Source: Bdellovibrio sp. GT3
Lineage (GTDB): Bacteria > Bdellovibrionota > Bdellovibrionia > Bdellovibrionales > Bdellovibrionaceae
Assembly: GCF_037996765.1 (NCBI RefSeq)
Contig: NZ_JBBNAD010000005.1
Location: 218,001 to 282,000 of the forward strand
DNA length: 64,000 nucleotides
Direction: 5' to 3'
Below the pieces are notes generated by a model. That model was not told where the DNA came from. It did no database searches and saw only the letters and a program-made list of their open reading frames with translations. Both the position numbers and the translations under genes were made by a program. Shown here piece by piece: positions 1-64,000 of this stretch (positions within the stretch are counted from its first letter, which is position 1; the number at the start of each line of letters is the position of its first letter).

Positions 1-491
1 AAGGCGCGGGCTTCCGGTTGGGCCATCAGCACAGAGCGAACCATGATAATCTGATCTGCAGGATAAAAAGTCCCGATCTGATTCTTGGCTCCACCAACAT
101 TAAGAGCTGTCTTGCCACCGTGAGCTGAATCAATGGCCGCCAGCCAGGTGCTGGGAATATTAATCAGGCGCACACCGCGCTTCAAAATACTGGCAACAAA
201 GCCACCAAAATCCCCAACACTTCCCCCACCCACGACCACGACAGTCAGCTTCTTCACTGAGGTCTGCTCGGTCAACTTAGTGATCGCTTTGATATGGCGG
301 GGAAACTGTTCGATATCTTTTAGGTGCTCGCCGGCTTTCACCGGATACTTTAAGGAAATCCCTTTCGCCCATTTTCTGAACGACGGGGATTTTTGCGCCA
401 GGATCTGATCGTAAATCAGAAGAATTTCCTCCCCCAGCTTTTTTACCGGGGGAAGTTCGTTGGAAAAAACAAGCGTGCTTTGTAACTTCAT
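1..491 (-). CDS. aroB: 3-dehydroquinate synthase family protein (3' end outside window)
   Basis: Partial gene; the 163 residues visible are the N-terminal half and the C-terminal metal-binding domain lies beyond base 1. AroB converts DAHP to 3-dehydroquinate with NAD and a divalent metal, the second shikimate-pathway step, in the cytoplasm. Visible motifs are the glycine-rich NAD loop VVGGGSVGDFGGFVAS and the later DSAHGGKTALN and GGAKNQIGTF segments, which align with the usual GGGVVGD, D-GGKT-(V/L)N and GKN-IG-F blocks. The D-S-A-H wording is slightly off the usual DSSVGGK, so a paralogous sugar-phosphate cyclase is possible. The ATG at 491 follows the stop of the upstream minus-strand gene by only 7 bases and has no clear ribosome-binding site, which suggests coupling or readthrough from that gene. 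Confidence 0.85.
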   Translation of the reverse strand, partial: MKLQSTLVFSNELPPVKKLGEEILLIYDQILAQKSPSFRKWAKGISLKYPVKAGEHLKDIEQFPRHIKAITKLTEQTSVKKLTVVVVGGGSVGDFGGFVASILKRGVRLINIPSTWLAAIDSAHGGKTALNVGGAKNQIGTFYPADQIIMVRSVLMAQPEARA

Positions 492-498
492 TTTAAGA

Positions 499-915
499 TT
501 ACTTTTGCTCAGCGTATTCAGCTTTGGCTTTGGAATAGGAGTCAGAGATGGAGTCCCAAGCTTTGCTCATGCCATCTTTCATGTGACCCCAGGCTTTGCC
601 TGAGCTTTTTTTCAACTGCGCCAGATCCTTGGTCATGCCATCTTGTTTTTTCTCAAGGCTGTTGATTTGCTGATTCATTTCATTTTTGGCTTCGCCAGTT
701 TTCGCAGCTGCGGATTTTTTCAGTTCTGCGATCTCTTTTTTCATTTCAGCAAGTTTGGCTTCCATCTCTTTTTGGAAAGCTTCTTGTTGTGCTTTTGTGT
801 AGTTCACAGCCGAAACTGCTGCTTCAGATGTTTTTTGTTTTACATCTTCAGATGTTGTAGCGAATGAAGGTTGGAATGCGGCAAGTGCGATGAAAAGTGC
901 GAATACAGATTTCAT
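499..915 (-). CDS. secreted coiled-coil protein of unknown function
   Basis: 138 residues. The N-terminus has a short signal peptide (MKSVFALFIALAAFQPSFA) and the rest is almost entirely charged alpha-helix, rich in K, E, A and Q, predicting a periplasmic coiled coil or apolipoprotein-like helix bundle; there are no cysteines. I chose the ATG at 915 because AAGGAGAC lies just upstream; an in-frame ATG at 948 would bury the signal peptide. I do not recognise a named family. The upstream leader contains a tandem 12-base repeat and a hairpin that hides this ribosome-binding site (separate entry). It is followed 7 bases later by the aroB-like gene. Confidence 0.8.
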   Translation of the reverse strand: MKSVFALFIALAAFQPSFATTSEDVKQKTSEAAVSAVNYTKAQQEAFQKEMEAKLAEMKKEIAELKKSAAAKTGEAKNEMNQQINSLEKKQDGMTKDLAQLKKSSGKAWGHMKDGMSKAWDSISDSYSKAKAEYAEQK

Positions 916-919
916 GAAA

Positions 920-954
920 GTCTCCTTGTAATTCAACTTGTAATTCAAGGAGAC
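920..954 (-). promoter_or_regulatory. leader hairpin covering the ribosome-binding site, with 12-base tandem repeat
   Basis: Read on the minus strand, GTCTCCTTG is followed 17 bases later by its exact complement CAAGGAGAC, which contains the Shine-Dalgarno of the gene starting at 915. The same stretch is a perfect tandem duplication of TTGAATTACAAG. Folding would block translation, so this is a candidate translational switch; function is inferred. Confidence 0.45.
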
Positions 955-967
955 CAGTTTACATGTC

Positions 968-1633
968 CTAAAGGCTCCAGTCCACAGGCTCTTTACCCTT
1001 GGACGTCAGATACTCATTGGCTTTTGAGAAGGGCTTTGTTCCAAAAAAGCCGCGATGTGCCGACAATGGCGAAGGATGCACCGACTCAATGACAAAGTGT
1101 TTTTTGCGATCCACGAAAGCCGCTTTCTTTTGGGCATAGGCCCCCCAAAGGATGAACACCAGGTTTTCACGCTCTTCATTAAGCACGTGAATGACTCGAT
1201 CCGTGAACTGTTCCCACCCTTTGCCCGAATGAGCTGCCGCTTTGCCGTCTTCGACGGTCAAAACTGCGTTAAGCAAAAGCACGCCGTGCTCTGCCCATTT
1301 CATCAGAGATCCACTTTTAGGAATCTCGACGCCCATATCACTTTTAAGTTCTTTAAATATGTTTAAAAGAGAAGGAGGAAAACGCACGCCCTCGCGGACT
1401 GAAAAACACAAACCATGGGCTTGACCAGGACCGTGATAGGGATCCTGCCCCACAATCACAACTTTCACCTTATCCAGAGGCGTCAAATTAAAAGCTGCAA
1501 AATACTCATCTCCCTGAGGGTAAATGATTTTCCCCGACTTTGATTCCTTCTGCAAAAAAGCTGTCAGCTTCTTCATCGAATCGTTGTCGAGCTCACTTTG
1601 TAATCTTGATTTCCAGCCAGCTTCTAATTTCAT
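968..1633 (-). CDS. ung: uracil-DNA glycosylase, family 1
   Basis: 221 residues, full length for family 1 UDG. The enzyme removes uracil from DNA by cleaving the N-glycosidic bond, starting base excision repair in the cytoplasm. The water-activating motif GQDPYHG sits at about residues 62-68 with the catalytic Asp at 64, followed by the GLCFS uracil-pocket segment; the DNA-intercalation motif HPSPLSAHRGF is near residue 185. The ATG at 1633 gives the usual short N-terminus. It is a stand-alone gene with a 150-base gap to the divergent gene at 1785. Confidence 0.97.
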   Translation of the reverse strand: MKLEAGWKSRLQSELDNDSMKKLTAFLQKESKSGKIIYPQGDEYFAAFNLTPLDKVKVVIVGQDPYHGPGQAHGLCFSVREGVRFPPSLLNIFKELKSDMGVEIPKSGSLMKWAEHGVLLLNAVLTVEDGKAAAHSGKGWEQFTDRVIHVLNEERENLVFILWGAYAQKKAAFVDRKKHFVIESVHPSPLSAHRGFFGTKPFSKANEYLTSKGKEPVDWSL

Positions 1634-1784
1634 TACGTCTCACAATGACACACGTCAATAGTCCAGGTCTGCGATTCTAAATCAAACCTATTGGTTTTCA
1701 AATTATTTTTCATGCCGACGCCAACTTGACCAGACAAATTCCAACCCCATTGTTAAACTGATAATAAGGAAAAGGAGGCCGCCT

Positions 1785-2186
1785 ATGACGAACCTTCAAA
1801 ACCCCACCATTCAACTTATTGAGGAAAACCCGGAAGTTAAGTCGTTCATCTATCAAATGATCAACGAGTTTGACGGCTTTGTGACGCCAGAAACAGTGGT
1901 CACAGTCGTTGCCCGGAATCCAAAAAAACTCGCGCTTCAGTATGAAACAGAGGGCAAGGAGTTCGATCGTCGCGATTTGAGCAAATTGTTTCGCATTGCG
2001 ATTGTCCTCACCGAAGGCGACGCCAAAGTCGAAGCCGAAGGAGTCCACAGCGACATCTTTCTGGCGATCAAGTTGGCAAAAGACAACTTGATGCTGAAGT
2101 TGATGGAAATCCAGGACTCCGTTGTGAGCCATCAAGATCGGTTGGTTGAAATCAACCACTACTTACAGCCACCTGTCCTGCACTAA
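1785..2186 (+). CDS. small conserved-looking protein; weak resemblance to ribosome-hibernation (HPF/RaiA) fold
   Basis: 133 residues, soluble, no signal peptide. A strong AAAGGAGG site precedes the ATG at 1785. I do not recognise the family with confidence. The segment from about residue 68 to 115 (FRIAIVLTEG...AEGVHSDIFLAIKLAKDNLMLKLMEIQD) has the rhythm of the last strand and helix of HPF/RaiA proteins, where an acidic D-x-(Y/F)-x-AI-x-x-A-x-D-x-L-x-x-L pattern is typical, but the N-terminal half does not match. It is followed by an intrinsic terminator whose T-run touches the start codon of the next gene. Confidence 0.75.
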   Translation: MTNLQNPTIQLIEENPEVKSFIYQMINEFDGFVTPETVVTVVARNPKKLALQYETEGKEFDRRDLSKLFRIAIVLTEGDAKVEAEGVHSDIFLAIKLAKDNLMLKLMEIQDSVVSHQDRLVEINHYLQPPVLH

Positions 2187-2197
2187 GCTTTACTCTC

Positions 2198-2239
2198 ACT
2201 CCCTTCAGACGGAAGATCTCCACTGAAGGGAGTTTTTTT
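2198..2239 (+). terminator. intrinsic terminator overlapping the next gene's ribosome-binding site
   Basis: Perfect 11-base stem ACTCCCTTCAG (2198-2208) with CTGAAGGGAGT (2223-2233), then seven T's ending at 2239, directly before the ATG at 2240. The 3' arm also supplies AAGGGAG, the only ribosome-binding site for the aldo/keto reductase. Confidence 0.75.
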
Positions 2240-3199
2240 ATGTCCAATCAAAACATGTCCTTTCGCAGTATGGGCCGATGCGGCCTTAAGCTTTCCACTT
2301 TTTCGCTGGGAGGTTGGACGACCTTCGGCGGCTCCGTCAAAGACTTCACTTCCATTCGCAGCATTCTTCATCATGCCTATGAATCAGGAATAAATTTTTT
2401 CGATATTGCTGACGTCTATGCAAAAGGTGATGCCGAACGCATGATGGGCGGAGCTTTGAAAGAGCTCCCCCGTCATGAACTGGTGATCTCTTCAAAAGTT
2501 TTCTGGCCGATGAGTGAAAACATCAACGACAAAGGCCTTTCACGAAAGCACATTCTGGAATCCGTGAACAGAAGTCTGCAAAGAATCGGCACTGAGTATC
2601 TGGATATCTATTTTTGCCATCGCTATGACGAAGACACTCCGGTTGAGGAAACCATTCGCATCATGGACGATCTGATTCATCACGGAAAAATTCTTTATTG
2701 GGGCACCAGTGAATGGACTGCAGACCAAATTCAGGAAGCGATGGATGTCTGTGACAAGCGCGGTTATTACAAGCCTCAGGTGGAACAACCGCAGTACAGT
2801 CTGATCGCACGCCAGAAGTTTGAAACCAACGCGCAACCCAAAGCTCTGGAACACGGAATGGGCTTGGTCACGTGGTCCCCGCTGGCTTCAGGCTTACTGA
2901 CCGGGAAATATGACGGCGGGATCACCGAGGGACGACTTGCCCGGATGGATAATCTTCGCGAATCACTTTACAACGACCAGAATATCAATCGCGTAAAACA
3001 GATGAAGAAAATCTCTGACGCCCTTGAATGTTCGCGCACGCAGCTGGCATTGGCGTGGGTGGCAGCACAACCGGGAATGAGCAGTGTGATTCTGGGAGCA
3101 ACTAATGTGGAGCAGCTGCAGGAAAACCTGGGCGCACTGAAAGTGAATATCACGCCGCAAGTGGATCAGGATTTGAAAGAAATTTTCACACTCAGCTAA
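2240..3199 (+). CDS. aldo/keto reductase, Kv-beta-like
   Basis: 319 residues, NADPH-dependent carbonyl reductase of the AKR superfamily, cytoplasmic. The order of segments (GLKLSTFSLGGW at the N-terminus, FFDIADVYAKGDAE near residue 55, ISSKVFW, DIYFCHRYD, GKILYWGTSEW, and the C-terminal SSVILGATNVEQLQENL) is that of the potassium-channel beta-subunit-like/YghZ branch. The catalytic tetrad Asp-Tyr-Lys-His is present in those first motifs. The physiological substrate cannot be told. The ATG at 2240 is placed immediately behind a terminator T-run, so its expression must come from readthrough or from an unusual short leader. It ends at a bidirectional terminator shared with the carboxypeptidase gene. 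Confidence 0.9.
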   Translation: MSNQNMSFRSMGRCGLKLSTFSLGGWTTFGGSVKDFTSIRSILHHAYESGINFFDIADVYAKGDAERMMGGALKELPRHELVISSKVFWPMSENINDKGLSRKHILESVNRSLQRIGTEYLDIYFCHRYDEDTPVEETIRIMDDLIHHGKILYWGTSEWTADQIQEAMDVCDKRGYYKPQVEQPQYSLIARQKFETNAQPKALEHGMGLVTWSPLASGLLTGKYDGGITEGRLARMDNLRESLYNDQNINRVKQMKKISDALECSRTQLALAWVAAQPGMSSVILGATNVEQLQENLGALKVNITPQVDQDLKEIFTLS

Positions 3200-3204
3200 A
3201 AATA

Positions 3205-3230
3205 AAAAACCCGCTTCGCAGCGGGTTTTT
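3205..3230. terminator. bidirectional intrinsic terminator
   Basis: AAAAACCCGCT / AGCGGGTTTTT around a TCGC loop, between convergent genes ending at 3199 and 3237; A and T runs on both sides let it act on both strands. Confidence 0.85.
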
Positions 3231-3236
3231 TTATTC

Positions 3237-4145
3237 TTATTGATTCACATCAAAAGCCAGGGGGAGATATTTACTCGGAGGATTCGCTGAGGAGGTATTG
3301 GAGGCTTTTCTTGCCGCATCCAATTTCACCAGTGTACCGATGATATCCTGAAGCTTATCAAACGGTGCAAGGTTCGGAGGAAGATTTTCCTTCAACTCCA
3401 TCGTCAACACCGGCGTGTTGCGCTCCATCCACATGTAGCGACCTAAGCTGCCCGGATAATTCCCCAGGGATTTCCACGGAAGATAATCAAACTTCGGTGG
3501 CGGAGAAAATTTCGGACCATCAAAATCCAACACCTTCAACGGCGTATGAACAGAGACGATGAAGTCAGGCTTGAAATCATCAATGTGGTGAATCGCACAT
3601 TTGGTTTCAGGCTCACTACCGCCCTCTTTACCCGGGAAGCGACGAGGATTTTCTTTCGTGGATTTTTTCCACGCATCGACAGCGCCTACTTCCCAATCTT
3701 TTGTTGGGAAGTTTCTGTTCACATCAATTTTGTTCGCATTGGTGCGGGTTTTGTATTTAACGCCATCCGGATTCATGACGGGAACGACTCTCCAGGAATT
3801 TCTTGGATCAATTCCTTCCAAGCGCTCCATCCAATAACGTCCCACAGTGCCCGCATGTGTTTCATCACCATGGATCAAACTGATAACCAAAACTTTTTTG
3901 GACCCCAGTTCGCCGGACATTTTATCGTAGTGATAAATAGGTCTGCCCTCAACGCTCACACATTGCGGATCCATAACTACTTTGGCACATGCTTGCTTCA
4001 ATAGTTTGTCATCCCACGCCCCTGGGAATTTTTTAAGATCATTCACGCAGGTCTCTGAAAGATTAGTGAACTCTGCTTGGGCAGCATTAGTTCCTGCGAG
4101 AATACATATCAAACTTGCTATTAGGTAACGAAGTGGCTTCATCAT
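3237..4145 (-). CDS. exported M14-family zinc carboxypeptidase
   Basis: 302 residues with a signal peptide ending near AAQA (residue 24). M14 enzymes cleave C-terminal or peptidoglycan-peptide bonds using one zinc. Zinc ligands are seen in HGDE (His92, Glu95) and in SVHTP further on; NPDG, the DVNRNFP substrate-binding block and the late MELKE with the catalytic Glu are all present, so the enzyme looks active. The short form and HGDE wording resemble murein-peptide amidase MpaA and relatives, which would suit a periplasmic role on peptidoglycan peptides, but digestion of other peptides is equally possible. Two adjacent ATGs (4145 and 4142) could start it. Stand-alone gene. Confidence 0.9.
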   Translation of the reverse strand: MMKPLRYLIASLICILAGTNAAQAEFTNLSETCVNDLKKFPGAWDDKLLKQACAKVVMDPQCVSVEGRPIYHYDKMSGELGSKKVLVISLIHGDETHAGTVGRYWMERLEGIDPRNSWRVVPVMNPDGVKYKTRTNANKIDVNRNFPTKDWEVGAVDAWKKSTKENPRRFPGKEGGSEPETKCAIHHIDDFKPDFIVSVHTPLKVLDFDGPKFSPPPKFDYLPWKSLGNYPGSLGRYMWMERNTPVLTMELKENLPPNLAPFDKLQDIIGTLVKLDAARKASNTSSANPPSKYLPLAFDVNQ

Positions 4146-4309
4146 TACTTTCTATTATCCCACGTCTTTAAATTCTCTCAAGATGAGAAAACGCCTTTTT
4201 TTGCGCCAATCTGAGAAAGGCTAGAAAATGACTAAAGTCTTACCGCCAAACGTCCGTAATGTAAAAGGTGTGATTTTTAGCACCCATTGTTGTGTTTTAG
4301 GAGGATGGT

Positions 4310-4528
4310 ATGGTTAACAAAGGTAGTTTTAGTTTTGTCGCGATGTTGGTAATAAATCCCGTCGTGATACTCTTCTACCAAAACTGCTCGATGACGCCGG
4401 TCAGTCACGCGCAAAACAGCCCTCCGGCTACAGTTTCTCGCCAAATTGCATCTGAAGCGAAGCCAGAGATTGCCAAGCTAGATACAGTCTGTGACGAGGC
4501 TAAAAAAGAGTGCCCACGCAAAGAATAA
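4310..4528 (+). CDS. small exported or membrane-anchored protein, possible lipoprotein
   Basis: 72 residues behind a strong AGGAGG site. One hydrophobic segment (residues 6-23) ends in FYQNCS; a single Cys in that position looks like a lipobox, but Asn at -1 and Gln at -2 are not the canonical residues, in contrast to LSGC and VAGC in other lipoproteins of this window. The remaining 45 residues are polar, with two more Cys near the end (VCDEAKKEC). No family recognised. It lies just upstream of lexA and has its own terminator, so it is probably transcribed alone. Confidence 0.7.
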   Translation: MVNKGSFSFVAMLVINPVVILFYQNCSMTPVSHAQNSPPATVSRQIASEAKPEIAKLDTVCDEAKKECPRKE

Positions 4529-4566
4529 TTCGCACTTAATAATCTAAAAGAACCACTAATTAAATA

Positions 4567-4595
4567 GCCCCAGCAGTCACCACTGTTGGGGCTTT
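4567..4595 (+). terminator. intrinsic terminator
   Basis: GCCCCAGCAGT (4567-4577) pairs with ACTGTTGGGGC (4582-4592), one G-U pair, then TTT. Ends the small gene at 4310-4528. Confidence 0.65.
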
Positions 4596-4650
4596 CCAAT
4601 TTCTTGATGGCGCATATCGTAAAGCGGAAAACTGGACCATTTTCCTTTTG

Positions 4651-4687
4651 ACTTACATATTATTTACACTGTAGGTTGTATGTAAGT
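4651..4687 (+). promoter_or_regulatory. LexA operator, nested palindrome at the lexA start
   Basis: A core TTAC-ACT-GTAG at 4664-4674 matches 7 of 8 fixed bases of the TTAC-N3-GTAA box known for Bdellovibrio LexA. Around the same centre (4669) lie ACTTACATA (4651-4659) and TATGTAAGT (4679-4687), a perfect outer dyad that again carries TTAC and GTAA. A -10-like TATTAT overlaps it at 4658-4663. Autorepression is the natural reading; binding is inferred. Confidence 0.65.
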
Positions 4688-4688
4688 T

Positions 4689-5408
4689 ATGACAAAGAAA
4701 TTGCCCCTCCCATCACTGACGCCTAAAGAAAAATCGGTTCTCGAGTACATCGAGGCCCACATCTTAAGTTCAGGTATTTCTCCGTCATATCAGGAAATTA
4801 AGGATCATTTTGGTCTAGCCTCGTTCAATTCAGTTCAGAATTATCTGAAACAATTAACGACCAAAGGCTATATCACCAACCCGGTGAACCAAAAAAGAGC
4901 CATCCAAGTGCTTCATTCAGCTTCGGCTGTACAGGATCACTTGCAAGCAAAAGTCTCGACGACGACGGGATCTCATCGCACTAAGCTCCTCCAGGCTCGT
5001 GACGAGATCCTGTCCCTTCCCTTACTTGGGAAAGTGGCAGCGGGACAGCCAATTGAAAATTTCAAACACGATGAATTCGTTGATGTACCACCTTCAATGG
5101 TGCGCAATCCTTCCAAGTCTTTTGCTCTTAAGGTTCAAGGCGACTCCATGATCGACGATGGTATCTTCGATGAAGACATCATTCTTGTTCAGGAGCAGAA
5201 GTCTGCTGGCAATGGCGATATCGTCGTGGCGACGGTCGACAATGAAGCGACCGTGAAGCGTATTTACCTGCGTGCCCGCCCCGAAAGTGGTGTTTCCGAA
5301 AAGCAGGTTGAACTGCGTCCATCAAACTCAACCATGAAGTCCATGTGGTACTCACCTGATCAGGTCGAGATTCGCGGGATTGTTGTGGGTCTTATTCGCA
5401 AATTCTAA
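4689..5408 (+). CDS. lexA: LexA repressor
   Basis: 239 residues, slightly longer than the usual 200-230. LexA represses DNA-damage genes and self-cleaves when stimulated by RecA filaments. A winged-helix DNA-binding domain spans residues 10-75 (TPKEKSVLEYIEAH... SYQEIKDHFGLAS... VQNYLKQLTTKGYI), followed by a linker of about 30 residues. The C-terminal S24-type domain keeps the cleavage bond Ala118-Gly119, the nucleophile Ser153 in GDSM and the general base Lys190 in TVKRI, so autocleavage should work. There is no obvious ribosome-binding site; the start codon directly follows the operator. Nothing in the downstream gene suggests an SOS operon. Confidence 0.96.
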   Translation: MTKKLPLPSLTPKEKSVLEYIEAHILSSGISPSYQEIKDHFGLASFNSVQNYLKQLTTKGYITNPVNQKRAIQVLHSASAVQDHLQAKVSTTTGSHRTKLLQARDEILSLPLLGKVAAGQPIENFKHDEFVDVPPSMVRNPSKSFALKVQGDSMIDDGIFDEDIILVQEQKSAGNGDIVVATVDNEATVKRIYLRARPESGVSEKQVELRPSNSTMKSMWYSPDQVEIRGIVVGLIRKF

Positions 5409-5479
5409 TCCCAGTTTAAGACGGCGCTGTCGGCTCAGTTCATTTATATCGCCTTCAGTCCTAATCCTTGCTCACGCTA

Positions 5480-5509
5480 TTGCTCTGTCCCCCAGGCTTC
5501 TTTCATAAT
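5480..5509 (+). promoter_or_regulatory. possible sigma70-type promoter
   Basis: TTGCTC (5480-5485), 18-base spacer, CATAAT (5504-5509), giving a leader of about 22 bases before the ATG at 5538. Confidence 0.4.
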
Positions 5510-5537
5510 GTTAAGAAACAGCTAACCGGGACGTAGA

Positions 5538-7520
5538 ATGAAAATTAGCATTAGCAGCTTGATTGTGATGGCGTTGGTTTCTTTTGCAATCAACACATCA
5601 GCACAAACAAAGAAATCCACTAAAAAAAGCTCTGCAAAAACAGCCGCAACAGAAAACGCAAAGCCCGCGAGTCCAGCTCCCGAAGCAACACCGGTTGCCG
5701 CACAACCATCGCCAACCGCGACTCCAGTTGCTGCTGAAACTCCGGCTGCTGAACCTAAGGAATCCGACGACTATACTCGGCCTTTGTTTTTCGCAGTGAG
5801 CGAGCCTGATGTAAAAATCAAAACTCCGGTTATTGCCTACGATTTGAAATCCGACAAAGGCAACTCACTTAAAATCGCGGACTACGTCTTCAATAGCGAC
5901 TCCCTGGCGGCTGACGTTGAAAACGGACAGTTAAAAATCACTTGGGATACGACCATCATGCAATCTGGTGATCTGTCGATCATCGACAGCTTTGGTAAAG
6001 AACTTTGGAAAACCAAAGTGGATAAGTCCGGTGACTGGAAGTTCGATCTTAAGAGCGAAAAAGGACCTCAGTGGCGATCTGGAAATAACTTTCGCTTTTG
6101 TCTGCGCTCTGAAATCGAAAAAGGTTTCACGGCAATGTGTACTCAGAACTACGGTATAGAGATCAAAGGCGACGAAATCATCCTGGATTACGTAAAGTCT
6201 GATGCCACTCCGCGAATTATTGCCTTAAATGAAGAGCGCAAAAATCTGAAAGACAATCTGGAAGTAGCCATTGGCGCCCCGGTGGGCTTCCTGGCAACGC
6301 TGAAATCGGGTGCCACTTACGAATTCATGTCTGAACCTATTCAGCCCGACCTTCGCGACTTCATCGAAAGCACAAACAAGGATGCCATCACCTTTAAAGG
6401 AGCCCTGCCTGCTCCGGTTGGTGATTCCAAAGTCACTCCAAGAATCATCTATGGAGCTATCACCAAAACTCTGGGTTTTCAAAAAACCATCGCGGAGCCA
6501 AGTGATCTTTGGGAGATGGACGTGGCACTGAAAAATCCACGACTTCATTTTGCCGGAAAATACGGTGGTGTGTTCACTTATGAGTTGGAAATTAAAAACT
6601 ATCCAAAACAGAAGGATCGTCTTTTCGCTCATAAAGACGTCCTGCAAGGCACTTACAGCACCAAGGATCAAATGAAGATCAAGGTGAACAAGGACGCCAA
6701 GGTTGAAGGCTTGGAGCCTTTGGACGAAAAAGACAAGGATTCTGATCTTCGCACCTGGAAGTTCGCGGCCGATCAAAAGTACCAATTGAATAAACCCCAG
6801 CTTTTGGTTTCCGAAGGCGAACAATCCAAAATCGAACCGCACAAAGCTTATATTGAAGTTTATCGCGGTGGTGCGGGTGAAGCGAGCTTGCGACTGAGCG
6901 GTATTTCCACAACTCAAGGTGGTTCGACATTTGTGGGCGAAGTCCATCTGCAATACTGGTTCAATGATTTGTTTGATTGGCAAAATCGCTATTTATCCAA
7001 ACAGCGTTGGGGTGTATCTGCCAAGTACTTCACTTCCCTGGCTGACGTGACTGCGACCAAAGAAAACGACGAAACGGAAAAAGTTTCCTTAAATTCCACC
7101 GAGGTCGATCTTCGCTACAGATTCTCGCAAGGTTTGTGGGAGCGCGATGAAACTGTCGGAGCCATCTTTGCCTATGAAGTTTTGACGATTGGTGATCAGA
7201 AGGCCAACAAAATGGGTGCCGGTCTATTCTGGGCTCGCTCGATGCCAAAGGCTTTCGACGATCTTTTAAACTACATCCCGTTCATGAAATATCCAAAATT
7301 CGTGGATATGGAATACATCCAATTCTTTGGCTCCACCGACAGCGGCACCAAGATGGGGAATGATTTCTTGTTGAACTTCCACGGGAAAGTTTTGTGGACC
7401 AATAATTTCTTCGGCGAGCTTGGTTTTGGTGTGAAAAAATATGATTTCACCAATGCCGACGAATCTGGTGCGACTCTGTCGACATTCTATGGAACTGTTG
7501 GCTTGGGTGTGAACTTCTAA
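5538..7520 (+). CDS. large exported envelope protein, probable outer-membrane barrel at C-terminus
   Basis: 660 residues. Signal peptide to about residue 22 (ending NTSAQ), then a low-complexity Lys/Ala/Pro/Thr linker (residues 23-80) of the kind that crosses or binds the cell wall. The middle (about 85-430) is rich in alternating beta-type sequence without a family I recognise. From about residue 450 the pattern LRLSGIS... EVHLQYWF... WGVSAKYF... VDLRYRF... GAIFAYEV... GAGLFWARS reads like amphipathic strands, and the protein ends in FYGTVGLGVNF with a terminal Phe as in outer-membrane barrels. Function unknown. It follows lexA by 130 bases with its own putative promoter. Confidence 0.8.
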   Translation: MKISISSLIVMALVSFAINTSAQTKKSTKKSSAKTAATENAKPASPAPEATPVAAQPSPTATPVAAETPAAEPKESDDYTRPLFFAVSEPDVKIKTPVIAYDLKSDKGNSLKIADYVFNSDSLAADVENGQLKITWDTTIMQSGDLSIIDSFGKELWKTKVDKSGDWKFDLKSEKGPQWRSGNNFRFCLRSEIEKGFTAMCTQNYGIEIKGDEIILDYVKSDATPRIIALNEERKNLKDNLEVAIGAPVGFLATLKSGATYEFMSEPIQPDLRDFIESTNKDAITFKGALPAPVGDSKVTPRIIYGAITKTLGFQKTIAEPSDLWEMDVALKNPRLHFAGKYGGVFTYELEIKNYPKQKDRLFAHKDVLQGTYSTKDQMKIKVNKDAKVEGLEPLDEKDKDSDLRTWKFAADQKYQLNKPQLLVSEGEQSKIEPHKAYIEVYRGGAGEASLRLSGISTTQGGSTFVGEVHLQYWFNDLFDWQNRYLSKQRWGVSAKYFTSLADVTATKENDETEKVSLNSTEVDLRYRFSQGLWERDETVGAIFAYEVLTIGDQKANKMGAGLFWARSMPKAFDDLLNYIPFMKYPKFVDMEYIQFFGSTDSGTKMGNDFLLNFHGKVLWTNNFFGELGFGVKKYDFTNADESGATLSTFYGTVGLGVNF

Positions 7521-7540
7521 AAAGGACCCCTCAAAAATAC

Positions 7541-7573
7541 GAAAGGGAATAAGGCATAGCCCCATTCCCTTTC
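7541..7573. terminator. probable bidirectional terminator
   Basis: GAAAGGGAAT (7541-7550) pairs exactly with ATTCCCTTTC (7564-7573). On the minus strand it is followed by GTATTTTT, so it fits best as terminator of the gene at 7604-7975; on the plus strand the T-run is poor. Confidence 0.55.
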
Positions 7574-7603
7574 AATCCCCTCTAGATATCTAATTCAATG
7601 CTC

Positions 7604-7975
7604 TTAACCGCGAGCGTAGCGTTTGTTCACCGACTCGCGGATCTCAGCACCTTCGATGCTTAGACGAGTCCAAGGAATTGCGCGCAGACGTTCTGGCTCA
7701 ATTTCCTCTTCAGTTTCTTCGCAGAAACCGAAAGAACCGTTTTCGATACGTGCCAGAGCCGATTCGATTTCCATTAGCTGCGAACGAAGTCTTTCGTGCA
7801 TGCTAAGGAATTCTTGTTCAGCAAGAACGCGAACCGTTTGGTCGCCTTCGTCGCCGCCCTTTTCCTCGTTCTGGTCCAAATTCAATCGAGCTTCTTTAAC
7901 CCTGTTCAGGATGTCCTGCTTCGATTGCAAAAGTCGCTGTCTGCATTCGCCGACCAACTTTTCAGAGATAGCCAT
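7604..7975 (-). CDS. DksA/TraR-family protein lacking the zinc-finger cysteines
   Basis: 123 residues. DksA/TraR proteins insert a coiled coil into the RNA polymerase secondary channel and adjust transcription with ppGpp. Here a long coiled coil (residues 4-78) carries D-E-G-D-Q-T at its tip (Asp42, Asp45), close to the DxxDxA tip of DksA. The C-terminal fold is clear from GSFGFCEET...IEPERLRAIPWTRLSIEGAE, but of the four zinc positions only Cys85 remains; the others are Thr88, Ser106 and Gly109. The start at ATG 7975 follows a G-rich ribosome-binding site; a TTG at 8011 is less likely. Monocistronic by layout. Metal-independent DksA-like proteins exist, so it may be functional. Confidence 0.88.
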   Translation of the reverse strand: MAISEKLVGECRQRLLQSKQDILNRVKEARLNLDQNEEKGGDEGDQTVRVLAEQEFLSMHERLRSQLMEIESALARIENGSFGFCEETEEEIEPERLRAIPWTRLSIEGAEIRESVNKRYARG

Positions 7976-8357
7976 ACTGCCCCCCTCGTTCCATCGAGAC
8001 TTGAGTGCCAAATTGGAACTGAACTATTAAGTTCCAGCCCTGTATTTTTTGCAAGCAAAAAATCTTACATCAACTTACAGCTATCCAACCCATTGATAAT
8101 ACTAATATTTCAATGTTTGTGGACAATGATGCGACTATGCTAAATACCCGGTTTTTCGGGCCTCATGACATCTTCTTTCACATCACGCTGAGCGTTAAAT
8201 TATACACCTGGGGATTTTAAAAGGAAATAGAGCTGCTTTTCAAACACAATGGATTCTCGGATTGAGACTTTGATCGAACGATTTAACGAAAGGCGACCTA
8301 CTAGACTTCGGTCGCCCTCGAGCCCCCTCTGCTATAGGGCGAGCTCCCCCGAGCCGC
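7976..8357. other. intergenic region without a convincing gene
   Basis: 382 bases between two minus-strand genes. It must hold the promoter of the DksA-like gene. Visible structure: an 8-base dyad TTTTTTGC-AA-GCAAAAAA at 8045-8062 in that gene's leader, a CATTGA/TCAATG pair near 8090-8114, and two strong hairpins at 8292-8363 (separate entry). A 69-codon plus-strand frame at 8249-8458 has no ribosome-binding site and runs antisense into the next gene, so I do not call it. Confidence 0.5.
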
Positions 8358-8363
8358 CTATAG
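8292..8363. repeat. two adjacent G+C-rich hairpins
   Basis: Hairpin one: GGCGACC (8292-8298) with GGTCGCC (8310-8316). Hairpin two: CTATAGG (8332-8338) with CCTATAG (8357-8363), enclosing GCTC/GAGC (8343-8346, 8351-8354). On the minus strand hairpin one is followed by TTTCGTT and could terminate the gene ending at 8358. A structured small RNA is the alternative. Confidence 0.45.
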
Positions 8364-8708
8364 ACACTCAGAAACACGATTTAGAAGGTCCTCGGTGCCT
8401 AGCTGAAGCTTTTCAGCCATGCGCTTACCTTGCACCCCACGTGTGCGAAAGGCCTTAGCCGAGGATTTCATGTCTCTGGTGATTGATTTCTTAGAGGACT
8501 GACCCGAGGTACCCGTCAAATTGTCGGAGTATTCTTCCAGGGTCGACGCGAAGGTTTCGTGATTGCTTACAAGGCTATTCATGATCTGCGCCTGAGCCGT
8601 CTGCATTGCGATTAGCTCGGCCTTTAAAGCCGTGCATTTTTCTGAATTGGTATTCGCAGAAGCAGTTGCCGTCAGTAAAAACAAAAACGCAGTGATCATT
8701 GCCTTCAT
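8358..8708 (-). CDS. small secreted helical protein of unknown function
   Basis: 116 residues. A signal peptide (MKAMITAFLFLLTATASA) precedes a polar helical domain with two Cys, one right after the signal (SEKC) and one at the end (SECL), which could form a disulfide joining the termini. A GAAAGG site lies before the ATG at 8708. No family recognised. Its 3' end runs into the hairpin region at 8292-8363. Confidence 0.75.
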   Translation of the reverse strand: MKAMITAFLFLLTATASANTNSEKCTALKAELIAMQTAQAQIMNSLVSNHETFASTLEEYSDNLTGTSGQSSKKSITRDMKSSAKAFRTRGVQGKRMAEKLQLGTEDLLNRVSECL

Positions 8709-8797
8709 GAAGAAACCTTTCGTGTTGTTGATTTCTTCTAAGCAATGAACTTGCCACCTCTACTCGATTTTACAGAGGGAAGAGGTGACGAAATTGG

Positions 8798-9406
8798 CTA
8801 GGACTTGAGAATTTTTTCAAACTCGTCTTTAGTGTCGCCAGTTGTGTATGGGAACAACAAACGAGTCACATGGCGCTTACCACGTTCAATCGTGCGTTGT
8901 CCTGGCTGGCGCTCTGCCGATTCGAAGAATTGCAGGAACGTCGTAGACATCGCCAACAGGGACTCCGCCACGTACTGCATTTCATTCACATCGTTGATTT
9001 TGACCATTTTATCTTCGCGCACCCATTGACGGTACAGGATCACCATCAATTTCATCATTTTCTGAATATGGGCTCTCCACATCTTGGCAAGCTCAAGATC
9101 CTTGCGGCGAAGCGCATACATCTCGCGATGGAAAAAACGATAGCGCCAGTAAAGATCAAAATTATCGTTGATGAAATCCTGTGGAGTGACTTTCTTAACG
9201 CGACGAGGACGCCACACATCGTAAGTCTCTTTGCACATACGAGTGAAAAGCTCGACCAGAATTTCTTCCTTGTTGTCATAGTGGAAATATAAATTTCCAG
9301 GGCTGATATCCATGGCTTTCGCGATGTGATTGGTTGTCACAGCGACAACACCACTGCGATTAAAGAGTTCTATGGAGGTAACGAGGATGCGTTCTTTCGT
9401 CTTCAT
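8798..9406 (-). CDS. TetR/AcrR-family transcriptional regulator
   Basis: 202 residues. The N-terminal helix-turn-helix is typical: TKERILVTSIELFNRSGVVAVTTNHIAKAMDISPGNLYFHYDNKEEILVELF in residues 3-56, where the pattern A-x-G-(V/I)-S-x-G-x-(L/I)-Y-x-H-F is recognisable. The C-terminal ligand domain (60-202) is rich in aromatic and basic residues and resembles no specific ligand class I know. It is transcribed divergently from the penicillin-binding protein gene, with palindromes in between, so it probably controls itself and possibly that gene. The ligand is unknown. Confidence 0.93.
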   Translation of the reverse strand: MKTKERILVTSIELFNRSGVVAVTTNHIAKAMDISPGNLYFHYDNKEEILVELFTRMCKETYDVWRPRRVKKVTPQDFINDNFDLYWRYRFFHREMYALRRKDLELAKMWRAHIQKMMKLMVILYRQWVREDKMVKINDVNEMQYVAESLLAMSTTFLQFFESAERQPGQRTIERGKRHVTRLLFPYTTGDTKDEFEKILKS

Positions 9407-9425
9407 GGACTTAAGTCTTTAGTCC
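9407..9425. promoter_or_regulatory. palindrome at the TetR gene start, candidate operator
   Basis: GACTTAAGTC (9408-9417) is a perfect 10-base palindrome, and GGACT (9407-9411) is mirrored by AGTCC (9421-9425). It abuts the regulator's start codon at 9406. Operator role inferred from position. Confidence 0.4.
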
Positions 9426-9477
9426 AAATTATTGCGTGAGTCACGTCATAACCCTTAAAAGTCGCACTCTGAGCCAG

Positions 9478-9535
9478 TTTCAAGTGACTTCTTCTGAGAA
9501 TGGCCTTGAAACTGACAAAAACATGGTGCTACGAT
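9478..9535 (+). promoter_or_regulatory. putative promoter with flanking inverted repeat for the PBP gene
   Basis: TTGAAA (9506-9511), 18-base spacer, TACGAT (9530-9535). The -35 element is one arm of GTTTCAAG (9478-9485) / CTTGAAAC (9505-9512). Predicted transcription start near 9542, two bases before ATG 9544. Confidence 0.45.
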
Positions 9536-9543
9536 TAAAAGAT

Positions 9544-10833
9544 ATGCGATCTACTAGAAAACCTAACTTGTTAAAACTATTCATATTTTCAGGCGTTTGC
9601 GGAGTGGCACTCTATTCTCTGATGGGCTTCACGGCCTCTGCCACACCAGAAGCAAAGGCTGAAAAACAACTTCAATCACAAATCGAACAGCGCGCACAAA
9701 TTGCGCATGCGCTGAATGATAAAATCAAAAACAACGAATTGCCCACTCAGTTGAAATTGAATTGGGATGGCGATGACGAGCAGTTTGCGGTCAATTACAC
9801 GATCGACACTTCATTGCAACAAGAGGCAGACCGCCTGCTGAAGGCCTACAAGCCTGATTACGGCGCGATCTTCATGATCGACGCCACGACTGGCGAGGTT
9901 TTGGCGATGTCGAGTTTTCAACGCGACAACCCAACAGGAAACAATTTAAATCTTCAGGCAACGTTCCCAGCAGCTTCCGTTTTCAAAGTGGTAACTGCAA
10001 CAGCCGCTGTGGACAAGGCTGGCATCGAGCCGGAGCACAAGATTCACTACAACGGTGGCGCTTACACGCTTTACAAAAAGAACGTGCTTTCTGACCGCGT
10101 CACTCGCTGGACCAATGTGATTTCCTTGAGAGATGCTTTTGCGCGCTCCATCAATACAGCATTCGGTCGCTTGAGTATCGAGAACCTTCATCCTGAAGAC
10201 TTGAATGAATACTCTAATCGCTTCATGTTCAACCAAGAGATCGCAGCTGACTTCCCGGTGGATATGGGTGTTGCCTACATTCCACCAGGCAAAGGTTTCG
10301 AAATGGCTGAAGCTGCTTCTGGTTACAACAAACTAAATCGCATGAGCCCGGTGCAAGGTGCGATGATCGCAGCCTCTGTAGCGAATGATGGTAAAGTTGT
10401 TGTTCCTTACATCGTGAACTCGATGCAGGACAAAGAGGGCAAAACTGTTTATCAAGGTCACACGATGGAAAAAGGCATGACGATGACAAAAGAGTCAGCC
10501 GTTAAAGTTCGTGAGCTGATGGAACAAACAGTACTAGCTGGAACTTCCCGCAGATCTTTCCGTCCGATCACTAAAGATCGCAAATACAAAGAAATCGAAA
10601 TGGGCGGCAAAACAGGCCACTTAACCGGCGACAACCCTAAAGGCCGCGTTGATTGGTTCGTAGGTTACGCTTTGGAAGAAAACAGAAAGATCGCAGTCGC
10701 TGCAATCACTGTGAACAAAAAATTCTGGACAGTAAAATCCGCACACTTGGGTCAAAGCATGTTCAGAAAATACTTCGCCCCAGTGATCGCCGCCCAAAAC
10801 ACAAAACGCAGCATCACTTCTGTAGAAAACTAA
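9544..10833 (+). CDS. penicillin-binding protein transpeptidase
   Basis: 429 residues from the ATG at 9544. One N-terminal membrane helix (about 9-30) anchors a periplasmic transpeptidase domain that cross-links peptidoglycan. Active-site motifs are complete: SVFK (Ser145, Lys148), SIN (202-204) and KTG (356-358). It lacks a PBP dimerisation or glycosyltransferase domain, so it is a short monofunctional class B-like PBP, similar in build to mycobacterial PbpA-type cores. The frame stays open upstream to a GTG at 9436 and an ATG at 9523, but neither has a ribosome-binding site and a good promoter lies at 9506-9535. Divergent from the TetR gene; ends at a terminator. Confidence 0.9.
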   Translation: MRSTRKPNLLKLFIFSGVCGVALYSLMGFTASATPEAKAEKQLQSQIEQRAQIAHALNDKIKNNELPTQLKLNWDGDDEQFAVNYTIDTSLQQEADRLLKAYKPDYGAIFMIDATTGEVLAMSSFQRDNPTGNNLNLQATFPAASVFKVVTATAAVDKAGIEPEHKIHYNGGAYTLYKKNVLSDRVTRWTNVISLRDAFARSINTAFGRLSIENLHPEDLNEYSNRFMFNQEIAADFPVDMGVAYIPPGKGFEMAEAASGYNKLNRMSPVQGAMIAASVANDGKVVVPYIVNSMQDKEGKTVYQGHTMEKGMTMTKESAVKVRELMEQTVLAGTSRRSFRPITKDRKYKEIEMGGKTGHLTGDNPKGRVDWFVGYALEENRKIAVAAITVNKKFWTVKSAHLGQSMFRKYFAPVIAAQNTKRSITSVEN

Positions 10834-10878
10834 AAGGTCGCGCCAGAGGTGAAGACACACCTTCTACAAGAAATAAAA

Positions 10879-10906
10879 AGGCTGGATGATCTCCAGCCTT
10901 TTTTTA
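10879..10906 (+). terminator. intrinsic terminator
   Basis: AAGGCTGGA / TCCAGCCTT around GATC-type loop, followed by a T7 run. Lies after the PBP gene and before the convergent fxsA-like gene. Confidence 0.8.
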
Positions 10907-10940
10907 TTAACGATCCTTACTACTAAAAGTAAGTCCGTAC

Positions 10941-11543
10941 CTACTCGTCTTTCTTCTTTTCTTCATGCGTAATTTCGATCGGAGTTACATCCAGCACTTC
11001 GACGTCGGTCAGTTCACGCTCTTGTGGGGCATCTTCGTGCGTTTCTCTAAAGCCACTGCCGTCGTTGCGGAACTCATAGTACTGGAAGCCCCCCGGGCCA
11101 CCGGCTTGAGGACCACCTCCGCCGCCCATTCCACCGAAGCCACCGAAACCGAATGGTCCCGCACCGAAATTAAAGACTCGCGCAGATCCACTCGCCATCT
11201 TTTTGGCCATATAAAGCTTGAATCTCCACACTGCCAAATGGCGCAAACCTGGAAGCAACAGCACGATTGCAATCAAGCGAGTAAAGAAAGTCGGAACCAA
11301 CAACGCCAGGCCCGCGATAAAGATCGCCCCTGAGTGCAATAGCTTATTGGCCGGCAACTGACCACGTGAAACCGTGGATTGCAGGGTCATCATTGCCATA
11401 CGCCCCACCGTATTCACGATCAGGAAACCCAACAGACACGGCAGAAAGTAAAACATCATGGAGTTAAAAAACCCAAAGAAGCGCACCGAGGTAAAGAAAA
11501 TAACAATTTCAGCAATCACCCATGGAAGAGGAATCACAAACAT
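10941..11543 (-). CDS. fxsA: FxsA-family membrane protein
   Basis: 200 residues. FxsA proteins are small inner-membrane proteins; the E. coli member alleviates exclusion of phage T7 by F plasmids, and the general role is not settled. Hydrophobic segments cover about residues 2-22, 28-48 and 70-97, ending in the family's LLLLPGLRHLAVWRF block. The cytoplasmic tail is odd: a glycine/phenylalanine-rich stretch (about residues 124-155, GFGGFGGMGGGGG) and then an acidic end with EEKKKDE. AAGGA precedes the ATG at 11543. It follows xth by 12 bases on the same strand, so they may be cotranscribed. Confidence 0.9.
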   Translation of the reverse strand: MFVIPLPWVIAEIVIFFTSVRFFGFFNSMMFYFLPCLLGFLIVNTVGRMAMMTLQSTVSRGQLPANKLLHSGAIFIAGLALLVPTFFTRLIAIVLLLPGLRHLAVWRFKLYMAKKMASGSARVFNFGAGPFGFGGFGGMGGGGGPQAGGPGGFQYYEFRNDGSGFRETHEDAPQERELTDVEVLDVTPIEITHEEKKKDE

Positions 11544-11555
11544 AAAGCGTCCTTC

Positions 11556-12323
11556 CTAAAATTCCAAAGTCGCAACCACTGGGCAGTGATCGGAACCTTC
11601 AACTTGATCCAGGATATCTGCAGACACCAGATTTTTCTCAAGACCTTTCGAGATACAAATATAGTCAATTCTCCAGCCATTGTTCTTGGGGCGAGCCATC
11701 TCCTGATAAGACCACCAAGAGTAACGATTCGCCTCGTTGGGCTTGAAGTAACGGAAAGTATCGATAAAGCCCAGATTCAAAAATGAATCAAACCACGCGC
11801 GTTCTTCAGGAAAGAATCCACTGACTTTGCTTAAACGAATTGGATCAAAGACATCCATATCGTCGTGAGCCACGTTGTAATCACCGACGACAACGATCTG
11901 TCTGCCAGTTGCCAGCTTTTCCTTTAAGTGTGCATTCAGGTCTTTTAAAAACTGCTGCTTGAAACCATGACGTTCCTCACCGGAACCGCCGTTTGGAAAA
12001 TAAATATTATATAAATCGAAATGAGCGTGCTCGGTCATCACGATGCGCCCTTCGGAATCATAAGCTTCGATGCCTATTCCGTGTTTCACGGACTTCGGTT
12101 CGTTCACCAGGAACGTGGCAACACCCGAGTAACCTTTTTTTACGGCAGAAGACCAATAGGCGTGAGGACGGTGCAACTGACGCGCTTCCAACTCCACCTG
12201 ATCAATGTGAGCTTTGGTTTCCTGGACACAGAAGATATCGGGATTTTCGCTCTTAACGAAATCAACCAAACCCTTTTTATGGCAGGCTCTGATCCCATTT
12301 ACATTCCATGAAATGATTTTCAC
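11556..12323 (-). CDS. xth: exodeoxyribonuclease III (AP endonuclease)
   Basis: 255 residues, standard length. It cleaves DNA 5' of abasic sites and has 3'-5' exonuclease activity in base excision repair. Motifs in order: KIISWNVNGIRA (metal-side Asn7), VQETK with the metal Glu, the NIYFPNGG segment, GDYNVAHDDMDV with Asp/Asn of the active site, and GSDHCPV with the catalytic Asp-His at the end. The start is GTG at 12323 with AAGGAG six bases upstream. Probably in one transcript with the fxsA-like gene downstream. Confidence 0.96.
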   Translation of the reverse strand: MKIISWNVNGIRACHKKGLVDFVKSENPDIFCVQETKAHIDQVELEARQLHRPHAYWSSAVKKGYSGVATFLVNEPKSVKHGIGIEAYDSEGRIVMTEHAHFDLYNIYFPNGGSGEERHGFKQQFLKDLNAHLKEKLATGRQIVVVGDYNVAHDDMDVFDPIRLSKVSGFFPEERAWFDSFLNLGFIDTFRYFKPNEANRYSWWSYQEMARPKNNGWRIDYICISKGLEKNLVSADILDQVEGSDHCPVVATLEF

Positions 12324-12387
12324 AGTTTCTCCTTGTCTTTCACTCGCAAAGCGCTATCAATGTGGTAGTTTTGTAGCAGGAGTCAAG

Positions 12388-13557
12388 GTGAGCTTAAAGG
12401 ACAAATTCGTTGCGCAAATCAAAAAATCCTTCCCAGGTCTCAATAAAGAGCAGCTGGAGAGCATTGTTGCAGATAATTTACTCTCACCCTTCCATGTCGA
12501 GCTGCCTGCATCAGTTCTGACACAGGCGCAGCAGATCGTTTCCACATTCTTTAACTTACGTGAAAAGAAGTCTTACCAGCAGCACTACCAGGATCTTGCG
12601 GCCCTCAAAGGATTCAAAGATCCCGGCAACAAGTCCATCATGATGAGCTACGATTTTCACCTGGATGAAAATCAACAACTGAAGCTTATCGAAGTGAACA
12701 CCAACGCCTCTTTCCTGGCTTTGGGCCACGAAATGTACAGAACCATGGAGCTGCCTCTGCCGGTTGCGGATTTTACGTGGGATGAAATTCGCAGAGACAT
12801 CCTGAACGAGATGACCTTGCAGGGCAAAGCTCCTTCTTCAGGCCCTTTGAAGGTCGCCATCACCGATGAAAAACCATCTGAACAAAAATTATTCGCAGAG
12901 TTTTTGGTCTACAATGAACTATTTAAATCCTTTGGTTGGGATTCCCGAATTTTGGACTACCGTGAGTTATTCAATAACTTTGATCCGCAGTTCATTTACA
13001 ACCGCTACACTGATTTCTTTTTGACCGAGGACTCCAGTCAGGTTCTTAAAAGCAAGTTCGTCGACGGGGACGTATGCCTTTCCCCAAATCCCTACGAATA
13101 CCTTTTGCTTGCCGACAAACAAAGATTGATCGAATGGAGCCAACCAGGCTTCTTTGAAGCGCATGGATTAAGTGATTCAGAAATTCAAACTTTGCGAAAT
13201 GCCGTGCCTAAATCCTACGACATGAGCCACGCCAATCCTGAAGAAGTCTGGAGTATGCGCAAGAATTTGTTCTTTAAACCAAAGAACGCCTATGGCTCCA
13301 AGCAAAGCTACAAAGGTCAGTCCATCAGCCGCAAAACCTTTGAATCCCTGCTTTCTCCGGACATCATTGCCATGGAATACGTGCCAGCTCCGGAAATCCC
13401 GTTTCAAACACCCGATGGGGAACAGAAATTTAAGTACGATTTGCGCTGTTACGCCTATCAGGGACGCTTGCAATTGGTCATTGCCAGGATCTATCAAGGA
13501 CAAGTCACAAACCTTAGAACGCCCTATGGTGGCTTCGCTTGCGCCGTCTTTAAATAA
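12388..13557 (+). CDS. ATP-grasp-like protein, substrate unknown
   Basis: 389 residues. The reading frame is open further upstream, but AGGAG lies just before the GTG at 12388 and upstream codons overlap the xth leader. The order of motifs suggests a permuted ATP-grasp ligase: SYDFHLDENQQLKLIEVNTNASF (metal-binding E-x-N type block, about residue 90-110), FFKPKNAYGSKQSYKG (glycine-rich phosphate loop, about 295), EYVPAPEIP, and DLRCYAYQGRLQLVIARIYQGQ-TN-RTPYGGFA at the C-terminus. Such proteins couple ATP hydrolysis to peptide-like bond formation; the acceptor cannot be inferred. It stands upstream of the SelO-like gene but a terminator separates them. Confidence 0.75.
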   Translation: MSLKDKFVAQIKKSFPGLNKEQLESIVADNLLSPFHVELPASVLTQAQQIVSTFFNLREKKSYQQHYQDLAALKGFKDPGNKSIMMSYDFHLDENQQLKLIEVNTNASFLALGHEMYRTMELPLPVADFTWDEIRRDILNEMTLQGKAPSSGPLKVAITDEKPSEQKLFAEFLVYNELFKSFGWDSRILDYRELFNNFDPQFIYNRYTDFFLTEDSSQVLKSKFVDGDVCLSPNPYEYLLLADKQRLIEWSQPGFFEAHGLSDSEIQTLRNAVPKSYDMSHANPEEVWSMRKNLFFKPKNAYGSKQSYKGQSISRKTFESLLSPDIIAMEYVPAPEIPFQTPDGEQKFKYDLRCYAYQGRLQLVIARIYQGQVTNLRTPYGGFACAVFK

Positions 13558-13574
13558 GACGGCTCCGTATTTTT
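13543..13574 (+). terminator. intrinsic terminator overlapping a stop codon
   Basis: GCCGTCTT (13543-13550) pairs with AAGACGGC (13556-13563) around the TAA of the ATP-grasp-like gene; a short T5 follows after TCCGTA. Confidence 0.55.
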
Positions 13575-13615
13575 AAATCAAATAAACCCGGCTTTGGTTT
13601 GAATCCAGTGCTAAA

Positions 13616-13649
13616 AGGACTTTTACGTCCAGTCCAGTAGGACTTTTAC
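13616..13649 (+). repeat. direct repeat upstream of the SelO-like gene
   Basis: AGGACTTTTAC occurs at 13616-13626 and again at 13639-13649, 23 bases apart. GTCC/GGAC inverted copies lie between them. Possible paired activator site or an old local duplication. Confidence 0.45.
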
Positions 13650-13734
13650 TCTTTTTAAGGCTTAATATTAAAGTACAGCCAGTATGGCGGCAATTTTAGT
13701 GAATCTCATTTTTCTGCAAGGAGTGTGGAAGAAG

Positions 13735-15588
13735 ATGACGGTTAAGCACAACGGCGCTAAAAAGTTAGCCCAAGAAAGCTTCTATTCCTCATTCGATCAA
13801 CTGAATGGTGTGCATCCTTGGATGGAAGCGGTTCAAGATGGCTTTATCGCTTATCGAGTTCGCCAGTTAAACACTGGCAAGATCGCTTACTTCAATTTTA
13901 TCCTCGCCAAAGAAATGGGACTGATCCCGCCAGATCATCCGGAAACAATGACCGATGAACTGGAAGACAAGCTGATCGAAACGTTCTCCATTCAAATTAT
14001 CAACGAATACGACGAGCTATCAAATCGTCGCATCGATTCCACGACAATCCGCCCTCACAAATATATGGCGACTCGCTACCTGCAGTTGCAACACGCCAAC
14101 AAACAAGGAAAGACCTCCGGAGACGGCCGTGGCATCTGGAATGGAACGGTTTATCACCGAGGTACGACGTGGGATGTTTCCAGCCGTGGTACCGGCGTCA
14201 CTCGCCTCTCACCTGGCGCCGTTCAAGCACAACGTCCTTTGAAAACCGGCGGCACTGAGTTCGGTTATGGTTGTGGACTTGCTGAAATTGATGAACTTTT
14301 CGGTGCCTCCATCCTTGCCGAGATCATGCATTTGCAAGGAATCAACACGGAACGCGTTCTATGCATCGTGGACCTTGGAAAAGGATATGGAATCGGCGTT
14401 CGCGCAGCTCAAAATTTGATTCGCCCAGCGCACTTGTTCCTTTATTTGAAACAAGAACGCATTCAGGAACTGAAAGCAGCAACGGACTATTTCATTGATC
14501 GTCAGGTATCCAATAAAGCTTGGAACATCAAAGCGCGCGGAAATGCCAAGTACGACGAAATGCTGGAGCAAGTGTGCAAATCCTTTGCCGGGTTTGCAGC
14601 CCAACTGGACACGGACTATATTTTTGCGTGGCTGGATTGGGATGGCGACAACGTTCTGGCTGATGCTGGAATCATTGACTACGGAAGTGTTCGCCAATTT
14701 GGTATTCGTCATGATAAATATCGATATGACGACGTTGAAAGATTCTCGACGAATCTGAATGAACAAAAGGCCAAGGCAAAACTGATTGTGCAGGTCTTTG
14801 CCCAAATGACCGACTACCTGCAAACGGGCAAAAAGAAATCCCTGCGCACGTTCGCAAGTCATCCGATCGTTGAAAAATTCAATACCCATTTTGATCAGGC
14901 CCGCGCTCACCGCATCCTGTACCGCATGGGATTCAGCGAAGCCCAGCGCGAAAACATTTTTGCCAACAAAGGACTTTTCGAAAACTTCGACAAAGAGTTT
15001 TCCTTCTTTGAACGTGCGAAAATCAGTGGGACGACCGAAAAGGTCGCCGATGGTGTAAATCACGCGGCTTTATTCAATATGCGCACTATCATGCGTGAGT
15101 TGCCACATATTCTGGCAAAAAGTCCGCTACCTTTTGAAAAACGCTTCATGCTTGAAAATGATTTCTTTAAAAACATTCTTTCAAGCTTTGCAAAAGCCCG
15201 TGATGCTCGTTTAAGTGAAAAGCACAGACGTCATATTGCCTCTTTCCAAGCCGCTTATCGTGATTTGATCACAGCGGCTGCGGGCAAAAGCAAACCCGAA
15301 CATATCCTAAAAGGTATCTGCGACCGAGCAGATGTTTTGAATTCAGACAAACGCATCACCGGAAATGCCTTGATTGAAATGGTGGATGCGATTATCAATG
15401 AGAAGAAGCGCGGACTTTCGATGACTCAGATTCAAAGAATCATCGACCGTCTGGTTTTTGAAAACAGCGGAGTTCCAGAAAGCCCGATCAGTCGTTTTTA
15501 TAAAGAAAAAGAAAAAACGGGTGCGGTAAAAATGGATCTTTACGCCAAACTTCTCAGCCTTGTGGAAGAGAACAAAGAAAGCATCTAG
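13735..15588 (+). CDS. SelO/YdiU-like protein (divergent pseudokinase-fold AMPylator)
   Basis: 617 residues from ATG 13735; the frame is open to 13684 but that start lacks a ribosome-binding site. SelO proteins transfer AMP to protein Ser/Thr/Tyr. The order GDGRGIW..., RGTGVTRLS, ILAEIMHLQGINTERVL, IGVRAAQNLIRPAHLF, WLDWDGDN, IIDYG parallels SelO blocks DGRA, KGxGxTPYSR, SEAMHxLGIPTTR, VxRxApsxxRfG, MNTDN and TIDYG. Asp/Asn of the metal site (GDN, IDYG) seem conserved, but the KGxG lysine position reads Arg. The last 200 residues are helical and basic and not typical. It is followed after two bases by a lipoprotein gene, suggesting one operon. Confidence 0.72.
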   Translation: MTVKHNGAKKLAQESFYSSFDQLNGVHPWMEAVQDGFIAYRVRQLNTGKIAYFNFILAKEMGLIPPDHPETMTDELEDKLIETFSIQIINEYDELSNRRIDSTTIRPHKYMATRYLQLQHANKQGKTSGDGRGIWNGTVYHRGTTWDVSSRGTGVTRLSPGAVQAQRPLKTGGTEFGYGCGLAEIDELFGASILAEIMHLQGINTERVLCIVDLGKGYGIGVRAAQNLIRPAHLFLYLKQERIQELKAATDYFIDRQVSNKAWNIKARGNAKYDEMLEQVCKSFAGFAAQLDTDYIFAWLDWDGDNVLADAGIIDYGSVRQFGIRHDKYRYDDVERFSTNLNEQKAKAKLIVQVFAQMTDYLQTGKKKSLRTFASHPIVEKFNTHFDQARAHRILYRMGFSEAQRENIFANKGLFENFDKEFSFFERAKISGTTEKVADGVNHAALFNMRTIMRELPHILAKSPLPFEKRFMLENDFFKNILSSFAKARDARLSEKHRRHIASFQAAYRDLITAAAGKSKPEHILKGICDRADVLNSDKRITGNALIEMVDAIINEKKRGLSMTQIQRIIDRLVFENSGVPESPISRFYKEKEKTGAVKMDLYAKLLSLVEENKESI

Positions 15589-15590
15589 TT

Positions 15591-16106
15591 ATGACAGCAA
15601 AAGTTTTGGTATTTTCAGTTACGGCAGGTCTAATTGCCCTTTCCGGTTGCGTCAGCAAAGGAACCATCAAAGACTCCCCTCGTCTTGAATCCACAAAGAT
15701 CGTCGTTCCTCCAATGGAAAGACTGACTCCTCGTGAAATGTCTTTGAACATCGTGGACAATCGCGCTCCTGAATACAAAAACCACTCTGCAGAAATCTCT
15801 GCGGAACTGACTCGTGTTTTGACTTTGGCTTTGGGCCGTCAAAACATTGCATTGAAATCCAATGCCGCGAACCAAATGACTTTGACCATCCAGGATTATA
15901 AAACTGCTGAATTCCAGGAAGGCTGTGTTCTTTTGACTGGCTCTCTGGACATTCCTAAAAAAGGCAAAGCCAATGCCAGCGCGAACAGCTGCATGGAGTT
16001 TAAATCCTTCGGCCGTAAAGTGGGCTCCGATATCGGCGCCGCTTACGAAAACGCCTTGAGCGAAGTGTTTAAAGGTATCAATTCCGGCTTGGAACAAATG
16101 CCGTAA
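15591..16106 (+). CDS. lipoprotein of unknown function
   Basis: 171 residues with a clear lipoprotein signal: hydrophobic stretch and lipobox LSGC with Cys20, so the mature protein is lipid-anchored. The body (about 55-165) has a VLTLALGRQNIALKS...MTLTIQDYKTAEFQEGCVLLTGSL pattern similar in style to YajG and other small outer-membrane lipoproteins with a two-layer fold; I do not assign a family. Two further Cys (about 107 and 127) could pair. The ATG follows the SelO-like stop by two bases, so translation is probably coupled. Confidence 0.82.
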   Translation: MTAKVLVFSVTAGLIALSGCVSKGTIKDSPRLESTKIVVPPMERLTPREMSLNIVDNRAPEYKNHSAEISAELTRVLTLALGRQNIALKSNAANQMTLTIQDYKTAEFQEGCVLLTGSLDIPKKGKANASANSCMEFKSFGRKVGSDIGAAYENALSEVFKGINSGLEQMP

Positions 16107-16120
16107 ATGACAGAAATTGC

Positions 16121-16145
16121 AAAGGGCCCTCACGGGGCCCTTTTT
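16121..16145 (+). terminator. intrinsic terminator
   Basis: AAAGGGCCC (16121-16129), loop TCACG, GGGCCCTTT (16135-16143), continuing T's. Sits between convergent genes ending at 16106 and 16151. Confidence 0.85.
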
Positions 16146-16150
16146 AGTTT

Positions 16151-17626
16151 TTAGTGATTCATCCCAATTTTTCCGGAACTCTTCTCGAAAGTAACTGCCT
16201 CAAAATCACCTGGTCGCCATGTTCCGTTAAAGGTTGGCTCCGTCGGACCGTAAATTCTAAAATAGGTAAACCATCCACGCCCAGGAACCGTTTGAATCCA
16301 AAAATCCTCTTTACCGGCAGGGGCCGTGGGCCCAAAATACAAGGTCACTTCTTTCGCATCCGATGGAATATTCTTAAGTTCAAATAAGGAACGTAATGCC
16401 GCTTTTCCCTGTGAAGCCTGCACCTGGCTTCTGGTTTTTGCATCATACACCGTGACCGACCAAAACAGCTTACCAGGAACTGGATAAGGAACTTTCAGCT
16501 GATAGGATCTGCCGCCTTCCAAGTATTGGCCTTTATTATCCCGTAGACCCAGCCAATAAAGTGAACCTGCTCCGGGTTTACGACTGAACATTGCCGGAGA
16601 AGCCACGATCGCTTGGGCAAACCATCTTTCCCGTGCCTGCAAATCCATTCCTGAAGATGTCATAAAGTCGCCATTTTCAGAGACGTAGCTTGCCCACTCC
16701 CATTTACGATCCTTCCAAGTGATGCGTTCAGGCCGCTTATCACCGAAAGTCGTTACGATCAGTTGATCACGACCATTTTTTGCAGCTCTTTCCAAAATGG
16801 ATTTCATGCGCGCATCGGGCTTGAACTCTTTTCCCTTAGCAATTCCCAGATTTTCCAACACACCATACATTGCGGTTTGTTCTGGATTTACAGGTTCTTC
16901 GTTAATCACCTTGTGCAAGGCTGTCCAATACTGAAAGTTGTCTTCCCAAGACAAGGCGGAGACATCAATCTTGCGATCAGTGACGTCGAACATCGTCACT
17001 ATTTTTTCAGAGTTCAAAAGATGAATTTTTATCTTCTTCATCTCCGCCATCGCTTTGTTCACATCACCATCTGAAGGTAACGAGCGAATCGCCACCAGAA
17101 TCTTGTTCGTGGCAGACCTTCCCACCTGATACCCATCAGGTACTTTTCCATTGTATCCGGGCGGAAGAATCAAGTGCTTGCCACCTTTCCCTTTATTTGG
17201 TCCCGGCAAACCGATATCCATAATCCATTTTTGATTGCGATCGTTAACCAAACCTACGAATTGTCCCGGCGGCACTTCGACCACCACAGGTCCCGCCGAC
17301 AAATCCATATTTGCTCCACCATACGGAGTATCAGAGTTCAGGGTAAGTCCTACGTGACGCGGCTGCGCAGCCACAATGAACATACTTTGATTGTCTTTGG
17401 CGCCCGCGGCACGCGAGCCATTGAAAATTCCTTCAACCGAAACCGTGGGATACCAAAAACGATACGCCGTCAAAGCACGTTGATAATCCTGCTCGTCCAA
17501 AATGCTTTGGGCGGATTTTTCGACCGGAAATCCATTGGATTGTATGATACTTGTATCGGCATTCTTCGCCCACCCCAAAGAGACGGACAAAAGCAGGGCA
17601 GAGATTGCAATTGCGGGCATTCGCAT
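16151..17626 (-). CDS. exported DUF1254/DUF1214 domain protein
   Basis: 491 residues from ATG 17626, which has GGAGA six bases upstream; a TTG at 17641 is unlikely. A signal peptide (ending SLGWA) leads into a DUF1254 domain (about 45-180: YRFWYPTVSVEGI, TLNSDTPYGGANMDLSAGPVVVEVPPG, DIGLPGPNKGKGGKHLILPPGY) and a C-terminal DUF1214 domain (about 365-485: YWLGLRDNKGQYLEGGRSYQLKVPYPVP, FWSVTVYDAKTRSQV, TLYFGPTAPAGKEDFWIQTVPGRGWFTYFRIYGP). These domains are common together in periplasmic proteins of many bacteria; no reaction is established to my knowledge. Stand-alone gene. Confidence 0.9.
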   Translation of the reverse strand: MRMPAIAISALLLSVSLGWAKNADTSIIQSNGFPVEKSAQSILDEQDYQRALTAYRFWYPTVSVEGIFNGSRAAGAKDNQSMFIVAAQPRHVGLTLNSDTPYGGANMDLSAGPVVVEVPPGQFVGLVNDRNQKWIMDIGLPGPNKGKGGKHLILPPGYNGKVPDGYQVGRSATNKILVAIRSLPSDGDVNKAMAEMKKIKIHLLNSEKIVTMFDVTDRKIDVSALSWEDNFQYWTALHKVINEEPVNPEQTAMYGVLENLGIAKGKEFKPDARMKSILERAAKNGRDQLIVTTFGDKRPERITWKDRKWEWASYVSENGDFMTSSGMDLQARERWFAQAIVASPAMFSRKPGAGSLYWLGLRDNKGQYLEGGRSYQLKVPYPVPGKLFWSVTVYDAKTRSQVQASQGKAALRSLFELKNIPSDAKEVTLYFGPTAPAGKEDFWIQTVPGRGWFTYFRIYGPTEPTFNGTWRPGDFEAVTFEKSSGKIGMNH

Positions 17627-17743
17627 AGATTCTCCATTCAAGAATTGTTTTGATAATTCTATCCTGCCAAGACTTACCTACACAGAAATACCGCGCCTAT
17701 TGCGCAATTACAGACGGAAATAATTTGACTGTGTTTTACAAAA

Positions 17744-17770
17744 AAAAGGGCTCACACGCGGAGCCCTTTT
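17744..17770. terminator. bidirectional intrinsic terminator
   Basis: AAAAGGGCTC (17744-17753) with GAGCCCTTTT (17761-17770). On the minus strand it is followed by TTTTTTTG, terminating the esterase operon. Confidence 0.85.
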
Positions 17771-17862
17771 CCAATGCAAACTTCGACTATTTATACGTTC
17801 CCGCAACAATGCCAGTAGACAAATCAATATGCACAACGTGGGCTTTTTCTCCGAATTTAGCT

Positions 17863-18507
17863 TTAATTTTTTGCCAAAGTAGAAAGCTGGTTACGAACCC
17901 ATTTACGAATCATAGGATACTCTTCCTCTTCCAGCGTATGCTTCTTATCCATTTCGATCCATTCAACCTTCAGTCCCGCCGATTTCAATTTATCCACACC
18001 ATACTTGGTTTCAGGCAATGGAAGAACATCGTCAGCGTGACCGTGAGTAAACAACCAAGGAGTCTTTAAGGAATCATCCGCAAGATTGTTTTTCCAACGA
18101 GGGTAGAAGTTGAAATAACCGCTGATACCAACCACACCACCCAGTTGCTTGGGGTAGTTCAATCCCACATCCGCACTGATCAGGCAACCCTGGGAAAAGC
18201 CAAAGAAGAAGATATTTTCGCTCTTCCATCCCTGCTGTTCCAGATCGTTTAACAGACTGAAAAGCTTTTCGCGGATTTTCAAAACACCATTGGCCTGAAA
18301 TGGGGGTTCGCCATACCAGGTGTAACCTGTCAAAAATTTGCGAGGCGCATTCAATAACAGGTAGTTCATCTCAGGGATGTTCAGTTCATTATCAAATGAG
18401 CGGAACGGACGTATGCTGTCGCCGCGCCCGTGCAACACGATCATCAGATAGTCTGATTTCTTTTTTGCCGGAATGAATTTGTGCTTAAAAAGATCGGTTG
18501 TAATCAT
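17863..18507 (-). CDS. alpha/beta-hydrolase, phospholipase/carboxylesterase family
   Basis: 214 residues, cytoplasmic serine esterase of the YpfH/carboxylesterase type. Visible are the oxyanion-side LHGRGDS (about 25-31), the nucleophile elbow GFSQGC (Ser about 110), the acid Asp in HGHADDVLP (about 158) and the late His in KKHTLEEEE, so the triad is complete. Its ATG overlaps the stop of the upstream S41 protease gene by one base (TAATG), showing translational coupling. Oddity: the stop follows an A6 run, and shifting by one base continues an open frame of about 26 codons to a TAG at 17787, just ahead of the terminator (see findings). Confidence 0.9.
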   Translation of the reverse strand: MITTDLFKHKFIPAKKKSDYLMIVLHGRGDSIRPFRSFDNELNIPEMNYLLLNAPRKFLTGYTWYGEPPFQANGVLKIREKLFSLLNDLEQQGWKSENIFFFGFSQGCLISADVGLNYPKQLGGVVGISGYFNFYPRWKNNLADDSLKTPWLFTHGHADDVLPLPETKYGVDKLKSAGLKVEWIEMDKKHTLEEEEYPMIRKWVRNQLSTLAKN

Positions 18508-20063
18508 TAATTCACCCCAGCAATGGCTTTAGAACAGAATAAAATTTGACGGGCCTTATTCAGCTGAACATCTTCGTTCGCCATGCCGTCTTCTGTATCC
18601 AAGCAATCCTTGCTGGAGATCAAACTTTTCAAGGAACGCACATGGCGTTCAGGGGCCATCAGTGGGTTTACAAACTGATCTTCCTCGCGGTCCATGGAGA
18701 TATGGTCGAAGTTCACTGCCACATCAGGCTCCAAGCCCTTCATTTGTGGCGAACGACCCGATGGAAGATAGTAGAATCCCTTGGTTTCAAATAATGCGAT
18801 TTTTTTATTCTGAGTCCAATACTCGCCCTCTTGGAAAGAGCCCTTACCGAAAGTTCTTTCTCCAACCAGAACTGCGCGATTCAAGTCACGCAAAGCACCC
18901 GCCACGATTTCCGCAGCACTGGCCGATCCCGCGTTAATCAGGACCGCCACCGGTTTATCAAAAACCTTGGACTCGCCACCGTAATAGATTTCAGATCTTT
19001 TTGCCTGATCCAGGTAACGGATATCAAAAATCTTTTTATCAGCGCCAACGAAAAGGCTCGCGATACATGCCGCCTCTTCCATTTGTCCGCCTGGATTGTC
19101 GCGCAAATCGAATAGCAAGCCACGAACCTGAGCTTTATTAACGACGTCCAGAGCGACTTTCATTTTGTCGCAGGAACCCTTGGCGAACTTATTTAACCCG
19201 ATAACTGCGATAGGCTTGATGCCATCAATAACCTGAGTCGTCAGCGTCGCCACGACGACTTCGCTACGCTGAAGTTTTTTACGGATTCTTTCCCCGTTAC
19301 GGGAAACAAAAATAGTGACTTTGCTGCCTTCATTGCCTTTTAAAAGCTCATTCACACGAGCTTGCAACAATGCTTGCACCGGCTTGCCGTCGATTTTCAA
19401 AATGATATCACCGCGCTTCAATCCTGCGCGATCCGCGGCACTGCCCACCAGAACTTTGCGAATAACATAAGCTCCATCAGCACGGCCGACTTGCACACCT
19501 GCTGTCGTCAAACGATTGTCAGCACGGGAAACGACTTCTTTAAACATGGCCACTGGCATCAGGTAAGTATGGGGGTCACGGAAAATCGAAATAAATCCAT
19601 TCAAACCGACACCCACCATCAATGAACTTTGATTTTCGGGAATGTGATTTTCTTTTAGATCCTTCCAGACATTCATGAAGGAGAACTTTGTCGCCACTTC
19701 TGTTTGTTCGGTGAAAAACTGCCTCCAGATGGCAATTTGCTTTTTCTCCGTGGAGAAATCCTGGGATAGCCCCTCACTCACCGGATGGATATTTCCAGTG
19801 GTTTCAACAGTCAGATTAAAACGATTGGCGATAGAAACCACGGCATTGGCACAGGCCAAAAAGTAACGCTCAGAGCTAGCACAAGTGTCAGGCCCCAGAA
19901 GATCTTCCAAAGACTGCGCCTGCAAACCCGTCTCAGCCCAATAGCTATCCACGGATTTAACTGGAGCAACAGCAGGCGACTGGAGACGCGACCAGTACAG
20001 ACTGCCCCCTAGGACAGCCACGCTCAATGATGCAAATAAGAATCTACGTGTACTCAATAACAC
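18507..20063 (-). CDS. C-terminal processing peptidase-like S41 protease with PDZ domain
   Basis: 518 residues. The start is GTG at 20063 because GGGAGG lies six bases upstream; the frame is open to a TTG at 20144. An N-terminal membrane helix (about 6-24) places the enzyme in the periplasm. A PDZ domain spans about 185-265 (GVQVGRADGAYVIRKVLVGSAADRAGLKRGDIILKIDGKPV). The S41 catalytic domain has DLRDNPGG (319-326), the nucleophile Ser382 in GSASAAE and the general base Lys407 in TFGKGSFQ, spaced 25 residues apart as in D1-processing protease. Such proteases trim the C-termini of envelope proteins. Coupled to the esterase gene by a TAATG overlap. Confidence 0.93.
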   Translation of the reverse strand: MLLSTRRFLFASLSVAVLGGSLYWSRLQSPAVAPVKSVDSYWAETGLQAQSLEDLLGPDTCASSERYFLACANAVVSIANRFNLTVETTGNIHPVSEGLSQDFSTEKKQIAIWRQFFTEQTEVATKFSFMNVWKDLKENHIPENQSSLMVGVGLNGFISIFRDPHTYLMPVAMFKEVVSRADNRLTTAGVQVGRADGAYVIRKVLVGSAADRAGLKRGDIILKIDGKPVQALLQARVNELLKGNEGSKVTIFVSRNGERIRKKLQRSEVVVATLTTQVIDGIKPIAVIGLNKFAKGSCDKMKVALDVVNKAQVRGLLFDLRDNPGGQMEEAACIASLFVGADKKIFDIRYLDQAKRSEIYYGGESKVFDKPVAVLINAGSASAAEIVAGALRDLNRAVLVGERTFGKGSFQEGEYWTQNKKIALFETKGFYYLPSGRSPQMKGLEPDVAVNFDHISMDREEDQFVNPLMAPERHVRSLKSLISSKDCLDTEDGMANEDVQLNKARQILFCSKAIAGVN

Positions 20064-20253
20064 CCCATGCCTCCCGACAAGGTCCGCACCAATGTGCTCC
20101 ACCGAAGGTTCCTCAAAGCAACGTCCATGCCTGCTCAGCTGCAATTGGTTGCATTATAGGGGGCGTTTTTTGAACTAATTGCAGGTTTGGACAGAGCTTC
20201 CACAGGGGCTTTTTCTTGTGTATCCCGAAGCGCTGTAATAGGGTGAAAACACT

Positions 20254-21222
20254 ATGATTATTGTAACAGGCGCAAACGGTTTTATTGGCAGCGTGATGGT
20301 GTGGCAACTCAATGAAAAAGGGTTCTCTGACATCATCGCCGTGGACACAGTTGATCTTCAAAAACGCAATCTTCTGCGTAAACGTGTTTATTCCAAATTT
20401 CTTCACAAAGACGATCTTTGGGCTTTCCTTGAAACACCTGAAGCCAAATCCAAAGTGACTTGGATTGTTCACATGGGCGCTTGTTCCTCCACCACAGAAA
20501 CCAACAAGGACTTCTTGTGGGAAAACAACACCAACTACACTCAACGTATTTTTGAATGGTGTGCCCAAAACGGCAAAAGTATGATTTACGCTTCAAGTGC
20601 TGCCACCTATGGCGCAGGTGAATTGGGTTTTGACGACACCACAGATCCTGAAACTTTGAAGCCGTTGAACCTGTATGGCGAATCCAAAGTTTTGTTTGAT
20701 CGCTGGGCTTTGAAACAAAAAAAGACTCCACCGCATTGGTACGGTCTTAAATTCTTCAACGTGTTCGGTCCCAACGAATACGAAAAAGAAGGCATGGCAA
20801 GCATCGTCTACAAGGCTTACAACCAAATCAAAACCACTGGCACATTGGGATTGTTCAAATCCGCAAATCCAGAATACAAAGATGGCGAATTCATGCGCGA
20901 CTTTGTTTATGTGAAAGATGTGACCGGCTGGATGGCGGAGCTTATGGAGAAAAAACCGACTAACGGTATTTACAACATGGGCTTCGGCAAACCTCGCACC
21001 TGGTTGGATTTGGCGAAAGCGACTTTTACAGCCATGGGCAAAGAGATGAAAATCAACTGGATTGAAATGCCCGAAAATATCCGTGGCCAATATCAGTACT
21101 ACACTGAAGCGAAAACGGATAAATGGAATCAATCCGGCATGAGTTTGCCAAAATGGCCGCTTGAAAAAGCCGTCGATGATTACGTTAAGAATTACCTCAG
21201 CAAAGAAGACCCATTGTTATAA
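20254..21222 (+). CDS. hldD: ADP-L-glycero-D-manno-heptose 6-epimerase
   Basis: 322 residues, extended short-chain dehydrogenase. HldD epimerises ADP-D-glycero-manno-heptose for the lipopolysaccharide inner core. The NADP loop VTGANGFIGS is at residues 4-13, VHMGACSSTTE with the conserved CSSTTE block near 75, the catalytic SSAATYG and YGESK (Tyr/Lys) around 112 and 146, and FFNVFGPNEYEK near 168 follow the HldD pattern closely. It implies a heptose-containing LPS core. It is followed 11 bases later by the aromatic amino-acid hydroxylase and then a methyltransferase, with one terminator at the end, so the three probably form an operon of unrelated functions. Confidence 0.95.
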   Translation: MIIVTGANGFIGSVMVWQLNEKGFSDIIAVDTVDLQKRNLLRKRVYSKFLHKDDLWAFLETPEAKSKVTWIVHMGACSSTTETNKDFLWENNTNYTQRIFEWCAQNGKSMIYASSAATYGAGELGFDDTTDPETLKPLNLYGESKVLFDRWALKQKKTPPHWYGLKFFNVFGPNEYEKEGMASIVYKAYNQIKTTGTLGLFKSANPEYKDGEFMRDFVYVKDVTGWMAELMEKKPTNGIYNMGFGKPRTWLDLAKATFTAMGKEMKINWIEMPENIRGQYQYYTEAKTDKWNQSGMSLPKWPLEKAVDDYVKNYLSKEDPLL

Positions 21223-21233
21223 AGGCACATGTT

Positions 21234-22976
21234 ATGGAGACGGACTTTTTACCCCCGCACCTTAGAAAATACGTCGTTGAGCAGAACTATGAAAAGTACA
21301 CTCCGATAGATCAATCCGTCTGGCGCTATGTTTTGCGCCAGCTGCGATCATTCCTGTCCAAGAACGCCCACGAAAGTTACGTGGAAGGCTTGGGAAAAAC
21401 CGGAATTTCCGTAGAGCGCATTCCGCGCATCGAAGAGATCAGCAGCAAATTGAAAGAATTTGGCTGGAGAGCCTTGCCCGTGAGTGGTTTCATTCCACCG
21501 GCGGCATTCATGGAACTTCAGTCCCTGGGCGTTTTGCCGATTGCTTCCGATATGCGAAGCATCGATCACCTGCTTTACACTCCGGCTCCTGACATCGTTC
21601 ATGAAGCTGCAGGGCACGCACCGATTTTGATTCAACCCGAATTTGCAGAGTACCTTCGTCAGTATGCACAGATTGCCAAGAAGGCCATTCTGTCCAAAGA
21701 AGACCTGGATATGTACGAAGCGATTCGCGAGCTTTCAGATTTAAAAGAAATGCCAGGCGCATCGGCGACGGACATTAAAGCTGCTGAAGCAAAACTGGAT
21801 AATGTCAGCAAAAACATCTCCCACGTTTCTGAAGCCGCTGAACTAGGGCGCATGAACTGGTGGACTGCAGAGTACGGCTTGATTGGCACCCTTGATAATC
21901 CGAAAATTTTCGGTGCAGGACTGCTATCGAGTGTTGGTGAATCCAAGTGGTGCTTAAGTCAAAAAGTCAGAAAACTTCCTCTGACAGTTGAGTGTATCAA
22001 ACAAAGTTATGACATCACCGAACCTCAACCGCAGTTGTTCGTAACTCCTGATTTTAAAACTTTGGTGAAAGTTCTAAACGACATGGCCGATCAGATGGCC
22101 TTCCGTTTGGGTGGATTGGCTGGTTTGAATAAAGCAATTCAGGCGCAATCAGTGAATACCGCTGAACTGTCTTCTGGAATTCAGATTTCCGGACAGATTA
22201 TCGAGGCGATCACAGACGCCTCCAAGAAAGTGGCTTACCTCCGCCTGCAAGGACCTTCTCAGCTTTCCTTTAAGGACAAGCAGATTCAAGGCCACGACAA
22301 GTCCTATCACTTGCACGGCTTTGGAACCCCAGTGGGTTGCTTGAAAGATTACCCACAAAAGGATCCATCCAGTCTGACTCGCAGTGAATGGGCTGATATC
22401 GGCGTGGAACTGGGACGCCAAGCGCGCCTGGAGTTTGCTTCAGGTGTGTTGGTAACTGGAACTGTTAAAAATATGACTGTGCTTGAGGGTAAAACCGTCA
22501 TCCTTTCAATGACTGATGCCAAGGCTGAATACCAAGGCCGTGTGCTATTTGATCCGGCCTGGGGTGTTTATGACATGGCTCTGGGTGCGACCGTCACTTC
22601 GGTTTTTGGTGGCGCTGCGGACCGCGAAGCCTACGGCGAAACCGAAGACTTCGTCGCAAAACGGGTTCCAGCTCCAAATTACAAGCCCGAGGAACTAAAA
22701 CTTCACTCTCAATATGGCCGCTTAAGAGATTTGCGTGAAAAGAATATCCAAGGTGCAGACCTGGAAAAATCTTTGTCCGATCTTTTGGCAAACCATGATA
22801 AGGAGTTCCCACAGGATTGGTTGTTGCGTCTGGAAGCTTTGGAAATTTCCAAGGCCCGCTTAAGCAACTCCCCTTTGTTAGCCAAACTTGAGAAGGATCT
22901 TCAAGCGCTGGCCGACAAAGACGAAACGACTAAAAATCTTATCCAAGACGGAATTGCTTTATCAGGAAATCTGTAA
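21234..22976 (+). CDS. aromatic amino-acid hydroxylase (phenylalanine 4-monooxygenase type), long form
   Basis: 580 residues, about twice the usual bacterial PhhA (260-300). These iron- and pterin-dependent enzymes hydroxylate phenylalanine, tyrosine or tryptophan. The iron site is present: DIVHEAAGHAP with His123 and His128, and the Glu in WWTAEYGLIG near residue 213; VSGFIPPAAFMELQSLGVLPIASDMRS matches the pterin-side region. The catalytic part ends near residue 290. The remaining 290 residues (QISGQIIEAITDASKKVAYLRLQGPSQLSF onward) form an unrecognised domain; similar long proteins occur in a few bacilli and Bacteroidetes as I recall. No pterin carbinolamine dehydratase gene is in the window. 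Confidence 0.9.
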   Translation: METDFLPPHLRKYVVEQNYEKYTPIDQSVWRYVLRQLRSFLSKNAHESYVEGLGKTGISVERIPRIEEISSKLKEFGWRALPVSGFIPPAAFMELQSLGVLPIASDMRSIDHLLYTPAPDIVHEAAGHAPILIQPEFAEYLRQYAQIAKKAILSKEDLDMYEAIRELSDLKEMPGASATDIKAAEAKLDNVSKNISHVSEAAELGRMNWWTAEYGLIGTLDNPKIFGAGLLSSVGESKWCLSQKVRKLPLTVECIKQSYDITEPQPQLFVTPDFKTLVKVLNDMADQMAFRLGGLAGLNKAIQAQSVNTAELSSGIQISGQIIEAITDASKKVAYLRLQGPSQLSFKDKQIQGHDKSYHLHGFGTPVGCLKDYPQKDPSSLTRSEWADIGVELGRQARLEFASGVLVTGTVKNMTVLEGKTVILSMTDAKAEYQGRVLFDPAWGVYDMALGATVTSVFGGAADREAYGETEDFVAKRVPAPNYKPEELKLHSQYGRLRDLREKNIQGADLEKSLSDLLANHDKEFPQDWLLRLEALEISKARLSNSPLLAKLEKDLQALADKDETTKNLIQDGIALSGNL

Positions 22977-23762
22977 ATGAAACGTCCCTTTGAAGTGCGC
23001 ATTGTTTTAGTGCGCACGATCTATGAAAGAAATGTCGGTGCCACTTCACGTGCCATGAGCAATATGGGCGTCGACAAGCTGATCATGATTGATCCCAAGT
23101 GCGAGCTGACTTACGAAGCTCAGCAAACCGCAGCCACTGGCCAAAACGGCCTGCAAAACCGCACGACCTACAAATCCTGGGATGAGTTCATGGCCAACGA
23201 GCCTGAATCCATCAAAATCGCCTTCACTGCCCGTGACGGCAAAGGTCGTCAGGTGCGTGATATCGATGATGTCCTGGCTGATGTTAAAAACAATGCTCCG
23301 CAATTCCAGCACGAATCCGATGAAACTTACACCGTCCATTTGATCTTCGGTCCTGAGGACTGGGGCTTGGCTGGTGAGGACCTTGAGTACGCGAATCACT
23401 GTGCGTGCCTTCCAACCTTTGGTGAAAACTGGAGTTTGAATCTGGCTCAAGCGACGCTGCTGGGAATGTTTTCCATGCGCAAAGCCTGGGGCGGCAACCG
23501 CACCAAACTTGATGGCGGCAAAAAGCGTCGCGCCCCTCAAGGGATTCAGGGCATTGATCCTGAACAGACTTTGAAATCCTTCATCGAGGAAATGGGTTTT
23601 GATCTGACCAAGCAACGCAAGATCAACGCCTTCACAGTTCTGCGCCGTATGCTTCTGCAAAACACGCCGACCAAAAAAGAGCTGGTGATTTTGGAAACAG
23701 TCCTGCAACAAGCCACTCGCAAAATCCGCGAATGGAAAGAATTTAAAAACCGCGAAAGATAA
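22977..23762 (+). CDS. trmJ: SpoU/TrmJ-like RNA 2'-O-methyltransferase
   Basis: 261 residues, SPOUT family. TrmJ methylates the 2'-OH of nucleotide 32 in tRNA. The first motif is VRTIYERNVGATSRAMSNMGVDKLIMIDP (residues 12-40), the knot motifs are LIFGPEDWGLAGEDLEYANHCACLPT (about 121-146) and SLNLAQATLLGMFSMRKAW (about 152-170), typical of class IV methyltransferases binding S-adenosylmethionine in a trefoil knot. The C-terminal helical tail matches TrmJ-type proteins better than TrmH. The ATG directly follows the stop of the hydroxylase gene, so the genes are coupled. Exact target RNA is inferred from family only. Confidence 0.88.
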   Translation: MKRPFEVRIVLVRTIYERNVGATSRAMSNMGVDKLIMIDPKCELTYEAQQTAATGQNGLQNRTTYKSWDEFMANEPESIKIAFTARDGKGRQVRDIDDVLADVKNNAPQFQHESDETYTVHLIFGPEDWGLAGEDLEYANHCACLPTFGENWSLNLAQATLLGMFSMRKAWGGNRTKLDGGKKRRAPQGIQGIDPEQTLKSFIEEMGFDLTKQRKINAFTVLRRMLLQNTPTKKELVILETVLQQATRKIREWKEFKNRER

Positions 23763-23763
23763 A

Positions 23764-23792
23764 AAAAGCCCGCTGATGAAGCGGGCTTTTTA
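23764..23792 (+). terminator. intrinsic terminator
   Basis: AAAAAGCCCGCT (23764-23775), loop GATGA, AGCGGGCTTTTT (23781-23792). Ends the hldD operon. Confidence 0.9.
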
Positions 23793-23852
23793 GTTTTTGA
23801 TTGTCGTTTTCTAAGTTAACACTCTGCTTCCGCAAGTAGGACCTGGCACCTT

Positions 23853-24269
23853 TTACAGGTCGGCTTCCTCTTCTTGGATTTCGACTTCTTTGTCGCGAAC
23901 GGCGCGAAGTTGTTCATCCAGTTTTTGCATTGCGAAGGCCAAGCCTTGTCCCATGTCGTTCAGTTCGTGGATACGATTCATGGTTTCTTGTTCTTCCGCT
24001 CCGACCAGGCGAAGGCTGTCCAGCTTCACCGAGTTCAGATCGATTTCTTTATTCAATGTCTCAAGCTTCTGATTGATTCTTTTGCGGTCTTGGATCAAGG
24101 CCTTGGTGATTTCACGCACCTGGCTCAGACTCAACACATCCAATTTGCCGCTTTCGAAAGCAGATTTGGTTTCTTCAGTGACTTCTTCGTCACCTTGGAA
24201 GGCTTCCCAAAACAAAGCCCACTCATTTTTCAAGGAACTTACTAACGACTTATTCCTGTCATCACCCAT
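23853..24269 (-). CDS. cytoplasmic coiled-coil protein of unknown function
   Basis: 138 residues, no signal or membrane segment, no Cys. After a helical N-terminus with SSLKNEWALFWEAFQGDEE, residues 45-135 form a continuous heptad-like coiled coil (ITKALIQDRKRINQKLETLNKEIDLNSVKL... ELNDMGQGLAFAMQKLDEQLRAVRD), ending in an acidic tail. An AGGAG lies about 13 bases before the ATG, wider than usual. It follows the PspC-domain gene by 24 bases on the same strand, which with ribD makes a three-gene run. A role with the PspC protein at the membrane is a guess from position. Confidence 0.78.
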   Translation of the reverse strand: MGDDRNKSLVSSLKNEWALFWEAFQGDEEVTEETKSAFESGKLDVLSLSQVREITKALIQDRKRINQKLETLNKEIDLNSVKLDSLRLVGAEEQETMNRIHELNDMGQGLAFAMQKLDEQLRAVRDKEVEIQEEEADL

Positions 24270-24293
24270 ATATAAAAAATTACTCCTGCGCCC

Positions 24294-24698
24294 CTAGGGC
24301 GACTTTGCCGATTTGTGGGCTTCCGGGATAAGGAAGTAGCAAAGCCCATAAACCAAGATCGCAGCTCCGAAAGTGACGTACATGAAGAGAAGGGCTGTGG
24401 TTCTGACCACTCCCACCTCGAGCTCGTATCTCTTGGCTATTCTAGCACACACCCCTAGAACCTTACTATCCAGAGCTTGGTCCAGTCTGTCGACGCGCGG
24501 CAGCGCATACCACAGGGTGAAATATAGAAGGACCCCGCACCCAAACCAAAGTACCGCGATCAGCCATATGACACGCAGCATCCAAGTTTCAATCTCAAAA
24601 GCCTCTGCGAGTCCTTTGCAAACCCCGCCCAAGGCCCCGTCTGAAGCTCGGGTCCAACGATATTTCTTATTCGGAACTTCGGCCGTCGTTGTGTCCAT
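24294..24698 (-). CDS. membrane protein with two tandem PspC-type domains
   Basis: 134 residues. PspC domains are short membrane modules of the phage-shock response that can sense secretin stress. The first copy is canonical: ASDGALGGVCKGLAEAFEIETWMLRVIWLIAVLWFGCGVLLYFTLWYALP (about 18-67). The second, DSKVLGVCARIAKRYELEVGVVRTTALLFMYVTFGAAILVYGLCYFLIP (about 77-125), repeats the same G-V-C-x-x-(L/I)-A, helix and terminal P layout. Each copy has a long hydrophobic helix or hairpin. Its ATG overlaps the stop of ribD by one base (TAATG). No pspA or pspB is near. Confidence 0.88.
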   Translation of the reverse strand: MDTTTAEVPNKKYRWTRASDGALGGVCKGLAEAFEIETWMLRVIWLIAVLWFGCGVLLYFTLWYALPRVDRLDQALDSKVLGVCARIAKRYELEVGVVRTTALLFMYVTFGAAILVYGLCYFLIPEAHKSAKSP

Positions 24699-25885
24699 TA
24701 TTGAATTCTCCCCGTGATCATAAAGTCATTTCCAAAGGTTTTATAAGTTGGATGCTGTATGAAAATCTTGTTCTTCATTTCATCAATGCGAATTGTTTCC
24801 GTCCATGATTTCGAACCGCCGGATCCCATGATTATCGGCGCCTGAAACATATAAATTCGATTCACCAAGCTGCTTTCAACAAAACTGCTGGCAGTCAAAG
24901 CTCCACCCTCTACCAATATGGATCTGAAACCCGTTTTGTAAAGCTGCGCCAACAAGTCTTCCAAATCCAGATTCCCGCCTACTTTGGTTTTTACAAAAAC
25001 CAACTGCGGCGCTTTGGCAAGTTTGGAAACTTTCTTCTGCACTTCTTCTTTCAGATCTTCAGCAACACACCAGAAAACGTTCTGAGTGTCGTGCACTTCT
25101 GAAAGTTTCAGCTCCGTGTACTTGCCGATCAGTTCGCCTTCGCCGTCGATGACCACCACTTTGTTTTTCTTTTCAATTTGGGGATGACGAATGTTGAGTG
25201 AAGGATTGTCGAACTCGATCGTGCCCTTGCCGACAAGTAAACCGTCATAACAAGCTCGTAAATAGTGAACGTACTCGCGGGATTCAGAACCGGTGATCCA
25301 CTGGCTCTCACCCGATTTCAAGGCCACCTGCCCATCCAGGGAGCTGGCCATTTTCAAAGCCACGAAAACTTTTTTCTGACGGAAATTCCAAAGAAACGCC
25401 TCACAAACCTCTTCAAGCTTGATGCGCATTTCCTGATCGTATTTCAAACTTTCTGCTTGATAGAGATCCGCTTCGATTCCCGCCTGGCGCAGAATTTCAG
25501 CCCCTTGACCTGCAACCAATGGATTGGGGTCGATCAGTCCAAACGTCACGCGCTTGATAGGAAGTTTCGCGAGCATTTTTGCGCAGGAAGGAGTTTTGCC
25601 TTCGTGAGCACACGGCTCCAAAGTCACGATAACGTGGGCACCTTTTAGATCATCCGCAGAAAGATTTTTAACAGCATTCACTTCAGCGTGAGGGCCACCG
25701 TAAAACTCGTGGTGACCCGCAGAAACAAATCCACCATTTGCATCCAACACAACACATCCAACTAATGGATTAGGACTGACGCGGGGGCCACCTTTGTAGG
25801 CTTCGTTAATGGCCAATGCCATTGCTGCATCCAATGTCATTGGAGTACCCCGGACGGGAATGTTAAGGCTGCTAATCTGTTCCAT
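24698..25885 (-). CDS. ribD: bifunctional riboflavin biosynthesis deaminase/reductase
   Basis: 395 residues, typical length. RibD deaminates the pyrimidine intermediate formed from GTP and then reduces its ribose side chain with NADPH, two steps of riboflavin synthesis. The N-terminal deaminase domain has PNPLVGCV, the zinc ligands in HAEVNA and in EPCAHEGKTPSC. The C-terminal reductase starts at KVFVALKMASSLDGQVALKSGESQWITG (about 168-195) and includes DGLLVGKGTIEFDNPSLN and the SILVEGG NADPH motif near residue 325. Unusually it is not next to ribE, ribBA or ribH here; instead it precedes the PspC gene with a one-base overlap. GGGAG precedes the ATG at 25885. Confidence 0.96.
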   Translation of the reverse strand: MEQISSLNIPVRGTPMTLDAAMALAINEAYKGGPRVSPNPLVGCVVLDANGGFVSAGHHEFYGGPHAEVNAVKNLSADDLKGAHVIVTLEPCAHEGKTPSCAKMLAKLPIKRVTFGLIDPNPLVAGQGAEILRQAGIEADLYQAESLKYDQEMRIKLEEVCEAFLWNFRQKKVFVALKMASSLDGQVALKSGESQWITGSESREYVHYLRACYDGLLVGKGTIEFDNPSLNIRHPQIEKKNKVVVIDGEGELIGKYTELKLSEVHDTQNVFWCVAEDLKEEVQKKVSKLAKAPQLVFVKTKVGGNLDLEDLLAQLYKTGFRSILVEGGALTASSFVESSLVNRIYMFQAPIIMGSGGSKSWTETIRIDEMKNKIFIQHPTYKTFGNDFMITGRIQ

Positions 25886-26034
25886 GGAGCTGTCTCCCTC
25901 GTAAATTGCGGCTCTAGCTTATTCTCAAAGTGAGACGAATTCAACGGTCTGGTTTTACCAACTTTTAACAAATAAACTCGAAAGAATTTATAAATATTAA
26001 CCGATTATTACTTAGATTTAGGGGTTGAAACGTT

Positions 26035-26151
26035 ATGTCTGGTAAATCTAGGAAAAAAGATCCCACTTGGTACTATTTCTTAATGGCCTTTAACGCCTTG
26101 GCGATCCTTTTTGGCATCGGTCTGCTTCGTGACCTGATGTGGATCTTTTAA
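26035..26151 (+). CDS. 38-residue single-pass membrane protein
   Basis: Short frame from ATG 26035 to TAA 26149-26151. It has a basic N-terminus (MSGKSRKKDPTW) and then one hydrophobic helix (YYFLMAFNALAILFGIGLL) ending RDLMWIF, which is the layout of a small inner-membrane protein with the N-terminus inside. An AGGGG lies about 12 bases upstream. The stop overlaps the end of the convergent helicase gene (26148). No family recognised; called because the composition is unlikely by chance. Confidence 0.6.
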   Translation: MSGKSRKKDPTWYYFLMAFNALAILFGIGLLRDLMWIF

Positions 26152-27389
26152 GTTTCCAATTTCTTATAAAACTCCAGAACCTTCGGATCCACAATAATCG
26201 ATTTCGGATTCCACCCAATCAAATGCAAACCCTTCGCAGACTTCAATCTTGATAACGCCACATAGGCGTGTCCCGGCTCCCATAGACGACTTAAGTTGCA
26301 CCATAAATCATCCAGCGTTGCGCCCTGGCTTTTATGAATTGTCGTGGCATAAGCCAAGGTCAGGGGAAACTGAATCACCTGCGCCATCACATTGCCTTCC
26401 GCATCCTGCAAAGCGAACGAGACCTTATCGACACTGACCTCGCGGCCGCCGTCCTTTTTCACGGTGATTTCGTCAGCTGCGATATCCGTCACCACACCAC
26501 GAGTGCCATTCACCCAGCGTTTTTGCGGATCGTTCTGCAAGAACATCACGCGACAGCCCAGTTTAAGCGTTAGCTTCACCGGCACGGGTGCTGACTTCAT
26601 CAAAATCTCCACGTGCTTTTCTGAACCAAAGTAAATGGAATCGACAGTGACTTCCGCTTCGCTCAGCTCGTTCAACTTCTTTTGATTGAAATCCTCGGCA
26701 TCAGCTTTACGGGGGAACAGTCTTGTGCCTGGATCATCCTCATCATGGTCGCGCAAATGTTCATTTAAGAAATCCTGTACGCGTTCAGTGACCAAACCAT
26801 GGCGAACATCACTTAGCACATCCAAAAATAAATTATCTGATACACGCTGATTGTGGGAAAGCATCACAGATTGAAAACCCGTTTGCTGCCACACCGGATT
26901 CAAAAAGCACCAGTCGCGCGGACCACTTTGTGTGACTGGTGGAAGCTGAGCAAAATCACCCACGGCGATAATACGCATTCCTCCCCAGGGCAAAGAGGAT
27001 TCACGCGCCTTTTGCGACAAGGCTTCGGCAATCATCAAGGCTTGACCAGGTATCATGGAGATTTCATCAATGATCACGCCTTCAACTTTGCGAAGACGTG
27101 CCATCAGCTTGTTGTCTTTGGAAGCGCGCTGATAAGTTGCATCCGCTCCACCTTCCATAATTCCCAAACCAAAGAAACTATGAAAAGTACGGCCACCCAA
27201 CAATACGGCTGCGGCACCGGTACTGGCCAAGATCGGCATGGCCTTCGGGTCCAGTTCGCGCATGAACTGACGAATCAGGAAACTTTTTCCGCTGCCCGCC
27301 CCACCCGTCAAAAAAACATTCTCCCCTGAGCGTAAAAGCTCCAGGGCATCTGCTTGTTCAGGTGAAAGTTCCACAGTGGTTTTTGTCAT
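26148..27389 (-). CDS. PIF1-like DNA helicase
   Basis: 413 residues, superfamily 1B helicase core without extra domains. It would unwind DNA 5'-3' using ATP. Motifs: Walker A GGAGSGKSFLIRQF (about 30-43), motif Ia ASTGAAAVLLGGRTFHSFFG, Walker B VIIDEISMI, motif III GDFAQLPPV, and the C-terminal ATTIHKSQGATLD and YVALSRLKSAKGLHL, all standard for bacterial PIF1/RecD-like helicases. Residues 215-330 hold the 2A/2B region. It is a single gene; convergent with the small membrane-protein gene and divergent from the M13 peptidase gene. Confidence 0.93.
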   Translation of the reverse strand: MTKTTVELSPEQADALELLRSGENVFLTGGAGSGKSFLIRQFMRELDPKAMPILASTGAAAVLLGGRTFHSFFGLGIMEGGADATYQRASKDNKLMARLRKVEGVIIDEISMIPGQALMIAEALSQKARESSLPWGGMRIIAVGDFAQLPPVTQSGPRDWCFLNPVWQQTGFQSVMLSHNQRVSDNLFLDVLSDVRHGLVTERVQDFLNEHLRDHDEDDPGTRLFPRKADAEDFNQKKLNELSEAEVTVDSIYFGSEKHVEILMKSAPVPVKLTLKLGCRVMFLQNDPQKRWVNGTRGVVTDIAADEITVKKDGGREVSVDKVSFALQDAEGNVMAQVIQFPLTLAYATTIHKSQGATLDDLWCNLSRLWEPGHAYVALSRLKSAKGLHLIGWNPKSIIVDPKVLEFYKKLET

Positions 27390-27490
27390 AAAGAGGAATC
27401 ATGCCCCTTGGTAGGGCCAATAGCAAGATTGTGTTGCCTTTCAAAGCAAAGGGTCATGAAATATTTGAGCATTTATTTGAAAGGAATCAT

Positions 27491-29479
27491 ATGAATCGCT
27501 CAGTTCTGTTTTTGATGGCAGCGAGTCTAACGGCTCAAGTTTCATTCGCAGCTAAACCGTCCTCCGATATTCCGGATAAACGTGAATTCCCCCTTAGTAA
27601 AACCGTGAATGCCTGCGAAAACTTTGAGGCTTATGTTTGTGACAACGTAAATGCTTCCTTCAAACTTCGTCCGGATCGCAGTTCGCACACTTTCTCTTTT
27701 AACGATTCAGCGGAAAGACTTCTGAATATCAAAAAGAAATACATGGCGGATTTGCCAACCGCAAAAAATCTGAACGAACGCACCGAACAGCTTCGTGATT
27801 TCTATATGTCCTGCATGGATAAGAAAGCGCGCACGAATTCTGAAAAATCCATGGCAAAGCGCGAAGTCAAAGCCATGCAGGATATCGATTCTGTTGATGG
27901 CCTGGTCACTTACTTGAATCAAGAACAGACCAAAGGTATGTCAGCCAGCCTGGCCCGTATGTGGTCACGCAACGATCCCGATGATTCCAGCAAATTCAAC
28001 ATCGCGATGTTCGGTAACCTTATGGGACTTCCTGATCAAAAATACTACGATCAACCGGAAGTGGTGGCAGACTATCAAAAGCTATTGACGGCATTCTTCA
28101 AAAATATTGATCCCAAAGGTAAAGACGGCAAACCAGAGGCCCGCGCCAAAGCACTTGTCGAGCTGGAAAAAGACTTCGCAAAAATTTTTCCAACACCAGC
28201 GGCTCGTCGTCAGCGCATTAGCGAAAGACATCTCAGCACACAAGATGAAGCAGTTAAAAAATATCCAAACCTGAAGCTGGAAATGCTTTTCAAAAAAGCA
28301 CCCAAGACAGCTTTGGTCTTTAATCCGTTCTACGAAGGCTCGGATTTTATGAATGCGGAACTTCCGAAACGCCCGTTGTCAGTCTGGAAAGACTTGGCAC
28401 TGAAACAGAACGTTTATCCAATCATGGATGATGCTTATCCGAAATTCTATGAACAAAGATTTGCCTTTAATAAAAAGCACTTTGGCGGCCCGGAAAAACG
28501 CGCCGAGCGCCAGGAACGCTGCACCGAAGAAGTGATGAGCAACTTCGACAAGGAACTGGATGCCGCCTTGATTGACCAGGTCTTCCCGAACTTTGACGAA
28601 GCCAAGGTTCAGGCATTGGCTGACAAGATTCGCGCCAGCATTCTTGAAGGCCTTGATGACAACAAATGGTTGTCCAGCAGCGCCCGCAAGGAAGCAATCA
28701 AAAAGATCAAAACAGCACGTCTGCAACTGGTGAAACCTCACAATGACAAAGAGTGGGATTTCCTGCCGATTCGCCACTACACCAAAACCGATATGATGGT
28801 GAATGAACGTCTTCTGGGTGAATCACAATATTCAAAAATGCTGCATGAAATGAAAGAGCCCGCAAACCGCGACGCGTGGGATATGGGTCCGTTGACGGTC
28901 AACGCTTACTACAGCCCACCGGATAATAAGTTTGTGTTGCCGATCGGGATTCTGCAGTACCCATTCTATGACAAAGACGGAAGCCAAATTGAAAATCTAG
29001 GTGCCGTGGGCGCCGTCATCGGTCACGAACTGGGTCACGGGATTGATGATCAGGGTTCCAAATACGATGACAAAGGTGCTTTGAAACCTTGGATGAGCGA
29101 AAAAGATCTGACCTCCTTCGAGCAAAGAAATTCCCGTCTGGTAGATCAGTTCAACAAAATCGGACACGACGGAAAGCTGACTCTAGGGGAAAACACGGCA
29201 GACCTTGTGGGCCTGACATTTGCCTACAACGCTGCATTCCCGGATGGCAAAGGCAGCATCGAGGACAAACAGCAGTTCTTCGTCGGATACGGTCGCCTGT
29301 GGTGCACAGTTATTCGCCCTGACTACGCTAAACTTTTGCTTAAAACGGATCCCCACTCTGCGGGAATTGCCCGTATTAACGAGCAGGTAAAACAACAGCC
29401 GGGCTTTGCAGAAGCCTTCCAATGCAAAGCAGGCGATAAAATGACCCTACCTGAGTCCGAACGAGTTAAAATCTGGTAG
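27491..29479 (+). CDS. exported M13-family metallopeptidase (neprilysin/PepO type)
   Basis: 662 residues from ATG 27491 with AAAGGAATC upstream; the frame is open to 27401 but the signal peptide (MNRSVLFLMAASLTAQVSFA) starts here. M13 zinc peptidases cut oligopeptides. NACENFEAYVC near residue 40 is the usual N-terminal block. The zinc motif HELGH is near residue 512, followed by GIDDQGSKYD, and the third ligand lies in ENTADLVG near 567. YYSPPDNKFVLPIGILQYPF matches the substrate-binding N-A-(Y/F)-Y block. The C-terminus RVKIW corresponds to the family's C-x-(I/V)-W ending. In a predator a periplasmic peptide-degrading role fits, but that is inference. Confidence 0.95.
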   Translation: MNRSVLFLMAASLTAQVSFAAKPSSDIPDKREFPLSKTVNACENFEAYVCDNVNASFKLRPDRSSHTFSFNDSAERLLNIKKKYMADLPTAKNLNERTEQLRDFYMSCMDKKARTNSEKSMAKREVKAMQDIDSVDGLVTYLNQEQTKGMSASLARMWSRNDPDDSSKFNIAMFGNLMGLPDQKYYDQPEVVADYQKLLTAFFKNIDPKGKDGKPEARAKALVELEKDFAKIFPTPAARRQRISERHLSTQDEAVKKYPNLKLEMLFKKAPKTALVFNPFYEGSDFMNAELPKRPLSVWKDLALKQNVYPIMDDAYPKFYEQRFAFNKKHFGGPEKRAERQERCTEEVMSNFDKELDAALIDQVFPNFDEAKVQALADKIRASILEGLDDNKWLSSSARKEAIKKIKTARLQLVKPHNDKEWDFLPIRHYTKTDMMVNERLLGESQYSKMLHEMKEPANRDAWDMGPLTVNAYYSPPDNKFVLPIGILQYPFYDKDGSQIENLGAVGAVIGHELGHGIDDQGSKYDDKGALKPWMSEKDLTSFEQRNSRLVDQFNKIGHDGKLTLGENTADLVGLTFAYNAAFPDGKGSIEDKQQFFVGYGRLWCTVIRPDYAKLLLKTDPHSAGIARINEQVKQQPGFAEAFQCKAGDKMTLPESERVKIW

Positions 29480-29552
29480 CCTCATAGGCCCGAAATGCTA
29501 CGCCCCTTGTCGAGGAAAATCCCAATTTTCCTCATATGTCAGGGGGCATCAC

Positions 29553-29581
29553 TTGAAGGTCCCTCCTCTGACTGGTACTAT
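29553..29581 (+). promoter_or_regulatory. sigma70-type promoter
   Basis: TTGAAG (29553-29558), exact 17-base spacer, TACTAT (29576-29581); leader of about 24 bases to the rhodanese ATG, containing AGGAGG. Confidence 0.55.
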
Positions 29582-29611
29582 AACAGTCTTGGCTCCAGGA
29601 GGGCTTTTACC

Positions 29612-29977
29612 ATGACAGTGAAAATATACGATTTCACCTCAAAAACCAGCAACCCCAACTTTGACGATGTTCACGACATTGCTCCCACTGAACTTCATCA
29701 AAACTTGTCGACAGTAAAAATGATCGACGTTCGTCAACCTGACGAATACACGGGCGAGCTTGGCCACGTTCCGGGATCAGAGTTATTGGTGCTTGATACT
29801 CTGCCGGATCATTTGGAAAACCTTCCGAAAGACCAAACTATAGTTTTCATCTGTCGCAGCGGAGCCCGTTCGGCTCGCGCCACTGCTTTTGCAAAGATGA
29901 ATGGATTCACACACGTTTTTAATATGCTGGGCGGAATGATTCATTGGAATGAATTACAACTGCCTGTTGAAAGATAA
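29612..29977 (+). CDS. rhodanese-like sulfurtransferase, single domain
   Basis: 121 residues from ATG 29612, which has AGGAGG nine bases upstream; the longer frame from 29495 is unlikely. Single-domain rhodaneses pass sulfane sulfur via a Cys persulfide. Residues 28-118 form the domain: ELHQNLSTVKMIDVRQPDEYTGELGHVPGSELL, then the active loop ICRSGARSARA with the catalytic Cys near residue 80, and NMLGGMIHWNE at the end. The six-residue loop C-R-S-G-A-R fits sulfurtransferase activity. No signal peptide. It is three bases from the 5'-nucleotidase gene and shares its transcript. Confidence 0.92.
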   Translation: MTVKIYDFTSKTSNPNFDDVHDIAPTELHQNLSTVKMIDVRQPDEYTGELGHVPGSELLVLDTLPDHLENLPKDQTIVFICRSGARSARATAFAKMNGFTHVFNMLGGMIHWNELQLPVER

Positions 29978-29980
29978 GAT

Positions 29981-31354
29981 ATGCCAGGAAAAGTATTTGT
30001 TAACAGAACTTTGAATCTTAAAAAGATTCGCTATATCGGTGTTGATATGGACCACACGTTGGTTCGCTATAACTCCGAAAACTTCGAAAGACTTTCTCAC
30101 ACCACAATGATCGACAAATTGGTCAAACGTGGTTACCCGGAAACTTTGCGCAAGCTGACGTTTGATTATAACTTCGCGATCCGCGGACTTGTGATCGACC
30201 GTAAGATGGGTAATCTTTTGAAGTTGAACCGCTACACGGCGATCCGTGCAAGCTACCATGGTTTGAAACCGCTGGATTTCAAAACTCATCAAAAACTTTA
30301 TAAATCGACTTACATCGATCTATCCAACACGGACTACTTGGCCGTGGATACGTCGTTCTCCATTTCGTTGGCGAACCTGATTGGTCAGATCGTAGAGCTT
30401 AAAGACACAGACACTGCGAACAAGTACCCAGAGTACGTTCAGATTGCTGACGACGTTTTGGATGCTTTGGATGAAGCTCACCGTGACGGCTCTTTGAAAG
30501 ATGAAGTTAAAAAGAACCTGGATCACTACATCATCAAAGATCCAGGATTGGTTGCGGGCCTTGAAAAGTTCCGTCGCCACGGTAAAAAGATCTTCGTTTT
30601 GACGAACTCTGACTACCACTACACGAAATTGCTTTTGGACTATGCGGTTCAGCCGTTCCTTAAGGAATATAAATCGTGGGCAGACCTTTTTGAGTTCGTG
30701 ATCACTTTCGCCTCCAAGCCAAAGTACTTCTACGAAAATCAAAAATACCTACGCGTAAATCCTGCTGACGGTTCCATGACCAATATGGAAGGCAAACTGA
30801 CTCCGGGCATTTACCAGGGCGGTAATGCCAAGAAGTTCACGGCAGACCTTGATTTGAATGGTGATGATATTCTTTATATCGGTGACCATATCTACGGCGA
30901 CATCCTTCGTTTGAAAAAGGACTGTAACTGGAGAACCGCAATGGTAATCGAGGAACTGGACACTGAGGTTGATAACAACAAGAAAGCGGAACCAATCAAC
31001 ACAGAGATCGAAACTCTGATGAAGAAGAAAGAACCGCTGGAAGACGAGCTGACGGAAATCATGACCCGCAAAATTGAAAAAGCGGCAGACTTGAACGAGT
31101 CACAAATCGAAACTCTGCAAAAAAGTATTTCAGAGATCGACGCTCAAATCAGCTCCCACATCAAGAAGCAACAGGCGCTTTACAACGCAAACTGGGGTCA
31201 ATTGATGAGAGCCGGCAACGAGGAAAGCTACTTTGCTTACCAGTTGGATCGCTATGCTTGTGTGTATATGGAAAAATTGGCGGATTTGTTGGACTTGTCA
31301 CCAAGAACATACTTCCGTGCTCCACGCAGACCTTTAGCCCATGAGATTTACTAA
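29981..31354 (+). CDS. HAD-superfamily 5'-nucleotidase, IG family (cytosolic purine type)
   Basis: 457 residues. Proteins of this kind dephosphorylate IMP/GMP-like nucleotides. HAD motif I is GVDMDHTLVRY with nucleophile Asp22 and acid Asp24; the N-terminal half then follows the NT5C2-like pattern (YNSENFERL... LTFDYNFAIRGLVIDRKMGNLLKLNRY). Motif II/III are seen in KIFVLTNSDYHYT and FTADLDLNGDDILYIGDHIYGDI (the GDxxxxD metal motif near residue 305). Residues 340-400 are a charged coiled coil (DELTEIMTRKIEKAADL...). It lies between the rhodanese and a small membrane protein in one operon; the combined role is not known. Confidence 0.92.
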   Translation: MPGKVFVNRTLNLKKIRYIGVDMDHTLVRYNSENFERLSHTTMIDKLVKRGYPETLRKLTFDYNFAIRGLVIDRKMGNLLKLNRYTAIRASYHGLKPLDFKTHQKLYKSTYIDLSNTDYLAVDTSFSISLANLIGQIVELKDTDTANKYPEYVQIADDVLDALDEAHRDGSLKDEVKKNLDHYIIKDPGLVAGLEKFRRHGKKIFVLTNSDYHYTKLLLDYAVQPFLKEYKSWADLFEFVITFASKPKYFYENQKYLRVNPADGSMTNMEGKLTPGIYQGGNAKKFTADLDLNGDDILYIGDHIYGDILRLKKDCNWRTAMVIEELDTEVDNNKKAEPINTEIETLMKKKEPLEDELTEIMTRKIEKAADLNESQIETLQKSISEIDAQISSHIKKQQALYNANWGQLMRAGNEESYFAYQLDRYACVYMEKLADLLDLSPRTYFRAPRRPLAHEIY

Positions 31355-31355
31355 T

Positions 31356-31556
31356 ATGAATAAGACAAATGCACTTTGGATTTTAGGATTGGTGATCGTA
31401 GCCGCTGTGGCTTTTAACCTTGGCAAACGCTCTGTTCATTGCGAGACGAAGTCTCCGATGGACGCTGCGGCTTGTGGCAATCCGGCTCCACCGGCGTTCC
31501 CAGGCAACCTGCCGCCTCCACCGCCACCATCTGAACCAAACAGTTCACATCAGTAA
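31356..31556 (+). CDS. small membrane-anchored proline-rich protein
   Basis: 66 residues from ATG 31356, one base after the 5'-nucleotidase stop; an alternative ATG at 31341 would overlap that gene. One N-terminal hydrophobic helix (about residues 5-22) is followed by a Cys-containing stretch (VHCETKSPMDAAACG) and a proline run (NLPPPPPPSEP). No family known. Ends at a strong terminator, closing the rhodanese operon. Confidence 0.65.
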   Translation: MNKTNALWILGLVIVAAVAFNLGKRSVHCETKSPMDAAACGNPAPPAFPGNLPPPPPPSEPNSSHQ

Positions 31557-31565
31557 AAACAAAAA

Positions 31566-31592
31566 ACCGGGTTTTAGGACCCGGTTTTTTTA
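31566..31592. terminator. intrinsic terminator, probably bidirectional
   Basis: ACCGGGT (31566-31572) / ACCCGGT (31579-31585), A-run before and T7 after, between convergent genes ending 31556 and 31594. Confidence 0.85.
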
Positions 31593-31593
31593 T

Positions 31594-32391
31594 TTAATCG
31601 ATAATCGTCAGTTCTTTAAGTTTGATTTTGATATCTGCCAGCTTGGAGTTTCGGCCCGATTGCATCAGATAGTCCACTGAGGCTTTGATGTTCTTAACGT
31701 CGTCCTCAGTCAGCATTTTCTTACGCTTGGTTTCCATTGTATCTGCGCCGATTGCCACACACTCCGGAAGATTTGCCATTTCTGGATTTTTGCACAAGTT
31801 CTTTGGCAGAGGTTTTCTTTTTGGATTTGTCAGAGCCAAAACTTCCGAACCCTCCAGATCCTCCACGGCCTCAGTCGCGTCTTCGCTGTCGGATTCATAA
31901 CCTTTCAGCAGGCCTTTGGTTTCCAGGCGTAAGGTCGTCATCATCATCGTTAAAAGAATCTTGGCGCGATCTTCAGTCAAATAGGATTCATAAGTGGTTT
32001 TATCAATCCACAATTTGGATGGAGCAATCCACGCGATATCCGTCTTGTCTGAACGCAAAGTGAAGTAGAACTCAACCGGTACAGGCCTTTTATAGAGAGA
32101 CATGGTTTTCCAGGTACGAGTCTTAATCAGACTGGTCAGGCCCAAGCCATTTTTTTCCTGTTGAGTGATATTGGCAACGATAGGATCAACATAGATGCGA
32201 TAGGCATCGTCATCACGGAAATCAAACACTTTGGTTTGAATAGAAGCCTCTTTAAGGGCATTTTGGGCATTTTTATGGCTTCGGCCGTCAGCTACCCGAA
32301 CGGCAGATGACTTTTGATCAGAATCTATACACCCAGCCACAAATTGTAAGCAAAACAGGGCACCAATAACGGGCAGAACCATTCTCTTCAT
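31594..32391 (-). CDS. lipoprotein of unknown function
   Basis: 265 residues. Lipoprotein signal with lipobox VAGC (Cys21). The mature part has a domain of about 120 residues rich in aromatic and charged residues (KVFDFRDDDAYRIYVDPIVANIT... RPVPVEFYFTLRSDKTDIAWIAPSKLWID), then an acidic spacer (about 165-185, ESDSEDATEAVEDLEGSE) and a C-terminal helical segment with two Cys in NLCKNPEMANLPEC. I recognise no family. Single gene; faces the rhodanese operon across a shared terminator. Confidence 0.8.
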   Translation of the reverse strand: MKRMVLPVIGALFCLQFVAGCIDSDQKSSAVRVADGRSHKNAQNALKEASIQTKVFDFRDDDAYRIYVDPIVANITQQEKNGLGLTSLIKTRTWKTMSLYKRPVPVEFYFTLRSDKTDIAWIAPSKLWIDKTTYESYLTEDRAKILLTMMMTTLRLETKGLLKGYESDSEDATEAVEDLEGSEVLALTNPKRKPLPKNLCKNPEMANLPECVAIGADTMETKRKKMLTEDDVKNIKASVDYLMQSGRNSKLADIKIKLKELTIID

Positions 32392-32461
32392 TTTAAGCTC
32401 CCAAGTTTTTATTCCACCCAGGAGCTTACAAACTTTATGCCGCCCTAATTATACCCAGGGA

Positions 32462-33031
32462 TTACGGCAATGGTACCGGCTCAGGCTGGCTGCCTTCGTT
32501 AAATAGCGGATAAAGGACGTTCACGGTCATGTTCTTTTGAGTAACCACGCACTCCTGGGAAATGATTCTGTAGCGCTCGATCGGGAAGCGGTAGCCACGC
32601 TCAACCCAGCCCCAACCTGTCCAGTCGATATAGCGACGGTAGCCAGTACCGATTCTTTCGCGCACTTCGCGAGTTTCAAAGTGGTAGGTCAACAATGGGA
32701 AGCGGATTTTAACCACGCCGTTGGCTTCCATTTTCATTTCGGCTTTTTCGTCAAATACGCAGCCATAAAGTCCGTCCACGCTGCGCACGCGGCCCTTTAC
32801 AGTTTCGCCGACTTTCACTTCACGGCCTTTTGGCATTTTAAAATCAAAGAACCAGTTCACTGCCGCACCATTGGCATAGAAGCTTGTCGTGTTCATGGTG
32901 ACGGAACCATCGAACTCGATCAAGTCCGCCTCCGCAGTACGACTTTTATTTTCATAAGTGCCTTCAAAAATATTTGCGCTGGATACAGCGGGCACGACCA
33001 TCATCGCCATCAAAGCAAAAAACTTCTTCAC
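32462..33031 (-). CDS. secreted protein of unknown function
   Basis: 189 residues with a signal peptide (to about residue 19, SSANI). The mature part is beta-rich (FEGTYENKSRTAEADLIEFDGSVTM... KVGETVKGRVRSVDGLYGCVF... GVVKIRFPLLTYHFETREVRERIGTGYRRYIDWTGWGWVERGYRFP), with two Cys that could pair (GLYGCVF, QECVV). A lipocalin-like or calycin fold is possible; no named family. It ends 10 bases before the start region of the next minus-strand gene's stop, so the pair 33764-33042 and 33031-32462 may be cotranscribed. Confidence 0.75.
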   Translation of the reverse strand: MKKFFALMAMMVVPAVSSANIFEGTYENKSRTAEADLIEFDGSVTMNTTSFYANGAAVNWFFDFKMPKGREVKVGETVKGRVRSVDGLYGCVFDEKAEMKMEANGVVKIRFPLLTYHFETREVRERIGTGYRRYIDWTGWGWVERGYRFPIERYRIISQECVVTQKNMTVNVLYPLFNEGSQPEPVPLP

Positions 33032-33041
33032 GAAAACTCCC

Positions 33042-33764
33042 CTAGTTTCGGTTGAATAAAATCAAATAATCTTTAGGACCTGTTTGCTCCAACAAAGTTG
33101 CAAACTTATTTGGTTCCAATTTTTTATGATAAGTTCTGCGGGCGGTGTTTCGGACCATACAGCCAAAAGCACTTGTGCCTGCGGGATCCACAGCTCCCCC
33201 GTCGAAGCATTTTGGTTCAAAATGCTGTTCTTGTTCGCGCGTCACCGGATAGGTGCTGACGCTGAGGCTGGTCACATCCAGCTGATATTCGTTCTTTAAT
33301 TTCCAAACTGGATTCGCTTCCAGCAACTGAGATGAATAAATATTCGGAACGATCACTGCAACACGCAGGCCTTCGGATTGCGCTTTCTTTATGCCCTCCA
33401 CCAGACGAGGCATCTCATCTTTGATGGGAATATAAACAGCCTCACGGAACAATTCCACGTAGGGCAACATCGGTTCAACGATGACCAGGTCATACTTGGA
33501 ACCCGCTTCCTGACTCTTTTCAATGAACCCCTTAACAAGTTCCATTTCTTCAATTTTATTTGGAGTCACACCCAATACGATGACGGGAGCAGCCTTAAGC
33601 TGAGCCTGCAGGTTTTCAAAAACCAAAGCCCCCATGTCCTCAGGTTGAGAAACGTGAGTAAATCCGATTTTAGTCTCTGTTTCAGGACCCACATTCAACT
33701 TAGACATGGCGAAGATACCAAGTGCAATAAGGGCGACTGCGACGATCCAATAAAGATGCTTCAT
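33042..33764 (-). CDS. membrane-anchored periplasmic protein of unknown function
   Basis: 240 residues if started at the ATG at 33764; another ATG at 33797 adds 11 residues before the anchor, and neither has a clear ribosome-binding site. An N-terminal helix (HLYWIVAVALIALGIFAM) anchors a domain with alternating strands and helices (AAPVIVLGVTPNKIEEMELVKGFIEKSQ... YDLVIVEPML... GLRVAVIVPNIYSSQLL), which looks like a Rossmann-type or SGNH-like alpha/beta fold without recognisable catalytic residues. Two Cys late in the chain. Probably cotranscribed with the secreted protein downstream; divergent from the pantothenate operon. Confidence 0.72.
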   Translation of the reverse strand: MKHLYWIVAVALIALGIFAMSKLNVGPETETKIGFTHVSQPEDMGALVFENLQAQLKAAPVIVLGVTPNKIEEMELVKGFIEKSQEAGSKYDLVIVEPMLPYVELFREAVYIPIKDEMPRLVEGIKKAQSEGLRVAVIVPNIYSSQLLEANPVWKLKNEYQLDVTSLSVSTYPVTREQEQHFEPKCFDGGAVDPAGTSAFGCMVRNTARRTYHKKLEPNKFATLLEQTGPKDYLILFNRN

Positions 33765-33886
33765 AGGACTATCGGCGTACCACCCCTGACCCATCATGGC
33801 AAGGCTCGTTGTATTCTGTTAGAATTGTGCTAAGTTGCGATCATTACAGAGGACCCGATCCTAATAAGACAGGTACCTACAAAATT

Positions 33887-34609
33887 ATGGCCAATACTAC
33901 GAATTCTTCGATTAATTTCCTTTTAATTGGCTCTGGCCGAGTTGCCCGCCATTTAGCCCACTATTTTCATCTGTCAAATATCAGCTTTCAAACTTGGGAT
34001 CGTTCACAAGACCCTCATGCATTGCGCGTTAAAGTCGCTGCGGCAACCCATGTTTTACTGGCGATCAGCGATAGCGCATTGCAGGGATTTTACCGGCAAC
34101 ACTTGCTGGGACATGATGACAAAGTCGTCGTGCATTTTTCAGGAGCCCATACTTTCGAAGGTATGATTGCCGCTCATCCGCTGATGACCTTTGGACAGGA
34201 ACTTTACACCCTTGAGTTTTACCGCAAAATTCACTTCACACTGACTGGTGCCAGCAGCTTGGACGAAGCCATGCCGGGTCTCACAAACACTTACTCCTGG
34301 CTCCCTTCGGCACAAAAAGCGCTTTATCATACATACTGTGTGATGGGCGGAAACTTTGTGACTCTGTTGATTGCCAGAATGCTTTCCGGTTTCGCAACCA
34401 TGAAAATCCCGCCAGAAGCGGCTCACCTGTACGTGCAAAAAGTTGTGGAAAATACTTTTGCAAATCCTGATGCTGCTTTGACAGGCCCTCTGGTTCGCAA
34501 GGACGTGGAAACTGTGAAGGCCAATCTTAAAGCACTTGAAAATGATCCGGCTTTGAAAATTTACGAAGCCTTTCTTGAAACTTACTGGCCCGAATACCCG
34601 CAAAAGTGA
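33887..34609 (+). CDS. Rossmann-fold/DUF2520 protein, candidate ketopantoate reductase
   Basis: 240 residues. The NAD(P) loop LLIGSGRVARHLA is at residues 11-23, then a Rossmann half to about 125 with VVVHFSGAHTFEGMIAAHPLMTF, and an all-helical C-terminal half (about 130-235) as in 6-phosphogluconate-dehydrogenase-like enzymes; this is the Rossmann-like plus DUF2520 layout. It is the first gene of an operon with panB, panC, coaBC, coaX and panD, and no panE is present here. An unrelated-looking reductase, PanG, is known to replace PanE in Francisella; I suspect this protein does the same (reduction of ketopantoate to pantoate with NADPH). ATG 33887 chosen because the upstream frame has no start support. 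Confidence 0.82.
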   Translation: MANTTNSSINFLLIGSGRVARHLAHYFHLSNISFQTWDRSQDPHALRVKVAAATHVLLAISDSALQGFYRQHLLGHDDKVVVHFSGAHTFEGMIAAHPLMTFGQELYTLEFYRKIHFTLTGASSLDEAMPGLTNTYSWLPSAQKALYHTYCVMGGNFVTLLIARMLSGFATMKIPPEAAHLYVQKVVENTFANPDAALTGPLVRKDVETVKANLKALENDPALKIYEAFLETYWPEYPQK

Positions 34610-34619
34610 GGGACTAATT

Positions 34620-35417
34620 ATGAAATCCATCCTCGACTTCCAGGAAAAGAAAAATAAGAAGCAAAAGATCTCGATGATCACTTGCTATGACTACACTTTC
34701 GCGACAATCGTGGCCGAAAGCAATATCGACTGCATCCTGGTCGGTGACTCTTTGGCAAACACCATGCATGGATTTCCAACTACACTGCCTGCCACGGTGA
34801 ACATGATGGCGCTACATACAGCCGCTGTGGTTCGTGGTGTTGCTGCGAAAAAATTCGTTGTCGCCGACTTCCCGTTCATGGCCAATCGCAAAGGACTGAC
34901 TGCGACCATGACCGCTGCAGAAAAAATCATGCAAGCCGGGGCCCAAGCCCTGAAGCTTGAGGGCGGGGATGAGTTTACTTATAAAGTGGTTACGCATCTG
35001 GTGAACTCCGGCGTGCCTGTGATGGGTCACTTGGGTTTGACTCCGCAATCCGTGAATCAACTGGGTGGTTTCAAAGTCCAAGGCCGTGATGAAAAAGCTC
35101 AGGCGAAAATCAAAGAACAGGCTTTGCGCCTGCAAGAAGCTGGGGCTTTCTGCGTGGTGCTGGAGTGTGTTCCTTCCGCGCTTGCCGCTGAAATTACCAA
35201 ATCTTTGGATATTCCTACGATTGGTATTGGCGCCGGACCTGATACAGACGGGCAGGTATTGGTTCTTCAGGACATGCTGGGCATGAATCCGGGCTTTAAA
35301 CCTAAGTTTGTTAAAACTTATTTCAATGGCTTTGAAGCGATCAAAGAAGTTTTCAACAATTATCACTCTGAAGTTGAGGCCGTGGACTTCCCGACCGAGA
35401 AAGAGAGCTACTCTTGA
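34620..35417 (+). CDS. panB: 3-methyl-2-oxobutanoate hydroxymethyltransferase
   Basis: 265 residues from ATG 34620. PanB adds a hydroxymethyl group from methylenetetrahydrofolate to ketoisovalerate, giving ketopantoate, the first committed step to vitamin B5. A TIM-barrel with all marks: ITCYDYTFATIVAES, VGDSLANTMHGFPTT (metal-binding Asp), KFVVADFPF, ALKLEGGDE, PVMGHLGLTPQSVNQLGGFKVQGR, FCVVLECVP with catalytic Glu, and TIGIGAGPDTDGQVLVLQDMLG. It follows the DUF2520 gene by ten bases and overlaps panC by four. Confidence 0.97.
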   Translation: MKSILDFQEKKNKKQKISMITCYDYTFATIVAESNIDCILVGDSLANTMHGFPTTLPATVNMMALHTAAVVRGVAAKKFVVADFPFMANRKGLTATMTAAEKIMQAGAQALKLEGGDEFTYKVVTHLVNSGVPVMGHLGLTPQSVNQLGGFKVQGRDEKAQAKIKEQALRLQEAGAFCVVLECVPSALAAEITKSLDIPTIGIGAGPDTDGQVLVLQDMLGMNPGFKPKFVKTYFNGFEAIKEVFNNYHSEVEAVDFPTEKESYS

Positions 35418-36169
35418 TTCAAGTTCTGCGCACTCCGGCTGAATTTAAAGCCTGGAGAAAAAATCAGAAAGGCAGCGTTGGCTTCGTGCCAACCATGGGT
35501 GCTTTGCATTCTGGCCACGAAGAATTGATGAAAAATGCCCGTCGTGAAAATGACGTGGTGGTGCTTTCTATTTTTGTGAATCCCACGCAGTTCAATGATC
35601 CGAAAGACTTTGAAAAGTATCCCCTGACCTGGGATCAGGATTTGAAAATCGCCGAAAACAACAAAGTCGATGCGATTTTTTATCCCCGTTATCCGGATAT
35701 GTATCCTGACGAGTACCGCTATAAAGTTTCTGAAAACACCTACTCGAAACTTTTGGATGGGGCTCACCGTCCGGGCCACTTTGACGGTGTTTTATCTGTT
35801 GTGATGAAGCTGTTTAATGTTGTGGATCCGACGAAGGCTTATTTTGGCGAGAAAGACTTTCAACAGCTTTCATTGATCAAGGGCATGGTTGAAGCCTTCT
35901 TTATGAAGGTGGAGATCGTTCCGGTCGCCACCGTTCGTGAAAGTGATGGCTTGGCCAAGAGCTCGCGCAATCTTTTGCTAACCAAGGAAGAACGCGAGAA
36001 AGCTCCGATTATTTATAAAACTATCACCACTGTGAAATCCGCAGAAGAAGCTACCAAGGCTTTAACTGCCGCAGGATTTGAAGTGGATTACGTGACAGAT
36101 GTTCAAGGGCGCCGATTCGTGGCTGCCCGATTGGGTTCTGTGAGGTTGATTGACAATGTCCAAATCTAA
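35414..36169 (+). CDS. panC: pantothenate synthetase
   Basis: 251 residues. PanC ligates pantoate and beta-alanine with ATP to make pantothenate. Signature stretches: GFVPTMGALHSGHEELM (the HIGH-like nucleotide motif), VVLSIFVNPTQFNDPKDFEKYP, LDGAHRPGHFDGVLSVVMKLFN, KAYFGEKDFQQL and SDGLAKSSRN. The start is the TTG at 35414, formed by the TTGA overlap with the panB stop, with an AAGAGAG-type site upstream. It is about 30 residues shorter at the C-terminus than E. coli PanC but has all active-site segments. The coaBC start lies inside its 3' end. Confidence 0.95.
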   Translation: MIQVLRTPAEFKAWRKNQKGSVGFVPTMGALHSGHEELMKNARRENDVVVLSIFVNPTQFNDPKDFEKYPLTWDQDLKIAENNKVDAIFYPRYPDMYPDEYRYKVSENTYSKLLDGAHRPGHFDGVLSVVMKLFNVVDPTKAYFGEKDFQQLSLIKGMVEAFFMKVEIVPVATVRESDGLAKSSRNLLLTKEEREKAPIIYKTITTVKSAEEATKALTAAGFEVDYVTDVQGRRFVAARLGSVRLIDNVQI

Positions 36170-37433
36170 AGTGCTTTTTATGATGACGGGATCCATTGCG
36201 TGCTACAAGGCATGTCATGTGGTTTCACGTCTGGTGCAAGCAGGTTGCGAAGTTCAGGTGGTGATGACGCCTGCGGCTTTGAAGTTTGTTGGCAATGCCA
36301 CGCTTGAAGGCCTGACCGGCAAACCTGTTGTCAGTGACATGTACTCCCAGGGCAATGTGATGGATCATATTCATCTTATGCGCTGGGCGGATTTGATTTT
36401 GGTGGCCCCGGCGACTGCGAACTTTATAAATAAAGCTGCACAGGGTATCGGTGACGATCTGGTTTCCACTTTGTTCCTGGCCCATGATTTTAAAAAGCCG
36501 TTCCTATTGGCTCCGGCGATGAATACCTCCATGTATCTTCATCCGGTGACGCAAAAGTCATTGGCGTCCTTGAAATCCTACGGCGTGGAAATTCTGGACT
36601 CAGCCTCGGGAATCCTGGCCTGTGGCGAGGAAGGCTACGGCAAGCTTCTGGATCCGGACGAGATTTTAAAAATCACTCTGGCGCATTTACACAAAACTGC
36701 ACCGCTGGCTGAAAACTCAGTTCAAGCTGTGGCTCCCCGTTCTTCCGAACTTTCTAAAATCAAAGTGTTGGTTACAGCAGGCGGAACGCAAGAACCCATC
36801 GACACTGTTCGCACAATCACAAATTTAAGCTCCGGTCGCACCGGCATTGCGCTGGCTGAATACATGAGCCAAATGGGTTTTGATGTGACCTTGATTCAAG
36901 CTCACGGTACCGCTAAGGCCGAACATGTGAACCATCGCGATTTCTTTACAAGCTTTGCCTCGCTGGATTCACAGCTTAAAAAGTACTTATCCGAGCAGGA
37001 ATTCACGCATGTGATTCATGCGGCAGCGGTCAGCGATTACTCGGTGGACTCCATCGAGGTCAATGGTCAACACTACCGCCCTTTGGAAGTTAAAAAAGTC
37101 AGCTCTGATGCGGAAGGCATGACTGTTCATCTGAAACGCAATCACAAGATTGTGGATCGACTGAAAGAGTATTCCAAAAACAAAGATGTTAAAGTCGTGG
37201 CCTTCAAACTGACCAGCCACGCGACCGACGAACAAAAGAAACATGCGGTCGAGAAGCTGTTTAAGGCTTCCCATGCAGACTTCGTTGTTCACAATGATTT
37301 GACTGATATTGATATTATTAAACGCACTCACAAGTTCACCCTGTACAACCATCAAAGCTTTATCGCTTGTGAGAATCTGGATCAGCTGACCAGCGAACTG
37401 ATCCGCGTAATGTTACCGAAGGAAAACCTATGA
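36156..37433 (+). CDS. coaBC: phosphopantothenoylcysteine synthetase/decarboxylase
   Basis: 425 residues. Bifunctional: CoaB joins cysteine to 4'-phosphopantothenate and the FMN-dependent CoaC decarboxylates the product to phosphopantetheine. CoaC domain (1-180): [15 protein letters not shown], the catalytic [23 protein letters not shown] block with His, [11 protein letters not shown], and [15 protein letters not shown] with the active Cys. CoaB domain (about 205-425): [53 protein letters not shown]. The start is ATG 36156, overlapping panC by 14 bases. Ends in an ATGA overlap with coaX. Confidence 0.97.
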
Positions 37434-38200
37434 TCCTATGTCTTGATGTGGGTAATACCCAAATCTTTGCCGGACTCTTTGATAAGGACAAGATGGTCCT
37501 GTCATTCCGTAAGAACTCCAAAAGCGGGGCTTCTTCGGATGAAACCGGTATTTTTCTGCGCACGGCAATCCGTGAAAACGGCTTTGACCCGGCACTGGTA
37601 AAACAAATTGCCATCTGCTCTGTGGTGCCTGAAGTGATCTACTCCCTTCGTGGCGCGTGCATGAAGTATTTCAATATCAATCCTTTTATCCTGCAGGCCG
37701 GGGTTAAAACAGGATTACGCGTGAAGTATCGCAACCCTTCTGAAGTTGGCGCAGACCGCATTGCAAACTCAGTTGCGGGAGCTCATCTCTATCCGAATAA
37801 AAATCTGATCATCGTTGATCTTGGCACAGCAACAACCTTCTGTGCGGTTTCCAAGGAAAAGGACTACTTGGGTGGCTCCATAGTCGCCGGGCTGCGCTTG
37901 TGCATGGAAGCTTTGGAAAGCAAGACAGCCAAGCTACCTTCAGTTGAGATCGTATCCATGCACGAAGCCCTGGGCCGCACCACGATTGAAAGTATTCAGT
38001 CGGGTCTGTACTACGGTCACCTGGGCACTATGAAGGAGATCATTGCGCGAGTGACTCGTGAATGTTTCCCGGATGAACAGCCCTTCGTGATTGGTACTGG
38101 TGGATTCTCATCCCTGTTTGAAAAAGAAAAAGTTTTCGATGCAATTATCCCTGACTTGGTTTTGAAAGGTATGCTGATCTCCCTTCAGCAAAATGCTTAG
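37430..38200 (+). CDS. coaX: type III pantothenate kinase
   Basis: 256 residues. CoaX phosphorylates pantothenate with ATP, the first step from vitamin B5 to CoA; it is not inhibited by CoA and needs a monovalent cation in known members. ASKHA-fold motifs: [15 protein letters not shown] at the N-terminus, [21 protein letters not shown] (the GADR pantothenate/active-site segment), [15 protein letters not shown], and [27 protein letters not shown] closes it. The ATG overlaps the coaBC stop (ATGA). Together with panB, panC, panD and coaBC this gives every step to phosphopantetheine except ketopantoate reduction. Confidence 0.97.
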
Positions 38201-38209
38201 AGGTTATTT

Positions 38210-38596
38210 ATGAATATTTCATTGCTTAGAACAAAAATTCACCGCGCAACTGTCACTGAATCTGACTTGAACTATGAAGGCTCCATCAGCATCTGCCCGG
38301 ATCTGATAAAAGCATCCGGTCTGGTCATGAATGAGCGCGTGGATATCTATAACTGCAACAACGGCGCACGATTTTCCACTTACGTGATTTTGGGTAACAA
38401 AGGTGACATCTGCTTAAACGGAGCCGCTGCCCGTCACGTTCAAAAAGGCGATCTGGTTATCATTTGCTCTTATTGTGGTCTTTCCATGGAAGAAGCGAAG
38501 AAATTCGAACCTACAGTTGTATTTGTGAACGAAAAAAACCGCGTAAAAGAAAAACGCGCCGAATCCCACAAAAACAACAAAAAGAAAAAGAAGTAG
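38210..38596 (+). CDS. panD: aspartate 1-decarboxylase
   Basis: 128 residues. PanD decarboxylates aspartate to beta-alanine, the other half of pantothenate. It is made as a proenzyme that self-cleaves at Gly24-Ser25 (seen in NYEGSISIC) to give the pyruvoyl cofactor; Lys9 and the TKIHRATVTESDLNY start match, as do NNGARFSTYVI and CLNGAAARHVQKGDLVIICSY. The C-terminus carries a lysine-rich tail (KNNKKKKK) not present in most PanDs. It is the last gene of the operon, before a terminator. Confidence 0.97.
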   Translation: MNISLLRTKIHRATVTESDLNYEGSISICPDLIKASGLVMNERVDIYNCNNGARFSTYVILGNKGDICLNGAAARHVQKGDLVIICSYCGLSMEEAKKFEPTVVFVNEKNRVKEKRAESHKNNKKKKK

Positions 38597-38620
38597 GTAC
38601 GGCCTTACCTCCTCCAAAAA

Positions 38621-38644
38621 AAATCCCGGGTTTCCCGGGATTTT
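38621..38644. terminator. bidirectional intrinsic terminator
   Basis: AAATCCCGGG (38621-38630), TTT loop, CCCGGGATTT (38634-38643). Ends the pan/coa operon and the convergent DUF523 gene. Confidence 0.85.
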
Positions 38645-38646
38645 AT

Positions 38647-39066
38647 TTAGTCGATGGTCTCTACTTCGATACCTGCAGCCAAAAGCATCTCGGCCAAAAC
38701 GCCATTGCCTTCTTTCAGGTTGCCGCTGTATGAACCGTCATAAATTCGGCCGCAGCCGCACATTGGGGATTTGGATTTTAACATTGCTTCTTTCACACCA
38801 AACTTCAGCGCGATTTCCAAAGCTTTTTCGGCACCGCATTTGTATTCCGCGGTCACGTCTTTGCCGTTCTTATCAATGACCTTGTCACCAATTCTTTCCG
38901 CAGGAGTGCGTGGCGTGGAAAGTCCGCCCATTTCTTCCGGGCAAACAGCGATAGTCATCCCTTCCTCATGGAGGACGGTGACTTCCTCGCGCAGCTGATG
39001 TTTTCCATCATAGCGGCACGGTTTTCCAATTAGGCAGGCTGATACCAGGATCTTTCCTTCGCTCAT
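38647..39066 (-). CDS. DUF523 family protein
   Basis: 139 residues, Cys-rich cytoplasmic protein. The family pattern is clear: VSACLIGKPCRYDG near the N-terminus, VCPEEMGGLSTPRTPAERI in the middle, and KSKSPMCGCGRIYDGSYSGNLKEGNGVLAEMLLAAGIEV at the end. Proteins of this family occur alone or fused to DUF1722; clustered cysteines suggest metal or iron-sulfur binding, but no function is established that I know of. Single gene between two plus-strand operons, sharing a terminator with panD. Confidence 0.93.
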   Translation of the reverse strand: MSEGKILVSACLIGKPCRYDGKHQLREEVTVLHEEGMTIAVCPEEMGGLSTPRTPAERIGDKVIDKNGKDVTAEYKCGAEKALEIALKFGVKEAMLKSKSPMCGCGRIYDGSYSGNLKEGNGVLAEMLLAAGIEVETID

Positions 39067-39136
39067 AAGGGGCTAATATAGCACAGGTTGGCACAAATGA
39101 GGCCTCCCGAGCATATACTGCAGGGTCGTCTAAAGT

Positions 39137-39166
39137 TTGGACAAAGTGTGTCCGTACCTTTAGAAT
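39137..39166 (+). promoter_or_regulatory. sigma70-type promoter placing the start at the ABC-F ATG
   Basis: TTGGAC (39137-39142), 18-base spacer, TAGAAT (39161-39166). The expected transcription start is about 39173, right at the ATG 39175; no ribosome-binding site is present, so the mRNA may be leaderless. Confidence 0.5.
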
Positions 39167-39174
39167 GCCTGCCT

Positions 39175-41007
39175 ATGGGAATTACGTTATTGCAGTTACA
39201 GGATGGGCATAAGGCCTTTGGTGCTAAGGTTCTTTTTGATCAGGCGACTTTCGCGATCAATGAGGGCGAGCACGTGGGGGTTATTGGGCCTAATGGGGCT
39301 GGTAAGACGACCTTGTTTAAGATTCTAGTGGATCAGGAGCATTTGGATTCCGGAATTGTGACTAAGTCTCAGCAGTTGAGACTTGGATATTTGGAACAGG
39401 AATCTGATTGGAATGTTTCCGCGAAGGTCGAAGAGTATCTAGAGCAAAGCTGCATCACGCCCCTATGGGAGTTGAAGCAGTTTGGCTTAAAGCTGGGTCT
39501 GACCGAACGTCACTTTCAATCCCACTTGAAAGAACTGAGCGGCGGCTTCCGCATGCGCGTGAAGTTATTGTACCTGATTGGACAAGAACCAAACCTGCTG
39601 TTACTGGATGAGCCCACGAACTTTTTGGATCTTGAGACCTTGCTGGTTTTGGAAAGCTTTCTGCAAGAGTACAAAGGTGCTTTTCTTTTGATTTCCCATG
39701 ATCGCGAGTTTTTGCGTCGTGTGACGGATCACATTCTGGAAGTTGAAGCCGGAGACATCGTAAAGTTCGCCGGAAATCTGGATGACTACTTTGAACAAAA
39801 AGCAATGCTTGCAGAGCTTTTACAAAAACAAGCCCTGAGCCAAGCGGCTAAAAAGAAATCCATCATGGACTTCGTCACCCGCTTCGGAGCAAAAGCCACC
39901 AAAGCCCGTCAGGCACAATCTCGCCTGAAGGCATTGGAAAAGATGGAAACCATTGAACTTAAAGCAGCGCCAACGCACTCGACGATTCATATCCCGCCGG
40001 CAAGCCCTACCGGAAAAATGATTCTGGAAATTGATGATGCTGATTGTGGTTACGGCGACAAAGTGATCTTGAAGAACGTCACAGTTCGCCTGGAGCGCGG
40101 CAATCACTTGGGTATCGTGGGACTGAATGGCGCTGGTAAATCGACGCTGTTAAAATCCTTGGGCGAGCAGATTCCTTTGCTGCGTGGTTCGATCAAATGG
40201 GGCCATCAGGTAAGCTTATCGTACTTTGCACAACATACGCCCGAGGCATTGAACCCAGAACACACTGTTTTGGAGGCATTGGCCTCCCTGGCCCACAAAG
40301 ACGTGATTCAACAGGATGTTTTGAATATCGCCGGAAGTTTGCTTTTCAGCGGCGATGCCGTTCATAAAAAAGTAAAAGTTCTTTCGGGCGGTGAAAAATC
40401 CCGTGTGGCCTTAGGGCAAATCCTTTTACAGAAGTCACCACTATTGCTTCTGGATGAGCCGACGAATCACTTGGACTTCGACACTGTTGAGGCCTTGACC
40501 GGGGCCCTTGAACGCTATGAAGGCACGATCGTCACTGTCAGCCATGACCGTGGTTTCATTGGTCGTGTGGCGAATAAAATTTTGGAAGTGAATCACGGGC
40601 AGCTGACGCTGTATCCGGGCACTTATGATGAATATGTCTGGAGTTTGCAAAAAGGATTCCTATCCGAGCGTGTGATGACTCCTCAGGATGTGAATCGCGC
40701 GAACGCTGACGGTGGTTCTGCGGAGCCTGCGAAATTCAACTACAAGGAAGAACGCAAGCGGATTGAATTGCAGATCAAAAAAGCGCAAAAACTGATCGAG
40801 GACACGGATAAACGCTTGGCTGTACTGGCAAAAAAGCGTGATGATATGAATGATCAGCTTATTTCAGGAACTGCAGCAAACACTGCAGGCTTGGCCAAGG
40901 ATCTTCACGAAGTCAGCGGACAGATCGAAGATCTGGAGACACAAATGCTTCAGGCCATGGAAGACCAACACACTTTTGAACAGGAACTAAAAAACCTGAT
41001 AGGATAG
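39175..41007 (+). CDS. ABC-F family ATPase (Uup-like)
   Basis: 610 residues from ATG 39175. ABC-F proteins have two ATPase domains and no membrane part; they act on the ribosome or, for Uup, in DNA/ribosome maintenance. Domain one: Walker A GPNGAGKTT, signature LSGGFRMR, Walker B LLLLDEPTNFLD; domain two: GLNGAGKST, LSGGEKSR, LLLLDEPTNHLD. Between them is the usual basic linker (about 215-280, MLAELLQKQALSQAAKKKS). A C-terminal coiled coil (about 535-610, KRIELQIKKAQKLIEDTDKRL...) resembles Uup's DNA-binding tail. The lipoprotein gene starts three bases after the stop. Confidence 0.92.
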   Translation: MGITLLQLQDGHKAFGAKVLFDQATFAINEGEHVGVIGPNGAGKTTLFKILVDQEHLDSGIVTKSQQLRLGYLEQESDWNVSAKVEEYLEQSCITPLWELKQFGLKLGLTERHFQSHLKELSGGFRMRVKLLYLIGQEPNLLLLDEPTNFLDLETLLVLESFLQEYKGAFLLISHDREFLRRVTDHILEVEAGDIVKFAGNLDDYFEQKAMLAELLQKQALSQAAKKKSIMDFVTRFGAKATKARQAQSRLKALEKMETIELKAAPTHSTIHIPPASPTGKMILEIDDADCGYGDKVILKNVTVRLERGNHLGIVGLNGAGKSTLLKSLGEQIPLLRGSIKWGHQVSLSYFAQHTPEALNPEHTVLEALASLAHKDVIQQDVLNIAGSLLFSGDAVHKKVKVLSGGEKSRVALGQILLQKSPLLLLDEPTNHLDFDTVEALTGALERYEGTIVTVSHDRGFIGRVANKILEVNHGQLTLYPGTYDEYVWSLQKGFLSERVMTPQDVNRANADGGSAEPAKFNYKEERKRIELQIKKAQKLIEDTDKRLAVLAKKRDDMNDQLISGTAANTAGLAKDLHEVSGQIEDLETQMLQAMEDQHTFEQELKNLIG

Positions 41008-41009
41008 TT

Positions 41010-41810
41010 ATGAAAAGTCTTGTCTCTTTGCTTTCGATTTCAATTTTACTTTCTGGCTGTGCCAGCCATTTAAAGAAAGATTGTGAAGCAACCAACTGGT
41101 TCCAACATGGCGAAAGCGTAGCCATGCGTGGTGAGTGGCTTTCCTCAGATCCCAAGTTACTGTCCTGCCGCAAAGAAGAAGCGGAAATCAGCGAATCCCA
41201 AGCGGACCAGGGTTTTAAAAGTGGTCGCATCAAATACTGCACCAAAGAAAACTCCTACTTGGTTGGTAAATCCGGCGATCCATTTACTCCGCAATTCTGT
41301 GAAGGCTCTGATGTAAAAACTTTGAGCTCAAGCCACACCAAAGGCATTCGCGACTACTGCGCGAAGAGCAATGGCTTCACTGCAGGCGCATCGGGCAAAA
41401 AGTATCGCAACCTGTGCCCGACGGATTTGGAGACCGGATTCATGACTGAATATAAAAAAGGTCGTTTGAAGTACGTGGAAGCCCAAATAAAAAATGCCGA
41501 AGACCGCCGTCGTGAGTTGGACTACAAGATGAGAATTGCTGTGACAGATGTTCACTCTGCACAAAGCCGCGTAAGCATGCTGCGCAGTCAGCAGTCCGCA
41601 CTTGAATCCCAACGTATATTTGCAAATGACAGCAACAATAAGGCGCTTAAAGACAATATCAACAATCAGATCACGGCCCTTGATTCAGATGTTCGTAATG
41701 CACAATGGAAAGCGAATGACGCCGAAAGAGCAAGAAACAACATCCAGGGAGAAATGGATCGCTTGTCGAAAGAAATCAGCGACTATAGAACCGAAATGGC
41801 GGGACTATAA
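41010..41810 (+). CDS. DUF2799-containing lipoprotein with coiled-coil tail
   Basis: 266 residues. Lipobox LSGC with Cys17. Residues 25-140 carry the DUF2799 pattern of repeated G-x-x-x-G-x-x-x-Y-C blocks (DQGFKSGRIKYCTKENSYLVGKSG, HTKGIRDYCAKSNGFTAGASGKKYRNLCP, FMTEYKKGRLKYVEAQI). The last 120 residues are a coiled coil (EDRRRELDYKMRIAVTDVHSAQSRVSMLRSQQSALE...). Function unknown. Its ATG is three bases after the ABC-F stop, so the two are cotranscribed, an odd pairing of a cytosolic ATPase and an envelope lipoprotein. Confidence 0.88.
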   Translation: MKSLVSLLSISILLSGCASHLKKDCEATNWFQHGESVAMRGEWLSSDPKLLSCRKEEAEISESQADQGFKSGRIKYCTKENSYLVGKSGDPFTPQFCEGSDVKTLSSSHTKGIRDYCAKSNGFTAGASGKKYRNLCPTDLETGFMTEYKKGRLKYVEAQIKNAEDRRRELDYKMRIAVTDVHSAQSRVSMLRSQQSALESQRIFANDSNNKALKDNINNQITALDSDVRNAQWKANDAERARNNIQGEMDRLSKEISDYRTEMAGL

Positions 41811-41811
41811 A

Positions 41812-41839
41812 AAAAGGGGCTTCCAAGCCCCTTTTCTTT
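41812..41839. terminator. bidirectional intrinsic terminator
   Basis: AAAAGGGGCTT (41812-41822), CC, AAGCCCCTTTT (41825-41835), then CTTTT. Between convergent genes. Confidence 0.85.
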
Positions 41840-43371
41840 TAGAATCTAAACCATTCAATCGCATCGACGTAAGCCTTTGGCTGATAAGCATTGGCTGTTT
41901 TATCCCAACGCACTTCCTGCCAGCCCAGACTTTTAAATGATTTGCTATCCACATCGCGATTCTTGATAAAGTCTTTAACATTCAAAACATTTGCAAGATC
42001 ATCACGCTTCATTAACAAAGACGGCAGATGGAACTGAACAAACGACATGCCTTTGTTCTCTAAGGCAAAACCCTCGGCCCCTGTTTTCAGAAATTCCGAA
42101 TAGCGTACTTCCGCCTTGGCGTCACAGTGCTCGACCACCAAAAGCTTCTCGGTGCTTTCGGAATAGTCCATCACATAGCTGAAACTAAACCCGCCACACT
42201 TCTCAACGATGGTGCGATTGGATTTGATCTGGCCAAATGTTTTAATCGGAATCGGAAACTTGGATGGCAACATCCACAGGTTGTCCTGATCACGCAAGGC
42301 AATCTGAGTTTGCGGCTGGGCTTTGGCAATCTTCATGAACTCCTGAAAGACTGCCGCATTAGAACTGATCGGTTGATTGCTGACGTACAGCACATCAAAG
42401 CTCGCCTCAGCAAATGCCTTGTGATAGCCCCGATTTTGCAGTTCGTTTGCAAAGCTCGCAGCAAAAAGACGATAGGTATTGGAAGACTTACCCAAATCCG
42501 AGCTGGAGATATAATGATTGAAGTTCTTAAGCGTCGCCGAAGCACGAGCCAACACGGAAGCTGATTCATCACCGGCTACCGACAATACTGGATTGTACTC
42601 CTGACGTAGCAGATTCGATATCCCGCGTGTGAACTTGTAGCGCTCCCCTACTGAGAGATTTTTGTAAGCCTTAATCCAGCTGCTTAAAATCAAAGGACGC
42701 AGACTCATTTCCAGAACTTCAGTCTCAATACTGGAAAGATCCTGGCTGTTTGCACAGATCGCATAGTCTTCTGATTGCTTCCAAGGGGAATCACAATACG
42801 CAGCGGGGGACTTGATCACATAAGGCCACTTCACCGGAAGCAATGCTGTTTTCAAGTGCGTCTTGGGATCACCGATATCCAGATCACCTGTTTGCAGATA
42901 AACCAGGAAGTCTGTCGCAACCTCCTCCAAAAGTTCCTGCTGAACGAACAAAGTCTCGTTGCGCTCACGGTACCAGATCTTGCTGATGGCCTTCTCAAGA
43001 TGCCCAGGTGCTTCGATCAGGTTTTGACCGATATAGATTCTGTGCCCATGAATACGGAACATGTTTGGATGATCCGCCGTGATCAGGATCTGCACCTTTT
43101 GATAGAAGGGCTCAATACTTTCCAGCAGGCGCTCTGTAGCACCCACGCGAAGACTGAGGTCCTTGATATTTTGACCAAAGTAACTGCTATAGCGGGTCGC
43201 CTTATTCACCGAACAACGAAAGACCTCGTCGTGCTGCTTCCCGGAGGTTCTGTCAATTTTCTCGACAACCTTGGAATCAATACAGAGAGGCCTTTGGTTC
43301 ATCTTGATGACGACCAGGCTAAGTATGCCAAAACAGACAAAAGATAGAATTGTGAGCCAACGTGAAAGCAT
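41839..43371 (-). CDS. membrane-anchored protein of unknown function
   Basis: 510 residues. One N-terminal helix (about 5-24, LTILSFVCFGILSLVVIKM) anchors a large, presumably periplasmic domain with few Cys (near 49, 197, 207 and later). Around residue 105-150 is HRIYIGQNLIEAPGHLEKAISKIWYRERN...QQELLEEVATDFLVYLQTG, where H-L-E and Q-E-L-x-x-E recall metallopeptidase-like spacing, but there is no HExxH and I do not assign a family. The rest is mixed alpha/beta. The gene ends eight bases before the neighbouring ABC-F gene's stop on the same strand, so it is downstream of that gene and may share its transcript. Confidence 0.72.
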   Translation of the reverse strand: MLSRWLTILSFVCFGILSLVVIKMNQRPLCIDSKVVEKIDRTSGKQHDEVFRCSVNKATRYSSYFGQNIKDLSLRVGATERLLESIEPFYQKVQILITADHPNMFRIHGHRIYIGQNLIEAPGHLEKAISKIWYRERNETLFVQQELLEEVATDFLVYLQTGDLDIGDPKTHLKTALLPVKWPYVIKSPAAYCDSPWKQSEDYAICANSQDLSSIETEVLEMSLRPLILSSWIKAYKNLSVGERYKFTRGISNLLRQEYNPVLSVAGDESASVLARASATLKNFNHYISSSDLGKSSNTYRLFAASFANELQNRGYHKAFAEASFDVLYVSNQPISSNAAVFQEFMKIAKAQPQTQIALRDQDNLWMLPSKFPIPIKTFGQIKSNRTIVEKCGGFSFSYVMDYSESTEKLLVVEHCDAKAEVRYSEFLKTGAEGFALENKGMSFVQFHLPSLLMKRDDLANVLNVKDFIKNRDVDSKSFKSLGWQEVRWDKTANAYQPKAYVDAIEWFRF

Positions 43372-43379
43372 ATCAAGAA

Positions 43380-44933
43380 CTAGGATTGCAAAAGGCGGAC
43401 CTCCCGGGTTTGAATTTTCTGCAGGAATACGAGGTCATGGGAGATCACGATCAAAGCTCCTTGATAGGAGTTTAAAACGTCCTCCAAAACCTCCAGGCTG
43501 CTTATATCCAGATTATTGGTGGGCTCATCAAGAACTAATAGCTCCGGAGTTACATCAGAAAGAAAGACCTTTGCCAGACAGAGTTTAAGCTTCTCTCCAC
43601 CACTTAAACTTTCGGCTTTCTGATGCACTCGATCCGCAAAGAATTGAAATGCCGCAAGCTCATTGCGAATCCATTCCGCCCCTTTACTGGAAACCTCGAT
43701 AATGTTTTCCAGGACAGACTGATCAGGACGAAGCATGCTGTATTCCTGGTCTATCAAACTGGTTTTCAAACTCCCCACAGACATGGTCCCGCGGAGTTCA
43801 CCTAAGGGAGACTCACCTTTGGATAGCAACAGCTGCAGAAATGTGGTTTTTCCCGCGCCGTTTCTTCCCGTGAAAGCCCAGCGTTCCGGTCCTTTCATGT
43901 GCAAAGTCAGATTTTCAGGCCACAGAAAATTTTCGGCTCCAGAGAATCGGAAATTAAAGTCCGCCACTGAAAATATCAGCTTCTCAGTCGGGACTTTCAC
44001 TCCCAGATCCTTTAATCGCAAAGTGGATTGCGTTCGCATCCCTGCAAAGTGCGATTGAAACTCCGTACTGGCCTGCTCTGCCCTTTGCGTTTCATTGGAA
44101 TTAATACTTCCGAGTGTGACTTGAGCCGCCCTTTTCAATCCCCCCACAACAATGCGGGGAATACCGCCTTTGTCAGCGATAGCCTGTCCACGGCGCATGC
44201 GTTTTTCCTGTGAATCCACTCTTTCGTGCAGCTCGCGCTCGGTTTTCTTTTTCTCCCGGCGCAACTGATTCAGTGTGGATTGTTCCTGCTCGATTTCCTG
44301 ATTGCGCTGCTGCTCATAGAACGAATAGCTGCCACCATAAACCCGCATCCCTTGATTGGACATCTCCATGATCGTCTCCATGGATTCCAAAAGCTCGCGA
44401 TCATGACTGATAATCAGAAGATTGCCGCTAAAGTCCTGCGCGAATTGCACGATTCTTTGCTTGGCTTCGCGATCCAAATTATTGGTCGGCTCATCCAAAA
44501 TCAGTAAGCCGGAATTCTCGGCAATAGCCTTTGCCATTCGCACCCGGGTCCACTCTCCACCGCTGAGTTGTTTTAGTGGTCGATCAAAAGGGATATCCCC
44601 CAACAATGTTTCCTGAGTCACAGCATCCAACTGGTTTGAATCCCAGATGTTCACCAGTAACTCACCGACAGTTTGTTCGGGCCGATCTTCCATTTGTTTT
44701 AAGTACATGATCGGATGACTCGCATGAATCTCCCCTTCCGTCGCAGAAAGTTCTGACGACAGAATCATAGCCAGCGTGGATTTGCCAATACCATTGGGGC
44801 CGACCAAACCATAGCGACCGGCTCCCAGGCTGAAATTCAATGACGAAAACAAGCGCAGCCCATTGCTGTGCTCATAGCCCACATTGTGAGCTGTGATCTG
44901 AAATATTCTATTTTGCATATTTAAATAATCCAT
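43380..44933 (-). CDS. second ABC-F family ATPase
   Basis: 517 residues (512 if started at the ATG at 44918). Two ATPase domains: Walker A GPNGIGKST, signature LSGGEWTR, Walker B LLILDEPTNNLD; then GRNGAGKTT, LSGGEKLK, LLVLDEPTNNLD. The inter-domain linker (about 190-300) is long, basic and coiled (QQRNQEIEQEQSTLNQLRREKKKTERELHERVDSQEKRMRRGQAIADKGG), which in ABC-F factors reaches toward the ribosomal peptidyl site. No membrane domain. It resembles neither Uup nor EttA closely; translation factor or ribosome-protection roles both fit. Divergent from the amidotransferase gene. Confidence 0.88.
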   Translation of the reverse strand: MDYLNMQNRIFQITAHNVGYEHSNGLRLFSSLNFSLGAGRYGLVGPNGIGKSTLAMILSSELSATEGEIHASHPIMYLKQMEDRPEQTVGELLVNIWDSNQLDAVTQETLLGDIPFDRPLKQLSGGEWTRVRMAKAIAENSGLLILDEPTNNLDREAKQRIVQFAQDFSGNLLIISHDRELLESMETIMEMSNQGMRVYGGSYSFYEQQRNQEIEQEQSTLNQLRREKKKTERELHERVDSQEKRMRRGQAIADKGGIPRIVVGGLKRAAQVTLGSINSNETQRAEQASTEFQSHFAGMRTQSTLRLKDLGVKVPTEKLIFSVADFNFRFSGAENFLWPENLTLHMKGPERWAFTGRNGAGKTTFLQLLLSKGESPLGELRGTMSVGSLKTSLIDQEYSMLRPDQSVLENIIEVSSKGAEWIRNELAAFQFFADRVHQKAESLSGGEKLKLCLAKVFLSDVTPELLVLDEPTNNLDISSLEVLEDVLNSYQGALIVISHDLVFLQKIQTREVRLLQS

Positions 44934-45069
44934 CTCTTGGGATCCAGAAGGTCCCGAATGAGGTTCTTAAAATAAAGAATTAAGATGGATTTATTTTCTC
45001 ATAGACGCCGGGTTATCCCCGGCCGATCCAGTGTAGCAAAGAGTTTTCAATTATGCTAGTCTCCTGCCA

Positions 45070-45729
45070 ATGAAGAAGCTTTTAATCATTCAGCACGAAT
45101 TTGATGGCCCTCCCGGCACCACCTTGGACTGGGCGTCTCAGAATGGCTATGCCGTCGAGTTCTGGCATCCGGCAGATGAACCCCAGATTCCTGATGCCAA
45201 GGCCTACGCGGGCGTCGTTATTTGCGGCGGCAGCATGGATACCTTCGAGGTTGAAAAACATCCATGGCTACAGACTGAGAAAAAGTTCATTCGGAATTTG
45301 ATCGAGAGTAATATGAAGATCTTTGGCCTTTGCCTTGGCTCACAACTGATTGCCGAAATCATGGGTGGTAAAGTTCTGATCCATGAACCTGGCTGGGAAG
45401 TGGGATTCGTTCCGGTTCATACCACTGATGGCGAAACCATTCCGGCATTCCACTGGCACCACTGCACCTTTACGCTGCCACCAGGAGCAGAGCTGATTGC
45501 CACCAATGATTTCTGTAAGAATCAGGCCTATAAGATTGGTGATAATATCATAGCGACCCAGTTTCACCCGGAAACGACTGAGGATTGGATCAGGGAGTGC
45601 GCTGATGAGGTGGGCCCCCACCAGCAAGGTATTGTTCAAAACAAAGCCGAGATGCTGGCTGATTTGCATCTGCAAAAAACATTGAGAGATTGGTATTTCA
45701 GACAGCTGGATAAGTTATTTAAGTCTTAA
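45070..45729 (+). CDS. class I glutamine amidotransferase (GMP synthase-like)
   Basis: 219 residues. Free-standing GATase domain that releases ammonia from glutamine or acts as a gamma-glutamyl hydrolase. The nucleophile is the Cys in FGLCLGSQLIAE (about residue 93), and the His-Glu pair is in ATQFHPETTEDW (about 170). The start LLIIQHEFDGPPG and GVVICGGSMDTFE are common in GMP synthase-like amidotransferases of unknown partner. No synthetase subunit is adjacent. It ends at a strong bidirectional terminator. Confidence 0.9.
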   Translation: MKKLLIIQHEFDGPPGTTLDWASQNGYAVEFWHPADEPQIPDAKAYAGVVICGGSMDTFEVEKHPWLQTEKKFIRNLIESNMKIFGLCLGSQLIAEIMGGKVLIHEPGWEVGFVPVHTTDGETIPAFHWHHCTFTLPPGAELIATNDFCKNQAYKIGDNIIATQFHPETTEDWIRECADEVGPHQQGIVQNKAEMLADLHLQKTLRDWYFRQLDKLFKS

Positions 45730-45733
45730 AAAC

Positions 45734-45763
45734 AAAAAAGGCCTGGGAATCCAGGCCTTTTTT
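45734..45763. terminator. bidirectional intrinsic terminator
   Basis: AAAAAAGGCCTGG (45734-45746), GAAT loop, CCAGGCCTTTTTT (45751-45763). Between convergent genes. Confidence 0.9.
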
Positions 45764-45784
45764 ATTTTGAATTATAATTTCAAA

Positions 45785-47080
45785 CTACATCGAGAAAATT
45801 CTGGAACACGCACGAGTCAAAGCATCACGTTGCTGATTTTTAGCAATGAGCTCAATAAACTTCTTACCTTCTTCTGTGGTAATATTATAAGTCTTTCCGC
45901 GATACATTCCACTCACACCAACACCACCCTTATTCACAAGAGCCGTGCCTGTTTGAATTTTAATTTCTCTCTCAAACTCTGCAAAGAAGTCCTTACCCCA
46001 CTGGTTATAGGTCTCGATGGACATCCACGTTGGGGGTTCATTTCCATGCAGAATACCCACTGACACCGAAGCATAACCTTTCTTAAGGTTGCTTTGCTCC
46101 CAGGCTTTGGTGATATCTGTTCTGCCGACTTTATCAAAGAAGTCCTGAGTCAGATAAGTATCGCCGTAGTCACGCAAAACGATCTTACCCGTCGGACGCA
46201 TCTTCGCATCCAACTCTACAAGGAAGTTTTGCGAGTGTGGTGAATCGTAAGTCATACCCGTCAACGCAAAGAACTCAGCAATCGCACGCGCGAGGGGCTT
46301 GTTATAGTGCTCATTCCAATACTCTGCCGGATCACTGGAGCCATTCAGTTTTGCGATCTCGCGGCCCTTTTGTTCATGCATGATTGAGAAACCAGGAACA
46401 TATGTTTTTCCCGAATTCGTTAATGTGTCGTACGAACGAATAATCATACCCTGATCGATAACAACTTTACCCTTGTCGTCACGGGTTTCGATACCGAACG
46501 CCAATGGCTCATCAAGTAAAACGATATTGTACAATTTTGGTTGCTTCGCAATTTGGTCTTCCACGAAATCCGTCATCATACGGATTTGCTTACCATCATC
46601 CCAGTCCTGATGCTTGTCACGCCAGTGACCGCCAGTCTTATCTGTGGAGCCTTTAAAGGAGAACTCTGCCTTGGACACCGGATCGACGATAATATAACTG
46701 CGGGAAGCAGTCATATAGCCTTTATAATAGACTTTCTTGACAGGAGTGATGCCATTGGCCTTCAGGAAACCTGCGATCTCCTGCCACCACTTGGTGTCTT
46801 CTGGATTGATGATCCAGCGAAGGTACTTCACGCCTTTTTCTTCATGAATCAAAGAATTTACGAACTTTTCAGGAGAGCGTTTGGCGATGTCCGCCTGCAC
46901 CAGGCTCAAGGGAATATCATAGTGATAGACCATAACCTCTTGATTACTACGCGTGGCTACTGCGTTGGCTTTGGTCTCCAGATTAACCAATTCCTGCATT
47001 TCCTTGCTGATGGCGTGGGAAAACGACGCCCAAACCATATTGGAAATCAAAGCAAAGCTTAGAGCTCGGTTGAACTTCAT
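45785..47080 (-). CDS. secreted protein with an H-x-Q-N ... R-D signature like siderophore synthetases
   Basis: 431 residues with a signal peptide (ending SFSHA, about residue 23). The mature protein is mixed alpha/beta. Around residues 282-310 the sequence SPHSQNFLVELDAKMRPTGKIVLRDYGD strongly recalls the H-x-Q-N-x-x-(V/L) ... P ... LRD block of the IucA/IucC and FhuF-like C-terminal domains, which contribute active-site residues in NRPS-independent siderophore synthetases. Those enzymes are cytosolic, so an exported version would be unusual; a secreted kinase-like fold is another reading. No siderophore genes are near. The gap before its start holds two 19-base palindromes. Confidence 0.75.
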   Translation of the reverse strand: MKFNRALSFALISNMVWASFSHAISKEMQELVNLETKANAVATRSNQEVMVYHYDIPLSLVQADIAKRSPEKFVNSLIHEEKGVKYLRWIINPEDTKWWQEIAGFLKANGITPVKKVYYKGYMTASRSYIIVDPVSKAEFSFKGSTDKTGGHWRDKHQDWDDGKQIRMMTDFVEDQIAKQPKLYNIVLLDEPLAFGIETRDDKGKVVIDQGMIIRSYDTLTNSGKTYVPGFSIMHEQKGREIAKLNGSSDPAEYWNEHYNKPLARAIAEFFALTGMTYDSPHSQNFLVELDAKMRPTGKIVLRDYGDTYLTQDFFDKVGRTDITKAWEQSNLKKGYASVSVGILHGNEPPTWMSIETYNQWGKDFFAEFEREIKIQTGTALVNKGGVGVSGMYRGKTYNITTEEGKKFIELIAKNQQRDALTRACSRIFSM

Positions 47081-47151
47081 AATAATAGTCTCCTGATACG
47101 TTTTAAGTTCCGACCCGCGTGTTTCAAGAGAAGTACCAAGTTTTCAGGGGC

Positions 47152-47170
47152 TCAAATTGAATTAATTTGA
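47152..47170. promoter_or_regulatory. palindrome, candidate operator
   Basis: TCAAATTGAATTAATTTGA, a 7-5-7 perfect dyad 72 bases upstream of the start at 47080. Function inferred from position. Confidence 0.4.
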
Positions 47171-47214
47171 TCTAGAGGAGGAAAATCCGACAAAAGAGCG
47201 CAACGCGGCAGTCA

Positions 47215-47233
47215 GTGTTAACAAACTTAACAC
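47215..47233. promoter_or_regulatory. palindrome, candidate operator or weak terminator
   Basis: GTGTTAACAAACTTAACAC, a 7-5-7 perfect dyad just beyond the stop of the HMG-CoA lyase gene (47258). No T-run follows on either strand. Confidence 0.4.
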
Positions 47234-47257
47234 CGTAATTTGCTTGAAGAAGTTCAA

Positions 47258-48202
47258 TTATTTACCGTTCGGAACTTTACCGAGTGGTTTTAGAGTACCG
47301 ACTTTACCCACTTTGGAAGGCAGAGCGTGTTGGATTTTATCAGACATCCAAGGATCAATTGCGATTAGTTTTTCCAGGTTCAAACCGGTCTTAATACCCA
47401 TACCGTGGAACATGTAAACCACATCTTCAGTTGCCACATTTCCCGTAGCTCCCGGAGCATAAGGGCATCCACCCAAACCACCAAGGCTGGTATCGAATAC
47501 ACGAACACCCACTTCAAAGGCTGCTAGAATATTTGCCAAAGCCTGTCCACGAGTATCATGGAAGTGACCCGCTAACTTTTTAACTGGAACCACTTTTTTA
47601 ATTTTCTTAAACAAGGAATGAACCTGACCCACATTCGCCACACCGATGGTGTCGCCAATGGAAAGCTCATACACACCCAGCTTATGCATGCGCTGAGCAA
47701 GTTTCACCACGCGGGCTTCAGGCACTTTACCCTCGAACGGACAGCCAAAGCACGTGGACAAATAGCCGCGCACCTTGATCTTGTGTTTCTTGGCTAAGGC
47801 CATCACCGGCTCAAAGCGTTTGAAGCTTTCATCGATCGAGCAGTTGATATTTTTCAAAGAGAATGATTCAGAACAAGCCGCAAAAATCGCAACTTCCTTC
47901 ACACCACTGGCGATAGCATCCAGCATACCGCGCTCATTGGGAACCAAAACAGAGAATTCAGTTTTCTTGGGGATCTGACCGGATTTTTGCAAACCGAAAG
48001 CCTTGCCAACAACCTCTTTAGTACCCGCCATTTGCGGAACCCATTGAGGGGAAACAAAAGCACCGATCTCCACACGTTTTGTGCCGGCTTCAATCAAACG
48101 ACGGGCGAATTCAACGCGTGTGTCAGCATCCAAAACGACTTTCTCGTTTTGCAAACCATCTCTTAATCCCATTTCCACAATCGCAACTGAATTCTTCGCC
48201 AT
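47258..48202 (-). CDS. hydroxymethylglutaryl-CoA lyase
   Basis: 314 residues. It splits HMG-CoA to acetyl-CoA and acetoacetate, the last step of leucine degradation. TIM-barrel motifs: EMGLRDGLQNEK with the catalytic Arg-Asp, RVEIGAFVSPQWVPQMA, FAACSESFSLKNINCSIDESF, YLSTCFGCPFEGKV, SIGDTIGVANVGQV, the metal-binding HFHDTRGQALANILAA and the family's GGLGGCPYAPGATGNVATED with the reactive Cys. It sits 17 bases downstream of the BCCP gene, so biotin carboxylase, BCCP and lyase form one operon on this strand. Confidence 0.96.
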   Translation of the reverse strand: MAKNSVAIVEMGLRDGLQNEKVVLDADTRVEFARRLIEAGTKRVEIGAFVSPQWVPQMAGTKEVVGKAFGLQKSGQIPKKTEFSVLVPNERGMLDAIASGVKEVAIFAACSESFSLKNINCSIDESFKRFEPVMALAKKHKIKVRGYLSTCFGCPFEGKVPEARVVKLAQRMHKLGVYELSIGDTIGVANVGQVHSLFKKIKKVVPVKKLAGHFHDTRGQALANILAAFEVGVRVFDTSLGGLGGCPYAPGATGNVATEDVVYMFHGMGIKTGLNLEKLIAIDPWMSDKIQHALPSKVGKVGTLKPLGKVPNGK

Positions 48203-48219
48203 AAATTTACCGATTAAAA

Positions 48220-48597
48220 TTACTCTGCAGCAGGTTTAATTTTTACCAAAGCTTTACCCAAGGCAACTTGTTCGCCAACAGCACAAGACACAGAATCAAT
48301 GGTTCCTGCGATGTCACACTTCAAAGTGTACTCCATTTTCATGGCTTCCATCACCAAAACTGCCTGGCCCGCTTTTACGACTGTACCTGGTTGCACTAAT
48401 ATCTTAGTCACTTTACCCGGCATCGGCGCAATAACTGTATCAGAAGATCCACCTGCACCCGACTTCTTGCGTGACTTACGTCCAGAGCCGGCGTCCATGG
48501 TGAATGTACGTCCATTGCTATGCACCCACAGTGTGCCTTGAAGTAATTGGGCTTGGGCTTTGTGATCGATACCGTCGATACGAACTTTGATTTCCAT
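48220..48597 (-). CDS. biotin carboxyl carrier protein of an acyl-CoA carboxylase
   Basis: 125 residues. Carries biotin between the carboxylase and carboxyltransferase parts. The biotinyl domain (about 52-125) has the sequence VMEAMKMEY with biotinyl Lys87 and the PMPGKV hinge; residues 36-50 are a Gly/Ser/Lys linker. In most methylcrotonyl-CoA carboxylases this domain is fused to the biotin carboxylase; here it is separate. The ATG at 48597 overlaps the upstream stop by one base (TAATG) and has GGAGAGG in front, so translation is coupled and stoichiometry probably equal. Confidence 0.94.
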   Translation of the reverse strand: MEIKVRIDGIDHKAQAQLLQGTLWVHSNGRTFTMDAGSGRKSRKKSGAGGSSDTVIAPMPGKVTKILVQPGTVVKAGQAVLVMEAMKMEYTLKCDIAGTIDSVSCAVGEQVALGKALVKIKPAAE

Positions 48598-50087
48598 TAG
48601 ATACCTCTCCAGTAAGACGCCCACGGAGACGTGTTCGCTACTGCTCCAGCCGTTTGCACACCACGAGCCTGAGCCAATGCTGCCGCCGCAATTTTCTTTT
48701 CAGCTTCAGTCAGTTCCGGCTCTTTGATTGGATCCGCAAAATAGGTCTCGATGAATCTTGTCGTCATCGTGCCCATCACAAACTCTTTGTGGGACAGAAT
48801 CTCGATCAAATAAGGAATGTTCGTGTGAACACCAAACACCACAGAGTCTTTTAGAACGCGGATCATTTTTTGAATCGCACGCGGACGGTTTTCATCCCAC
48901 ACGATCACTTTCGCAATCATCGGATCATAGAATGGTGTGATAGTGTCCCCGGAATCAAATCCATATTCATAACGACGACCCGGCCCCTCAGGCCATTCAA
49001 CAAGTCCCAACAAACCGGTGCTTGGAACGCCACCCATGTACGGGTTTTCCGCGTAGATACGGCACTCGATGGAATGACCACGTGGCACGCGGATTAGTTT
49101 TGGATCATGGATGTATTCACCTTGTGCAGTCAGGATCTGCATTTTAACCAGATCCACACCCAGTACTTCTTCAGTCACTGGATGCTCAACTTGCAGACGC
49201 GTATTTACTTCCAGCAAATAGAATTCACCATCTTGAAGCAGGAACTCCACTGTGCCCGCGCCTTTGTATTTACCCAGGGTCGCAATCGCACAAGCGGCCT
49301 CACCCATTTTGCGGCGAAGATCTTCGCTCAACGATGGAGATGTTGCTTCTTCGATAATTTTTTGATGGCGACGTTGCACGGAACATTCACGGTCAAAGAA
49401 ATGAATCACGTTTCCAGTGGAATCACCGAACACTTGAAATTCAATGTGCTTGGCGCGATCCAGATATTTCTCCAGGAATACTTTCGGTGAACCAAATGCC
49501 GATTGCGCTTCACGCTGAGCGGATTCAATTAACTCAGCCGCCTCATCAGAGGACTTAATCAATTTCATACCGCGACCACCGCCACCGGCAGCAGCTTTCA
49601 CGATCACGGGATAGCCAATGCGCTCGGCTTCTTGAATCAGATTGGCAACAGCTTGGTTTTCACCTTGATAACCCGGCACCAATGGAAGGCCCGCTTTTTT
49701 TGCAAGCTCCTTACAATGAACCTTGTCACCCAAAGAACGAATGGAGTCTGCAGAAGGTCCGATGAATGTAAGACCCGCTTTGGTCACAGCTTCTGCAAAG
49801 TCTGCATTTTCAGACAGGAAACCAAATCCCGGATGAATCGCTTGTGCTCCACCGGCCAGGGCGCCATCGATATTGGCTGCGATGTTCAGATAGCTTTCTG
49901 CGGTTGGTGCTGGACCGATGCAGATTGATTTTGTGGCCATGCGGAAAGCACGGGAATTAATATCCGCCTCAGAGTGCAGAAGAACCGTTTCGATTCCCAA
50001 CTCTTCGCAAGCTTTGATAATACGAACCGCGACTTCTCCGCGATTTGCGATTGCAATACGTGTGAATTTACCAGGCATTTTTGTCAT
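48597..50087 (-). CDS. biotin carboxylase subunit of an acyl-CoA carboxylase (probably methylcrotonyl-CoA)
   Basis: 496 residues. ATP-grasp enzyme that carboxylates biotin. Motifs: IAIANRGEVAVRIIKACEELGI, HPGFGFLSENADFAEAV, the glycine loop AAAGGGGRGMKLI, FFDRECSVQRRHQKIIEEATSP, EFLLQDGEFYLLEVNTRLQVEHPVTEEV and the catalytic ECRIYAENPYMGGVPSTG. Length and end resemble the N-terminal 450-500 residues of the alpha subunits of methylcrotonyl- or propionyl-CoA carboxylase. Substrate assignment rests on neighbours: HMG-CoA lyase next to it and carboxyltransferase plus methylglutaconyl-CoA hydratase 6 kb upstream. Confidence 0.95.
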   Translation of the reverse strand: MTKMPGKFTRIAIANRGEVAVRIIKACEELGIETVLLHSEADINSRAFRMATKSICIGPAPTAESYLNIAANIDGALAGGAQAIHPGFGFLSENADFAEAVTKAGLTFIGPSADSIRSLGDKVHCKELAKKAGLPLVPGYQGENQAVANLIQEAERIGYPVIVKAAAGGGGRGMKLIKSSDEAAELIESAQREAQSAFGSPKVFLEKYLDRAKHIEFQVFGDSTGNVIHFFDRECSVQRRHQKIIEEATSPSLSEDLRRKMGEAACAIATLGKYKGAGTVEFLLQDGEFYLLEVNTRLQVEHPVTEEVLGVDLVKMQILTAQGEYIHDPKLIRVPRGHSIECRIYAENPYMGGVPSTGLLGLVEWPEGPGRRYEYGFDSGDTITPFYDPMIAKVIVWDENRPRAIQKMIRVLKDSVVFGVHTNIPYLIEILSHKEFVMGTMTTRFIETYFADPIKEPELTEAEKKIAAAALAQARGVQTAGAVANTSPWASYWRGI

Positions 50088-50093
50088 GGTGCA

Positions 50094-50115
50094 AAAGCTC
50101 CAATTTTAGAGCTTT
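50094..50115 (-). promoter_or_regulatory. hairpin just upstream of the biotin carboxylase start
   Basis: AAAGCTC (50109-50115 side, minus strand) pairs with GAGCTTT (50094-50100) around an eight-base loop, ahead of the ATG at 50087. Only four T's follow, so either a weak terminator after the response regulator or a leader structure masking GGAG. Confidence 0.45.
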
Positions 50116-50164
50116 ATCTATATCCATAGACCTGGCTTAAGGCAACGAAAAGACGGCATTTTCC

Positions 50165-50566
50165 CTATGCAGCTTGCGGTTTCGATAGCGCATCCAAAAC
50201 CCCGAACACCTTCTCCTCCAACCCTTTTGAGTTGAAAGGTTTTAATAGGAAGCCTTTGATATCGTATTTACAAGCTTCCTGAATGCGCTCAGTGTCCGCG
50301 AGACCGCTCATAAGCAAAACCGGCGTGTTAATTTTCAACTCTTCGCGCAATTTTTTGAGCAATTCCAACCCACTGGCCTTCCCCAGCTTTACATCCAAAA
50401 GAATCAAATCAAAGGTTTGAGACTTTAGTTGCGCCTCCGCCTCACCCGGATCCTGCGCCCCGACGACCTGACAGTTCCTTCTGGAAAGAATCAACTGCAC
50501 CGCAGAACGAATCGTTGGCTCGTCATCTATGGTCAAAATCATTCGCTTGTTGCTGTTATTGTCCAT
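50165..50566 (-). CDS. single-domain response regulator
   Basis: 133 residues, receiver domain only. The acidic pocket is Asp14-Asp15, the phosphoacceptor Asp58 in LILLDVKLG, the switch Ser in LLMSGLAD and Lys in FLLKPFN. Without an output domain it probably relays phosphate or binds a partner, as CheY-type proteins do. It starts two bases from the stop of the hybrid kinase gene (TAATATG), making them one operon; it may be phosphorylated by that kinase. Confidence 0.93.
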   Translation of the reverse strand: MDNNSNKRMILTIDDEPTIRSAVQLILSRRNCQVVGAQDPGEAEAQLKSQTFDLILLDVKLGKASGLELLKKLREELKINTPVLLMSGLADTERIQEACKYDIKGFLLKPFNSKGLEEKVFGVLDALSKPQAA

Positions 50567-50567
50567 A

Positions 50568-52397
50568 TTAGGCCACTTTCTTTAGCACTTCACGTGCCAG
50601 ATGTTCTGCTTTAAAAGGTTTTTGAATAAACTTAACTGAATATCGATTTCGAAGTTCAGTGATCTCTGCACTTTCCGCATAACCACTGGAAAAAATAAAT
50701 TGCGCATCCGGAGCCACTTCACGCATGCGATGAAACGCCTCAATGCCGTTCATTTTTGGCATGATTGCATCCAGAATGATGATTTTATATTTTCCCGGAT
50801 TTGCGCAAAGCTCGGTCAAAGCCAGTTCACCATTTTCACACGCATTCACACTGGCACCATAGCGGCTTAAAATATCACTTCCCGCCCGGCGCATGGTTTC
50901 CTCGTCATCCGCCAGCAAAATTTCCTGTCCCAACAAAGATGTTCTCGACGGAATGGACATCCCCGATACCGGCGCTTCTTGATAGTAAACTTTCTTGGAG
51001 CGTGGGAAATACAGATGAAATACGGTTCCATGGCCCGGCTCAGAATATAAACCGACGGCACCTTTGTGATTTTTCATAATTCCATAAACCATCGACAAAC
51101 CAAGCCCCGTGCCGGAGCCCGCCTGCTTCGTGGTAAAGAATGGCTCAAATACTTTTTCCTGAATTTCTTTGGGAATCCCACAACCATTATCTTCGATGGA
51201 GAGGCGAACATAACTTCCCGGCGTAACGGATCTGTGCAGATTGCAATAGTCCAAATCCGCATCCACGTTGGTAGCCGTGATCAGGATTCTACCCCCAGCG
51301 GGCATCGCATCCTTGGCATTGACGGCCAAATTCATCACAACCTGAAAAATCTGGGTAGAGTCACCTTCGGTCGGCCATAAATTGCGATCAATCTTAATTG
51401 CCACACTTACTTTTTCATTCAAGGATGGCTCCAACAAAGCCACTGTTTCGGCGACGGTCTTTTCCAGATCCACGATCGTGTGCTCGTAGTTGCCTTTACG
51501 GGCAAATGCCAACAGCTTCTTGGTTAACTCAGCTCCACGTTCGGCGCTGCTTTCAATCACACTCAATGAACTGACCAGGTGTTCATCCTTGGCATAGTCC
51601 TCTTTTAACAAACTCGAATACGCCAGAATACCACCCAGCATATTATTGAAATCATGGGCCACACCGCTGGCCAGCTGTCCGATGGCCTCAAGCTTTTGTG
51701 ACTGCATCAACTGACGTTGAGTGACTTCAAGTTCCTCAGTTCGCTCTTTCACATTCTTTTCAACTTGTTCGTTCATCATCTCCAGCTGAACCTGACGCGC
51801 GGAAAGCTCTCTCATGGCTTTAAGTGTGTTCAAGCAACCTGGAACCAGAAAAGCCACTTCAAACAACACCCAACCCGTGTGCTCCATCCACTCCCAGTGG
51901 CTGACATTGGCAGTACCAAAGACCGACATCGGCCAATAAATCCCGCGCAGCAAATGATCCAAGGCGGCCACTGTCGCCGCAGTCATTATCACTTTCCAAT
52001 CCCGGTAAAAGGCCAGGAATGCAAGCGAACCAAAGATATGAAAGTGAGTTTCGACCCGTCCCCCCGTCAAATGAATCAACAGGGCAGACATCATCATTTG
52101 CGTCACTGCAATCACGTGTCTGGTGATGACCTCACCGGGACGAAGAATAACAAAGCTGCACGGAAGAAAAGTCAGCAAGCCACCAAGAATCAAAGCCGCC
52201 CAAACGTGAGGATGCAAAGTGCTGACACTGCCACTATACGACTTGGGAGTAAGAACCACAGCGCAACCAATGGCAAACAACCATTGCCCTAGCATCAGGT
52301 AAGAAAACAGACTATCCGTACGCAGTGCCACGTGAGTTCGCATCGCCGTAAAAATTTTCTCTGTCCGCTCTTCAGCAATTCTGTTTAGTTCTTCCAT
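50568..52397 (-). CDS. membrane hybrid histidine kinase
   Basis: 609 residues from ATG 52397. About six N-terminal membrane helices (residues 25-190) form the likely sensor, without a large periplasmic loop. A short coiled coil leads to a HisKA domain with the phospho-His in GVAHDFNNMLGGIL (about 245), the HATPase domain has VMNLAVNAKDAM (N box), DNGCGIPKEIQEKVFEPFFTTK (G1/F) and GTGLGLSMVYGI (G2), and the C-terminal receiver has LLADDEET, the phosphoacceptor in IIILDAIMPKMNG and KPF. Wedged between the thioredoxin-fold gene and a single-domain regulator, it probably reports a membrane or redox signal. Histidine kinases of this build have no defined ligand. Confidence 0.95.
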   Translation of the reverse strand: MEELNRIAEERTEKIFTAMRTHVALRTDSLFSYLMLGQWLFAIGCAVVLTPKSYSGSVSTLHPHVWAALILGGLLTFLPCSFVILRPGEVITRHVIAVTQMMMSALLIHLTGGRVETHFHIFGSLAFLAFYRDWKVIMTAATVAALDHLLRGIYWPMSVFGTANVSHWEWMEHTGWVLFEVAFLVPGCLNTLKAMRELSARQVQLEMMNEQVEKNVKERTEELEVTQRQLMQSQKLEAIGQLASGVAHDFNNMLGGILAYSSLLKEDYAKDEHLVSSLSVIESSAERGAELTKKLLAFARKGNYEHTIVDLEKTVAETVALLEPSLNEKVSVAIKIDRNLWPTEGDSTQIFQVVMNLAVNAKDAMPAGGRILITATNVDADLDYCNLHRSVTPGSYVRLSIEDNGCGIPKEIQEKVFEPFFTTKQAGSGTGLGLSMVYGIMKNHKGAVGLYSEPGHGTVFHLYFPRSKKVYYQEAPVSGMSIPSRTSLLGQEILLADDEETMRRAGSDILSRYGASVNACENGELALTELCANPGKYKIIILDAIMPKMNGIEAFHRMREVAPDAQFIFSSGYAESAEITELRNRYSVKFIQKPFKAEHLAREVLKKVA

Positions 52398-52405
52398 AAA
52401 TCTTT

Positions 52406-52984
52406 CTAAAGGTGACAACCAAAGGTGGGTGTTCTGGCAAACTGTGTTTTAATAAAAGGACCGGTGACGATTCGCTCAATTTGCAAGGCTCCCGGACTGG
52501 AACCTTCGTGTCCCCGGCTGATGGTGATTCCACCCTGAAAAAGCAAATTTCCCTCTGGGGCATACAATACCGTTTGCCCCGACGTCAGCGCCCCCATGGA
52601 GCGGGCTACGCTTCGATTCAAATCCGTTTTGACATCAATGTTTGCGATGGCCCGGGCTTGTTTTTCGATTTGCTGCCCATCAAATGAATCCTGGGGGTCG
52701 TAGGAAATAAAGACTTTCACTGCCATTTGCGTCCCGACTTTTTCCTTTAGTCTGGACAGTTCATTCAAGGTAGCTTGCGTGCAGGTACATTTGGGATGAG
52801 CAAAAACAAATAATGTTGGAACTTGTTTATCAAGATAGGTTTCCGACAAGGAGGACGGATAGCGATCCGGCGCATCTTGTTGCTCCCCAGGAGTGAAACT
52901 GAATTTTTCGAAGAGAAAAAATCCCGAGGTCAGAAGAGTTCCAGACAGGATCAAACTCAACATAGAGAGTTTCGATCGATTCAT
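52406..52984 (-). CDS. membrane-anchored thioredoxin-fold protein with CxC motif
   Basis: 192 residues. An N-terminal helix (about 7-27) anchors a periplasmic domain. VPTLFVFAHPKCTCTQATLNELSRL (about 55-80) has the thioredoxin beta-alpha-beta start with Cys-Thr-Cys instead of CxxC. Further on are VKVFISYDP and GALTSGQTVLYAPEGNLLFQGGITISRGHEGSSPG, where the GGIT-x-x-R-GHEG stretch is, as I recall, typical of a family annotated RedB-like that is often found next to hybrid histidine kinases. It precedes the kinase by eight bases. A redox input to the kinase is inferred from this arrangement. Confidence 0.8.
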   Translation of the reverse strand: MNRSKLSMLSLILSGTLLTSGFFLFEKFSFTPGEQQDAPDRYPSSLSETYLDKQVPTLFVFAHPKCTCTQATLNELSRLKEKVGTQMAVKVFISYDPQDSFDGQQIEKQARAIANIDVKTDLNRSVARSMGALTSGQTVLYAPEGNLLFQGGITISRGHEGSSPGALQIERIVTGPFIKTQFARTPTFGCHL

Positions 52985-53079
52985 AGTGATTTACTTTTCG
53001 GTGATTATTACCAAATCTTAATTCACTTTTAATTATTTTTTGACTGGCCATCCTGGAGGATTAAGCGGACCCCTGCGCA

Positions 53080-55020
53080 CTACGCAGATTTATTCAACTC
53101 GTTTAATTTTTCTGACACGAAATGATCCACCATCTTTTGATAGCGGGCATGCAGAGATAAAGCCGTAACGTCTTTTGCAATCAATTGCACCAAACGCAGG
53201 TCTTCCTCGGTAAAAGGTGAGACTCCACGCTTATCTGAAAACGTCATCACTCCTAAAATCTCATTTCCCATTACCAATGGACACAGCAAACATGAGCGAG
53301 TTCGATATTCGTTGGATTTAATATGAGCCCGTTCTTCATCTGTGATGCGGTCCTCTTTTTTGAAATCGTCCACCAGCAAAGGACTGCGGGTTTTCATCAC
53401 CCGTCCGATCAGACCGTGACTTGGATCAACAGTCAGCGCGACTTCTTTCAATTTATTGGTCGGCCCATAGATCGCCTGCGCATGAAGCAAAGGATCATTG
53501 CCTTTTAAATCCACCAGATAAATCGTGGAACGTTCGGCATTCAGGTGTGAGCAGATAATGTCCTGCATGTTCGACAGTTTTTCATCATAGGAATCAGCGC
53601 CAGAAACAATATTCGTAACCTTTTGCAGAACCTGAATGGAGTTCAAACTTTTCAAATTGGATCTTTCATGGCTGGCATAACCAAAGATCGTGTAGACCGC
53701 AAAGAACAACGGGAATCCCACAGGAAAGAAATTATCCAAAACCTGCGCGGTCGGGCCATCGATCCACGCTGGGTTTGTTTTCATATAAATTTCCGCAGTC
53801 GCAACGATACCAAATATCAATCTGCGGAAATCATGAACCGGAACACCTGCACGGTGGCGAAGACTGGTTAATACGACCACCGCCAAGTATAATGTCGCTG
53901 CGACTGAAATCGCAGTAGTAATCCAACTTAGACTGGCACTTTCAGCTGCTGGCACGAAGAACAATGCGGTAAACACCACACCAGCCAGGATAAAGTTTGC
54001 TGCCATCTCGACATGTCTTTTTGATTTCTCCAACGCTTCCAAAGCAACAAACGGCAACGCCACAAGGCCCGCAGACAACAGACTGATTGTCTGCATTGCA
54101 TGCTCACTAAACCCGGTGACCTCCACCGGAACTCTTTCAACCAAACTTAGGCTGCCGATTGAAAACACCGTGGACAGGTAAATTAACCGACGATCCTGTG
54201 GAGTGAAAAGCCACAGTCCACAAGTTGCCACTGCAAAGAGTGGATTCAGTACAATCAGGTTTTTCCAACTTGCCACAAAATGAAGTAAGGCCGTTGGATT
54301 AGTAAGCCCACCCTTGGGCACCAGGAACACGGCCCAAATAAAAAATCCTGCAATCACCAGAAATGACAAACTTGCGATCATCAAACTGTTTTGCAGGGTG
54401 ATTTTCTGAGGCAGCCACTTTTGCAAGTGGGACTGAATAGAATTGTTATCCCGTATATTGAGCCAAGGCAGATCAATCGAGTAACTGACAACCGGCTTTT
54501 TAATATTTTTAAGTTTTCTCTCTTTGATGGGAGTGAATTTCAAATCAATCTTGTCACTAATCTGATCCACAACTTGCTGACTAATGCAAATTCCGCCAGG
54601 AGGAGCCAGTTTTTCCAGGCGTGACGAAACATTCACATCGTTTCCGAACGCATCTTCCTCGGTCGCAATAAAATCACAAAGATGGATGCCGATTCTAATC
54701 TGGAATCTTTCATCCACCATTCCGCCCAGATTTCTTTGATAGAGCTGGGATTGAATGTCGTAGGCGCACTTTACAGCTTCAAGGACGCTGGGAAACTCAA
54801 TAAAAAATCCATCCCCCAAAGTTTTGATCTCACGACCACCATAGGATGGAAAGATCTCTCGCAGAATGTTGGTTTTCTCGCCCAGTAACTTCATCGCCAA
54901 AGCTTCATTGCGATGAAATATAGCGCTATACCCCACAATGTCCGTGAACATCAAAGCGGCCAACCGACGACGATCAACAGCGGGACTGAATTTTACAAAG
55001 GACCTGGTGGATAATGGCAT
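53080..55020 (-). CDS. class III adenylate/guanylate cyclase with membrane region and GAF domain
   Basis: 646 residues. The cyclase domain is N-terminal (about 17-190): metal Asp in MFTDIVGYSA, KTLGDGFFIEF with the second Asp, and GNDVNVSSRLEKLA with the transition-state Asn/Arg, so it looks active. About seven membrane helices follow (215-430), then a coiled linker (445-475) and a GAF domain (475-635; ERSTIYLVDLKGNDPLL, GLIGRVMKTRSPLLVDDF, SCLLCPLVMGNEILGVMTFSD). Cyclases usually carry sensory parts in front; here the order is reversed. The start lies behind a TCCGA/TCGGA dyad without a clear ribosome-binding site. Confidence 0.93.
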   Translation of the reverse strand: MPLSTRSFVKFSPAVDRRRLAALMFTDIVGYSAIFHRNEALAMKLLGEKTNILREIFPSYGGREIKTLGDGFFIEFPSVLEAVKCAYDIQSQLYQRNLGGMVDERFQIRIGIHLCDFIATEEDAFGNDVNVSSRLEKLAPPGGICISQQVVDQISDKIDLKFTPIKERKLKNIKKPVVSYSIDLPWLNIRDNNSIQSHLQKWLPQKITLQNSLMIASLSFLVIAGFFIWAVFLVPKGGLTNPTALLHFVASWKNLIVLNPLFAVATCGLWLFTPQDRRLIYLSTVFSIGSLSLVERVPVEVTGFSEHAMQTISLLSAGLVALPFVALEALEKSKRHVEMAANFILAGVVFTALFFVPAAESASLSWITTAISVAATLYLAVVVLTSLRHRAGVPVHDFRRLIFGIVATAEIYMKTNPAWIDGPTAQVLDNFFPVGFPLFFAVYTIFGYASHERSNLKSLNSIQVLQKVTNIVSGADSYDEKLSNMQDIICSHLNAERSTIYLVDLKGNDPLLHAQAIYGPTNKLKEVALTVDPSHGLIGRVMKTRSPLLVDDFKKEDRITDEERAHIKSNEYRTRSCLLCPLVMGNEILGVMTFSDKRGVSPFTEEDLRLVQLIAKDVTALSLHARYQKMVDHFVSEKLNELNKSA

Positions 55021-55082
55021 TCCGAAAATATCGGAGGAAAGTTTATTTCCTTAACTCGCAGAAATACGAGGAAACTCCGAAC

Positions 55083-55943
55083 TCATGGCTGAACTGGCAC
55101 TTCCGTTCGACGAGATGTGAGAGAACTTCCACAAGATGCGACCATCACGAATAGAATCGCAAGCCACTGAATACTTGATAGTTCCTCACTTAAAAAAACT
55201 AGTCCCATCATTGCGGCCACGGCTGGCTCCAGACTCATCAATACACCGAAAGTTTTGGAGGGAATTCGTCTTAATGCGATCATTTCTAGTGAAAATGGAA
55301 TTGCGCCCGACAACACTGCCATGGCCAAAATATTAATCCACAACACTCCTGTATAAGTGGACAATGCAAAGTGTGGAATTGCCGGCAAAACGACCGTCAA
55401 GGAAGCCACCGTCAGTCCCATAGCGGTGGCAGCCCCGCCGGGAATTCTTGCCCCGACTTTTTTGGCCATAACGATGTAAATTCCCCAGAATGCTCCAGCG
55501 ACCAACGCCAGAATCACGCCCGAGATGTCTATGCTTTGAGAAAAATCGGAATGCGGCAGGATCAGAGCAATCCCCAACAGTGCAAACAACACCCACAGAC
55601 CATCGATCCATTTTTTGGAACCAAGAATTGCCACTGCCAAAGGCCCCGTAAACTCCAAGGCTACGGCAATGCCCAGTGGAATTTTTTGAATCGCAAGATA
55701 GAAGGTCATATTCATGCAACCCAGACAAACACCATACAGCGCGACAATACCCAGAGTGCTGCGGGAATAACGCTGCATCCAAGGTCTATAGATTATCAAA
55801 AGAATGAGAGCAGAAATGCTGGCGCGCCAAAATGTTGCCGCCTGCGGACCGATCAACGGAAAGAGCTGCTTGGCAAAGCTTGCGCCACCCTGTACTGACA
55901 AGATGGCGATAAAGACACAAAGTATAGCGACTAACTTCTCCAT
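55083..55943 (-). CDS. EamA-family transporter (RhtA-like exporter)
   Basis: 286 residues, ten hydrophobic helices in two EamA repeats. RhtA-type members export threonine, homoserine or other amino acids. Features such as QGGASFAKQLFPLIGPQAATFWRA, IPLGIAVALEFTGPLAVAI, AGAFWGIYIVMAKKVG and SGAIPFSLEMIALRRIPSKTFGVLMSLEPAVAAMMGLVFLSE match the RhtA/YdcZ branch. The ATG lies inside the 3' end of the methylglutaconyl-CoA hydratase gene (13-base overlap), so it is the tail of that operon; export of branched-chain amino acids or their acids would fit but is a guess. Confidence 0.92.
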   Translation of the reverse strand: MEKLVAILCVFIAILSVQGGASFAKQLFPLIGPQAATFWRASISALILLIIYRPWMQRYSRSTLGIVALYGVCLGCMNMTFYLAIQKIPLGIAVALEFTGPLAVAILGSKKWIDGLWVLFALLGIALILPHSDFSQSIDISGVILALVAGAFWGIYIVMAKKVGARIPGGAATAMGLTVASLTVVLPAIPHFALSTYTGVLWINILAMAVLSGAIPFSLEMIALRRIPSKTFGVLMSLEPAVAAMMGLVFLSEELSSIQWLAILFVMVASCGSSLTSRRTEVPVQP

Positions 55944-56707
55944 GAAGGTTCGCGTTTTTCCAGGAAGGACTTCAAACCTTCCTGACCTTCATCGCTGGCA
56001 CGACGTTCAGCGATCAAATGTGTTGTGCGATCCCGCAGCTGCTCCCAAGTCAGATTTGCAATATCGTTTAATAGTCTTTTGGTTTCACGAACAGCTTCCG
56101 GTCCCACCTGTCTGTAGTTGGCCAAAACTTTTTGCAAAGCCGTGTGACCCTCTCCTGCAGGAACAACTTCAGTGACCAGCCCCGCTTGTTGGGCGATATG
56201 GGGATTAAAGACCGCACCTGACAACATCAATGGACGAACTTTACCCGCCACAGCTTTTCTTTGCACAAACGCGCTGATAACCGCGGGCGCAATTCCAAGT
56301 TTCACTTCACTGAAGCAAAATTGAGTGCCCTCTTCGGCGATAACCTCGTCACAAACTGCAACAAGCCCCAAAGCGCCGCCAAAAGCAGCACCATGAATTA
56401 AACCGATAACCGGCAACGAGCATTTCGCCATAGTTTCAAACATCGCAAACAACAACAAAGAGTCTTCACGGTTTTGATGATAAGAAAAATTCACCATTTC
56501 TCTCATCCAGTTCAAATCCGCACCGGCACAGAAGGATTTGCCTTCACCCTGCAAAACAACCGCGCGCAAATCGTGGCGTTTGTTCAGTTGATGAAACGTC
56601 TCCGTGATCTGCGCAATCATTTCCGGATTGAAGGCATTGCGCACATCGGGCCTGTTCAATTTCACATAGGCCACATGATCCATTTCAACAACATTTAAGA
56701 AAGACAT
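55931..56707 (-). CDS. liuC: enoyl-CoA hydratase family, probable methylglutaconyl-CoA hydratase
   Basis: 258 residues from ATG 56707; the frame is open upstream but overlaps the carboxyltransferase gene. Crotonase fold: oxyanion-hole segments GKSFCAGADLNWM (about 63-75) and HGAAFGGALGLVAVCDEV, with the Glu in FCFSEVKLGIAPAVIS. The GADLNWM wording is typical of methylglutaconyl-CoA hydratases, which hydrate the product of methylcrotonyl-CoA carboxylase to HMG-CoA. Position seven bases after the carboxyltransferase gene and presence of HMG-CoA lyase nearby support that reaction. Confidence 0.9.
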   Translation of the reverse strand: MSFLNVVEMDHVAYVKLNRPDVRNAFNPEMIAQITETFHQLNKRHDLRAVVLQGEGKSFCAGADLNWMREMVNFSYHQNREDSLLLFAMFETMAKCSLPVIGLIHGAAFGGALGLVAVCDEVIAEEGTQFCFSEVKLGIAPAVISAFVQRKAVAGKVRPLMLSGAVFNPHIAQQAGLVTEVVPAGEGHTALQKVLANYRQVGPEAVRETKRLLNDIANLTWEQLRDRTTHLIAERRASDEGQEGLKSFLEKREPSWRS

Positions 56708-56714
56708 CCAGGAC

Positions 56715-58322
56715 CTACATTCTGAATACGCCTTGGGATTTTTCTCCCCAAGACTTGTTAAGACTCGCAGCAATTCCCAGCGCCAACACTCGACGCGTAT
56801 CTGCCGGATCGATGATGCCATCGTCCCACAAACGAGCGGAAGAATAATACGCTGAACTTTCATGCTCATACTTTTCAAGCGTCGGACGTTTGAACTCCGC
56901 CTGATCGTCAGCACTCATCGACTGACCTTTCGCCGCCAATTGATCCAACTTCACAGTCAGAAGAACGTTGGCCGCCTGTTCACCACCCATCACGCTGATT
57001 TTGGCATTGGGCCACATCCACAACTGACGAGGCTGGTAAGCACGACCACACATTCCGTAGTTGCCGGCACCATAGGAGCCACCAATCACCACCGTGAATT
57101 TTGGTACGTGAGCGTTGGAAACAGCCATAACCATTTTAGCTCCGTGTTTCGCGATACCTTCGTTTTCGTACTTCTTACCAACCATGAAGCCGGTAATGTT
57201 TTGCAGGAATATCAAAGGTACTTCACGCTGTTCACAAAGCTCAATAAAGTGAGCGGCTTTTTGCGCACTCTCAGAGAATAGCACGCCATTGTTCGCAATA
57301 ATTCCGACTGGCATTCCGTAAATATGTGCAAAACCAGTGACCAGAGTTTTTCCGTACAAAGCTTTGAACTCATGGAAACGGGAACCATCCACCAGGCGCG
57401 CAATGATTTCACGCACATCAAATGGCACGCGGGAATCTTTTGGAATCACGCCATAAATTTCCTGAGAATCAAACAGAGGTTCTTCCACTGGCAGGATCTG
57501 CATCGTCACGGTTTTTTTATGATTCAAATGAGCCACGATGGAACGAGTGATCTCGACCGCATGTTCGTCATCTTCAGCAAAGTGATCAGTCACACCGGAA
57601 TTTTCACAGTGAACCTTGGCACCACCCAACTCCTGCGCATCGACAACTTCCCCAGTTGCCGCCTTCACCAATGGAGGACCACCCAGGAAGATCGTGCCGT
57701 TTTCTTTTACGATAACTGTCTCATCACTCATGGCGGGAACATATGCTCCGCCTGCAGTACAGGAACCCATCACCACAGCAATTTGCGGGATACCCGCAGC
57801 CGACATACGAGCTTGATTATAGAAAATACGACCGAAGTGATCGCGATCTGGGAACACATCCGCCTGCATTGGCAGGAAGGCACCGCCGGAATCGACAAGG
57901 TAAATACAAGGCAATCCATTTTCAAAAGCGATTTCCTGTGCACGCAAATGCTTTTTCACGGTCATCGGGAAATACGTGCCGCCCTTTACAGTGGCATCAT
58001 TCGCAACGATCACACATTCGGTTCCATGAATCACACCAATGCCGGTGATTACACCAGCACCAGGAGCCTGACCTTCATACATGTCCCAAGCAGCCAGAGT
58101 TGAAAACTCCAAAAACGCAGTGCCACCATCTACCAGGGCTTCGATACGCTCACGTGCCGTCATTTTACCACGGGCTTTATGCTTTTTGGTCGCGTCAGCG
58201 CCGCCGCCCTGTTTGACCAGCTCAACTCTTTCTCTCCATTGACCGACGACATTCATCATCGCATCACGGTTCGCTTTAAAATCAGAGGAGTTTACATCAA
58301 TGTGACTATCAAGAACTTCCAT
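56715..58322 (-). CDS. liuB: carboxyltransferase subunit, probable methylcrotonyl-CoA carboxylase beta
   Basis: 535 residues. It moves CO2 from biotin to the acyl-CoA. N-terminal half: [92 protein letters not shown]-terminal half: LFLQN-type [53 protein letters not shown] and SVMGGEQAA. These blocks match methylcrotonyl-CoA carboxylase beta better than propionyl-CoA carboxylase beta (the GxxxPM-ADVFPD and YGMCGRAY wording). AAAGG precedes the ATG. It follows the thioesterase-like gene by eight bases. Confidence 0.95.
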
Positions 58323-58330
58323 AGGACCTT

Positions 58331-58966
58331 TTACTCCACATGCCCGGACAACGCCGGCGTGTGCTTTAGTTTTAATTGCAGTTGCACAGAACCCACCGCC
58401 TGATCATTCTCGTCAAAAACTTGAACGTCAGCTGTGGTTGCGGATTCGCGGCGATCCCTAAGGTCCGCCAAAACCACCTCACGGATGTTTTCCGCAAGCT
58501 CCATACGCAATCTGCACTCACCTGTTTGCACTTTAAAAAACTCAGATTCAATTCGCGTAACAGCAATCTCGAAATTTCCCAAAGGGGCATGACGCATCCA
58601 CAGAATCTTTACCGCCTCGATGGCAGCACTTAAAAGTGCTCCCTCGTGCATTTGTTTAAGCTCATTCATATTTCGGGTGCGAGCTGGAATCACGATTTCA
58701 ATCTGCGTGTCTTTCAGACGGGAAATTCTTAAACCCATTCCGGCTGAAAAAGGTCTAACGATATCAAGCGCATAACCCAGCGCAGCATGAGACACCTTAG
58801 GAGAGACCTCCTCCAACAGTGCTGCCAGGTCAGCGGCACTCAAGCGAATTCCGCGGTCTTCCAACTGAGTTTTCAGGCCATCTTTGGCCTGCTGAAGCTG
58901 CTGACGCAGACTTTGTTCAAGCTCAATTCCCTTAGACATTAAGATTGTCAGCCATTGTTGGTTCAT
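58331..58966 (-). CDS. hotdog-fold thioesterase-like protein (DUF4442 type)
   Basis: 211 residues, cytoplasmic. After a helical N-terminus (about 1-60), residues 65-205 show the DUF4442/PaaI-like hotdog pattern: [60 protein letters not shown], then [24 protein letters not shown]. The N-M-N-E-x-x-x-M-H-E-G-A stretch is the usual thioesterase helix with possible catalytic Asn/His/Glu. Position as first gene before the carboxyltransferase suggests removal of CoA from stalled leucine-pathway acyl-CoAs; this is inferred. AAAGGA precedes the ATG. Confidence 0.82.
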
Positions 58967-59049
58967 GAGATATCCTTTTCCCTAAGAGTATTGAAAAATC
59001 TAAGATATCATGCTCCGATAAAGACTCGAATTTATCAAAAGGAATCGGA

Positions 59050-59535
59050 ATGAAGAAAATTGTAAGCGTCATCGTTTTCGTTGCAGCTTTGGTTTGGACT
59101 TGGAACGTGATTCACACAAATGAAGCTATTGGTTTCGAGACGCACGCTGGCATCCAAACAAAACTGGCTGAGCTCATTACCAACACTCTTGCGGCTAAAA
59201 AACCAAACGCAAAAGAATTGCGCATTGATAAACTTTGGACTGAGTCTATGAACGACAACAAAGTTCGCGCGGTTTTCTCTTACAAATTTATTGAAATCAG
59301 CGAATCCGGCGAATCACTTGAACAAGTGATCGAAGGCGAAGCCATTCTTCACCGTGAACCAACTGAAGACAAAACTGACAAATGGACTTTGCAATCTGTT
59401 AAAACGACGAATGATATCGTTATTTTCTCTGAAGGTTCCACTGTCACTCCAGGTCCGGATGCACCAGCTGAAGGAACTCCTGAAGCTTCTCCAACTGCTT
59501 CTCCGGCTCCGACTGCAAGTCCTGAAAAACACTAA
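59050..59535 (+). CDS. membrane-anchored periplasmic protein with proline/serine-rich tail
   Basis: 161 residues. An N-terminal helix (about 3-20) is followed by a periplasmic domain of about 100 residues (NTLAAKKPNAKELRIDKLWTESMNDNKVRAVFSYKFIEISESGE...VIEGEAILHREPT...WTLQSVKTTNDIVIF) with the look of a small NTF2- or cystatin-like fold, and a tail of repeated TASPAPTASP-type units. No family assigned. Its stop overlaps the next ATG by one base (TAATG), so it is coupled to the methyltransferase gene. Confidence 0.78.
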   Translation: MKKIVSVIVFVAALVWTWNVIHTNEAIGFETHAGIQTKLAELITNTLAAKKPNAKELRIDKLWTESMNDNKVRAVFSYKFIEISESGESLEQVIEGEAILHREPTEDKTDKWTLQSVKTTNDIVIFSEGSTVTPGPDAPAEGTPEASPTASPAPTASPEKH

Positions 59536-60569
59536 TGGCTATTCCCACGCACTTTGTTCAAATTGATGAAGAGGGGTTTTGTGTCAGTCGCGAATTGCGA
59601 ATCCAAGACCCCGTTGCTGGACGCGAAATCCTTGAAAATCTAAAGCTTCATCAAGGCGGAACACTGCTAAGCACTTTCAGCGACACTCCAGTGATCGTCG
59701 AAGCCTTTGACGAACCCCTGATCGCACTGCAAATCGATAAAAATGATTCACACTGGTCCATTCGCTGCGCCTATGACACGGAATTTTCATTCGAATTGAA
59801 AACTCTGTCCTTGGACGAGTGGGATCGTTTTCATGGATATACAAAAGATCACATCCCGTTTGTTTTCTCGCGCAAAGCTCAGGCCGCATTTTTCAATTTA
59901 CTGGAAGAATTCGACGATGAATCCATCACCGTCGACGGCAAAACATACGAAATCCCGACATACTGGGGTTCCGAAACCGACGTTGAAAAAGAATCTTTCT
60001 GGAGCCAGATCTACAAGCGTGAGGAAAATCCCGGCTGGAATCTTGGTGAACCTGCTGAAGCTTTGAAGGACATGTTTCAACGCCTGAAAATTTCCCGCTC
60101 CCGCATTCTGGTATTAGGCTGCGGCGAGGGTCACGATGCTGCGTTTTTTGCGCAAGCAGGACACTTGGTGACCGCGGTTGATATTTCTCCGCTGGCTTTG
60201 GAACGAGCAAAGAAACTATACGGTCACATGGAAAACCTGACATTCGTGGAAGCAGACTTGTTCAATCTGCCTCGTAACTACGATGCCGCTTTCGATGTCG
60301 TGTTTGAACATACTTGTTATTGCGCAATCAACCCTGAGCTGCGCCAGGATTTGGTGAAGGTCTGGAACCGCGTTTTGGTCGATGGCGGCCATTTGATGGG
60401 TGTGTTCTTTTCGTTTGAAAAACGTCAGGGTCCTCCATTTGGCGGTAGCGAGTGGGAACTTCGCCAACGTGTTAAAAACAATTACATCCCGATCTTCTGG
60501 GGTCGCTGGCAACAGTCCGTTCCCAATCGTCAGGGTAAAGAATTCTTCGTCTACGCCAAAAAGAAATAG
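59535..60569 (+). CDS. SAM-dependent methyltransferase (TPMT-like) with unknown N-terminal domain
   Basis: 344 residues. The C-terminal half (about 155-344) is a class I methyltransferase like thiopurine S-methyltransferase and related halide/thiol methylases: W-x-x-x-(Y/F) start in FWSQIYKREENPGWNLGEPAEAL, SAM motif VLGCGEGHDAAFFAQAGHLVTAVDIS, YDAAFDVVFEHTCYCAINP and FFSFEKRQGPPFGGSEWELRQ. The N-terminal 150 residues (CVSRELRIQDPVAGREILENLKLHQGGTLLSTFSDTPVIVEAFDEPLIALQI) are unlike other TPMTs; a DUF1285-type resemblance is possible. Thiol or selenium/tellurium detoxification is the usual role of TPMT proteins. Confidence 0.85.
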   Translation: MAIPTHFVQIDEEGFCVSRELRIQDPVAGREILENLKLHQGGTLLSTFSDTPVIVEAFDEPLIALQIDKNDSHWSIRCAYDTEFSFELKTLSLDEWDRFHGYTKDHIPFVFSRKAQAAFFNLLEEFDDESITVDGKTYEIPTYWGSETDVEKESFWSQIYKREENPGWNLGEPAEALKDMFQRLKISRSRILVLGCGEGHDAAFFAQAGHLVTAVDISPLALERAKKLYGHMENLTFVEADLFNLPRNYDAAFDVVFEHTCYCAINPELRQDLVKVWNRVLVDGGHLMGVFFSFEKRQGPPFGGSEWELRQRVKNNYIPIFWGRWQQSVPNRQGKEFFVYAKKK

Positions 60570-60589
60570 CCCCATTAAGAAGGTACTCC

Positions 60590-61117
60590 ATGCATATTGA
60601 ATTCACACAAGCTGACGAAAGCCATATTGAGGAACTTGTGGAGCTTGTGAACTCTGCCTATCGCGGAGACAGCTCTAAAACTGGCTGGACAACGGAGGCT
60701 GATCTTTTGGATGGACAACGCGTGGACGAGGAAGGCTTGCTGGCTGACATCGAACGCGAGAATTCCGTGATCCTGATTGCCGAAGACGATGACACAGGCA
60801 AACTTCTGGGCTGCGTTCATTTGGAAAATCAAAACGGTAAGTGCTACCTGGGCATGCTGACTGTGGACCCGACACTGCAAAACAAGGGCATTGGCAAAAT
60901 GCTAATCAACGAATCCGAAGCCTTTGCCCATTTCTGGGGTTGTACGCATTTGTACATGACTGTGATCTCTGTCAGAACCGAGCTGATTAAGTTCTATGAA
61001 AAAGAGGGCTTCCGCCAAACTGGCGAAAAGAAGCCGTTTCCCTATGGCGACGAGCGCTTTGGCATCCCTAAAGTCAAAGACCTGGAATTTGTCGTTCTCG
61101 AGAGAAAACTCTCCTAA
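60590..61117 (+). CDS. GNAT-family N-acetyltransferase
   Basis: 175 residues, single GNAT domain. Acetyl-CoA binding motif A is seen in KCYLGMLTVDPTLQNKGIGKMLINESEAFA (about 84-113), with the Q/R-x-x-G-x-G/A form QNKGIG. N-terminal YRGDSSKTGWTTEADLLDGQRVDEEGL resembles acetyltransferases of the phosphinothricin/streptothricin-like broad group but no substrate can be named. It lies 20 bases after the methyltransferase gene, likely the last gene of that transcript. Confidence 0.9.
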   Translation: MHIEFTQADESHIEELVELVNSAYRGDSSKTGWTTEADLLDGQRVDEEGLLADIERENSVILIAEDDDTGKLLGCVHLENQNGKCYLGMLTVDPTLQNKGIGKMLINESEAFAHFWGCTHLYMTVISVRTELIKFYEKEGFRQTGEKKPFPYGDERFGIPKVKDLEFVVLERKLS

Positions 61118-61136
61118 ACAAACAATCATACGCAAT

Positions 61137-61166
61137 TTGCATATTAACTTAATGTCTATGTATTAA
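61137..61166 (+). promoter_or_regulatory. possible sigma70-type promoter
   Basis: TTGCAT (61137-61142), 18-base spacer, TATTAA (61161-61166); leader of about 40 bases to the ATG 61214. Confidence 0.4.
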
Positions 61167-61213
61167 AAGTTTTCCTCGTTTGGTCCTATGGTTTGATCAA
61201 AGCGAGGTGACCT

Positions 61214-61753
61214 ATGTTTTCAAAATCAATTCTAGCGGCTGTTTTAGTACTTTCAGCAACGCCAGCATTTGCCGATCACATGGGACCTAACGGCGATAAA
61301 TTCTATGATGAAGCTGCGCACTTCACTGCAGCTTGCAATCAAACAGCCTGCCGCGCCCCTTACTCTGCTGCCATCGTTTACAGCCAAACTCCCCGCGTAA
61401 ACAGATTGGAACAAAACTCTGCAGAGGCACTTCGCACAGTGACAAGCTATCAGGCACAAATCTGGAGCGACACAATTCTTGGTGGCGATTACTATGCAGC
61501 TGGTCGCACTCGCATGGATTCAGTTGTGGCGTACTTCAAAAAAGACCGTTTGGTTGGTTATAAGATTCGCTACTCCGAAAAAGCATGGAATACCTCGAAT
61601 TGTGCGTTTAACGGAAAAAGAGACTCTTTGAAAGGCTGCCAGGAAGGGCGAATTAGCGAGGAAAGTTACGTTTCCCCTGATTTTCAGACTTTCTTCACTG
61701 ACGAGGAACGCCAAGCTGGTTTCTCTGCCGACTTCTCTTTGGGAACAAACTAG
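61214..61753 (+). CDS. secreted protein of unknown function
   Basis: 179 residues with a signal peptide (ending TPAFA, residue 20). The mature domain has four Cys (ACNQTACRAP, SNCAF, KGCQE), probably two disulfides, and is mixed alpha/beta (RTVTSYQAQIWSDTILGGDYYAAGRTRMDSVVAYFKKDRLVGYKIRYSEKAW). GAGGTGA precedes the ATG. No family recognised. It stands alone before the ABC exporter operon. Confidence 0.8.
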   Translation: MFSKSILAAVLVLSATPAFADHMGPNGDKFYDEAAHFTAACNQTACRAPYSAAIVYSQTPRVNRLEQNSAEALRTVTSYQAQIWSDTILGGDYYAAGRTRMDSVVAYFKKDRLVGYKIRYSEKAWNTSNCAFNGKRDSLKGCQEGRISEESYVSPDFQTFFTDEERQAGFSADFSLGTN

Positions 61754-61758
61754 TCTAT

Positions 61759-61776
61759 GATCGCCGCATGGCGATC
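61759..61776 (+). promoter_or_regulatory. hairpin enclosing the start codon of the ABC ATPase gene
   Basis: GATCGCC (61759-61765) pairs exactly with GGCGATC (61770-61776), leaving the A and T of the ATG in a four-base loop. No ribosome-binding site is visible upstream. Confidence 0.45.
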
Positions 61777-62598
61777 GCAATAGAAACCAAAGACCTCACA
61801 CGCATCTACAAGAGCTACCAAAAGCCCGAAGGATTTACGAATTCAATCAAGGGCTTTTTCAATCGACAGTATCAGGAAAAAACAGCTCTTGATAAAACTT
61901 CACTGACAATCGAATCAGGACAAATTGTGGGATTGGTTGGAGCCAATGGCGCCGGCAAAACCACTTTGTTGAAAATGCTTTCAGGTTTGGTGACTCCAAC
62001 GGGTGGCGACGCTCAGGTTTTGGGTTTCAGACCATGGGAAAGAAAAAACGAATTCCTTCGTCAGATATCTATTCTGCTGGGTCAAAAAAATCAGTTGTGG
62101 TGGGACATCTCCCCGGCTGATTCCTATGCCTTGCTCGCGCGCATTTATGACCTGGAACCAGCTGCCGCACGCAAACGCGTGGCTCATCTGGCAGAGATGC
62201 TTCAGTGCACCCACGTGCTGAACACACAACTTCGTCGCCTGTCTTTGGGCGAGCGTATGAAAATGGAAATCATCGGCGCACTTTTGCACGAACCACAGAT
62301 TTTGTTTCTGGATGAGCCGACAATTGGTTTGGATATCGTTGCGCAAGAGACAATTCGCGAGTTTCTGGATCAATACGTAAAAGAAAAAGCACCAACGATT
62401 ATTCTGACCAGCCACTACATGGATGACATCGCCCAGCTTGCCGACAAATTATTATTAATCAGCAAAGGCAATATCGTATACCAGGGCACAGTGGACGAGT
62501 TCGTTGCGAACTCCAATAAAGAACTAGCTGAAAATCAAGAGGTCGATTTTGAAGAAGTCATTCGCCGTTTTTTGGAAACGGAATCTCGCGTTCGCTAA
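61768..62598 (+). CDS. ABC-2 type exporter, ATP-binding subunit
   Basis: 276 residues, DrrA-like ATPase. Walker A GANGAGKTT (about 57-65), Q-loop ILLGQKNQLWWDISPADSY, signature LSLGERMKMEI (C-loop with Leu-Gly-Glu-Arg), Walker B ILFLDEPTIGLD and the H-loop in LTSHYMDD. The NQLWWD and LDIVAQ segments are common in ATPases paired with two DUF990-type permeases, as is the case here. The transported substrate is unknown. The permease gene begins inside its 3' end (50-base overlap). Confidence 0.93.
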   Translation: MAIAIETKDLTRIYKSYQKPEGFTNSIKGFFNRQYQEKTALDKTSLTIESGQIVGLVGANGAGKTTLLKMLSGLVTPTGGDAQVLGFRPWERKNEFLRQISILLGQKNQLWWDISPADSYALLARIYDLEPAAARKRVAHLAEMLQCTHVLNTQLRRLSLGERMKMEIIGALLHEPQILFLDEPTIGLDIVAQETIREFLDQYVKEKAPTIILTSHYMDDIAQLADKLLLISKGNIVYQGTVDEFVANSNKELAENQEVDFEEVIRRFLETESRVR

Positions 62599-63367
62599 GC
62601 TCGCGATTGTTTCCAATCTCGAGTACAGGCTGAATTATTTCGTCGACGCTGTTTTGCAGCCGACGCTGACCACAGGGATTGAAATCCTGTTGTGGATTGC
62701 CGTCTTCCGTGGCGCCGCCACTGCTGAAATCGCAGGATTCACACGTGATTACTATTTGTCTTATGCTTTGTGGGGGGCGTTCTTCGCCCGGATCTGCACC
62801 AGCTGGATGTATGAATTCCGCATGATTCAGGAAATCGATTCTGGCAGCATCAATGCGATCCTGACCCGTCCCATGAGTTATTATGAATATTATTTCTCTC
62901 AGTTGATGGGATATAAGTTCATCACAACTTTGGTTTCCATGGTCATTCCCGTGATTGCGGTGCTGGCTTTCTCTCTGCCAACAAAGTTTGAACGTCTGCC
63001 GATGTCATTTGCTTTGGAATTTTATTATCTGATTCTGGTTCACTCCATCAGTTTTGTAGTGGCCGCCTGCGCGTTTCACTTGAATAAAGTCTATTCATTC
63101 ACAGGAGCAAAAAATCTGGCTTTGTGGCTTATGACCGGTGAGCTATTTCCTTTAGATCTGATGCCCGAGCCCTTGAAATCCATCATGATTGCCTTGCCAT
63201 TCAGTTCAGGCGTTTATGTGCCCGTGGGATATCTGACAGGTCGACTGGAGATTGGCTCGGTCTATCAGTCATTCATTTCAGTCACCATTGGGATCGTGGT
63301 GGTAAATCTTGTCGGCGCCGTTATTTGGAAGCGCGGACTGAATGCTTACACCGGAACGGGGGCTTAA
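62549..63367 (+). CDS. ABC-2 type permease (DUF990-like), first subunit
   Basis: 272 residues with about six membrane helices. It starts at TTG 62549, preceded by AAGAGG at the right distance, and overlaps the ATPase gene by 50 bases in another frame; no later in-frame start exists before the conserved N-terminus (FAKLAIVSNLEYRLNYFVDAVLQPTL). RMIQEIDSGSINAILTRPMSYYEYYFSQLMGY and the later LFPLDLMPEPLKSIMIALPFSSGVYVPVGYLTG are the usual DUF990 blocks. It forms a heterodimer with the next permease. Confidence 0.9.
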   Translation: MKKSFAVFWKRNLAFAKLAIVSNLEYRLNYFVDAVLQPTLTTGIEILLWIAVFRGAATAEIAGFTRDYYLSYALWGAFFARICTSWMYEFRMIQEIDSGSINAILTRPMSYYEYYFSQLMGYKFITTLVSMVIPVIAVLAFSLPTKFERLPMSFALEFYYLILVHSISFVVAACAFHLNKVYSFTGAKNLALWLMTGELFPLDLMPEPLKSIMIALPFSSGVYVPVGYLTGRLEIGSVYQSFISVTIGIVVVNLVGAVIWKRGLNAYTGTGA

Positions 63368-63368
63368 G

Positions 63369-64000
63369 ATGGCAGTCATAAAAAAATACTGGCTTCTTTA
63401 TATCTCGATGTTCCGTGCAAGCTTCATCGCGGACCTTGAATACCGCGTGAACTTCTTAACTCGTATCGTGACTGATATTTTCTGGTATATCGCACAGATC
63501 ATGACCTTTGAAGTCCTATTCATGCACACACCGATGATCGGCGCCTGGAATCACGCACAAATGCGTGTTTTCCTGGGTGTGGTTTTTGTTGTGGATGCTC
63601 TTTATATGATTATTCTGTCCGAGAATCTGGATCAGTTCTCTGAAAAAGTTCGCAAGGGTGATCTGGATTTGCTTTTGGCGAAACCTGCAAACTCCCAGTT
63701 CATGATCAGTCTGCAAAAGGCTTCGACCCCAGCCATTGGCAATCTTGTGATTGCCACTTCCTGGTTTATCTATAGCATGATTCAGCTTCCCGACTTTGAA
63801 TGGATCAGATTATTCTGGCTGATTATTTTGATTCCTTGTGGATTGGTGGCGCTTTATTCGATGCGCTTCTCGATGGCGGCCACAGCGGTGATTTTTGCTC
63901 GCTCTGAGAATCTACAATTCATATGGTATCAAATTTATCGTTTGGGTATGCGACCCGATTCAATCTATGTACCTTGGCTTAAGTGGATGTTGTTGACTGC
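63369..64000 (+). CDS. ABC-2 type permease (DUF990-like), second subunit, truncated by window end
   Basis: 210 residues visible from ATG 63369, one base after the first permease stop; the C-terminal part lies beyond the window. It shows the same layout as its neighbour: SMFRASFIADLEYRVNFLTRIVTDIFWYIAQIMTFEVLF, then a KVRKGDLDLLLAKPANSQFMIS cytoplasmic block and several membrane helices. With the upstream ATPase and permease it forms a three-gene exporter of unknown substrate. Confidence 0.9.
   Translation, partial: MAVIKKYWLLYISMFRASFIADLEYRVNFLTRIVTDIFWYIAQIMTFEVLFMHTPMIGAWNHAQMRVFLGVVFVVDALYMIILSENLDQFSEKVRKGDLDLLLAKPANSQFMISLQKASTPAIGNLVIATSWFIYSMIQLPDFEWIRLFWLIILIPCGLVALYSMRFSMAATAVIFARSENLQFIWYQIYRLGMRPDSIYVPWLKWMLLT

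Follow-up and report, generated by a model that had tools for sequence, protein, structure and literature searches.

The lexA gene of Bdellovibrio sp. GT3 is preceded by an element that is probably an extended, autoregulatory LexA operator of four half-sites (TTAC-N7-TTAC-N3-GTAA-N7/8-GTAA), reaching from the -35 element to the transcription start (+1), in which LexA would contact the outer half-sites and more than one dimer would likely be bound. The element was analysed within a stretch of 64,000 nucleotides, referred to here as the window, and was compared with the lexA upstream regions of related genomes. The same half-site recurs in the outer arms, and the arms are conserved in close and distant relatives; a LexA operator with multiple half-sites is therefore the best reading.

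The inner LexA box, TTACACTGTAG, and two 9-base outer arms share a common dyad centre at C4669 (Table 1). The inner TACACTGTA consists of pairs 1-4 counted from this centre; at the fifth position T4664 and G4674 do not pair, and pairs 10-18 make up a perfect 9-bp outer repeat, ACTTACATA/TATGTAAGT. The pairing confirmed the nested palindromes with one centre that had been proposed in an earlier, sequence-only reading of this DNA, and the proposal that the arms repeat the half-site of the inner box was likewise borne out, since the same half-site, TTACA, is found in all four positions. The inner box is one base off TTACN3GTAA (seven of eight defined bases, with GTAG as its right half). The half-sites start at 4653, 4664, 4671 and 4682, so that each inner half-site is repeated in tandem by an outer one exactly 11 bp away, about one helical turn, left and right alike. 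One such tandem pair of outer and inner half-sites alone is TTACATATAATTTACA. A centre with at least four inner pairs and a nine-pair outer run was found once in the 64-kb window, at lexA, and in none of 30 mononucleotide shuffles of the 64 kb. An Rfam search returned no match.

The sequence directly 5' of the lexA open reading frame is TTGACTTACATATTATTTACACTGTAGGTTGTATGTAAGTTATG, and the earlier reading of the element as the lexA operator is supported. A single base (T4688) separates the right arm from the ATG (4689-4691), and there is no Shine-Dalgarno sequence before this ATG in the window, in agreement with the earlier reading. The right arm also holds a start codon followed by a stop codon (ATGTAA, 4680-4685), 9 bases before the lexA ATG, which is probably incidental to the arm.

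Table 1. Features of the lexA operator region, in window coordinates
Feature	Position	Strand	Evidence and remarks
-35 element TTGACT	4648..4653	+	Shares its final base with the left outer half-site (first T of the latter); TTGAC immediately before the left outer TTAC in 23/23 lexA promoters of the genus
Left outer arm ACTTACATA, outer half-site TTAC 4653-4656	4651..4659	+	Perfect inverted repeat of 4679-4687; TTACA 98% matched in 31 lexA promoters of 11 other genera
Inner LexA box TTAC-ACT-GTAG, half-sites TTAC 4664-4667 and GTAG 4671-4674	4664..4674	+	Perfect TTACACTGTAA in 21/22 other readable genus relatives; motif published for B. bacteriovorus (PMC8565304, PMC3323433)
-10 element TAGGTT (TAnnTT)	4672..4677	+	Over the inner right half-site, 18 bp from the -35 element; conserved in other genera
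Right outer arm TATGTAAGT, half-site GTAA 4682-4685	4679..4687	+	Spans the predicted start (~4684); TGTA 31/31 in other genera
lexA, 239 aa	4689..5408	+	Winged helix 12-73, linker ~76-108, S24 peptidase domain; TIGR00498, PF01726, PF00717

The genus set comprised 24 genomes, 23 of which have a readable lexA promoter (G008 was excluded). The layout TTAC-N7-TTAC-N3-GTAA-N7(8)-GTAA was found upstream of lexA in 22 of these 23, and the block TTGACTTACAYATWATTTACACTGTAAGTTYRTATGTAAGTTATG is kept nearly letter for letter in 22 of 23; the mean majority-base frequency was 0.97 in the 27-base core versus 0.47 in the 60 bases upstream. The pattern with N8 on the right was matched without mismatch in 21 of the 24 genomes, each time at lexA only. 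The perfect inner TTACACTGTAA is present in 21 relatives of the genus, which, apart from a few single-base variants, also have a right offset of 12 rather than 11. At lexA, the window genome differs from its congeners by one base fewer on the right and by the GTAG, and it is the missing right-hand base that makes the outer and inner dyads coincide exactly. The exactly shared dyad thus stands for lexA in the window (11/11) but does not hold as a rule of the genus, where the lexA congeners have 11/12. The idea that the 11/11 symmetry is peculiar to the window genome was dropped, as imuA promoters and other genera show it too. In G008, the N-terminal part of lexA, encoding the DNA-binding domain, is missing together with the operator, and an upstream small open reading frame runs into the C-terminal half of lexA, the result of either a deletion or an assembly error; the imuA operator of this genome is intact (L152 / L192).

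Two further features of the locus were noted. The tract CCCCTCCC (window 4704-4711), a few codons into lexA, shows no nucleotide difference among the 23 readable sequences of the genus, and other genera have C-rich variants of it. A 72-aa open reading frame on the forward strand (window 4310-4528), with an AGGAGG site (MVNKGSFSFVAMLVINPVVILFYQNCSM...), is kept upstream of lexA in about 20 relatives, including other genera, and had no match to any NCBIfam or Pfam model.

About 38 lexA upstream regions were collected from the family outside the genus, and 31 of these, from 11 genera, hold the layout. The 31 promoters were chosen on TTG(A/C)(C/A) and an inner box at constant spacing, without regard to the outer half-sites. 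Among them conservation is equally high in the outer and the inner half-sites (97% for the inner left half-site, against the value for the left outer one in Table 1), with sharp conservation peaks at exactly 11 bp on each side. Conservation of the outer arms in close relatives had been named as a test by the sequence-only reading, and in the alignment the arms were kept in close and distant relatives alike. The left tandem pair always has N7 spacing, and the right pair has N7, or N8 in Bdellovibrio lexA; symmetric N7/N7 (11/11) spacing is standard at imuA and, in other genera, at lexA. In 75 genomes from other families of the order no zero-mismatch copy was found, so the four-half-site element looks specific to the family of Bdellovibrio.

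A second operator of this type precedes the imuA-imuB-dnaE2 (dinP/dnaE) cassette, which was located through DnaE2 (NF004225) and an ImuA match below the cut-off, ImuB being named by gene order only. The symmetric N7/N7 form was present at the imuA promoter in 22 of 24 genus genomes, nearly always with zero mismatches; reversed-pattern controls gave zero for imuA-type sites and near zero overall. Within the genus the zero-mismatch pattern occurs only at lexA and before imuA, apart from a further full operator inside the cassette of G023, before imuB (L149:2626-2658). The site in the window genome is TTTGAC-TTACACATTATTTACATAGTAACTAATATGTAA-ATGGAGGTTACTTGTG, and the arms are thus found again at a gene with a Shine-Dalgarno sequence of its own: the imuA leader differs from that of lexA and carries its own GGAG, and the arms are common to both. 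Several other genera have imuB a short distance behind lexA, so the two Bdellovibrio operators may derive from one upon splitting of an operon. The lexA and imuA operators may be copies of one ancestral operator and, given this possible common ancestry, are not fully independent witnesses. Genome-wide, TTACN3GTAA occurs at 32 sites in the window genome (G000), most of them within coding sequence, and only the imuA site joins arms with a gene start; lexA is absent from these perfect matches because of the GTAG in its inner box. In this genome the pattern is rarer than the same pattern read backwards (32 versus 52 sites).

The operator also appears to contain the lexA promoter, whose elements, TTGACT-18-TAGGTT, it overlaps. 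Conservation falls sharply upstream of the -35 element, the same -35 is found in other genera and at imuA, and the spacing of 18 bp to the -10 element is constant. In the 31 promoters of other genera, the TA of TAnnTT is kept in 31, the fifth T in 30 and the sixth T in 29, and conservation is lower at the mirror positions on the left; such a directional signal agrees with a sigma-70 promoter lying within the operator. An alternative -10 element, TATTAT (4658-4663) within the left spacer, fits most genus sequences but was rejected: no -35 is conserved upstream of it, and several other genera (TATTTA, TAAGTA, CATAAA), the inverted imuA copies (TATAAA) and much of g17 lack its last T. A simple promoter scan returned only two minus-strand candidates, and the published Bdellovibrio start-site map, which covers the attack phase only, does not mention lexA.

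With 11 nt between the -10 element and the ATG in the window, lexA transcription should start at, or within about 5 nt before, the ATG (~4684), giving a predicted leader of about 5 nt. The right arm contains the lexA ATG in 16 promoters of other genera (14 in species of genus g17 and a single one in each of two further genera); there the ATG begins 36 nt from the start of TTGACT, at the expected +1, so that these lexA mRNAs should be leaderless; a -10 element ending about 6 nt before the ATG, with no Shine-Dalgarno sequence, is exact in all 16. The missing ribosome-binding site of lexA would be accounted for by the embedded promoter and its predicted start at or near the ATG, with no need for translational control. 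The translational control suggested in the earlier reading is accordingly not supported, as an mRNA started at the right arm would not contain the stem. On the same grounds it is very hard to credit that the nested palindrome acts as an RNA hairpin controlling lexA translation. In favour of a hairpin, folding of the full element gives -16 kcal/mol (z -2.3), and covariation is seen between several symmetric positions at imuA and in other genera; against it, besides the predicted +1 at the right arm and the ATG of g17 at that position, the imuA ribosome-binding site lies outside the arms and the arms of Bdellovibrio lexA show no covariation in the genus alignment.

The covariation at imuA concerns symmetric arm positions 6/28 (permutation p 0.006) and 9/25 (p 0.0008), from permutations that ignore relatedness. 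In three genomes (G003, G006 and G010, among the imuA promoters L115-L137, including L133, L134 and L135) the flanks of the imuA element are unchanged and the element itself reads as the exact reverse complement of the common form; template switching between the arms may have produced these patterns. Both observations agree with a symmetry kept by mutation instead of selection for protein binding; as the whole explanation this is highly unlikely, because it leaves unexplained the invariance of TTACA at fixed spacing across genera and the siting at SOS promoters only, although such a process may act in addition to selection.

Broken versions of the element were also found. In G022 the inner right half is gone at both promoters and the left pair, TTGACTTACATATNATTTACA, is kept; in three g8 species the left side is lost and the right pair, TGTAAATTATATGTAA, is kept directly before the ATG; and G031 and G041 have a degenerate left pair. 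What survives is thus usually a tandem pair of outer and inner half-sites and not the palindrome. Across the family, LexA varies hardly at all in its recognition-helix region, which is essentially unchanged in g8, where the right pair survives despite a changed distance to the -35 element. The broken elements, above all those reduced to the left pair, may also be decaying operators that are kept only by their promoter.

These results bear on the possibility that LexA binds the inner box alone, as one dimer, and that the flanks are conserved as promoter (-35, -10 and start) and gene start. The -35 and -10 signals are clear and the published motif is the inner palindrome only, both of which agree with such an arrangement. 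It is nevertheless rather unlikely: sigma-70 promoters have no motif like the left outer TACA between the -35 and -10 elements or the right outer TGTA at +1; in 11 genera the two agree with the LexA half-site, each at a constant offset of 11 bp; the same arms are found at imuA before a different leader; and in the three g8 species the right pair persists at a changed distance to the -35 element. The outer half-sites might instead be bound by another protein sharing the half-site, a co-repressor or a LexA paralogue. Helpers are known in other SOS systems, namely DdrR with UmuDAb and gp7 with LexA in phage GIL01 (PMC11332147); in the genome analysed here only one LexA DNA-binding domain was found and, the half-sites being identical, LexA itself is the simplest candidate, which makes a second protein improbable.

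With LexA on all four half-sites as the preferred reading, its winged-helix domains would contact the outer as well as the inner half-sites. More than one dimer per operator would be most likely, plausibly one on each side on a tandem TTAC-N7-TTAC pair, while the inner halves together form the known TTACN3GTAA palindrome. The linker between the winged helix and the peptidase domain spans about 34 residues, compared with a few in the E. coli and T. maritima structures, and in an AlphaFold2 model of LexA the pLDDT was below 50 at residues 80-105 (overall 75, pTM 0.49). If flexible, as the model suggests, such a linker would let two dimers share one operator, or one dimer use tandem half-sites. 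Bound LexA would block RNA polymerase, as the -35 element adjoins the left outer half-site, the -10 element lies in the inner right one and the start in the right outer one. On formation of RecA filaments, self-cleavage of LexA would release lexA as a nearly leaderless mRNA, and imuA-imuB-dnaE2 would be induced in parallel.

The remnants with one tandem pair favour two direct-repeat units lying side by side no less than they favour two concentric dimers. More tentatively, two LexA dimers may each occupy a TTAC-N7-TTAC direct repeat, head to head, the 11-bp palindrome being their meeting point; some relatives would have been cut to one repeat, and the group would hold living intermediates between palindrome and direct repeat. 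Against the multi-dimer reading in general, the right spacing of 12 means that a rigid direct repeat is not kept in Bdellovibrio lexA, and dimers 11 bp apart on one face of the DNA could clash sterically.

LexA motifs differ strikingly between phyla: some have short palindromes, Alphaproteobacteria have direct repeats, and the route of interconversion is unclear. Here one half-site occurs in both arrangements, and some lineages retain only one of them, which makes the change of motif directly testable. The results also suggest that descriptions of the SOS operator in these predatory bacteria have so far been too short, and that a repressor gene is transcribed from its own operator with almost no leader.

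The E. coli lexA promoter likewise has more than one LexA site at an autoregulated lexA gene, in the form of two adjacent SOS boxes; these are separate full palindromes about 21 bp apart, in contrast to the nested half-sites on one dyad described here. In B. bacteriovorus, lexA and a dinP/dnaE cassette are reportedly the only LexA targets, according to the 2005 work of Campoy and colleagues, and they match the two operators found here. The LexA box of that species, as cited, is TTAC-N3-GTAA, 11 bp (Campoy et al. 2005, cited in PMC8565304, PMC3323433). It is the same inner palindrome at the lexA promoter, with two half-sites where four are conserved here within 33-34 bp, and the window box differs from it by one mismatch. 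The inner box is hence already known, and the four-half-site form would be the new part; no description of such a LexA operator was found in the literature searched, and the original 2005 study may show outer-arm data, conceivably mutants of the arms that had no effect.

The Acinetobacter UmuDAb operator, TTGA(N4)GTWAC(N4)TCAA, likewise serves the SOS response and combines a conserved core with outer arms that form a palindrome; it has been modelled as two adjacent repressor sites, each of core plus one arm, with one arm enough for binding (PMC11332147). It differs in that UmuDAb acts with DdrR and no LexA, in its length of 21 bp, and in a core that is not made of paired repeats of the arm half-site. 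The alphaproteobacterial LexA box is a direct repeat, GTTC-N7-GTTC (PMC8565304, PMC3323433), and the tandem pairs TTAC-N7-TTAC and GTAA-N7-GTAA share its direct orientation and N7 spacing. The half-site is TTACA and not GTTC, and two repeats stand head to head around a palindrome, so that the element described here is not a member of the alphaproteobacterial family of boxes and resembles it in geometry only.
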